Of a stretch of 35,525 nucleotides of DNA, positions 1-35,525 are shown piece after piece. Both the position numbers and the translations under genes were made by a program. Location: the NCBI GenBank assembly GCA_029781035.1, contig JAKOXK010000072.1, forward strand, positions 1 through 35,525, given 5' to 3'. The notes under the pieces were generated by a model that was not told the DNA's origin, searched no databases, and was given only the letters and a program-made list of their open reading frames with translations. Each line of letters begins with the position of its first letter. Position 1 is the first letter of the stretch. This DNA comes from Armatimonadota bacterium (GTDB lineage: Bacteria > Armatimonadota > Fimbriimonadia > Fimbriimonadales > Fimbriimonadaceae).

Positions 1-163
1 CCATTCGGCCGATCTCTCGCTGACTTACGAAACGACCGTTCTCGTCGACAACCATCCACCTGCGATCGCCCGCTAGACCGCGTCGCTCGACCAGACTGGC
101 TTCCAGTTCGATCCCTCTCATCGACTTCACGGGGTACTTGAACAGTCGGGTGACGCGAGCCAT
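1..163 (-). CDS. MOSC N-terminal beta-barrel domain protein (partial, 5' end only)
   Basis: The first 54 codons of a minus-strand gene that runs off the left edge of the window. It starts at ATG 163-161. The peptide begins MARVTRLFKYPVKSMRGIEL and continues with RRGLAGDRRWMVVDENGRF and SQRE, which is the signature of the MOSC N-terminal beta barrel (YPVKS, RGL.GDR.W, D..G.F.SQR). In this family the barrel precedes a MOSC domain that handles sulfur or molybdenum cofactor, as in YcbX and mARC-like proteins; that second domain would lie outside the window, so the substrate cannot be told. No Shine-Dalgarno is visible, but a TAGCAT hexamer ends six bases before the ATG, so the mRNA may be leaderless. 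It is divergent from the EEP-family gene at 207. The family call is firm; the exact function is open. Confidence 0.82.
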   Translation of the reverse strand, partial: MARVTRLFKYPVKSMRGIELEASLVERRGLAGDRRWMVVDENGRFVSQREIGRM

Positions 164-169
164 CCGGCG

Positions 170-175
170 ATGCTA
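170..175 (-). promoter_or_regulatory. Putative -10 element of a leaderless MOSC transcript
   Basis: Read on the minus strand this is TAGCAT, ending six bases before ATG 163. The wider 12-mer CTGGTAGCATCG (168-179) recurs base for base at 8538-8549, at the same four-base distance from the DinB start codon. No TTGACA-like -35 is evident. Confidence 0.4.
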
Positions 176-206
176 CCAGCGGGACCAGGAGCGACCGGAG
201 CTTTGG

Positions 207-1220
207 GTGCGTTACAACTGGGCGGTGGCAAAGAAAGCACGACACTGGAAGTTGAGGTCAGCTGTCATCTTCGCGCTGGCCGCCTGCTTCAGTGCGTGGA
301 TCCTCGCCCTATGCGGTGACGACCGAGTCTGGTTTGTTGCCATTGCCGACGCCGCCGTGTCCGGCCTTATCGTTCCAGTTGCGGTCGGACTGGCCCTGGT
401 GGCCGGGTTCATGAGGCGATGGCTAGACCTCGCCGTCGTCGTTGTCGGGGCGTTTGGCTTCATAGCCGTGTCTGGCCAACTCAGGCTCTCCCCAACCTTG
501 GCCTCTGCAGCGACCGGCCGACCGCTGAGGATCATGAGCTTCAACGTCGAGCACGGTTGGCAAGGCGTTGACCGAGTTGCCGCGACAATCAAGCAGGAGA
601 AGCCGGACTCCTTCTGCCTTCAAGAGTTCGGCATGGGTACGGACCGAAAGAACGTTGAGACCTTACGGTCGCTGTTGCCCGAGTACCACCTGTTCTCGGA
701 CGACTGTCGCACGATCGGCACGAGACTGCGGGTTGTGAGCGAGCACTCCATCATGTTGACGGCCAATCGCTACTCGTGGACGATGGTCGAGCAGGTCGTT
801 CTCGTCCACGGGCGTCAGGTCCGCGTGCTCAACGTCCACTCTCCGAGCTACCTTCCGTCGGCGACCTTGAAGCGTCCGATGCTCGACTGGCTGAGACGGT
901 TTGCCGAGGTGGGAAAGCAGCAACGCGACCTGATCGACAGTGAATTGTCTTACGTGTCGCGAGACCCCAGGCCGACCGTGCTGTGCGGGGACTTCAACAT
1001 GACTCCCGTCGGACAGAAGTACGCGAAGCTCGCCCAGTTCGGCAAGGACGCATTCGCGTATGCCGGTTCGGGCGTCGGTTGGACGGCTCCGGCGCTCCTG
1101 CCGATCCGTCGAATCGACTACATTTGGGGTTTTCATGGGGCCGAGCCAACAAGCTCCCACGTCACCAACCTTCTGGCTTCCGACCATGCGGCAACGGTGG
1201 CGACCCTCGCCATTCCCTGA
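207..1220 (+). CDS. Endonuclease/exonuclease/phosphatase (EEP) family membrane protein
   Basis: This is a metal-dependent EEP-fold phosphodiesterase (DNase I/exonuclease III superfamily) behind a membrane anchor. From GTG 207 it is 337 residues. Three hydrophobic stretches fill the first ~95 residues, and the EEP domain follows, facing outward in related proteins. Visible motifs are MSFNVEHGW (first metal-site Asn), CLQEFG (catalytic Glu), VLNVHSP, LCGDFNMTP (Asp/Asn pair), RRIDYIWG and SDHAATVATL (catalytic Asp-His). The start was placed at GTG 207 because GGAG lies at 197-200 with six bases of spacing and because this avoids overlap with the divergent MOSC gene. TTG 138 and GTG 150 are in-frame alternatives. 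The substrate (nucleic acid, phosphoinositide or sphingomyelin-like lipid) cannot be told. Confidence 0.85.
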   Translation: MRYNWAVAKKARHWKLRSAVIFALAACFSAWILALCGDDRVWFVAIADAAVSGLIVPVAVGLALVAGFMRRWLDLAVVVVGAFGFIAVSGQLRLSPTLASAATGRPLRIMSFNVEHGWQGVDRVAATIKQEKPDSFCLQEFGMGTDRKNVETLRSLLPEYHLFSDDCRTIGTRLRVVSEHSIMLTANRYSWTMVEQVVLVHGRQVRVLNVHSPSYLPSATLKRPMLDWLRRFAEVGKQQRDLIDSELSYVSRDPRPTVLCGDFNMTPVGQKYAKLAQFGKDAFAYAGSGVGWTAPALLPIRRIDYIWGFHGAEPTSSHVTNLLASDHAATVATLAIP

Positions 1221-1227
1221 CCCAGGA

Positions 1228-1884
1228 CTATTTCCTCGGGCTCTCGGTAGCGCTCTTGATGAGGTCGACTTCCACGACAAGCGTCGGCTTTTCGAGCACA
1301 CCAAAGGCGGCGGGATAGGAAGGGTCTGGATGCGGCTGGCTCTTGGCCGCCTCCGCTAATTCAGTTCCGGAAGGGCTTGTCCAGTATTGTCGATCCTTGA
1401 TCGCTAGAACTTCACCAGGTTGGCCACCCATGATCCAGTTGATTGCGCTGGTCCCTTGCTTCATCATTAGCGTCAGTTCGAGTCTCCCCATCAACCCCGT
1501 TTGGGCGCGTACGCTGCATTGGAGGCCCGAGGTGGGATCGTCGATCTCTACAGGATCACCGTTGTAGGTCGTTGAATCCAGGCTGTATTCGCGAGACAAC
1601 GAGGGCACGAGGAGAAGAACGCGGTACCGGAATCTGACTGGCTCAATGTCCAGTTGCGATGCCGCATCCCTGGCACGTACCTGGCCCTCTTTGGGCCCCG
1701 TGTAAGTGATCGTGTTCTTCCCATCATTGACAGTGGCTACGACGTTCGACGGAATCATGGAGTGGCGGTCTTCAGACTTTGTCAAGAGCCCCAGGACATA
1801 GCGGGCCGCGACATGTTCTACTCGATACGTCGTCACAGATGTCTGGAGAGTCGCCACGGGGAGATAAGGCGCAAAGATCGGCAT
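1228..1884 (-). CDS. Small secretin N1/NolW-like domain protein
   Basis: A 218-residue protein starting at ATG 1884, with GAGAGG at 1891-1896 six bases upstream. Residues ~17-85 follow the secretin N1 (NolW-like) pattern: a YRVEHVAARYVLGLL helix, a loop, VVATVNDGKNTITYTGP, a second helix, then QLDIEPVRFRYRVLLLVPS. The C-terminal half is beta-rich (LELTLMMKQG) and has no secretin pore region. No convincing signal peptide is seen. It may be an accessory of a type IV pilus or type II secretion machine; a prepilin-like gene lies 3.7 kb away, but the link is inference. It converges with the EEP gene seven bases past that stop. Its start codon abuts that of mfd, with a one-base gap, so the two promoters must lie inside each other's coding sequence or the mfd start is misplaced. 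Confidence 0.6.
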   Translation of the reverse strand: MPIFAPYLPVATLQTSVTTYRVEHVAARYVLGLLTKSEDRHSMIPSNVVATVNDGKNTITYTGPKEGQVRARDAASQLDIEPVRFRYRVLLLVPSLSREYSLDSTTYNGDPVEIDDPTSGLQCSVRAQTGLMGRLELTLMMKQGTSAINWIMGGQPGEVLAIKDRQYWTSPSGTELAEAAKSQPHPDPSYPAAFGVLEKPTLVVEVDLIKSATESPRK

Positions 1885-1885
1885 G

Positions 1886-4800
1886 ATGAACCTCTCGAGA
1901 GAGGACGATACCGGATCCGCAATTGGTTCTGTCGTTCTCAGTGTCAACCCGACGGGCCACGTCTGGGCCGGTACACTTCGAGTTCTGGGCATCCGTCTTT
2001 CAGACTTTGCGCGGTGGTTCGCAACCCTCGACAACCTCCGCGAGACGCTCGCCGACCTCGGACAAGGCACGCGATGGACTTCGCTGACCCCCGAGGCGCG
2101 GTCTCTTTTTGCCTCGGCACTCTGGCACCAGAAGTCTTCCGTGGGTGAGGGAGTCTTCAAAGCTCTGGTCGTCACGCCCAATTACGACCGAGCTCTCCAG
2201 TGGCAAGCGCGGCTAGGGCTTTGCGGCGTGCCGCCCGAGTCAATTCGCCTGCTCCCAAGTGGCCAAAGCGCCTTGTTCGAGGACGCTTCGCCAGAGACCG
2301 TGGCACTTTCAGACCGGATCGGGGCCCTGAGGTTCCTTCTCAGCGACGAACCTGGGTTTGTCATTGCGACTGGCCCGGCTGCTCTTGAGCGGACCCTGCC
2401 GCCCGATCAGCTCGCCGGATCTTTCCTGGAGGTTCAGGCTGGGGAGTCTCTGGATCCAAACGTCGTTGCGGTCACGCTGAAGAAGTTGGGCTACGACATT
2501 GCGGACCCGGTCCGTGTTCCAGGGCAGTACTCCCGGCGAGGCGGGATCCTCGACGTGTTCCCAATGGGCTTCGAGAGACCGGTCAGGATCGAGCTCTTTG
2601 GCGACGAGGTCGAGAGTCTACGGGAGTTCGACCCGATGACGCAGAGGTCGCTGGGCCCCGTCGAAGGCCTGACGGTGGCCCCCAGTCGAGAGACGATGTT
2701 GCCGGACGAAAGCGCACACATCGTCGACCTCATCGAGAGGTCCCTGGAGGTCGAGGCAGCGCGTCTTCCCATCGAGGTCGGACAGCGGCTGCGTGAGTTT
2801 GTCGAAGGTGATATCAAGGCGCTCCAGAACCGGGTCTTTTTCGATCGCCTCGACCTATATCGCCCCTTGCTGCATCCCGATTCCGGATGTGCCCTAGACT
2901 TGTTGCCAGAGTCAGGACTACTGATCTTGGACGATCCGTCGGAGATCGAGGCTGTTGCCGCACGCTCCGAAGAGGAACTCGGCCAAGCTCTCGGACACCG
3001 CGTGGAACGTGGGGAGATCCTCGACTCGACCGCAAACGACTACGTTCTTCCACCGGAGCACTTCTCGTACGCGGAAAGGAGCCTGGCATTGGTCAACGAT
3101 GGCGTCCCCTCTTGGTTTCCTTCGGGCACAGAAAGCGAGTTCGGCGCCGTTTCCCTGGCTGGATTCCGGGGGCAGCCGACACTTCTGACCGCTTCGATCA
3201 AGAGCTGGCTCGCCGGTGGGCTGAGCGTGGCTGTTTCGACTGATCAACCGACCCGGGCGAAAGCCATCTTGTCGCAGGTCGAGCTGTTCCCAGGTGACGA
3301 AGACGGTGGCATCTCGGAGGGAGGACTCACGCTCGTCGAGGGCAATCTGGCCGGTGGGTTCGTTTGCGAAGGTCTCAAGGTCGCCGTCATCACAGACCAG
3401 GAGCTGTTCGGCGTCGCCAGGCTCAAGTTGGCCCAACGGAAGTTCAGCGAAGGCATTCCGATCACGACAGTCCTTGACCTCAAACCTGGCGACTTCGTGG
3501 TTCACATCCACTTTGGAATCGGGATGTACCAAGGGCTTGTCCGACGAATTCAAGAGGGAGTCGAAAAGGAGTTCCTTCAGATCGACTACAAGGCTCCGGA
3601 CCGGCTCTTCGTGCCGACAGACCAACTAGACCGGGTCCAGAAGTACTTGGCTCCTGAAGACACGCCGCCAAAAGTCAATCGGCTGACAGGAGGTGAGTGG
3701 CAGCGGACCGTGGGAAAAGCCCGCGAGGAAGCACGTGAGTTCGCGCGCGGGCTGATCCAGCTCTATGCGGAGCGAAAACGCGTCCAAAGGCTCAGCTACG
3801 GTGGCGATTCGCCTTGGCAGGCGGAGATGGAGCACACTTTTCCTTGGGTGGAGACACCCAGCCAGCTTGCGGCCATTCAGGACGTGAAGGACGATCTCCG
3901 TACCGACTATCCGATGGACCGACTTGTGTGCGGTGACGTCGGGTTCGGTAAGACCGAGGTCGCGATCCGGGCCGCGTTCAAGGTTGCCCAGGCAGGTAAG
4001 CAAGTTGCAGTGCTGTGCCCGACAACGATCCTGAGCGAACAGCACTTTCGGAACTTCCAGGAGCGGTTGGCCGGCTTCCCCTTGGAGGTCGAGCTGATGA
4101 ACCGGTTTCGGACTACGGCCGACCGGACGGACGTCAAGCGCAGGCTCGAGGACGGCTCTGTCGACATCGTGATCGGCACCCACGCTTTGCTGAACAAATC
4201 GCTGAAGTTCAAAGACCTCGGACTCATCGTCATCGATGAGGAGCAGAAATTCGGCGTCAAGCACAAGGAGACCCTCAAGGAACTTCGCGTCAACGTCGAC
4301 GTGCTGACCCTGTCGGCGACGCCGATCCCTCGGACGTTGAGCATGGCATTGATGAACATCCGGCACATGTCCCTCATCAATGACCCTCCGCCGGGCCGCC
4401 TTCCCATCCGTTCCTTCGTACGGCCTTTCAGCACTGAAGTCGTTCGTGAGGCCCTGCTTCGTGAGCTCGCGCGCGGAGGCCAGGTCTACTACGTCTACAA
4501 CCGGGTCGAGGGCATCTACCACGTGGCCGAGAAGATCCGAAAGCTCGTGCCGACGGCTCGGGTCGCGGTCGGCCACGGTCAGATGGGTGAAGCGGAACTA
4601 GAACCCGTCATGTTGGGGTTCATCAAAGGCGAAATCGACATTCTGGTCAGCACGACCATCGTCGAGAACGGCCTGGACATCCCGAACGCCAACACACTTG
4701 TCGTGGAAAACGCGGACAAGTTCGGGCTTGCGCAGTTGTACCAGTTGAGGGGACGCGTCGGTCGGAGTGACCGACAAGCCTACGCATATTTTCTTTACGC

Positions 4801-5548
4801 AGGCAGCAAGTCGTTGACCGAAGCGGCAATGTCCAGGCTCCAGGCACTTCAGGAGTTCAGCCATTTGGGCAGCGGGTACTCGCTCGCGTTCCGGGACCTC
4901 CAGATCCGAGGAGCTGGTGAACTCCTGGGTGCTAAGCAGAGCGGCCAAATGAATGCGGTTGGCTTCGACCTCTACACTCAGCTCATCGAAAGTGAAGTCG
5001 AGTTCTTGAAAGATGTGGCAGACGGCAGTGACCGAAGCAACCTGCGCGATCCGCTTGAAGGGCTAGCCCCGCTCCCCGCCTTCGACTTACCGGTCAAGGC
5101 GCTCATTCCAAGTGACTATGTAGAGGATGAGGGCCAAAGGCTTTACTATTACAAGTCAATCATGACCTGTCGCAGCCATGGGGATTTGGCTGCTGTCGCG
5201 GGCGAAGTCGAGGACCGCTACGGCCGGCTTCCGACGCCGGTCAAGCTCGCTATCGAAGTCATGCACTGTCGCCTTCGCGCTCAGGCCCTACAGATTGACC
5301 GGGTTGATGGGAAGGGTGGCCGGCTGGTGGTCGCGTTCCGTCAGGACAACGACTTGTCGCCGAGGGTCTTCTCGATCCTGACCCAACGGCATCGTGACGC
5401 TTATCTGAGCCAGGACAGATTCGTTTGGCCGTTCACGGGTAGTCCCGTCGCCGCCTGTCAGACGATGTTGGATGGATTGGAGCGAGCAATCCAAGATGTA
5501 GAAGACCAAAGGGCAGCGATTCGCGCCCCTGGCCCTGTAACCCCCTAG
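1886..5548 (+). CDS. mfd: Transcription-repair coupling factor Mfd
   Basis: Mfd is the ATP-dependent translocase that pushes stalled RNA polymerase off DNA lesions and recruits UvrA for nucleotide excision repair. About 1220 residues, slightly longer than E. coli Mfd (1148). In order: a UvrB-like N-terminal half (LPSGQSALFED, YSRRGGILDVFP), the CarD-like RNA-polymerase-interacting domain near residue 530 (KPGDFVVHIHFGIGMYQG), the helicase motor with Walker A GDVGFGKTE (~683), VIDEEQKFGVKHK (~784), LSATPIPRTL and QLRGRVGRSDRQAYAYF (~953), and a C-terminal TRCF domain. The start is uncertain. ATG 1886 follows another ATG at 1883, no good ribosome site is seen, and the first ~35 residues do not look like Mfd. 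No other ATG/GTG/TTG occurs in frame until the family similarity has begun. Confidence 0.97.
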   Translation: MNLSREDDTGSAIGSVVLSVNPTGHVWAGTLRVLGIRLSDFARWFATLDNLRETLADLGQGTRWTSLTPEARSLFASALWHQKSSVGEGVFKALVVTPNYDRALQWQARLGLCGVPPESIRLLPSGQSALFEDASPETVALSDRIGALRFLLSDEPGFVIATGPAALERTLPPDQLAGSFLEVQAGESLDPNVVAVTLKKLGYDIADPVRVPGQYSRRGGILDVFPMGFERPVRIELFGDEVESLREFDPMTQRSLGPVEGLTVAPSRETMLPDESAHIVDLIERSLEVEAARLPIEVGQRLREFVEGDIKALQNRVFFDRLDLYRPLLHPDSGCALDLLPESGLLILDDPSEIEAVAARSEEELGQALGHRVERGEILDSTANDYVLPPEHFSYAERSLALVNDGVPSWFPSGTESEFGAVSLAGFRGQPTLLTASIKSWLAGGLSVAVSTDQPTRAKAILSQVELFPGDEDGGISEGGLTLVEGNLAGGFVCEGLKVAVITDQELFGVARLKLAQRKFSEGIPITTVLDLKPGDFVVHIHFGIGMYQGLVRRIQEGVEKEFLQIDYKAPDRLFVPTDQLDRVQKYLAPEDTPPKVNRLTGGEWQRTVGKAREEAREFARGLIQLYAERKRVQRLSYGGDSPWQAEMEHTFPWVETPSQLAAIQDVKDDLRTDYPMDRLVCGDVGFGKTEVAIRAAFKVAQAGKQVAVLCPTTILSEQHFRNFQERLAGFPLEVELMNRFRTTADRTDVKRRLEDGSVDIVIGTHALLNKSLKFKDLGLIVIDEEQKFGVKHKETLKELRVNVDVLTLSATPIPRTLSMALMNIRHMSLINDPPPGRLPIRSFVRPFSTEVVREALLRELARGGQVYYVYNRVEGIYHVAEKIRKLVPTARVAVGHGQMGEAELEPVMLGFIKGEIDILVSTTIVENGLDIPNANTLVVENADKFGLAQLYQLRGRVGRSDRQAYAYFLYAGSKSLTEAAMSRLQALQEFSHLGSGYSLAFRDLQIRGAGELLGAKQSGQMNAVGFDLYTQLIESEVEFLKDVADGSDRSNLRDPLEGLAPLPAFDLPVKALIPSDYVEDEGQRLYYYKSIMTCRSHGDLAAVAGEVEDRYGRLPTPVKLAIEVMHCRLRAQALQIDRVDGKGGRLVVAFRQDNDLSPRVFSILTQRHRDAYLSQDRFVWPFTGSPVAACQTMLDGLERAIQDVEDQRAAIRAPGPVTP

Positions 5549-5622
5549 ACCTCTCAGAGGCTGAAAACGCAGACTCCAGCAAAAAGACCAGAGAACCTCC
5601 CATATAAACCCGAACGTCCCCA

Positions 5623-5628
5623 TAATAG
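5623..5628 (+). promoter_or_regulatory. Putative -10 element before the prepilin gene
   Basis: TAATAG lies seven bases before GTG 5636, the geometry expected for a leaderless or nearly leaderless mRNA. The purine stretch AGAAAGA between them could alternatively act as a weak ribosome site. Confidence 0.3.
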
Positions 5629-5635
5629 AGAAAGA

Positions 5636-6400
5636 GTGGGACGTAACTGGGGAAGAGCTTTTACGCTTGTAGAGTTGCTGGTCGTGATCGCCATCATTGC
5701 GATCTTGGCTGCTATGTTGGCGCCGGTCGCAGTCGCCGCGCGCAAGGCTGTCGACAACTCCATCGCCAGTCGAACTGGCAAGCAGCTCTTTACGGCCGTG
5801 GCGATCTACATGACCGACTCGGACGACACGTATCCAGTGGCCATGTACACGGGCCCCGATCGTTTCCTGGTCCTGTGGTTTGGCCATCAGACGGCCCCGC
5901 ACGAGTTTGACCGTCAGGCTGGCATCATCAGCCCGTACATCAAAGGGTTCCTGCAAGCCGACCCGACCCACCATGCCCGACCGTATCTAGGGGACGGCAC
6001 CGGATTTGGATACAACTACGGATTCCTGGGAAGTGACTTTTCGATGACGGGGGATTATTCCCACTGGCCTGACTGTTGGAACCCGGCGTCGAACAGCATG
6101 CTCGCCTTCCCGAGCCAGGTCGTCACGTTCGCGACCTCCGGATATTTTAACGCTCCATGGATTCCCAACGGTGACGGACAGATGTACGACTTTGGCTTCA
6201 TCGACCCTCCATCCGGATGGAACGGCAATCCCAACGTCGATTTCAGACACTGGGACCAGCGGAAGATCGACACCGTGAACCACAAGGTCACTACCACGGG
6301 TCGGGCCGTCACTGTCTTTGCCGACGGCCACCTCAAGTCCCTGCACGAGACTGAGATTCAGGACGCGAATTTCCGTCGCGACGGCGAAGAGATTCGATAA
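5636..6400 (+). CDS. Type IV prepilin-like N-methylation domain protein (DUF1559-type)
   Basis: A 254-residue prepilin or pseudopilin-like protein. Residues 1-8 (MGRNWGRA) form the short basic leader. Cleavage is expected before FTLVELLVVIAIIAILAAML, with Ala instead of the usual Gly at -1 and the conserved Glu at +5. The remainder is a globular domain of the H-X9-DG/DUF1559 type found in large paralogous families in planctomycetes and armatimonads. It includes YMTDSDDTYP near residues 56-65 and ends with VTVFADGHLKSLHE, the usual 'ADGHVK' close. It would be processed by a prepilin peptidase not encoded here and exposed at the cell surface or in a pseudopilus. GTG 5636 is the only start that keeps a normal-length leader. 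It follows mfd by 87 bases. Confidence 0.88.
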   Translation: MGRNWGRAFTLVELLVVIAIIAILAAMLAPVAVAARKAVDNSIASRTGKQLFTAVAIYMTDSDDTYPVAMYTGPDRFLVLWFGHQTAPHEFDRQAGIISPYIKGFLQADPTHHARPYLGDGTGFGYNYGFLGSDFSMTGDYSHWPDCWNPASNSMLAFPSQVVTFATSGYFNAPWIPNGDGQMYDFGFIDPPSGWNGNPNVDFRHWDQRKIDTVNHKVTTTGRAVTVFADGHLKSLHETEIQDANFRRDGEEIR

Positions 6401-6418
6401 GCCCCGATCGTCCGTCCC

Positions 6419-6424
6419 TAATAC
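6419..6424 (+). promoter_or_regulatory. Putative -10 element before the DUF1844 gene
   Basis: TAATAC lies eight bases before ATG 6433. Transcription would begin at or within a base or two of the start codon. GAGGG at 6426-6430 is too close to the ATG (two bases) to be a normal ribosome site. Confidence 0.35.
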
Positions 6425-6432
6425 TGAGGGAC

Positions 6433-6720
6433 ATGTCGGAGAGCGGACAAGGCGACGCGCCACGCGAACCAGTCAACGTACACGAGTTTTTGGCCGTAAT
6501 GGCCGAGCAGCTATCGTCGCTGGCTTGGCAGAAGATGGGCCTGCAACCTGACTTCGTGACGGGCAAGATCGAAACAGACATTGCTCAGTGCAAAGCAGCG
6601 ATCGACGCCGTAGCGTCCATCGCCCGGATCATCGAACCCCAGCTAGACGACGAGGATCGCAGACGGATGCAGAACCTCGTGCGTGATCTCCAGATCAACT
6701 TCGTGGAGCACTCCCAGTGA
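6433..6720 (+). CDS. DUF1844 domain-containing protein
   Basis: A small acidic protein of 95 residues, wholly alpha-helical in appearance. It matches DUF1844: a first helix FLAVMAEQLSSLAWQKMGL, the turn PDFVTGKIETDI, a second helix with KAAIDAVASIARI, and a final helix EDRRRMQNLVRDLQINFVE. The family is widespread in planctomycetes, armatimonads and deltaproteobacteria, and its biochemical role is unknown. It is the first gene of a tightly coupled run: its stop overlaps the next start as GTGA at 6717-6720. The family call is strong by pattern; no function is assigned. Confidence 0.85.
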   Translation: MSESGQGDAPREPVNVHEFLAVMAEQLSSLAWQKMGLQPDFVTGKIETDIAQCKAAIDAVASIARIIEPQLDDEDRRRMQNLVRDLQINFVEHSQ

Positions 6721-7061
6721 ACCTGGCCGAATTCCGCCAGGCGCAAGAGGCGTTCGCACAAGTTGTCGTCGAAGCCATGAACTACGGCCCGGATCCCGGC
6801 CTAAGCGAGCAGTACCGCAAAGCCCGTGCTTGGATGCAGGCGCACTATCGGGAGCATCGATCCGAGTTCGGAAGACTGTGGACAACATCCTCCGATCCGC
6901 GCCGGTTTCCAGGGCAGCACACGGATCCCTTTGAGAACCTGTTGGCCCATGCCACGCTCGATGGTCTCTTGAAACGGGACGCCCGTCACATCCAACGAGA
7001 CCTTGAGGACATAGAAACCGCGTTCGAACTCTGCAAGTGCGAAGAGGTTCCGTTCGCTTGA
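6717..7061 (+). CDS. Hypothetical protein coupled to DUF1844
   Basis: A soluble 114-residue protein I do not recognise. It begins at GTG 6717, overlapping the DUF1844 stop, with GGAG at 6705-6708 eight bases upstream, which supports translational coupling. It appears mostly helical: an amphipathic helix FRQAQEAFAQVVVEAMNYG, an Arg/His/Trp-rich middle (YRKARAWMQAHYREHRSEFGRLW) and a C-terminal acidic helix RDLEDIETAFELCKCEEV with two cysteines. No signal peptide or membrane segment. Its stop overlaps the likely start of the GNAT gene as TTGA. Coupling on both sides suggests that all three are made together. Confidence 0.7.
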   Translation: MNLAEFRQAQEAFAQVVVEAMNYGPDPGLSEQYRKARAWMQAHYREHRSEFGRLWTTSSDPRRFPGQHTDPFENLLAHATLDGLLKRDARHIQRDLEDIETAFELCKCEEVPFA

Positions 7062-8005
7062 TCGTCCCGTTCGAGGAACCTGAGTTCGCCGACTTGGTCA
7101 GTTTGTGGAACCGGCTGGCGCCGCCACGGTATAAGATCACCTCCGACACGCTGGCTCGTGCGACCGTCAACTGTCCGTTGTTCTGGCCCGAAGGTTCCGG
7201 CGTCGTCGTCGACTCGTCTGGTGACCCGGTCGCCATGTTGGTTCTCAAAGAGTCTGCCAGCCCGAAGCTGTTCGCTGGCCAAAACCCGAGCCTCGCACAC
7301 GTATCGCTCTTGGTGACCAGCGGACTTTCGAGAGAACTCCTCGAACGTGCCCGTGACGCGGCGTTGGAGCGAGGCGTCAATTCTCTCGTCTTCGGCATGG
7401 ACGTCGACCATCTCTTCCCGGGCTGTCCTGAGGGGGCCCAAGGAGTCCGGTCTGCCCTTCTGGAGTTTGGATTCACCGAGAAGGGCCGATGCTGTGACCT
7501 GGAGCGGGACTTGAGCGACTTCGTGCTACCGAGCCGGTGCTTCGACGTGACCCGTGCCAACAGCGCGATCATCGCGCGCGGTACCGAGGCTCAGATCGAC
7601 GAACTCGATGCCTTCATCGCACGGGAATTCTCGCCTCGATGGCGTTTTGAGGTCATGCGAAAGTGCCGACTGGACAAGGAGCCAAACGACGTTTTCATTC
7701 TGACCGTGGAAGGCAGGATCGAAGGGTTTGCGATGACGCAGCACGAAGGAGTCGTACGGCCCGTCAACGGCGCGACATGGAAGCAAAGTTTAGGGCCCGA
7801 TTGGGGTGCTCTCGGCCCTATCGGCGTCTCTCAAGCCGTCAGAGGGAAGGGGCTCGGCCACTCCCTCTTGTGCTTTGCCCTGGAAGGACTCCATCGAGCA
7901 GGTGCCCGACAAACCATTATCGACTGGACGACCCTGCAGGGGTTCTATGGCTCCGTTGGCTTTGTACCGACTCGATGGTACACCGGCATGGAGCTAAGCC
8001 TCTGA
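7058..8005 (+). CDS. Tandem GNAT-fold N-acetyltransferase
   Basis: About 315 residues with two GNAT-like halves. The C-terminal half has a clear acetyl-CoA-binding motif A, GPIGVSQAVRGKGLGHSLL (R-G-K-G-L-G), followed by GLHRAGARQTIIDW and GFYGSVGFVPTRWYTGM, the usual last strand. The N-terminal half keeps the fold pattern (HVSLLVTSGLSRELLERARDAALERG, FGMDVDHLFPG) but a degraded cofactor motif, so it may serve binding only. The acceptor is unknown. I place the start at TTG 7058, overlapping the upstream stop as TTGA, with GAGG at 7044-7047; GTG 7037 is an in-frame alternative. It overlaps the convergent DinB gene by 12 bases at the 3' ends. Confidence 0.83.
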   Translation: MIVPFEEPEFADLVSLWNRLAPPRYKITSDTLARATVNCPLFWPEGSGVVVDSSGDPVAMLVLKESASPKLFAGQNPSLAHVSLLVTSGLSRELLERARDAALERGVNSLVFGMDVDHLFPGCPEGAQGVRSALLEFGFTEKGRCCDLERDLSDFVLPSRCFDVTRANSAIIARGTEAQIDELDAFIAREFSPRWRFEVMRKCRLDKEPNDVFILTVEGRIEGFAMTQHEGVVRPVNGATWKQSLGPDWGALGPIGVSQAVRGKGLGHSLLCFALEGLHRAGARQTIIDWTTLQGFYGSVGFVPTRWYTGMELSL

Positions 8006-8533
8006 CGCGGGAGCTGATCGGCGGCCCGCCTTCCACATTTCGTGCAAGAGAACAGCTTGGCCACCGTGGTAGGAGTCGTGATGGACGACATGGGCGACGA
8101 CCCACCTCAGTGTGGCCACGAACTCCTTTCGTTCCGTTCGGTGCATAGGTTCGATGTGCCGGATCGCTTCCCAAGTCCGAGCCCTTAGTGTGTCCTGCAA
8201 GTCGTAGTACCAAGTCAAGGGCTGTTCCGGTGGTTTGGGCCATCGTCCACCGTACTGGTGGATCTCGTCTGACATCAGGAGAGCCGTCTCTTTGGGGTTC
8301 GGGCGTTTCCGGGCGACGAAAGTTTCGAGCCAATAGACCTCGCACTCAACCATGTGGAGGATCAAGGCACCGATGCTGTGCGACCCAGGCCACGGTTGCC
8401 ATTCGACAGCTTCGATCTTGGGCTGACCCAGGTTGTCACGCCATTGACGAGTGCTCTCCTGGAGCGCCGCAAGGAGAAGACCCGTCTGCTCGGGAAACCC
8501 GGCCACCGGTTCGATATCCAGGAACCTCTGCAT
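7994..8533 (-). CDS. DinB family protein (putative metal-dependent hydrolase/transferase)
   Basis: A 179-residue DinB/YfiT-like four-helix bundle. The expected metal ligands are visible: a His in the first conserved helix (SIGALILHMVECEVYWLE, near residue 60) and the paired-His pattern AHVVHHDSYHGGQAVLL near residues 147-155. DinB-family proteins include thiol (bacillithiol/mycothiol) transferases and damage-inducible proteins; which applies here cannot be told. ATG 8533 has no clear Shine-Dalgarno, but TAGCAT ends six bases upstream, within a 12-mer identical to that before the MOSC gene. It converges on the GNAT gene. Confidence 0.87.
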   Translation of the reverse strand: MQRFLDIEPVAGFPEQTGLLLAALQESTRQWRDNLGQPKIEAVEWQPWPGSHSIGALILHMVECEVYWLETFVARKRPNPKETALLMSDEIHQYGGRWPKPPEQPLTWYYDLQDTLRARTWEAIRHIEPMHRTERKEFVATLRWVVAHVVHHDSYHGGQAVLLHEMWKAGRRSAPASEA

Positions 8534-8539
8534 CGACCG

Positions 8540-8545
8540 ATGCTA
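8540..8545 (-). promoter_or_regulatory. Putative -10 element of a leaderless DinB transcript
   Basis: Minus-strand TAGCAT, six bases before ATG 8533. The surrounding CTGGTAGCATCG (8538-8549) is the exact repeat of the sequence before the MOSC start, with the same spacing to the start codon. Confidence 0.45.
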
Positions 8546-8780
8546 CCAGGCCTGACCAAACTGGTAACCCACGGGCGCGTCCAGTCTTCGACTGGCCATT
8601 CACTGTGGCAACTGTCGTGGGCCAGGCTCCTGCGATGGGTTCCGCCATCCTTAGGAGCGTCTCGTGCCACAGAGAGGTCCTAGACTCTGACTTTGTCGTT
8701 CTGGGCGACTGCGATCGTTGAGGCCCTGGCCCATTCGGACGGAGTCAACCGGTTGGGGGTCCGGTATTCTGAACTCATTC

Positions 8781-9932
8781 ATGAAGCTCCACGAGTACCA
8801 GTCCAAAGAACTCCTTGAGAAGTTCGGCGTTGCCGTTCCCCGCGGAAAAGTGGCTACCGACGGAGCCACCGCCAAGGAGATAGCCAAAGAGTTCGGCGGC
8901 AGATGCGTCGTGAAAGCTCAGGTGCTGATGGGTGGCCGGGGAAAGGCTGGCGGCGTCAAGCTATTTGAAAACGCAGACAAAGCTGGCCAGTTCGCGGGAG
9001 AACTCATAGGCAAGCGGCTTGTGTCGATCCAGAACCCGCAGGGCATGATCGTGGAGAAAGTCCTCGTGGGCGAATTGATCGACATTGCCGAGGAGTATTA
9101 CCTTTCGGTGCTCTTGGACCGTGCCGAGCAGAAGCTCGTTGTCATGCTGAGCAAGGAAGGCGGCATGGAGATCGAAGAAGTGGCGAGGACCAAGCCCGAA
9201 GCAATCGTTCGACTTCACGTCGATCCTGCGTGGGGTTTGGCCGACTTCGAGGTGCGCCAGGCGGTCGAGGCCGCGAAGATCCCTGCTCCTGCCCAACGTC
9301 AGATGGTCGCGATGATCAAAGCGCTGGTCAAGGTCTACCTCGAGTCCGACGCTGACCTGGTCGAGATCAACCCCGTTGCGTGGACTTCTTCAGGCAAGCT
9401 GTTGGCCGCCGACGCCAAGGTCAGTATCGACGATAACGCCGTCTTCAGGCACCGTGAGTATGAAGCGACAAAGGACGACTCGGCCGAGGATCCTCTCGAG
9501 GCTGAAGCGGCCCGTAGAGGCATCGCGTACGTGAAGCTTGACGGCGACATCGGCATCATTGGAAACGGCGCCGGGCTCGTCATGTGTTCAATGGACGAAG
9601 TGAAGGCGGCAGGGGGAAGTCCCGCCAATTTCCTTGATGTGGGCGGTGGTGCTCAGGCCGAACGGGTGAAGTCCTGCGTCGAGCTGGTGCTAATGGACAA
9701 AGGCATCAAGGGTCTCTTGATCAACATCTTTGGGGGCATCACCCGAGGCGACGAGGTGGCCAAGGGAATCCTGGAAGCGTTCTCCACTCTCGAAGTCGGC
9801 GTGCCCCTTGTCGCACGGGTCGAGGGCACAGGTGCCGCCGAGGCATTGAAAATGCTCGAGGGCACTCAGATCGTTGGCGCAGCCACGATGCAAGAGGCGG
9901 CCAAGAAGATCGTCGCCCTGGCTTACGCCTGA
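8781..9932 (+). CDS. sucC: Succinyl-CoA ligase (ADP-forming) subunit beta
   Basis: The beta subunit of succinyl-CoA synthetase, which converts succinyl-CoA plus ADP and phosphate to succinate, CoA and ATP in the TCA cycle. The 383 residues match the usual ~386. It opens with MKLHEYQSKELLEKFGV, carries an ATP-grasp domain (VVKAQVLMGGRGKAGGVK; ESDADLVEINPVAW for metal binding) and ends with the CoA-ligase domain (LDGDIGIIGNGAGLVMCSMD, NFLDVGGGA, INIFGGITRGDEVAKGI). ATG 8781 gives the canonical N-terminus; an in-frame GTG 63 bases upstream is not supported. TATTCT at 8765-8770 could be a -10 with a very short leader. The alpha subunit gene, usually next in line, is absent: a convergent gene follows and overlaps the 3' end by 10 bases. 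Confidence 0.96.
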   Translation: MKLHEYQSKELLEKFGVAVPRGKVATDGATAKEIAKEFGGRCVVKAQVLMGGRGKAGGVKLFENADKAGQFAGELIGKRLVSIQNPQGMIVEKVLVGELIDIAEEYYLSVLLDRAEQKLVVMLSKEGGMEIEEVARTKPEAIVRLHVDPAWGLADFEVRQAVEAAKIPAPAQRQMVAMIKALVKVYLESDADLVEINPVAWTSSGKLLAADAKVSIDDNAVFRHREYEATKDDSAEDPLEAEAARRGIAYVKLDGDIGIIGNGAGLVMCSMDEVKAAGGSPANFLDVGGGAQAERVKSCVELVLMDKGIKGLLINIFGGITRGDEVAKGILEAFSTLEVGVPLVARVEGTGAAEALKMLEGTQIVGAATMQEAAKKIVALAYA

Positions 9933-12817
9933 GGCTTGTCAGCATTGCGGGCGGTTTGCATCTTGATGTACGGGTAGGCGCCCGCCATCATGACGATGCC
10001 GAGAAGAAAGAGAATCACGACCTTCACCACGATGTCCAGGTAGGCCAAATCGTACACGACCACCTTGACCACGGTCGCGGCAAAGATTGTCAGTGCCCAG
10101 TAACGAAAGACAGGAACCTTGCGCACGAACCCAATGGTGAGCAGGATGGCTGCGTAGACAATCCAGGACACGGACATGGAGGCGTCGAACTTGAGGCGCA
10201 AGGGCGGCAAGTCGAGAACCAACATGAGGAATCCTGCCGTCAGTCCCCAATCGACGACCGAAGCGATATGCAAGACCGGGCGACGCTGCAAACCCGATGC
10301 CAACACGACCCGGAACAGGAAGAGCGAGAAAAGAAGCGCGCCCCCCAAGACCAGCAAGTCTTGCCCTCTTGTCACCACGCGGACCGCGGGCATCACGAAA
10401 CCTAGTTCGGGCAGCTTCATGGTGGGGTAAAGGGCGAGGGCAAGAAACAAGTTGACAGCGCTCGCTCGAGCCAGTAGGGGCCATCGACGACCATGAGCGA
10501 CGCCGGCGGACACCAGACCCAATGAGAGAACCGCCACTTCCATGACGAACATGTTTTGTAGCCTGAACGGAGGCCAGACGAAAACGAGGTAGGCCAAGCG
10601 CGTGATCACCGCTCCGAGGACAGCCGCAGCCAAGCAGACAGTGTGCTCCAGGTACACGCGCTTCCGAAGGGAGACCGACGCGGCAGCCACGATCACGCAG
10701 CCGGCCAACAAGACGTCTGCTCTGAGTTCGCTCGCTCGAATCCAAAGCTTGCCTGCGAATTCAGGATCGAGCAGGAACGAAAACGCCGCCGCCGGGGCCA
10801 GAACGGTCGTCGCTGAGACGGCTGCCAGGCTGGTGGATTTCCTGACGATCGATACGCCTCCCACGGCGGCCGAGGCGAGGGCCATTGAGGCGACGCCAGC
10901 AGAGATACCGTCGAACCCGTACTGGACCAGAAAGATCCATAGCAGCCGGGCCAGGGCCGCCCACAGTACCGATGCGGTCAGCCACCAAACGGTTTCCACA
11001 TCATCGGGCCATGTGAAGGATTGCGCCCTAGCAATCAGCACTCCGCCCGCCATGAACGCCAGGAGGTAGCTCGTCTCGGTGGACACGGGCTTCGCGTCGT
11101 GGACCGCAATGGAGAGTCCCATGACAGTCGAACCCAAGAGGGAAACCAGAACCGCAGTCAGCCCGAGGTTCCTCCAGCGCCGATGCCCGGCCAGCATCGC
11201 CGTTGCGACGCCGAAGATCATGACCGCCCAACAAAACGGCAAGGCTCCGAGAAGCCCTCTGGCTGGCAACACGAGATATGCCGCTCGGATCATCAGCATC
11301 AAGATGGTCAAGGCGGCCGGGATCGACCACGCTTCCTCTTTGGAGGACGGTGCCGATAGGGCACCAACACAGGCGACGGCGATGGCCAGTAAGCCCAAGA
11401 TGCCCAGATGCAGGCCGAGCTCGACCTGCGTGTTACTCAGCGACCAGAAGAGGTACGCCACGAATCCAAGGCAGACTTCAATGATGGAGAGCGCGGCGAG
11501 CGCCGTCGACCGCGATTGTCGGACTATGAGCGACAGGACGACGGACGCCACCGCGTACGTGACGGTCGCAGGCAGAACGGAAAGGCCCGCAGGGCAGACC
11601 ACGATGCAGGCGCCTATCGCTGCTTGGGCCAGGTTCGACTTGACTTCGGATGCAAGCCACAGTCGAGAACTCAGCCAAACCGCTCCGCAGAACAGAAATA
11701 TGGCCGCTGCACACCATCCCGGTTCCAGGATCCGACCACCCGCCAGCCACGGCATGGCCAGCGGTGTTGCCGCCAGCACAAGAACGAGGGTGGCCAGGGC
11801 GCCGGTTTTGGGCACCTTTTCCTGGATCGCTTGCAGGGTGGCGTGTCCGCCGACGAGCGCGTAGGTCCAGAAGAGCGCGAGGATGGGAAGGGCTTGCGCT
11901 GGGGCCGCAACCGGAGCCCAAAGCAGTGCCGGCAACGTGGCGACCGTGACCGTGCTCCAGACGAAGGCTCCCTCCCGGGCCCACTGCTTACGTGAGATCA
12001 GTAACCAAGCAGGAAACGCAGCCAAACCGATCAGACCGACATGCGCGACGCCTGAGGAATCGCGCCAAGCCATAAAGGCCGCAGCCAGCGAACCCACGAG
12101 GCCAAGGAACAAGAAGGGCTTCGATGAGCGCCACCCCGAAAAGATGTGGCTACCCAAGCTGATCACAAAGAAGGCGAGGACCAGGGCGGCGCCCGAAATG
12201 ATCTCTTTGTAAGCATACGCACCGGCAAAGCTGAGATAGAAGCCTGAGAGCCCCACCCCGACGAGTATCTGGCCGAAACTGTCCTTTTCATTGACCTTCC
12301 AAACGCCAATCCCGACAAACGCGGTACAAAGCACCAATTCACCGGCGAACTGCGTATTCGCCGAAATCCAACCGCGGCTGATCCCGAGTGCCACGAGGAA
12401 CACGAATCCGAGGATCGTCACAACGGCACCCGCGATGGGGAGGAGACGCCGACCGATCAAGAACTCAGTGTCAACACCGAGTGAACTAGGTTCCTTCTTG
12501 GCCGCGGGCGTCTCAGTGGGGGGAGGGGCAACTTGACTCTGCTGGGGCGCCTTGGGCTCAACGGGGGGCACGACTCTCTCGACGGTTGGAGTCGACGGAG
12601 ATGTCGCGCCCATGGGTACGGGAGCGACAACGACAGGTGGCCGGTCAGGGAACCCCGCTGGAACGCTTGTTGGTTGTTCGTGTGGCGCAGCTGGCGAGCT
12701 GCCGGGAACTGCCTCGATCGCCAACTTGGCCGCGATCTGTTCGGACAGCTTCTCAAGACGCTCGACGGCCCGCTCGAGTCGCTCAATCCTCGCTTCGGTG
12801 CTCTCGTGCTCGCCCAT
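9923..12817 (-). CDS. DUF2339 domain-containing multi-pass membrane protein
   Basis: A very hydrophobic 964-residue protein. Residues 1-35 form a charged coiled coil (RIERLERAVERLEKLSEQIAAKL). Residues ~40-115 are a Pro/Ala/Val-rich linker. The rest is a long series of membrane segments, probably more than 20, starting with EFLIGRRLLPIAGAVVTILGFVFL, typical of the DUF2339 family entry point. It ends with FRYWALTIFAATVVKVVVYDLA, also characteristic. The family is a widespread inner-membrane protein of unknown function. Start ATG 12817 has GGAG at 12825-12828, seven bases away. It precedes no same-strand partner within operon distance; the next minus gene upstream (the MCP) ends 115 bases away. 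Confidence 0.85.
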   Translation of the reverse strand: MGEHESTEARIERLERAVERLEKLSEQIAAKLAIEAVPGSSPAAPHEQPTSVPAGFPDRPPVVVAPVPMGATSPSTPTVERVVPPVEPKAPQQSQVAPPPTETPAAKKEPSSLGVDTEFLIGRRLLPIAGAVVTILGFVFLVALGISRGWISANTQFAGELVLCTAFVGIGVWKVNEKDSFGQILVGVGLSGFYLSFAGAYAYKEIISGAALVLAFFVISLGSHIFSGWRSSKPFLFLGLVGSLAAAFMAWRDSSGVAHVGLIGLAAFPAWLLISRKQWAREGAFVWSTVTVATLPALLWAPVAAPAQALPILALFWTYALVGGHATLQAIQEKVPKTGALATLVLVLAATPLAMPWLAGGRILEPGWCAAAIFLFCGAVWLSSRLWLASEVKSNLAQAAIGACIVVCPAGLSVLPATVTYAVASVVLSLIVRQSRSTALAALSIIEVCLGFVAYLFWSLSNTQVELGLHLGILGLLAIAVACVGALSAPSSKEEAWSIPAALTILMLMIRAAYLVLPARGLLGALPFCWAVMIFGVATAMLAGHRRWRNLGLTAVLVSLLGSTVMGLSIAVHDAKPVSTETSYLLAFMAGGVLIARAQSFTWPDDVETVWWLTASVLWAALARLLWIFLVQYGFDGISAGVASMALASAAVGGVSIVRKSTSLAAVSATTVLAPAAAFSFLLDPEFAGKLWIRASELRADVLLAGCVIVAAASVSLRKRVYLEHTVCLAAAVLGAVITRLAYLVFVWPPFRLQNMFVMEVAVLSLGLVSAGVAHGRRWPLLARASAVNLFLALALYPTMKLPELGFVMPAVRVVTRGQDLLVLGGALLFSLFLFRVVLASGLQRRPVLHIASVVDWGLTAGFLMLVLDLPPLRLKFDASMSVSWIVYAAILLTIGFVRKVPVFRYWALTIFAATVVKVVVYDLAYLDIVVKVVILFLLGIVMMAGAYPYIKMQTARNADKPQA

Positions 12818-12932
12818 GGAAGGGCTCCACCTAGGCCACGAGACTCCTTCCGAAATCCCTTGGCCCAGGTGCGTTTTACCTGATCGCCGTTAAGGCGACT
12901 CTTGATGTTACGCTTGCGCGATAGTTCTGGCT

Positions 12933-14906
12933 TTAGGCGGCTTTCAAGTGCGAGTGATCGGCATCCTCGGGGGCGAACCGCTGCACGAGCATTCTGAGAT
13001 CGCTGGCCATAGAACCCAGTTCGGTCGCGACGCGGCTGACTTCGGCTGCGGTCGCCGTCAGTTCCTGGGCCGCTGCGGCCGCGTTTTGGCTGATCTCCGA
13101 GACACTTTCGAGCGATGAGCCAACGGTGTGCGATTCTGCAGTCATTGTCTGTGAAGCAGCGACGCCGCTCTCGGCAAGCTCCCGCGATTGGCCCATGATG
13201 TCCACGAGGCTGCTCGCTCCACTATTGACCTCGGACAGTCGCTCGGCGACTTGGCTGGTCTTGCTGATGATCGATTGGAGTGCTGTACTCGTTTGGTGTG
13301 TCTGCTCAGTGCCGATAGCCACTTCGGAGTTGGTCGACTCCATTCCCGATACGACTTCGGCCACCGTTTCCCGAACACTGTCGATCAACTGACTGATCTC
13401 GACGGTCGCGCTGCGGGACTGCTCGGCGAGGTTTCGGACTTCCTCAGCGACCACGGCAAAGCCACGACCGTGTTCACCGGCCCGTGCGGCTTCGATGGCA
13501 GCGTTGAGCGCGAGCAGGTTCGTCTGTTCGGCGATCGTGTTGATCGTCCCCACGATCTGCCCAACCTGCTCTCCCTTGGCGTCTAGAACTCTGACCTGTT
13601 CGTTGGAGGACTTGACCTGGGCGCTGATCTTGTCGATCGCGACCACGGTAGAACGGACGGTGCTGTTCGCTGCCGCCGCGAGTTCGGCCACGCCATTGGC
13701 CAAGGTCGACGCATCGTCAAGAGCCGTCGCGGTGTCGCGCAACAACTCGTCTGCCCTTGCAGCTGATTGAGCCTGCTCGTTAGCGCCGTCAGCTACGCGG
13801 GAGACGGCTGACGTGAGTCCCAACATGGCGTGTGAAGCGTTTTGAGTCTCATACGCCAACTTCTCGCTGCCTTGGGCCACGTCTTCAGAAGAGCGTTCCG
13901 TTTCAGCGGTCGAGCGTTGAAGCATGTGACTTGTCTCTTCGAGCCGTCGGGACGAGACGATGATGTCCTGAACCATCGACTTGAGAACCGAACGTGTTCG
14001 GGTGAAGGACTGTACGGCGTCGCATGTGCATCCAATCATCCGATCGTACAAAGCCGCGATCTGACCAAACTCGTCGTTTGACCGAACCTTCAGGGTCTCA
14101 GTCGTGACTTCGACCGGAAAGTCGAAGTTCCCTTTCTCGAGTTCCCGAAGGCCCGAAGCCAGTCCTTCCAGGTCTGACATGATCTTGGCTCCGATCCTCT
14201 TGGTCATTCCGTTGAGCGACCGGCTCAGGTTGGAACCAACGAACCACGACGCCGCTGCCGATGCGATCAGGACAGGGAACAACAGGAGGATCGCCATGCC
14301 CCGTGCCCGGGCCGACAGAGCCAGCGTGGTCGATTCCATCTTCGCAGCCGACTGCGTGACAGCGTCGACGAAGGCCGTTATGGCGCGCTCGAGCTTCTCT
14401 CGGGTCGGGACGTACTTTTCGCTCACAAGCGTCATGGCTTCCTGGCTTTTGCCGAGCCGTGTCAGCTCAATCGCCTGATTCTCAAGCGGATTGCATTCCT
14501 CTGAGTCGATACGGTTTGCTTTGTCGGCCAGGGACTTGAGTTCTGCGCTGTTGGGAAAGATCCCGAGCTTCTCGACTGCCTTCTGGAAGCACGCTCCGGC
14601 CAGGTCGTCCATCTCCTTCTTGTGTTTGGAGTAGTTCTCGTCTGCCGAGTACGAATAGGCCATGACGTCGGCGTACATCCCCAGGGAAGCCCGGCTCCCG
14701 TCCTTGGCAAGAAGGACAACCTCCTGTGCGCTCTTCAACTGATGTTTGATCTGACCTTCCAATCTCAGGATCTGGAGGTACAGCAGGAGGAATGAACCCA
14801 AACCGAGCGAGATCACGACTCCAAAGGCCAATCCGATCTTTGCCCCCATTTTCAGGTCGCGCATGAACCCAAACAGCTTCCTCGGCGGGCGGCCCTCTCG
14901 TTCCAT
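12933..14906 (-). CDS. Methyl-accepting chemotaxis protein
   Basis: A transmembrane chemoreceptor that passes ligand signals to CheA/CheW. The 657 residues are, in order: a basic cytoplasmic tail, first membrane helix (~27-47), a four-helix-bundle periplasmic sensor (~50-200, rich in Lys/Glu), second membrane helix ([21 protein letters not shown], ~205-225), a HAMP-like region ([13 protein letters not shown]), and a long coiled coil with the highly conserved hairpin tip [40 protein letters not shown]. No CheR/CheB-tethering pentapeptide is seen at the C-terminus (ends HSHLKAA). No other chemotaxis genes are in the window, so it is an orphan receptor. The start may be ATG 14906 or the adjacent TTG 14909; no strong ribosome site is visible. 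Confidence 0.95.
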
Positions 14907-15014
14907 CAAGCATTAATCATTGGAATCTATGGAGGAATCAAGAGCAAAGCAGAAGCCAGGGAATCTGTCAATTCTTCGGTTGATTCCCGGAGACTGTCCA
15001 CTGGGGCCGATGAA

Positions 15015-18000
15015 TCAAGTGAGGCGTATACGGAAGTGCCCAGCACCGACCCGGAACGACCCGTCCGCTTGCTTTCCGCCTTCGGGCTGGCCATCGACGA
15101 ACGTCACTTGACCCTTACCAACGGCCGGCGGTCTCACGATGGCTCTCGTGTTGGCCGGTACCGTGAACTCAAGGTCCACGGTCTCTCCTGACTTCTTCCA
15201 AGAAACAGAGACCTTCCCACGCGGCGTCCGGAAGGTCGCTTTGGCCCAGTCGATACCCGGACCTGGAACCGGTGCTATCGTGAACTCAGACCAGCCGGGC
15301 TTGCCGGGCCGCACCCCGCCCAGTGTCTCCATGACCCACTCTCCGACCGAGCCAAGGGCCCAATGGTTGAAGGAGTTCATGCCGGGGTCTTGGAAGCCCC
15401 GACCCTTGACATAGCCGTCCCATCTCTCCCAGATCGTTGTCGCGCCGTTCTCGATCGTGTATCCCCAACTCGGGAAATCGGTGTTGAGCAGGAGCTTGTA
15501 GGCGAGATCGTTCCGTCCTCGCTGAGTGAGCACCTCCATCATGGGAAGGGTGCTATGAAACCCAGTCGTCAAGACTCCCTTGCGACGTTCAATGGCCTCC
15601 ACCAGTTTATTGAAAGCCTGATCTTCGAGCCCGGGTGGCAAGATCCCCATGTGGAGGGCCAATGCGTATCCGGCCTGTGTGTCACCCAAAATGCTCCCGT
15701 CGTCCTTCACGAAGCGTCTGTTGAAGGCATCTTTGATCCTGGCGGCTTCATCGCGGTATCGGGCTGCGTCCTTTCCCGCTCCCACGACCTCAGCGATGTG
15801 AGCCACCATGCGGACCGACTGGTACCACATGAGGGTGGCGAAGACCTCTTTGGGCACTTCCCCGCCGGTGCTGTCCCAGCCTTGTCGAACCAGCGTGTTA
15901 CCGTTCAGCCAGTCTCCGTAGTCGTTGTGACGGTCTTTCGCCCAGACCCAGTCTGGATTCCTGCTCGCGATCCAGTCGACCCACCTTTTGGTCGAATCGA
16001 AGTGATCCGCCAGCAGGCGGACGTCGCCCGAGTTCAGATAGTCGACCCAGGCGCACACCACACCGGCGTCGCCCCAGCCGGGGACACCAGTAAACCGGTC
16101 GTTCTTGCCATAAGGGTGCGGAGAAAAGTCCGGATAACGTCCGTCATCGGCTTGAGCATCGCGGACGTCCTGCAACCACTTGGTGAAAAAGCCCTCCATG
16201 TCCATGTTGAAGCAGGCCGTTTGGCAAAAAGCCAGGATGTCTCCCATCCAGCCGAGCCTCTCGTCGCGCTGAGGACAGTCGGTTGGGACGCTCATCAAGT
16301 TGGCCCGCTGCGTCCAAAAGATGTTCGCCCAAAGCCGGTTGACCATCGGGCTCGAACACTCAAACGTCGACGATTCAGGGGAGGAAGAGCAGAAGACCTC
16401 ACCGACGAAGTCACGAGCCTCGGGTTTGCCTGCAAGCCCTTCAATCTGCACATACCGGAATCCATGGTATGTAAAGTGGGGCCGCCAGCCCCGTACCGAC
16501 CCTGTCGACGGCAAGGTGACATGATCTCGCTGCGGCGCCCCGCGCAGGTTGGCCGTATAGACCGTCCCGTCCTCGTTCAGCATTTCCGCATACTGCAAGG
16601 TGACGGTGGCACCAGGTGCGGCCCTCAAGTCAGCTTTGAGCCATCCCACCATGTTCTGCCCCATGTCGAGGACGAACACGCCCGGGCGAGGCTCGGACAC
16701 GGACACGGGCTTCAGTTCGTCCACGACCCGGATGGCTTCGTTGGGCTGGGCCACTACGGCGACTGACTGCTGCGTCGCCGCCACCCCTTTCCAGCCGTCC
16801 GCTTGAAAACCCGGTTTGTCCCAGTCGGACATTGTTTTGGACAGGTCCACGGATTCACCGTCGTAAATGTCAGAACTCCGGATTGGCCCAGCCGTCGTAG
16901 AGGACCACGTCTTGTCTGAGGGAATCGTCAGAGTCGAACCGTCCTGATAGTCGACCACAAGCTGTGACCGGAACCAGGCTCGTCGACCATAGACGGCCCT
17001 TGGAAAACCGCGCGGATCAAGGGCCTGGGCCATTCCGATCCGGCCCGCATACCACCCGTCTCCCAACAAGGCGCCCATGGCGTTCCTGCCAGACTTCAAC
17101 AAGCGGGTCACGTCATACGCCTGATATTGCACGCGCGTCGTGTAGTCGGTCCACTCGGGCGCCAAGATGTGGTCACCGACCCTCTGGCCGTTGATCGAAG
17201 CTTCATAGGCCCCGAGCGCGGTCGCGTAGAGAGTCGCGCGTTTGATCTTGTGCTCTATCGTGAACTCCTTCCTGAGTTGGGTGACGGGGAGCGAATCCAG
17301 TCCAAGGAGCCCGTGTGACGTCAAGTCACCATCCACGAGCCGGTCAGGGGACCAGCTGTGGTCCCGTAAGCCGTCGCTCGCCGTGACCTGGGCTTTCAAT
17401 GCCAAGTCGGTCGTCCCCTTGAGGATCTGGAACTCGGCGAGGGCAAAGCCGAAGTGACCAGGGTCGCGTTCAGCGAGCTTCGACACTATGAGCCGAACAT
17501 AGCGGCCGCGGGCGCCTGGCGTGGCGAACGACACCTCTCGTTCCCCCGGGTTGGTGAAATCCAAGTCTTCGCGTGTGACGACGCGGCGCGGCGCTGAGAA
17601 GCCCGGGTCGTCGGACACTTCGATACGAAAGCGAACGGGGAACAAGAACCCAGGAGTGTCGGGCTGCCAGTCAAACGGTCTCGCTGGCCATAGGGCGACC
17701 GAATCGAACTCGCGGGACGCTCCCAGATCGATCATGACCCACTTCGGTTGATCTGCCGAAGCCGCCAGTTCGGAGTGGTAGCCGTTGTCAGCTGGCCGAA
17801 TAGGTGGCACAAGCTCAGGTGTCGTGATCCAGTCCCCCTGCCAGGCCCCAGGCTGAAGGAGTCCGACGCGGAAGGTAGCCGATCTCCAATCCCCTGCCTT
17901 ACCGTCTGCTCCCCAGAGCCGCACTTTCCAGGTGCAAGCTTCACCGCTGGTGAGGGCCTGGCCTGAGTATTCGACCTGCCCTTGATCCGTGGAAGCGACT

Positions 18001-18227
18001 TTCCCTGTGTCCCACAGGGTCTTTGAGTCCGACTGCACGACCACTTGATAGGCTGTTTGCCTGGCCCCAAAGCTGCTGTCCGCACACTCCCACGAAAAAC
18101 GGGGCTTGGTCGTCTGAATGGCGAGGGGATCAACGAGGTACTCGGTGCGGAGCCGGTCAGCGTGCATAGGGGTAGCCAAGGTTAGCAGAGCCGCGAAGGC
18201 GGAGAGCATAATCACAGTTTCACTCAT
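15015..18227 (-). CDS. Secreted alpha-L-rhamnosidase (GH78) with discoidin-like insert
   Basis: Glycoside hydrolase family 78, releasing terminal alpha-L-rhamnose from plant or bacterial glycans. About 1070 residues with an N-terminal signal peptide (hydrophobic core LSAFAALLTLATP, likely cut after MHA). Then an Ig-like domain (RTEYLVDPLAI, PRFSWEC), an F5/8 C (discoidin)-like insert around residues 150-280 (WVMIDLGASREFDSVALWP ... RGRYVRLIVSKL), a beta-sandwich (YEASINGQRVGDHILAPEWTDY) and the (alpha/alpha)6 barrel. The barrel holds DCPQRDERLGWMGD near residue 655 and TTIWERWDGY near residue 933; the Glu in each matches the proposed acid and base of the family. A beta-sandwich C-terminus closes it. 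TTG 18245 and ATG 18209 are alternative starts. Confidence 0.95.
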   Translation of the reverse strand: MSETVIMLSAFAALLTLATPMHADRLRTEYLVDPLAIQTTKPRFSWECADSSFGARQTAYQVVVQSDSKTLWDTGKVASTDQGQVEYSGQALTSGEACTWKVRLWGADGKAGDWRSATFRVGLLQPGAWQGDWITTPELVPPIRPADNGYHSELAASADQPKWVMIDLGASREFDSVALWPARPFDWQPDTPGFLFPVRFRIEVSDDPGFSAPRRVVTREDLDFTNPGEREVSFATPGARGRYVRLIVSKLAERDPGHFGFALAEFQILKGTTDLALKAQVTASDGLRDHSWSPDRLVDGDLTSHGLLGLDSLPVTQLRKEFTIEHKIKRATLYATALGAYEASINGQRVGDHILAPEWTDYTTRVQYQAYDVTRLLKSGRNAMGALLGDGWYAGRIGMAQALDPRGFPRAVYGRRAWFRSQLVVDYQDGSTLTIPSDKTWSSTTAGPIRSSDIYDGESVDLSKTMSDWDKPGFQADGWKGVAATQQSVAVVAQPNEAIRVVDELKPVSVSEPRPGVFVLDMGQNMVGWLKADLRAAPGATVTLQYAEMLNEDGTVYTANLRGAPQRDHVTLPSTGSVRGWRPHFTYHGFRYVQIEGLAGKPEARDFVGEVFCSSSPESSTFECSSPMVNRLWANIFWTQRANLMSVPTDCPQRDERLGWMGDILAFCQTACFNMDMEGFFTKWLQDVRDAQADDGRYPDFSPHPYGKNDRFTGVPGWGDAGVVCAWVDYLNSGDVRLLADHFDSTKRWVDWIASRNPDWVWAKDRHNDYGDWLNGNTLVRQGWDSTGGEVPKEVFATLMWYQSVRMVAHIAEVVGAGKDAARYRDEAARIKDAFNRRFVKDDGSILGDTQAGYALALHMGILPPGLEDQAFNKLVEAIERRKGVLTTGFHSTLPMMEVLTQRGRNDLAYKLLLNTDFPSWGYTIENGATTIWERWDGYVKGRGFQDPGMNSFNHWALGSVGEWVMETLGGVRPGKPGWSEFTIAPVPGPGIDWAKATFRTPRGKVSVSWKKSGETVDLEFTVPANTRAIVRPPAVGKGQVTFVDGQPEGGKQADGSFRVGAGHFRIRLT

Positions 18228-18313
18228 CGCAGCATGACGGCGCAAGGAGGGCAGGTTGCGGCGCTTGGCAAGGGCGGAACATTGGCTGTCAGCGAGCTAT
18301 CTGCTCTTCTGCC

Positions 18314-18342
18314 GCGGCCCGTGGCATGCGGCACAGGGCCGC
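18314..18342. other. GC-rich hairpin in the GH78/secreted-module intergenic region
   Basis: GCGGCCCGTG (18314-18323) pairs with CACAGGGCCGC (18332-18342): ten base pairs with one bulged A and an eight-base loop. It lies 87 bases upstream of the GH78 start, so it would sit in that gene's leader if transcription starts beyond it. No T-run follows on either strand, so it is not a standard terminator. Confidence 0.4.
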
Positions 18343-18399
18343 TCACGAGACGAGTCGCGACATCCGCCTTAACAGACACGAAGCCATCCGCAACAATAC

Positions 18400-18415
18400 T
18401 ATGACGGACGTCATA
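18400..18415. promoter_or_regulatory. Palindromic candidate operator, copy 1
   Basis: TATGACGGACGTCATA is a perfect inverted repeat (7-bp arms, 2-base centre) in the 332-base gap between GH78 and the secreted module. A one-mismatch copy sits at 26444-26459, before the paralogous module. The gap to the first start codon is 144 bases here and 151 there. About 36 bases downstream in each copy a CTGAT...G.ATTC stretch is also shared and may hold the promoter. The GH78 gene is divergent and could be co-regulated. Confidence 0.6.
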
Positions 18416-18547
18416 GTCGCCCCCTTGCCCCGCCGTTTTGTTAGGAAACGCTGATACTCTGGATTCGTGCCCGACCGCGGGCGGACCTCAGACCGGCGAA
18501 GTGAACTTGCTCCCCCTCGTCCGAAGTCGACCGCCAACGGCCCGGCA

Positions 18548-18553
18548 GGGAGG
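18548..18553 (+). promoter_or_regulatory. Ribosome binding site deciding the start at 18560
   Basis: GGGAGG with six bases to GTG 18560. It rules against the in-frame GTG at 18467, whose extra 31 residues are Arg/Pro-rich and would bury the signal peptide. Confidence 0.75.
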
Positions 18554-18559
18554 CAGCAA

Positions 18560-20230
18560 GTGAGACCGACAGTCTTTTACAGAACCTTCGTCGTCTGCCC
18601 GGCGGTCTTTGGGACCAGCTTGGCTTTGGCCACCTCGACGCCGCCGCAACAAGTGCAGACGGTGAACACGTTTTACTACTCGACGCTCGCGGGCTACCAG
18701 CTTGACCAGACGTTCCGGATGGCGAACAACGGGACGAGCGACATTCACCGCCTGACGGCCCGCTACGTCGCCGATGGCGAGAACAGCAGGCCCGAGGTCG
18801 CAGTTTACTTCGACCGAGACTACTTTGACGGAGTTGGGCACGGGCGTGTCGTCCGGCTCAACGACGACAACACCCAGAACCATGCCGCCGCGATGTGCGG
18901 CAACTATGGCGGGTATGTCGGCGGCCACCTCGACAGCTCGACCTACCCGGATGTGCCCACCTGGTGGCTCAATACGGGGTCTGCCAACAAGATAAGACGT
19001 GGGTCGACAAATGACACAGGTCTGTTTTGGGACGTCAACAAGGACGGTGACTTCGTCGGATACTACAAAGACGGCTCTGACATCTGGAGTGCCGTATGCT
19101 ATGACGGCGTTAATGGCAACACGCTCTTTGGTCCCTCAGGTCTCTACCTAGGCTTTGAGGCCAAGGGAGTGAGCAACCGGCGCACCGAGAACGGAAGTAG
19201 TAACGTCAAAGACATGGTTGGAAGAGGCTGGACCGATTCAGGCGATGTGCCGGCCTTGTGGCGGTACGACGGGGCGAATTGGTCGTTCACCGACGTCTCA
19301 ACGGTGACTGGCTGGCCCACCGGCCGGAACGGCTTTTTTGTCGGCATAACCGACAAGGTGTCGGGAGACTCCAACTCCCCATACGCGGTGGGCTACATAG
19401 AGGACGACGGTGTCAACGGCGGCCAACCGTTCATTTACGCGGTTGGCAGCGGGACCTTCAAGCTCCTGGGCACGGAGTACGGCGCGCCGCTGCAAGTGAG
19501 CAACGCTCCCTATGACGACACTTCCGACCCGGTTGTGTCTTTCGTCGGCACGTCCGCCGGCCAGCCCTACGTCTGGGTCGGTTCCCCCGACCCGAACGCG
19601 ACCTATAATGGGACTGGCGTGGACGTCAACGCGTTCCTGGACCCGGACACTCCCACCTCTTCTGAGGCGGCGACCGCCACGGGGGTCGACCGGGACTTCG
19701 TCTTCGGCGGCAGCAACTATGGTGGCGCCGACGAACGGAAGCCTTGGATGACCAACGACTCCGACTGGTACCACTTCAGCGCCAGTTCGTACAGCGCCAC
19801 CGTGACGACGGGGTCGGTCGTAGGCGGCTCGACCAACGACCTGCTCTATGCCGACGGCAAGTGGGCAAAAGTGCAGAGAGGCACGGGGCTGCCGCAGATA
19901 GTCCTTACTGTCGAGGAGGTCTCGAACGGCATGCCCCCGAGCGGCCTCGCCGTGCGCGTGACGGCCCGGATCGAGCAGAACTACGCGGTGGACATGAAGC
20001 TCTACCTTTACAACGCTTACACGAGCAGTTGGGAAGGGCCGCTCTCCACCACGAGGCTCGCCCAGACGATGAAGACGGCCTTCGGCGTGGCGCAGGACGC
20101 CAACCTCTTGCACTACGCGGACGGCAACGGGCATGTCAAGGCCAAGGTCACCGTGACCTCGGTCGGCCTGCTCGGGCTTTGGGACGTCGACTTTGAACAA
20201 GCGGAGCTGATCGGTGCGAACCACCACTAG
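18560..20230 (+). CDS. Secreted propeller-like protein, first gene of duplicated module (copy 1)
   Basis: A 556-residue exported protein of unknown function. The N-terminus is a signal peptide (FYRTFVVCPAVFGTSLALA, then TSTPPQQVQ). The body has HAF-like segments in which a Gly-rich strand is followed by an aromatic one (GLFWDVNKDGDFVGYYKDG, DVPALWRYDGANWSFTDVS, PYAVGYIEDDG). Blocks shared with the paralogue at 26611 include CGNYGG, VGITD, PYAVGY, PFIY, QVSN, PYVWVGSP and GVDRDF.FGG. The last ~110 residues look like a separate beta domain (VRVTARIEQNYAVDMKLYLYN; ANLLHYADGNGHVKAKV). There is no PEP-CTERM tail. The downstream HAF/PEP-CTERM gene overlaps its end by 17 bases, so the pair is co-translated. 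It may be a surface or matrix protein; no enzyme motif was found. Confidence 0.85.
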   Translation: MRPTVFYRTFVVCPAVFGTSLALATSTPPQQVQTVNTFYYSTLAGYQLDQTFRMANNGTSDIHRLTARYVADGENSRPEVAVYFDRDYFDGVGHGRVVRLNDDNTQNHAAAMCGNYGGYVGGHLDSSTYPDVPTWWLNTGSANKIRRGSTNDTGLFWDVNKDGDFVGYYKDGSDIWSAVCYDGVNGNTLFGPSGLYLGFEAKGVSNRRTENGSSNVKDMVGRGWTDSGDVPALWRYDGANWSFTDVSTVTGWPTGRNGFFVGITDKVSGDSNSPYAVGYIEDDGVNGGQPFIYAVGSGTFKLLGTEYGAPLQVSNAPYDDTSDPVVSFVGTSAGQPYVWVGSPDPNATYNGTGVDVNAFLDPDTPTSSEAATATGVDRDFVFGGSNYGGADERKPWMTNDSDWYHFSASSYSATVTTGSVVGGSTNDLLYADGKWAKVQRGTGLPQIVLTVEEVSNGMPPSGLAVRVTARIEQNYAVDMKLYLYNAYTSSWEGPLSTTRLAQTMKTAFGVAQDANLLHYADGNGHVKAKVTVTSVGLLGLWDVDFEQAELIGANHH

Positions 20231-21311
20231 ACCCGTCCGGGCCACCATGTTGGCCCTCTGCCTCGCCGCCCTCGGGGCGGCCAGGCCCGGCGCGCTCGCG
20301 CAGACGCTCTACCATGTCACCGACCTCGGTCGGATCACGACCGTTGGGGTCGGCAACGGCGGCATGGTCGCCGGGCACAACGGGGAGACGAGCTGCGCGT
20401 GGGACGTCGGACATGGTTTCACGCTCATACCGGGCATCGACGGGCCAGCCTACACGGTGGCACAAGACGTGAACGGCTCCGGCCAGGTCGTGGGCTATGA
20501 CGACTCGACGCCGACGAGGCAGGCTTTCATCTGGGACAGGGTGAGGGGGACGAGGGCGGTCGCCGACTTCGGGACTGTCGTCGGTAAGAAAGCACGGAGC
20601 GAGGCTTACGGAGTGAACGGCCTTGGCCATGTCGTTGGGAGGTACTTGAGTCCAGATGGGATATTCGACTCCTTCCTGTGGAGTCCCGGGGCAGGCTGGC
20701 ACAAGCTTCAGAGACCGGAGCCTGGTTATGGAACGGAAGCCTTCAGAGTCAACGACCAGGACGAAGCCGTCGGAACAACCCACGGACAACTTCAAGGAGT
20801 GTATTGGCGGTCCGACGGCACATCACTCGAGATGGGCAACTTACTCAGCCAGTACGAGAACAACCCGTACGACATCAATGGCCTCAGCCATGTCTGCGGC
20901 TGGACCTGGGGCCCCCTGGGGGACGTGGCCTACTTCTGGGCCGACGGCGTCTACACGCCCATCTTCAACCCCATCCGCCGCGACTTCTACATGAGCGGCA
21001 ACGCGATCAACGACTCCGACCTCATGGTCGGCTCGATGTACCGCGACTACTACACCCCGTCCGCCTTCCAATGGACGGCTGACGGCGGCGTGGTCCAGCT
21101 CAACTCCCTGCTCAACGAGTCAGGCCAGGGATGGGACTTGCAGGAGGCCATAGGAGTTAACAACCCGGGCCAGATCACGGGCTATGGAAGGCACAACGGC
21201 CAGTACGCGGCGTTCTTGTTGACGCCGGTCGTCCCAGAGCCGCCCGCGATTCTAGTTCTTGCGCCCCTGGCCGCACTCATCGTTCTACGGAGGCGTGGAA
21301 AAGGAAACTAG
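20214..21311 (+). CDS. HAF-repeat PEP-CTERM protein (copy 1)
   Basis: A 365-residue exported surface protein. A signal peptide (TMLALCLAALGAARPGALA) precedes at least five HAF-family repeats of the form D/G-[VI]-N-x-x-G-x-V-x-G-x...A-F-x-W (for example DVNGSGQVVGYDDS..QAFIWD, DINGLSHVCGWTWG..AYFWADG, GVNNPGQITGYGR), expected to build a beta propeller. The C-terminus is a PEP-CTERM sorting signal: VPEPP, a hydrophobic segment ILVLAPLAALIVL and RRRGKGN. An exosortase, not encoded here, would cut and anchor it. GTG 20214 has GGAG at 20203-20206 and overlaps the preceding gene by 17 bases. The homologue at 28307 shares order and layout. Confidence 0.9.
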   Translation: MRTTTRPVRATMLALCLAALGAARPGALAQTLYHVTDLGRITTVGVGNGGMVAGHNGETSCAWDVGHGFTLIPGIDGPAYTVAQDVNGSGQVVGYDDSTPTRQAFIWDRVRGTRAVADFGTVVGKKARSEAYGVNGLGHVVGRYLSPDGIFDSFLWSPGAGWHKLQRPEPGYGTEAFRVNDQDEAVGTTHGQLQGVYWRSDGTSLEMGNLLSQYENNPYDINGLSHVCGWTWGPLGDVAYFWADGVYTPIFNPIRRDFYMSGNAINDSDLMVGSMYRDYYTPSAFQWTADGGVVQLNSLLNESGQGWDLQEAIGVNNPGQITGYGRHNGQYAAFLLTPVVPEPPAILVLAPLAALIVLRRRGKGN

Positions 21312-21780
21312 CGTCTGGGCTGGAGCGCGGACTTCAGCCCGCATCTGGCGCCGGACTTCAGTCTGGAGAGAGGACTTTCGCCCCCGGGGTCAATGGGGAA
21401 ACCACCTGGCCGTGGCCCGTTCCACGGCTCCTCTGTTGGGCCGCCCGCCATGAGGCAGGGCGCCCGTGTATCAGCCTCAGCCAGACACGGCACCAAGGGG
21501 CACGGACGACAACGAGCCCCAACGGCCACTCCGCAGGCGAACTCGCCGCTCCCGACCTGCAACGGATGGTTGGCATCAAGCTCGGTCAGCCGAACGTTTT
21601 GCTGGGACACAAGGGCGGCGGTCCATGAACCCAGCTTGGCTGGGAAACGCCAAAGCAAGGAGCATGAGCAAGACCAAAGAGCACACACCGATCATCGTCG
21701 TCCGGTTTCAAGCCCTCATTCGGAACGTACGGTGCGATTAGGGGGACGCTCCATGCGTCGCACTCGACCGGCTTTGAGGC
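21312..21780. other. Gene-free stretch after the copy 1 module
   Basis: Between the HAF gene stop and the DUF1003 stop I find no convincing gene: every open frame is short, Arg/Ser/Pro-rich and matches no family. It holds three degenerate tandem repeats at its start (21320-21383) and no recognisable terminator. It separates two gene blocks of opposite strand. Confidence 0.6.
21320..21383. repeat. Three imperfect short tandem repeats
   Basis: Three units start with CTGG and share a GGACTT core: 21320-21344 (CTGGAGCGCGGACTTCAG...), 21345-21362 (CTGGCGCCGGACTTCAGT) and 21363-21383 (CTGGAGAGAGGACTTTCG...). They begin nine bases after the HAF gene stop. GACTTCAGTC in the middle unit is itself an inverted repeat. 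This could be a decayed interspersed-repeat remnant. Confidence 0.4.
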
Positions 21781-22179
21781 TCATTCAGGGGCTTGTCTCT
21801 GCAGAACCTTGAGCTCTGAGAGCAACCGCTTGATCTCTTCGACCTCTTGCTCCGCCTTGACGTTGACCTCATAGTCAAGTTGGGCCCGAAGGTCGGCCTG
21901 CTTGCTCTGACGGTTCTGCGAGAGCATGACAAACGTCGACAGGAAGATGGCCTCCAGACTGACGATGAGCGTAAGAAGCCCGAACGGGAACGGGTCGAAC
22001 CCGGTCTTGGGCAAGCTCAGGTTGTAGATTATCCAGACGGCGAAAATGAGAGCGTGGATGTAGACGAAGGACATACTTCCGGAAAAGGCCGTGATCTTGT
22101 CGGCCCAGATGTCCTGGAAGGTCTGGATCTTCTTGAACTCTTCGGTCAAGTGTTTTGGCATGGTCGCTCCGCCTGCCAT
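21781..22179 (-). CDS. DUF1003 domain-containing membrane protein
   Basis: A small (132-residue) membrane protein of the DUF1003 family. After a short N-terminal region comes the family block DIWADKITAFSGSMSFVY, then two membrane helices (IHALIFAVWIIYNLSL and FGLLTLIVSLEAIFLSTFVML), the conserved SQNRQSKQADLRAQLDYEVN, and a C-terminal Lys/Glu coiled coil (KAEQEVEEIKRLLSELKVLQ). Function is unknown. Two starts have good ribosome sites: ATG 22179 with AGGA six bases upstream, and ATG 22161 with GGAG five bases upstream. It lies 49 bases downstream of the calpain-like gene on the same strand, so they are probably co-transcribed. Confidence 0.9.
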   Translation of the reverse strand: MAGGATMPKHLTEEFKKIQTFQDIWADKITAFSGSMSFVYIHALIFAVWIIYNLSLPKTGFDPFPFGLLTLIVSLEAIFLSTFVMLSQNRQSKQADLRAQLDYEVNVKAEQEVEEIKRLLSELKVLQRQAPE

Positions 22180-22228
22180 TGTGAGTCCTGGCTGGCGCTG
22201 CTGACGCCGCTCAGAGTCAAACCGAAGC

Positions 22229-23431
22229 TTAGAATTGACTGATGCTTTGTCCCTTCGACTCGATGAGCACGTGCCCGAACGTGTGGGCAAAGAGGTCGAG
22301 AGGCATCGAGAAGACACCACCCTTGAGCGTAAACCCGTTTTCGGCGCCTTCGGGTCCCTTGGGTTGGGAGTCGTTGCCGTGGGGGTTCCACAGCGTGATC
22401 ACATCAGACTTGGTGTCGAACGCCAGAATGGCATACGCATGGTTGGGGCTGATGCTCTTCGGCATCTCACGTTTCGGCGTGCCAGCAAGCACGAGGCGGT
22501 TTTCGGCGATGGCCGAAGGCAGGCTCTGGCGCAACTGTTCGAGGATCTCCTGCATCTTGTCGCTCGGGACATCCTTCTTGTAGTCGCCGATCAGCGCGAT
22601 TGAGCGAAACGGGTGCCCGGTGAAGGCGCGCCCAGCCACTCCTGTGCTGCCCCCGTTCATGGTGTCGCGCGAAATGTGCGGCCCGTCATCGTCGAACTTC
22701 CGGCTGCCGTAGGCCTTCTCGATGACCCTCACCCAGAGCCCTTCTCTCAAGGACGAACCACCGAGCGCGAGTTCGGTGTCTGTGAGTTGCGCGACGTGGA
22801 CCACTTTGCCATCTCCAAACGTGACGGTATAGCCGGCAGGATCCTGATGGATCATGGCTTCCACGGACTTCGCGTCTCGGTGGACGACCGCGCCCAAAGG
22901 CGCGAGCATATAGCAGTCACCCAGCGCGCCCTGCCTGATGTCGGAGAGGGTGGGTGTGCCTTCTTCGTAGAGATCCGGCCTCTGGAGTTTGGACAGGCGC
23001 TTCAGGCTCCGTGCATAGCTTCCCTGGAGCGAGCCAGGCGTAGCAGCGTATTCCTTTCGTCTTTCCTTGGCCTCCGCGGTGGGGGTTCCCTTGGGTATCC
23101 GCAACGGCACGGACCGATAGCTTTGGAACCATGCTTTGTCGAGTACGGGAGCTTCGTCTTTCTCGAGTGCGATCCACGTGTGGAGGGCAGCGAGGGCTGC
23201 AGCCTGCGCACCGTGGAACTGAGGATTCAGGACGGCCGAGTCCACCTCCACCTGGGTGAGCCGTCCGTTGTGGTCGGAGTCCCACGTGTCGAACGAGCCC
23301 AGGACGGTCTGTGCGAACGCAGGCGTCGCCAATTGAGCTTGGGCGCAAGCGAAAGCGAAGATCAGTCCGGTAAGCACGAGAAGCTTGAACGCGCGGGTTG
23401 TGGAGAAGTTCAGTTCGCAGACGCGTTTCAT
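22229..23431 (-). CDS. Secreted calpain-like cysteine protease (C2 family) with EF-hand-like motif
   Basis: A 400-residue protein with an N-terminal signal peptide (hydrophobic core LLVLTGLIFAFACAQA, likely cut at PAFA-Q). Residues ~50-63 form an EF-hand-like loop (DSDHNGRLTQVEVD). The peptidase core shows all three catalytic residues of family C2: Cys173 in RQGALGDCYMLAPLGAVV (compare calpain QG-LGDCW-L), His331 in SPNHAYAILAFD and Asn349 in LWNPHG. The eukaryotic C2-like domains are absent. Calcium control is plausible but inferred. ATG 23431 is chosen because it opens a normal signal peptide; a longer in-frame extension lacks one. It is divergent from rtcB (128-base gap) and followed by the DUF1003 gene. 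Confidence 0.88.
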   Translation of the reverse strand: MKRVCELNFSTTRAFKLLVLTGLIFAFACAQAQLATPAFAQTVLGSFDTWDSDHNGRLTQVEVDSAVLNPQFHGAQAAALAALHTWIALEKDEAPVLDKAWFQSYRSVPLRIPKGTPTAEAKERRKEYAATPGSLQGSYARSLKRLSKLQRPDLYEEGTPTLSDIRQGALGDCYMLAPLGAVVHRDAKSVEAMIHQDPAGYTVTFGDGKVVHVAQLTDTELALGGSSLREGLWVRVIEKAYGSRKFDDDGPHISRDTMNGGSTGVAGRAFTGHPFRSIALIGDYKKDVPSDKMQEILEQLRQSLPSAIAENRLVLAGTPKREMPKSISPNHAYAILAFDTKSDVITLWNPHGNDSQPKGPEGAENGFTLKGGVFSMPLDLFAHTFGHVLIESKGQSISQF

Positions 23432-23559
23432 GGATCTGGCCAGGCTTAGGACCGAGGAAACCCAGGAGGCGGTTCCTCCGTCCAACTCCTCCCACGCCGA
23501 CAGACTGGCGCCTTCTTCCATCGGTGCCAGACTGTCCTGTCGCGCGGACAAGAGGCCCT

Positions 23560-24732
23560 ATGCGCGTGATCGAAAACATCCCTGTTTGGGGCGAGCCCGT
23601 CGATTGGGACGCCCTGAAGCAGATCGAGACCTGTGCCGCTGACCCCAGCGCCGCAGGTGCTGCCCTCATGGCCGATCACCACGTCGGCTACAGCATGCCC
23701 ATCGGCGGCGTGGTCGCGTATCGAGACAAGGTCAGCCCGAGCGGCGTCGGCTATGACATCGCCTGCGGAAACAAGGCGGTGCTGACCGATATGCCAGCCA
23801 AGGAGGCGCGTCGGAAGATCGCGAAGGTCATGGACGACGTCTTCCGCATCATCAGCTTTGGAATCGGCATGCGGAACGATGAACGAGTCGACCACGAACT
23901 CTTCAACGACCTGACTTGGAAGGACCACCCTTTCAGCCCCCTGAAGGAGCTCGCCCACCAACAGCTCGGTACCGTCGGCAGCGGCAACCACTATGTAGAC
24001 GTCTTCGTAGATGAACTCGACCGCGTCTGGGTCGGCGTGCACTTCGGGTCGCGCGGGTTCGGCCACAAGATCGCCACCCACTTCATGGAGGCGGGAGGCG
24101 GCAAGAACGGGATGTTCGTCGACCCAGTCGTCTTCCACGATCGCAGCACGATTGGCGAGGACTACTTGCGAGGGATGGCTCTGGCCGGGCGTTACGCCTA
24201 CGCCGGTCGCGACTGGGTCTGTGCGCGCGTCGTCAAGATCCTCGGCGCCCGTGTCCTCGAAGAGGTGCACAATCACCATAACTTCGCTTGGCGTGAGTCA
24301 CACAGCGGCGAGGATCTGTGGGTCGTCCGCAAGGGCGCCACGCCCGCCTTTCCTGGCCAGCGCGGCTTCGTCGGCGGTTCCATGGGCGACATCAGCGTCA
24401 TCCTCGAGGGGGTCGAGTCGCCCGAGTCGGCGTCGAGTTTCTACTCGACCGTCCATGGCGCGGGACGGGTCATGTCGCGCACCCAGGCTGCTGGTAAGCG
24501 CCGCAAGGGGGGCCGGGTTGGCGGGCTTGTCAGCCACGAGATGATGGAGGAGTGGGTGCGAGAGAAGGGGGTCGTTCTGCGCGGTGCAGGCACCGACGAG
24601 TCTCCCCACTGCTACAAGCGGCTGCCCAAGGTGCTGGAGTTCCACGCGCCGACGGTGAGGATCCTGCACACCCTCACGCCCATCGGCGTTGCCATGGCAG
24701 GCGAGGACGTGTTCGACCCGTACAAGGACTGA
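23560..24732 (+). CDS. rtcB: RtcB-family RNA ligase
   Basis: RtcB is a Mn- and GTP-dependent ligase that joins 2',3'-cyclic phosphate (or 3'-phosphate) ends to 5'-OH RNA ends, acting in RNA repair or tRNA splicing. The 390 residues compare with 408 in E. coli. Metal and guanylylation residues are all present: Cys69 in GYDIACGNKAV, His144 in GTVGSGNHYVDV, VGVHFGSRGFGH, VHNHHNFAW and the His that takes GMP, His299 in VHGAGRVMSRTQA. ATG 23560 (AGAGG four bases upstream) gives the family N-terminus MRVIENIPVWG. No archease or RtcA gene is adjacent. Possibly an RtcB2-like repair paralogue, but residues alone do not decide. Confidence 0.95.
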   Translation: MRVIENIPVWGEPVDWDALKQIETCAADPSAAGAALMADHHVGYSMPIGGVVAYRDKVSPSGVGYDIACGNKAVLTDMPAKEARRKIAKVMDDVFRIISFGIGMRNDERVDHELFNDLTWKDHPFSPLKELAHQQLGTVGSGNHYVDVFVDELDRVWVGVHFGSRGFGHKIATHFMEAGGGKNGMFVDPVVFHDRSTIGEDYLRGMALAGRYAYAGRDWVCARVVKILGARVLEEVHNHHNFAWRESHSGEDLWVVRKGATPAFPGQRGFVGGSMGDISVILEGVESPESASSFYSTVHGAGRVMSRTQAAGKRRKGGRVGGLVSHEMMEEWVREKGVVLRGAGTDESPHCYKRLPKVLEFHAPTVRILHTLTPIGVAMAGEDVFDPYKD

Positions 24733-24815
24733 AACGACTTGGCTTGGAGCGGAACCGTGGCATCTTGCTCAAAGGCCAGTCCTCTGACCCACCGGTCTCT
24801 TGTACCGACGCAACG

Positions 24816-24861
24816 CGCCCTCGTCCACCAACGTCAACTAGAGTAAATGCGTACGAGGGCG
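24816..24861. other. Inverted repeat flanking the start codon of the DUF1648 gene
   Basis: CGCCCTCGT (24816-24824) and ACGAGGGCG (24853-24861) are perfect 9-base inverted arms with the ATG at 24847 in the 28-base loop. A second, overlapping pair, GTCAAC (24833-24838) and GTTGAC (24861-24866), could form an alternative fold. This might be an mRNA structure affecting initiation, or an operator; no terminator features. Confidence 0.35.
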
Positions 24862-25332
24862 TTGACTTGGTTGATCCTCCTTGTGATGGTGGTGCAGGCA
24901 GCGGTCTACCTGCCGCAGATGCCGCCAAAGATGGCCTCGAGCTTCGGGGGCGATGGCTCTGCTAAAGGTTTCATGACACCGAGAGACTTCCTGTTCTTTG
25001 AAGTCTTCATCGTGGCTATCATGCTCCTGGCCTTCAATGTGCTTCCCCGATTGTCGATCAGGAACCCGGCCAGTGTCAATCTGCCGAACAAGGCTTACTG
25101 GTTGGCACCTGAGCGGGCGGCGGCAACGATGAGAGAAGTCCTTGCGCGCCTTCGCGGGCTCGGAAACCTGATCCTCGCGTTCATGGCGCTTCTCTTTCAG
25201 GCGACTTACTTGGCCAACCTGACTTCAAACCCGGCGCTTGACATGAAGTGGTTCGGCATCGGAATGGCCTGTTGGATTGCGTTCTTTCTCGGCTGGATCG
25301 TGTCGTTCTATCGCAAGTTTCAGCGGATCTGA
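24847..25332 (+). CDS. DUF1648 domain-containing membrane protein
   Basis: A 161-residue membrane protein with four predicted helices: LTWLILLVMVVQAAVYL, FFEVFIVAIMLLAFNVL, LGNLILAFMALLFQATYL and IGMACWIAFFLGWIVSFY. Between the first two lies the DUF1648 pattern YLPQMPPKMASSFGGDGSAKGF (Leu-Pro...Pro...H/S-F...G...G), as in SdpI-like proteins and many small integral membrane proteins of unknown role. No regulator or toxin gene is adjacent to support an immunity function. ATG 24847 is flanked by an inverted repeat. The epimerase gene begins 18 bases after its stop, so the two may be co-transcribed. Confidence 0.78.
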   Translation: MRTRALTWLILLVMVVQAAVYLPQMPPKMASSFGGDGSAKGFMTPRDFLFFEVFIVAIMLLAFNVLPRLSIRNPASVNLPNKAYWLAPERAAATMREVLARLRGLGNLILAFMALLFQATYLANLTSNPALDMKWFGIGMACWIAFFLGWIVSFYRKFQRI

Positions 25333-25350
25333 GTCGGCCAGAATGCTTCC

Positions 25351-26301
25351 ATGGACGTCCTCGTTCTGGGTGGCACAGGGTTTGTTGGCCGCCACGTTGT
25401 CCAGGCTCTAGGGTCTGCCGGCGGGCGGCCGACTGTGTTCGCTCGAGGAGTCACGCTCGACGAGTTGCCTGCAGCCGTCGAGCGCGTCTGGGGGGACAGG
25501 AACAGCGGGGCCGGGGCTCTGGATGGCCGCAGTTGGGACGCTTGCGTGGACGTCAGCGGTTGGACGCCGCGCCAAGTGCGGCCCTTCGCCGAAGCGCTGG
25601 CGGGACGCGTGGCGCGGTATGTGTACATCAGCGCGGTGAGCGTCTACGGCGACCCGACCGAGCGGCCTGTGCGAGAGACGCACCGGCTGTTGCCGCCACA
25701 GCACCACGGCGAGCCGGTCGACCAAGGGTCCTATGGTCGGCTGAAGGTCGCATGCGAGAACGTGGTCACTTCGGTGTTTGGCGACCGGTGCGCGGTGCTT
25801 CGACCGCAGACAGTGGTTGGCCCGTATGATTCGACGAACCGCTATACCAACTGGTTGGACCGGGCTGCGTCGGGCGAACAAATGCTGGCACCCGGCGACG
25901 GGAGCGACCACGTGCAGGTGGTGGACGTGCGCGACCTCGCGCGGTTCGTGGGGACAGTGCTCGAGAAGGGCCTGAGCGGGCCGTACAACATCGCGGGGCC
26001 CCGGCTGACGTGGCGGGAGTTCCTGGACGCGCTCGGGGCGAAGAAGCTGGTTTGGGTGCTGAAGGAACAACTGGAGGGGATGGACTTCAACGAGCTTCCT
26101 CTCTACCGTCCCGAGCTCGGCCCACGGGCAGCCTTGATGGACGTCTGCGTCGACCGCGCCCTCGCCGCTGGCCTCACCCTCACCGATCCCGCCACCACCG
26201 CCCGCGACACCCGCGCCTGGAGCGCGACGGCTGGTGTGCCGCTGGCCCTGTCGCGGGAAAGGGAGGCGGAATTGATGGGTCGGGTATCGGGTGGCGTCTA
26301 G
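25351..26301 (+). CDS. NAD-dependent epimerase/dehydratase family protein
   Basis: A 316-residue extended short-chain dehydrogenase. The Rossmann motif GGTGFVGRHVV is at residues 7-17. YISAVSVYGD holds the catalytic Ser, and SYGRLKVACE is the YxxxK motif. LRPQTVVGPYD and VQVVDVRDLARFV are usual family blocks. The C-terminal part (from ~254) includes a block, PRAALMDVCVDRALAAGLTL, that is repeated out of context at 29479-29650. The substrate is unknown; relatives act on nucleotide sugars or are isoflavone-reductase-like. Upstream CAGAAT at 25339-25344 could be a weak -10. The gene is intact, and the copy 2 secreted module follows it. Confidence 0.88.
   Translation: MDVLVLGGTGFVGRHVVQALGSAGGRPTVFARGVTLDELPAAVERVWGDRNSGAGALDGRSWDACVDVSGWTPRQVRPFAEALAGRVARYVYISAVSVYGDPTERPVRETHRLLPPQHHGEPVDQGSYGRLKVACENVVTSVFGDRCAVLRPQTVVGPYDSTNRYTNWLDRAASGEQMLAPGDGSDHVQVVDVRDLARFVGTVLEKGLSGPYNIAGPRLTWREFLDALGAKKLVWVLKEQLEGMDFNELPLYRPELGPRAALMDVCVDRALAAGLTLTDPATTARDTRAWSATAGVPLALSREREAELMGRVSGGV
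26110..26282 (+). repeat. Direct repeat A: 3' end of the epimerase gene
   Basis: This stretch recurs at 29479-29650 in the same orientation. By eye, about 7 mismatches fall in the ~146 bases from the shared TGATGGACGTCTGCGTCGAC onward, with a perfect run of some 65 bases in the middle. Similarity fades upstream of 26110 and just after GATGGGTCG. Confidence 0.85.
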
Positions 26302-26443
26302 GGACTGGAAAGCACGCCAACAGCTGAAAGCAAGGGGACGCGCGATTATAAAGTTCCTCACCAACCTCACCCCCTTGCTCCCGGGAGGGCGCTGGCGTAC
26401 GCCTCGTCGCTTTCGCTTCCCAATCTCCCGGATTCGGCAATTC

Positions 26444-26459
26444 TATGATGGACGTCATA
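26444..26459. promoter_or_regulatory. Palindromic candidate operator, copy 2
   Basis: TATGATGGACGTCATA differs by one base from the perfect palindrome at 18400-18415. It lies 151 bases before ATG 26611. The rest of the 309-base gap (26302-26610) holds no gene; a CTGAT-containing stretch at 26494, 35 bases past the palindrome, matches the copy 1 region and may contain the promoter. Confidence 0.6.
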
Positions 26460-26610
26460 CGAGGGGAATCACTAACGATTCAATAAAGAAATTCTGATGT
26501 AACCTGAATTCAGTTTTTCCGATTCCTAACTATCTGTAGTTTGGAGATGTAGCTTGGCCCTTTTCTGAATGCCTGTTGAAGGCAAGTCGGCCCACGTAAA
26601 GGTGAACAGA

Positions 26611-28297
26611 ATGAAACGTACCATTAAGAAAAGGACTCTGGTAGCCAGCCTGGCCGTCCTTGTGGCAAGCCAAGCCGTTGCCCAGTCGCCCCCCCCCTCC
26701 GCAAGTGAACTCCTTGGCGGCGACCCATAGTTGGCCAGCCGGATATTCCGATGTCTTGGAGACCTACCGGATCTCGAACAACGGTGTGACAAACCCGCAC
26801 CGAATCAACACGAGCCTCCTGTGGTTCGAGTCGCAGGATCTGTCCAAGTACCGGGCGTTCTACTGGGATCGTGACAACTCCACCCACTTCGTGCCGCTTC
26901 CCGTTCCAAGCGACTACACACTTTCTGCCTCGACGTGCGGCAATTACGGCGGCTCGTTCGCTGGGTACAGCGACGGTAACGGCCACCAGAGCACGTACCC
27001 CGGATACTGGGCCAGCTCCAGCTCCTTTCAGCAGTACTTCTCGTCTTCGTACACCACAGGGGCCTGCGAGGACATCAACGCGTCGGGACTCGCGGTCGGG
27101 TGGTTGATCGCTACCAATAGTGGTAGCCCTGTGCCCTTCGCCACAAGCGATGGTTCAAACGCAACCTTCCTAACGGTGCCAACTGAGTATAGTGCTGGCG
27201 GCAAGGCGCTAGGGATCAACTCTGACGGCTATATCGGAGGCCAACTGTTCGGAGGCTCGGGCCAGAACCCCGACCCTCCCGTGATATGGAAGCCAAACCA
27301 GCAACAAGGCTACGACATCGTTGACGTCTCCGCTTCTTCCGACTGGCCGAGCGGACGAGCTGGCTACATAATGGGGATCACGGACGTGAACAGCTCGGAC
27401 AACAACGGCCCCTATGCCGTAGGGTACATGATGGAGGGCTCCGACCCGGCGTGCCCGTTCATCTACTCAATGGGCACGCAGAGGATCCGGTTGCTTAGCA
27501 CGAACCTCGGCATCCCGACCCAAGTCTCGAACCAGTCCTATGATACGTCAGACGCGGTCGTTTCTTTCACCGGCAACGGCATGGGCGGGACGGCCCTTCC
27601 CTACGTCTGGGTGGGCAGTCCGGCATGGGACGCCCAGAACAACGGTTGCGCAATCGACGCCTGGGCGTTCTTCGACCCGGACGTGAGCCGCCACAGTTCG
27701 ACGATCCAGCCGGTAGTGACGGGGATTGACAGGGACTTTGACTTCGGCGGTTACAACTTCAACACTGAGTCTCGCGATATCTGGATGTCCTTGGCTTCGG
27801 ACTGGGGCCTGCTGTCTACCAACCCCGACATCTACCGTACCGCTGGGAACGTTGTCGGCGGGCAGTTCACCTACGATGCTAAGTACGCTGACGGGAGGTA
27901 CGTCACGTTGCAGAGGGTTCCTAACGCGACCCAGGGTCCTCCGATCGTCGTCGTCTGCGATGAGCAGATGGACGGGGCGCTGCTCGAACACAACGACCTT
28001 CAGGTTTCAGTGCGTGGAACCTGCCGATACGAAAATGCTGGATCCTACTCAGCGAGCCTGTATCTCTACAACTGGGGATCCGGCACTTGGGACGCCGTCG
28101 GGTCTGCGCAGGCCCTCAACGGCTACATGTGGACAAGCTGCGGCAAAGTGTCCGGCCATGACAACGTCCTGCCCTACGTGGACACGGACAATGGAAACAT
28201 GGTTCGAGCGAGGCTGGCGGTGAGCCAGACCGGTCCAGTCTCGGTCGTGACGTGGAGGGTCTCGGTCGAGTCCCTGAGGATCTTGGCCAAGCCATAG
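26611..28297 (+). CDS. Secreted propeller-like protein, first gene of duplicated module (copy 2), frameshifted at a C9 run
   Basis: ATG 26611 has AAAGGTG at 26598-26604, six bases upstream, and begins a classic signal peptide: a Lys/Arg-rich start (MKRTIKKR), the core LVASLAVLVASQAVA, then QSPPP. In this frame a TAG stop follows at codon 40. The homologous body lies one frame over and runs to 28297. Removing one C from the run at 26689-26697 joins them into 561 residues, matching the 556-residue copy 1 from signal peptide to end (SPPPPQVNS here, STPPQQVQT there). Shared blocks include CGNYGG, GITDV, PYAVGY, PFIY, QVSN, PYVWVGSP, GIDRDFDFGG and VVGG, with a C-terminal beta domain. As written it would not be exported. 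It may be phase-variable, a pseudogene or a sequencing error. Confidence 0.8.
26689..26697 (+). repeat. Homopolymer run of nine C in the signal-peptide junction
   Basis: Nine consecutive C, just after the codons for the signal-peptide cleavage region (AVAQS). Nine C leads to a stop shortly after; eight C opens the full protein. No comparable run is present in copy 1 (18560 gene). Confidence 0.9.
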
Positions 28298-28306
28298 GTG
28301 CCTACG

Positions 28307-29389
28307 ATGGTTGTGAGACTTGTCGCCAGTTGTCTCTTCGCAGCATTGGTGCCAGCGTGGTGCGTGGGCCAGTGGCGGTTCAGCGTCAGCGACATTGGGA
28401 ACTGGCAGCCGAACGACATTGGGAACGACGGTATGGCTGAAGGGTGGGGTTCAACACAGTCCAGATCGTTAGCCTGGGACTCCGTGCATGGCACTATCAG
28501 CATTCCCCCATTGAACGGCGACTACAGCTGCACCGTCTGGGGGCTCAACGACGGTGGTGTCGTAGCTGGCTACAGCGACGGACCAGGCACCCGAGAGGCG
28601 ATTACCTGGGATCGGGTGAACGGCACAAGGAAGGTTCCCGGCTTCGACGGGTACGGCAGCAACGCCTTCGACGTCAACGACTCGGGCGAGGTGGTCGGCC
28701 AATATTGGAGGGACGTGCAGGGAACCTACAACTCCTACATCCACCGGCCGGGCCAGGGATGGTCCACACTCGACCCCCTCTACCCTGAGGGGAGCACGCA
28801 GGTGCTCTTCGTCAACAACTCGGGCGTCTCGACCGGGCATGCCGACCCCGCCCCTCACCTCGGCCGCGGCGTCTATTGGACAGCCGACGGCCGCGTCCAC
28901 GACCTGGGGCTCATGCTAAACCAGACGCAGAGCGACCCGACCGACATCAACGACGCGGGAGTCATCACGGGCAGCACCTACGGCCCGCTGGGGAACGCGG
29001 GGTTCGTGCGCTCTACGGACGGCGCCTTCACGCGGATCGTCAACCCCGTGCGGTCTGACTACGCCACCTTCGGTATAGGCGTGAACAACGCTGGGCTCGT
29101 GCTGGCGCGCTACATCGACACCGACCTCGTCGTCCGGGGCTGCCTGTGGACACCGGCGACTGGCTCGGTGCCCCTCAACGGCCTGTTGGACGGTTCCGGC
29201 GCAGGCTGGGACATCCAGTATGTGATGGGGATCAACGACTCCAACCAGATCGTCGGAGTCGGAAAGTACCTCGGGCACAACGAGGCGTTCGTGTTGAACC
29301 TGGTTCCCGAACCGCCCCCTTGGCTGGCCTTCGCGGCACTGGCCCTGCTCCTAGGAAGAAGGCGGGATCGCAAGACGATCTACAGCTAG
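28307..29389 (+). CDS. HAF-repeat PEP-CTERM protein (copy 2)
   Basis: A 360-residue exported surface protein, paralogous to the gene at 20214. Signal peptide VVRLVASCLFAALVPAWCVG; HAF repeats such as GLNDGGVVAGYSDG..EAITWD, DVNDSGEVVGQYW, DINDAGVITGSTYGPLG and GINDSNQIVGVGKYLGHNEAFVL; then a PEP-CTERM tail with VPEPPPWLAF, a short hydrophobic stretch and GRRRDRK. ATG 28307 has AGGTG at 28296-28300, overlapping the previous stop; GTG 28298 is an alternative that directly abuts it. Because it is coupled to the frameshifted gene upstream, its own expression could be reduced whenever that gene is out of frame (inference). Confidence 0.9.
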   Translation: MVVRLVASCLFAALVPAWCVGQWRFSVSDIGNWQPNDIGNDGMAEGWGSTQSRSLAWDSVHGTISIPPLNGDYSCTVWGLNDGGVVAGYSDGPGTREAITWDRVNGTRKVPGFDGYGSNAFDVNDSGEVVGQYWRDVQGTYNSYIHRPGQGWSTLDPLYPEGSTQVLFVNNSGVSTGHADPAPHLGRGVYWTADGRVHDLGLMLNQTQSDPTDINDAGVITGSTYGPLGNAGFVRSTDGAFTRIVNPVRSDYATFGIGVNNAGLVLARYIDTDLVVRGCLWTPATGSVPLNGLLDGSGAGWDIQYVMGINDSNQIVGVGKYLGHNEAFVLNLVPEPPPWLAFAALALLLGRRRDRKTIYS

Positions 29390-29478
29390 CAGTCTCAAAT
29401 TGACAGTGGGCGTTCGGGAGGCTTTGGATCCGCAAGCGATGCTCCAGCCAGTCAGCCTAACTGATACCCCTTTGTCGG

Positions 29479-29650
29479 CCCGAGCATGGCCCCGGGCTGC
29501 GCTGATGGACGTCTGCGTCGACCGCGCCCTCGCAGCTGGCCTCACCCTCACCGATCCCGCCACCACCGCCCGCGACACCCGCGCCTGGAGCGCGACGGCT
29601 CGTGTGCCGCTGGCACTTTTGAGGGAGAGGGAGGCGGAATTGATGGGTCG
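29479..29650 (+). pseudogene. Duplicated 3'-end fragment of the epimerase gene (direct repeat B)
   Basis: It encodes PRAALMDVCVDRALAAGLTL and the rest of the epimerase C-terminus up to EREAELMGR, in a frame that stays open to 29669. It lacks the whole Rossmann domain and has no plausible start: upstream residues show no similarity. It stands at the far end of the copy 2 module, about 3.2 kb after the intact epimerase end. Best read as an insertion or duplication remnant rather than a working gene. Confidence 0.8.
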
Positions 29651-29851
29651 CTTCGGAACAAAGGACTAGGCGCTGGGAGATCCTTTCATGGGGGTTGAAT
29701 GCAGACGTCACTCGCCATCCCTGCGGTCTGGGAAGAGGAGTCGGCCAGGCGGACGTGTTGGTCCGTTCGCCCCTTGGTTCTGGGCCACGGCGCACAGCTG
29801 GAGCAGAACTCTCGGAAGGGTCAGCCATGCCGCGCGGCATTCCCCGGGCTG

Positions 29852-29857
29852 TAGAAT
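29852..29857 (+). promoter_or_regulatory. Putative -10 element of a leaderless DinB-like transcript
   Basis: TAGAAT (within TAGAATCG) lies seven bases before ATG 29865. It resembles TAGCATCG before the other DinB-family gene and the MOSC gene. No ribosome site is visible. Confidence 0.4.
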
Positions 29858-29864
29858 CGGGGCC

Positions 29865-30332
29865 ATGGATCCCTCGTTTCCCGAAGCTCTCAAGTGCCTC
29901 CTGCTCGAGTGCTTCCAGAGTGCCGCCAATACTCCTCGGTTCGCGGGGGGTGACCCCAATCATACTCTTTTGAAAGAACTCGAGCAATTGACAGCGGACG
30001 AGGCTTCCACCGTGCTAAGTGGCAATCTGAACTCAGTGGCAGCCCACGCACGGCACCTCGTCGTCGCGTTGCGTGGGTCGAACCGGTGGGCGATGCAGGG
30101 CGAGTTCCAAGGCGACTTTGCAGCGGCATGGAAGCAGCAAGCTGTCGACCCACTGTCCTGGGAGCTGCTTCAAGCGGAACTCCAAAAGGAGGTCGCAAAC
30201 GTGCTGAGCTGGGTTGCTGATGAGTCGCGCCTATGCGATCAGGAAACCGTGCTCTGGACTCTGTCGATCCTTCCTCACTGCGCCTACCATCTAGGTGCCA
30301 TCCGACAATTGGCGGCGCTGGTCAAGGCGTAA
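29865..30332 (+). CDS. DinB-like helical bundle protein
   Basis: A 155-residue, mostly helical protein. It resembles the DinB/YfiT superfamily: a first helix PSFPEALKCLLLECFQSA, the pattern SVAAHARHLVVALRGSNRW with paired His in the second helix, and a final helix ILPHCAYHLGAIRQLAALV with the H-x3-H arrangement of the metal site. It is much diverged from the other DinB gene at 7994. The start is ATG 29865; the frame is open upstream, but that part has no family character and overlaps the epimerase-derived region. Function unknown; a metal-dependent hydrolase or transferase is possible. Confidence 0.72.
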   Translation: MDPSFPEALKCLLLECFQSAANTPRFAGGDPNHTLLKELEQLTADEASTVLSGNLNSVAAHARHLVVALRGSNRWAMQGEFQGDFAAAWKQQAVDPLSWELLQAELQKEVANVLSWVADESRLCDQETVLWTLSILPHCAYHLGAIRQLAALVKA

Positions 30333-30381
30333 GGGAGGCTCGCATCATGCCCCGATGTGCGCGTGTGGAAACCAAGGACAC

Positions 30382-30404
30382 AGGGCTCGAAGACGTCGCG
30401 AGCC
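30382..30404. terminator. Stem-loop between convergent genes
   Basis: GGGCTCG (30382-30388) and CGAGCCC (30398-30404) are a perfect 7-bp stem with a 9-base loop. It lies between the convergent ends of the DinB-like gene (30332) and the SGNH gene (30481). No T-run follows, so a terminator role is a guess from position. Confidence 0.3.
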
Positions 30405-30480
30405 CCCCGCCATCCCTGCTGCATCGGAGGGAGAGGGAGATCCCTACCAACCCAGCCCCCACTCCCCAGACCCCAATCCC

Positions 30481-31524
30481 CTACCGCCCCGGCACCGGAT
30501 CGAGCTCCGCGATCGACGTCCACGGGCCACCGTTCTGCTCGCTCAGTGCGACGAACCGTAGATAGCGACCGCTGGCGGGGTGAGCGAACTCGATGAAAGT
30601 CGGCTGGGCGGAATCGGGAAGCGTGCCCTTAGCGACCGGCTCGCCCCATGAGGTCGGGCTGTCGCTCATGTACACCTCATAGCCCTTGACCCGGCCGTTG
30701 ACGCCACCGTCCTGGCGCGGGGTCTCGCGGAGAGCGCTGAGGGTCGTCTCCTTGCCCATGTCGATCACGAGTTCGTGCGGGTAACGGTCGGTTTTTGGGT
30801 CGTACTGCGTGTGCCAGTACGTATCGGGGTCGCCATCGATGGCGTCCTTGGCCGGCCCTTCCCCTGCCTGCTCGCTGTCGGCTTTGACCACCTTCCAGCC
30901 CGCCTTCAGACCGCTTGTGTCGCCGAGAGCGAAGTAGGCGGTGAGCGCCATCTTGTAAGCGCCCTCGACATTGGGGTGGAGCTGGTCGGGGAAAAGCGAT
31001 GCTTGCCCTTCCAGCGCGTGGTGGAAGTCGATGAGCGGCGCCCCGCACTCGCGCGCGGCTTGGCGGACGAGGCTGGCGGTCTCCTCTTCGAAGTTCTGGT
31101 GCCGCTCCTCGTTGAAGACAGGCGGCGCCACCGCGACGTAGACCTTGGGGTGGCTCTTGAGGGCACGGAAGACACCCACCATGTCCTTCAGGTCGGGCAC
31201 AAAGTCGTCGCGCACGGCGGGCCAGAAGCGGGGCATGGCGTCGTTGGTTCCGAGAGTGATGATGACGATGTCCGGCTGGAAGTCCTTGGCGGATTGGAAC
31301 TCCGGCACCTTCCAATATGTCCAGGGGTGGGCCTTGGTGACCGCCTTGCCGCTGTTGCCGAAGTTACCGACTTGGTACTTCGGACCGAGGAGCTGCTGCA
31401 GTTGGGCGGGGTAGCTGTCGTGGTCGCGGTCCTGCACGCCGATGCCAAAGGTGATGCTGTCGCCGACGCAGGCGACCTTTTGGACGTGGGCTTGGGCGAG
31501 GACAAGGAGGAGGGCAAAGGTCAC
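30481..31524 (-). CDS. SGNH/GDSL hydrolase with C-terminal discoidin (F5/8 C) domain
   Basis: A 347-residue esterase-like protein. A short N-terminal signal sequence (MTFALLLVLAQAH) leads into the SGNH fold: Ser23 in CVGDSITFG, the Gly/Asn blocks GNFGNSGKAV and TLGTNDAMPRF (Asn94), and the catalytic Asp180/His183 in FPDQLHPN. From ~205 a discoidin-like carbohydrate-binding domain follows (KDAIDGDPDTYWHTQYD, LVIDMGKETTLSALRETPRQ, GRYLRFVALSEQNG). This fits a secreted carbohydrate esterase that deacetylates glycans, in keeping with the neighbouring CAZymes. GTG 31524 has no clear ribosome site. It is last of a five-gene minus-strand run, 37 bases after the P-loop kinase. Confidence 0.9.
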   Translation of the reverse strand: MTFALLLVLAQAHVQKVACVGDSITFGIGVQDRDHDSYPAQLQQLLGPKYQVGNFGNSGKAVTKAHPWTYWKVPEFQSAKDFQPDIVIITLGTNDAMPRFWPAVRDDFVPDLKDMVGVFRALKSHPKVYVAVAPPVFNEERHQNFEEETASLVRQAARECGAPLIDFHHALEGQASLFPDQLHPNVEGAYKMALTAYFALGDTSGLKAGWKVVKADSEQAGEGPAKDAIDGDPDTYWHTQYDPKTDRYPHELVIDMGKETTLSALRETPRQDGGVNGRVKGYEVYMSDSPTSWGEPVAKGTLPDSAQPTFIEFAHPASGRYLRFVALSEQNGGPWTSIAELDPVPGR

Positions 31525-31561
31525 GGAGTGGTTTTACCCAGGGGCGCTGTCGGGGAGCCGG

Positions 31562-32080
31562 TCACACCTGCACGACCGACCAGTCGTCGTAGAACTGCAG
31601 TTCCTCTTGCTGTGGTGGTTCATACCGCGGCCAGGCGTCGTCGAGCTCTTGGCGGGTCATGACGAACGTCTTGTTCGTGAGCTCTTCGTTGCGTCGTGAG
31701 ATCCTTCTCCAGAGCTCCTCGAGGGGCGCTTCGCAGGAGTGCAGTTCGATACCGGCACCGAGCGCGAGGGCGCCCATCGCGTAGAGCGACCTTTCCTCTT
31801 CCGACCAGAACCCATACCCGAGAATAACGGTGAACCCCTTCGCGAGCCAGGTCAGCGCAAGCTCGTACTGCAGGTCTTCGACGGGGTCGCGTAGCCGGTC
31901 GCGCTCGACAGTGTCGTGCGGATCGGCGATGATCTGCTCGATCCACTCATCGGGGGAGAGGCGGATCGCCCCGCGTTCTGCTTCCAACCTTCTGGCGAGC
32001 GTCGTCTTCCCTGCCCCTGGCAGGCCGCAAACGAGGATCAACGTGCCGGCTGCCACGGGCGCCATCTTACCGGTGCGCAT
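31562..32080 (-). CDS. P-loop kinase (zeta-toxin/AAA_33-like)
   Basis: A 172-residue cytoplasmic P-loop NTPase. Walker A is GLPGAGKTTLARRLE (19-33). IRLSPDEWIEQII supplies an Asp typical of small-molecule kinases of the AAA_33 or chloramphenicol-phosphotransferase-like type. Further blocks are LTWLAKGFTVILGYGFWSEEER and the Arg-rich lid EELWRRISRRNEEL. The substrate is unknown: it could phosphorylate a sugar, an antibiotic or a nucleotide derivative. No antitoxin gene is adjacent. ATG 32080 starts five bases after the sulfatase stop; ATG 32065 is an alternative. A cytosolic kinase here would suit uptake of a released sugar, but that is inference. Confidence 0.8.
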   Translation of the reverse strand: MRTGKMAPVAAGTLILVCGLPGAGKTTLARRLEAERGAIRLSPDEWIEQIIADPHDTVERDRLRDPVEDLQYELALTWLAKGFTVILGYGFWSEEERSLYAMGALALGAGIELHSCEAPLEELWRRISRRNEELTNKTFVMTRQELDDAWPRYEPPQQEELQFYDDWSVVQV

Positions 32081-32085
32081 CAAGC

Positions 32086-33531
32086 TCAGTACATCCGGCT
32101 GGGCTTGCCGCCGAGGCGACGGACGGTCGCCGCGTGGTGCCCGCGGCCGGTCTCTTGAAGGCGTTGCACGTACTTGGCCCAGTGGTCGGCCCGCTCGTTC
32201 GCATGGTACGGCCCGCCCTCCTCTTGCACGACCTCGAACGGATCGCCGAGTGGGCACTGCAGGGCATGCTCGGCGAACCAAGTTTCCATCTCGCGCTCCT
32301 TGTCGGCGACAAGCTTCTGGTTGTCGCTAGCGATGTTGGTCGTCTCATGGGGGTCGGCGGCAAGATCGAACAGCATGTGTTCAGGAAAGTCCTTGAGCCC
32401 GGTGTGGTAAGTCTTGATGTAGATCATCTCATCCCACCGGACAGCGCGCTGCAGGCTCCAGGCGCCTTGGCTGAGATAGAGTTGGTCGCGGCCCCTATCA
32501 TCGAAAGTCGCAAACGGCTCGCCCATCCATCCGTCGGTCTTTGCGCCGGCAAGTTCCAGGATCGTTGCCGCGAGGTCGATGTGAGTGTGCAGTCCCTGAT
32601 CGGTGCTGCCTGGCCGAGTGACGCCGGGCCAACGCACGACGCAGGGAATGTGGCACGTGAACTCGTCGGCAGTTTGGTGGTCGCCCCACACGTTCAGCTC
32701 TCCCAGATTCTCGCCATGGTCGGCGGCGAGGACGACGGCGGTGCCTTCGGGAATCATCTCCAGCAGCCGTCCGATGTAACCGTCGACATAGCGCACACCG
32801 GTGTCGTACCCATCGATGTGGACCCTAGCGTCGTCCAAGTTCTTGATCTCACTGACCCCCCATCGCCAGGATGGTGGTAGGTTGGGCCAGTAGTCGGGCA
32901 CTTCGCGCGCGGAATGGGCGCCATAGCTTTCACGCTGGCGATCGATGATCTCTTGGTTCAGCCAGGGCTCCAGGGGCAGGCCTCTGAACGGATTGCCGAA
33001 CGACTCGGGTGTGTCATAGGGCGTGTGCGGATCCCAAAAGTTGACATGCAGGAACCAGTCTTCCTTCTTGGCGTTCCGCCGCAGCCAGTCCGCTGCCGGC
33101 TCGAAGATCTCCTCCGCGTTCTCCAGCCCACCCTTGCCCGGGTCGTACGTCTCGTTGAACCCCCAGGTCATCTGGTACCCCGAGTGCCGCCTCGGGAACG
33201 ACGACACGCTGGCCGTGTGCAACCCCGCATTGAAGAGCCGCGCCGCAAGCGACCCCTCCGCCCACTTGTTGCGAAAGTCGCGCCCGTGGCCTTCGGGCGG
33301 CAAATCGGCGCAGAGCCCGCCGTGGTTCACCAGCCCCGACACCACCCCCGGCCGCCCTGTGAAGAACGCCGTCCGGCTTGGCAAGCACGGCACGTCGGTG
33401 GCGTAGACGTTCCGCACGACGCACCCATGCGCGGCGAGAGCGTCGATGTTCGGGCTCGTCGGCCGGGTGTAGCCATAGCAGCCGAGGTGGCGCGGGCGCA
33501 GGGAGTCGACGTCGATGTAGAGGATGCGCAT
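32086..33531 (-). CDS. Sulfatase (type I, formylglycine-dependent)
   Basis: A 481-residue type I sulfatase that removes sulfate esters, probably from a glycan. The maturation motif C-x-P-S-R is intact, with Cys49 in VPCLPSRTAFFTG expected to become formylglycine. Metal-site residues are seen in LYIDVDSLRPRHLG and LAADHGENLGE (Asp271/His272). NFWDPHTPYDTP and the C-terminal block MLFDLAADPHETTN are usual for the family. No signal peptide is present (MRILYIDVDS begins the fold), so it should act in the cytoplasm unlike most glycan sulfatases. No formylglycine-generating enzyme is in the window. It starts 12 bases after the DUF4091 stop. Confidence 0.95.
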   Translation of the reverse strand: MRILYIDVDSLRPRHLGCYGYTRPTSPNIDALAAHGCVVRNVYATDVPCLPSRTAFFTGRPGVVSGLVNHGGLCADLPPEGHGRDFRNKWAEGSLAARLFNAGLHTASVSSFPRRHSGYQMTWGFNETYDPGKGGLENAEEIFEPAADWLRRNAKKEDWFLHVNFWDPHTPYDTPESFGNPFRGLPLEPWLNQEIIDRQRESYGAHSAREVPDYWPNLPPSWRWGVSEIKNLDDARVHIDGYDTGVRYVDGYIGRLLEMIPEGTAVVLAADHGENLGELNVWGDHQTADEFTCHIPCVVRWPGVTRPGSTDQGLHTHIDLAATILELAGAKTDGWMGEPFATFDDRGRDQLYLSQGAWSLQRAVRWDEMIYIKTYHTGLKDFPEHMLFDLAADPHETTNIASDNQKLVADKEREMETWFAEHALQCPLGDPFEVVQEEGGPYHANERADHWAKYVQRLQETGRGHHAATVRRLGGKPSRMY

Positions 33532-33543
33532 CGCGCGAGGAGG

Positions 33544-35187
33544 CTACCTTTTGGACTGCTGGATCACGACTAGCTGGGTCAGCAACTCCCGCCTTGCGGC
33601 TCGGAACGCCCTGATGTCCAGGTCGTACCTGTCCATCGCAAGCACGATCTCGTCCGCGATTCGGTGCGCCGCCACCGGATCTTTGTCCGCCAACATCCAC
33701 AGGATTTCGTTGTCGGCGAGGCCGTCCCGCATGGACTCGTTCCGCCGCGAATCGAGCAACGCTCCCTTGCCCGGGTAGGTGATCCATCCGTCACCGCCTG
33801 GCGAATAGTCGTGTGTGAACTGGTCTTTCTTGCTGCCGTTCGCTTCGTTTAACGCCCAGTAGTCGTAGCCCCAATGTAAGTAGCCGGTCACGCCGTACTT
33901 GAAAGAGATCCAAGTCAGCAGTCGTGTCTTGATCAGCGGTTCCTCGATCAAGCGGTTGGCATAGGTGCCCTGCGGTTTCCAACACGTGTAGAACCATAGC
34001 TCCTTGCCCGACTTCTGGAAACTCTTGAAGAGGTCGTAGTTCTCGTTCAGAAAATCGAGCTCCGGCGAGTAGACGTCCATCAGACCGGCGAACTTGACCC
34101 CGCAACACGTGTCGAGCAGGCGGATTCCAGGCAGGTACTTGCGCGCGACTTCGACCAAAGCCCGGTACGTGTCGACGTTGTCGTCGCACGGCTCGTCCAC
34201 CACGTGCTGTAGGTAGATCTTGTCCCAGTGCTTCGCCTTCAGGTGCGCCAGCAACGCCGGGAAAAAGAACGAATAGAACTTGTCCACGGCAGGATCGGTG
34301 GCCGGCACCACCTTCGCCACGACCTTGCCGTCCTCGATCACCCGCACCATGCCCAGATTCGGCTGCGCCCAGCCGTTGCGCGTGCCCATTCCGCCGCCTT
34401 CGATCGTGCCGATCAGACCGGCCTTCATCAACATCTTCACGCGGCGGTCGAACTCCGAAAAGTCCACTGTCATTTGGCCGCTCTTGTCGATACCAAACTT
34501 CGACAGACCGAGCGCGTCGGCCCCTCCCACGTTCTGCCGGTGAGCGGCGAGGCTCTTCGCGAGCACGTCGATCTGGGCGTCGACTTCGTTTTGGCCCTTC
34601 TTGGTCGGCACATGCCAGTATTGAGGCCACGCGAAGAACCAGTTCGTCGATTTCATCCGATTCTTGCTGACGAACACACCGTAGACCTTGGCCTCGATCG
34701 GTACCTTGCTCGCAACCTTGGTGTCGCCTAGAGTCGTTGTGACGGTCACCGTACTCTTGTAGAGGCCGGGCTTTGCGTCTTTCGAGATCGGGAGGTCGAT
34801 CCAGACCGCCTGGCTCTGATCCTTGTCCACGCGCACAGACGCATCCGCGAGCAACGGATCGGGAAACGAAGCGGGGGGTGCTTTGAGTTGGGTCGGCGAG
34901 GGCCAGGTCGGCGGCTTGTTGCAGTCGACATAGCCGATGAACCTGCACCGCGGTAGGCCCAGCCCCTTCATCTCGCTGGCGCTGACCGACACCGTCGCGG
35001 AATCGGGCACGCGGACGACGACTTGCCACTCCGCGACCTCGCCTTTCGCGACGTCATAAGGCGCGACCTGCCTCTCGACAGGCGCCGTCTCGCGGAAGAC
35101 TGCCTCGAGCGGATCCAACTGCCAAACCTGGACGGCCGGCACTGACGCCACCAACAACCCGGGTCCCATACTCCGAGCATCTCCCAT
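33544..35187 (-). CDS. DUF4091 / GH123-like glycoside hydrolase domain protein
   Basis: A 547-residue protein. The N-terminal ~150 residues form a beta-sandwich (AEWQVVVRVPDSATVSVSAS, PGLYKSTVTVT). A TIM-barrel-like domain follows, with KIYLQHVVDEPCDDN near residue 330; the adjacent Asp-Glu is the catalytic pair in GH123 N-acetylgalactosaminidases, which use substrate assistance. The DUF4091 end is clear: GVTGYLHWGYDYW, DGWITYPGKGALLDSRRNESMRDGLADNEI. A short hydrophobic start (GPGLLVASVPAVQVW) may be a weak signal or anchor. ATG 35169 is an alternative start. It lies 63 bases after the GH63-like stop. Hexosaminidase activity is likely from family, the exact substrate unknown. Confidence 0.87.
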   Translation of the reverse strand: MGDARSMGPGLLVASVPAVQVWQLDPLEAVFRETAPVERQVAPYDVAKGEVAEWQVVVRVPDSATVSVSASEMKGLGLPRCRFIGYVDCNKPPTWPSPTQLKAPPASFPDPLLADASVRVDKDQSQAVWIDLPISKDAKPGLYKSTVTVTTTLGDTKVASKVPIEAKVYGVFVSKNRMKSTNWFFAWPQYWHVPTKKGQNEVDAQIDVLAKSLAAHRQNVGGADALGLSKFGIDKSGQMTVDFSEFDRRVKMLMKAGLIGTIEGGGMGTRNGWAQPNLGMVRVIEDGKVVAKVVPATDPAVDKFYSFFFPALLAHLKAKHWDKIYLQHVVDEPCDDNVDTYRALVEVARKYLPGIRLLDTCCGVKFAGLMDVYSPELDFLNENYDLFKSFQKSGKELWFYTCWKPQGTYANRLIEEPLIKTRLLTWISFKYGVTGYLHWGYDYWALNEANGSKKDQFTHDYSPGGDGWITYPGKGALLDSRRNESMRDGLADNEILWMLADKDPVAAHRIADEIVLAMDRYDLDIRAFRAARRELLTQLVVIQQSKR

Positions 35188-35250
35188 CTGCGGAACCGGA
35201 AGTGGGCCACTCCCGGAGTGCGAGTCCTCAGGTGCCGAATCACAGGGCCG

Positions 35251-35525
35251 TCACGGGACTCTGCTGAAGAGCCACGTCAAGTGATCGTTGTCCCAGTCGA
35301 ACACGAACGACAGAATGAAAGTCGACGACCATCCGTACGCCTTCGCCCCTGCCCCTTCCCCGTTCTTGGAATCGTAGTACTCGTAGATCGTGTCCTTGTT
35401 CTTTTCCACCCAGCCCAGCAAGGTCGAGCGCATCTTCGAAGCGAGGTCCGTGAACCCGTAGTCCTTCAACCCCTTGATCGCAAAGAAGGAGGTGTTCAGC
35501 CACGCCGAGCCGCGCCAATAACCGT
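35251..35525 (-). CDS. GH63-like glucosidase, C-terminal fragment
   Basis: The last 90 residues of a minus-strand gene cut by the right edge of the window. The visible peptide YWRGSAWLNTSFFAIKGLKDYGF, then WVEKNKDTIYEYYDSKNGEG and KAYGWSSTFILSFVF, matches the end of the (alpha/alpha)6 barrel in GH63 and mannosylglycerate-hydrolase-like enzymes, including the W-R-G-x-x-W-x-N and W-E/Y-Y-Y-x-G-E-G patterns. Those enzymes hydrolyse alpha-glucosides or mannosylglycerate/glucosylglycerate. It is the most upstream visible gene of the minus-strand carbohydrate cluster. Confidence 0.82.
   Translation of the reverse strand, partial: GYWRGSAWLNTSFFAIKGLKDYGFTDLASKMRSTLLGWVEKNKDTIYEYYDSKNGEGAGAKAYGWSSTFILSFVFDWDNDHLTWLFSRVP

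Follow-up and report, generated by a model that had tools for sequence, protein, structure and literature searches.

A family of secreted proteins in Armatimonadota is a strong candidate for phase variation by slippery leader repeats

Introduction

In the opa genes of Neisseria, the repeats are located in the leader. The repeat table of PMC5320596 gives the opa unit as CTTCT, and for pilC1/pilC2 it records poly-G translational phase variation with a G run of 9-15 (Jonsson 1991). The pilC run lies in the 5' coding part, with translation occurring only at an in-frame length, and the opa genes form a multi-copy family of exported proteins in which every copy has its own leader repeat and is independently in or out of frame. 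A survey of frame transitions (PMC3711429) used two criteria: a cluster of at least five homologous genes, each frameshifted at a repeat, and a function of some members already tied to phase variation. Repeat switching has so far been linked mainly to pathogens, and a 2025 review (PMC11868660) lists among the major open questions why large sets of phase-variable loci seem to be confined to pathogen genomes, and whether database bias is responsible. Our literature search found no paper combining 'phase variation' and 'Armatimonad'.

Here we describe a gene from an uncultured Armatimonadota bacterium, termed copy 2, in which a run of nine C follows the signal peptide. With a probability of about 0.73, we take copy 2 to be a member of a secreted-protein family that switches ON and OFF through slipped-strand mispairing at leader repeats. 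By analogy, the working principle would equal that of pilC and opa. Both likenesses hold across clear differences: the pilC protein is unrelated and from another phylum, and in Armatimonadota the run is tied to the signal peptide across a whole set of paralogues, and C runs or a 7-bp array can take the place of a G run; the opa repeats are pentamers in a host-associated pathogen, and the genes have no sequence relation to ours.

Anatomy of copy 2

The window, which is the whole 35,525-nt stretch of DNA analysed here, is one entire contig of a 3.42-Mb genome assembled in 98 contigs. It encodes copy 2 and a paralogue, copy 1, whose bodies share 38% identity (Table 1). The original prediction had the start, C9 tract, stop and shifted body of copy 2 at the correct coordinates, the ribosome site that it proposed ahead of the start codon is present, and translation with eight C reproduced its 561-residue product. 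The length of the tract sets the frame, and the other frames stop early: the product is 39 aa at C9, 32 aa at C10 and a predicted 561 aa at C8. The body frame is free of stops from 26645 to the stop ending at 28297. Judged by eye, cleavage likely occurs before Q25, between AVA and QS. An alternative body-frame start at TTG 26660 was rejected, as its product would have no signal peptide.

Table 1. Features of the two paralogous loci in the window
Feature	Position	Strand	Remarks
Copy 1, 556-aa paralogue	18560..20230	+	GTG start preceded by GGGAGG; in frame, without tract
Copy 1 partner gene	20214..21311	+	17-nt overlap with copy 1; PEP-CTERM-like tail; HAF repeat TIGR02913 39.5 bits (cut-off 22.65)
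Shine-Dalgarno-like site AAAGGTGA	26598..26605	+	5 nt upstream of ATG 26611; read directly
Copy 2 signal peptide MKRTIKKRTLVASLAVLVASQAVA	26611..26682	+	Start ATG 26611; from translation
C9 tract, proposed switch	26689..26697	+	Directly past the cleavage site; codons 26-29
Copy 2 body, shifted frame, without internal stop	26698..28297	+	
TAG stop closing the 39-aa product in the C9 state	26728..26730	+	Reached after 39 codons
Copy 2 partner, secreted-protein gene	28298..29389	+	GTG immediately after copy 2 stop; DUF3466-like, E 0.0085, below cut-off

In the body of copy 2, (D/I)N..G..VG repeats are accompanied by a domain at the C-terminus that is common to many proteins of these genomes. Neither copy matched an NCBIfam model in a search to E 0.1 or a Pfam family above cut-off, copy 1 giving no Pfam match and copy 2 sub-threshold matches only, and a search of solved structures with the family profile returned no significant match. 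In structure prediction from the two window proteins, the mean pLDDT for copy 2 was 35, and the model was discarded. A scan for promoters and terminators gave no signal above chance. As a separate observation, positions 360-527 of profile A1 describe a C-terminal domain of about 150 aa that occurs in many otherwise different proteins of the window genome and of each of its relatives; it had no Pfam family above cut-off and may be a common surface or export domain.

Taken alone, copy 2 makes the weaker case. Its C9 is at the low end of the tract lengths in the family and sits inside a proline-rich stretch that is matched in copy 1 (TPPQQ) and in a homologue from genome G007 (TPPPPQ), and it could therefore have arisen by chance from that stretch. 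It could also be a miscall or a recent lesion.

Homopolymer runs in the window genome

Homopolymers are the commonest site of indel errors, the genome is in 98 contigs, and one base is enough to open copy 2, all of which speak for a sequencing or assembly error in which the true tract is in frame; in other genomes of the family, many of the long G/C runs lie at contig ends, which suggests that some are artefacts. The remaining runs of the window genome argue against this explanation. The C9 is the sole C or G run of at least 7 in the window contig, and the whole genome contains 20 runs of at least 8 and 7 of at least 9, versus about 109 of at least 9 expected for independent bases. We inspected all 20, and the C9 of copy 2 alone splits a gene; at least 11 of the other 19 sit in long unbroken frames, including a G9 in a glycosyltransferase-like gene, and others are intergenic. 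The assembly is thus not riddled with homopolymer breaks. Taken together with the homologues described below, these data make a miscalled tract quite unlikely.

Elsewhere in the window genome, on contig 94 at about 98.03 kb (L048), a G9 lies just 5' of the likely start of a conserved gene, NIF3-like by eye, where it could affect the ribosome site.

For other genomes, we collected runs of at least 9 in four of those that bear homologues and runs of at least 10 in several further genomes of the taxonomic family. A first, loose run classifier showed little contrast. A genome-wide contingency system in all run-rich genomes was rejected, as the runs of G055, G056, G065, G068 and G079 are mostly outside signal peptides. 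Absence of mismatch repair as a cause was likewise rejected, with a MutS homologue found in 8 of 8 genomes tested, including all six that carry family members. In G068, G065, G057, G079 and others, many G/C runs of at least 10 fall within the last bases of contigs; these look like an assembly or sequencing artefact that inflates the run counts of those genomes.

Leader repeats recur among homologues

A direct orthologue of copy 2 was found neither in three congeners nor in a wider search of genome contigs, and its nearest body homologues among the 85 genomes of the taxonomic family are 25-37% identical. We describe the protein family by profile: the order and the phylum were searched with body profiles, independently of the run listing, and members were defined as matches above 90 bits to profile A3, which covers the N-terminal and middle body region. 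A few A3 rows had first been spotted via their runs; all are BLAST-related to the others. The profile gives 18 members in six genomes and five genera of one Armatimonadota family, and no match above 90 bits in any other of the 291 Armatimonadota genomes searched.

An unstable leader repeat occurs in 14 of the 18 members, in the 5' coding region and with a unit that is not a multiple of three. Thirteen are G or C homopolymers, 9-13 bases long, located within the signal peptide or adjacent to it (C9 in copy 2; G12 and G12 in G034; C11, G13 and G11 in G053; G12, G9, G9 and G9 in G052; C9, G9 and G9 in G007). Given the run count of each genome, 0.014 homopolymer cases would be expected in the first 120 bp of 18 genes, corresponding to P ~1e-34 with genes treated as independent, which the members are not. 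Five genomes each deviate on their own, with per-genome P values of 5e-4 to 1e-11, the window genome being at 5e-4, and the runs vary among members in base and position. On the family tree, the labels G, C and none require at least six changes, and three G changes are forced by well-supported branches. A miscalled tract in copy 2 would leave the runs in the leaders of 13 homologues, and the 7-bp array, unexplained.

This array, in the G007 member at 1685 kb, consists of nine CAGTCGC copies between the ATG and the signal peptide; one added copy would yield a 360-aa product. Three such units in a row occur nowhere else in the G007 genome, nor in four others. We are less sure of this member because its ATG has only a poor ribosome site.

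The position of the run differs with its base. For most members with a G run, in-frame translation gives the order hydrophobic core-GGG-xAxAQ, with the run encoding glycine between the core and the signal-peptidase site; tract changes by three before the AxA-Q site should be harmless. C runs encode proline before the core, in the c-region or, in copy 2, directly after the cleavage site. At least five other secreted proteins, unrelated to the family, likewise have a signal peptide broken by a homopolymer: one in G007 (PA14), two in G052 (FlgD-Ig and an unknown), one in G034 (an unknown) and one in G068. All of them are out of frame; these genes were found via their runs and carry less weight than the family count.

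Mixed frames and open bodies

Twelve of the 14 repeat-bearing members are out of frame (OFF) and two are in frame (ON). Among the 13 homopolymer members, a shift of -1 is needed in six, of +1 in five and of 0 in two, and two ON of 13 fits random frames (P of at most two ON = 0.14). All four repeat-free members, including copy 1, have a possible in-frame start before the signal peptide. Calculated by hand, the hypergeometric P for 12/14 out of frame with a repeat versus 0/4 without is about 0.005; before the 7-bp array was counted, the same contrast gave 0.0025. Wrong-frame products stop early throughout the family, except in the G052 members at 664 and 758 kb, which reach 169 aa in one off frame.

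These numbers bear on plain decay, in which copy 2 would have become a pseudogene recently, with the run merely marking where the indel fell. A single lesion in one genome is by itself indistinguishable from decay, and a few homologues do carry a second lesion. A G034 member at 99 kb has AAG where its near-identical twin has ATG, the G052 member at 275 kb has an in-frame TAG close to its end, one member needs a TTG start and the G052 member at 1414 kb has an unusually long n-region, which together suggest that some members may be decaying. We rate decay as unlikely. Lesions would be expected anywhere, yet the OFF state is limited to members with a leader repeat, and the reading frames of the OFF bodies extend for about 310-560 codons, a single additional stop being present among the 12; the several disrupting mutations in orthologues by which the original prediction would have recognised a pseudogene were not found. 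For two OFF homologues from different genera, 47% identical, dN/dS is about 0.30, below 1, with dS near saturation. Open frames and this ratio indicate that the OFF bodies have probably been in use for most of their history.

A run of at least nine identical bases is a good slippage site, and CCC-C is a known +1 shift-prone context. Full-length protein might thus be made from an out-of-frame gene by transcriptional slippage or by ribosomal frameshifting on the run. The mixed direction of the needed shift, -1 in some members and +1 in others, disfavours a single programmed frameshift, and two members need no shift at all, and a further one carries a 7-bp repeat in place of a run. We regard recoding as highly improbable, and leaky slippage could coexist with switching.

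Proposed mechanism

Translational phase variation accounts well for these data; random sequencing error, plain decay or a programmed frameshift in one direction would each account for them poorly. In the mechanism that we propose, a slippery repeat is built into the genes of the family, in most cases a homopolymer of G or C that lies within the signal peptide or adjoins it. Slipped-strand mispairing at replication would add or remove repeat units, and the change in length would bring the body into or out of frame with the start codon, such that cells switch at random between a full-length exported protein and a stub of 10-50 residues. Copy 2 would have been assembled in the OFF state, and the overlapping downstream gene would switch along through translational coupling. 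The anatomy, the recurrence of the repeat, the mixed frames and the open bodies are observed; from these we infer a tract length that varies in living populations, an expression that switches with it and a downstream gene that follows.

The ON/OFF switch suggested in the original prediction thus gains strong comparative support, with 14 of 18 members bearing a repeat and 12 of these shifted, some by -1 and some by +1, over open bodies; variation of tract length within a population and a surface location of the protein are predictions. Measured against the survey criteria of PMC3711429, the family comprises 12 out-of-frame members, from the window and from four further genomes, where the survey asks for at least five, and its body belongs to no Pfam or NCBIfam family that could tie a member to phase variation. 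For this second reason, we file it as a strong candidate for repeat-mediated translational phase variation and not as a proven case.

Leaders and bodies behave as modules

Several pairs of paralogues point to exchange between leaders and bodies. On contig 15 of G034, L160 and L161 have in common a 115-bp leader cassette with G12, in which a single base differs, turning the ATG start into AAG in one copy; their bodies are 35% identical. The reverse is found in G052, where L135 (1414 kb) and L340 (1429 kb) lie 14 kb from each other. Their DNA is 86% identical beginning with the first mature residue, but their leaders are unrelated: the one includes G9 and is out of frame, and the other has no run and is in frame. 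On contig 1 of the same genome, L090 (about 664.5 kb, + strand) and L131 (about 758.5 kb, - strand) are identical over about 1.1 kb; they lie on opposite strands at a distance of 94 kb. The identical segment comprises the leader, the G9 run and the first part of the body, after which the two diverge abruptly and end in different C-terminal parts. If they recombined, the segment could be inverted and the C-termini swapped. A shared leader with different bodies, a shared body with different leaders and the abrupt divergence of L090 and L131 together indicate that leaders and bodies behave as separate modules that are shuffled among copies.

A broader reading, to which we give somewhat less than an even chance, is that this one family of uncultured, apparently environmental Armatimonadota combines multi-locus switching with shuffling. 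Leader cassettes of start codon, signal peptide and slippery repeat would recombine independently of bodies among paralogues, several unrelated secreted proteins would carry the same type of switch, and each cell would display a random surface repertoire, outside any known pathogen or commensal setting. For the switching alone, the 14 candidates, which come from uncultured bacteria of five genera, make the question raised in PMC11868660 directly testable with existing metagenome reads. If the family does switch, random surface variation would be rewarded in these cells, for example, and speculatively, by phages or grazers.

Downstream partner genes

In five of seven loci examined, a second secreted-protein gene overlaps or abuts the first. 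These are both window copies, both G034 loci and the G007 locus at 1685 kb, where the partner genes are 347-365 codons long, one of them running open to the end of its stretch, and begin between -31 and 0 with respect to the preceding stop. The G052 locus at 275 kb and G001 C108 have no second secreted-protein gene in the downstream position. From this arrangement, we reasonably infer that translation of the downstream gene may be coupled to that of the first; the close spacing lends support to the coupling originally proposed, through which the downstream gene would be affected.

The label HAF/PEP-CTERM, which had been given to the partner of copy 2, is only partly right. The copy 1 partner passes the HAF cut-off and ends in a PEP-like tail, with just a weak match to a PEP model other than TIGR02595. 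The copy 2 partner passes neither cut-off, although it ends in a PEP-hydrophobic-RRR tail: it scores 14.1 bits against the PEP-CTERM model TIGR02595 (cut-off 16), and the TIGR02913 search gave no match for it or for copies 1 and 2. The bodies of both genes have repeats of the (D/I)N..G..VG type in common with HAF-repeat/PEP-CTERM proteins; copies 1 and 2 differ from these in matching no NCBIfam model up to E 0.1 and no Pfam model above its cut-off. Elsewhere in the window, at 15015-18245 and 32086-35187, genes for alpha-L-rhamnosidase, sulfatase and GH123 suggest polysaccharide use.
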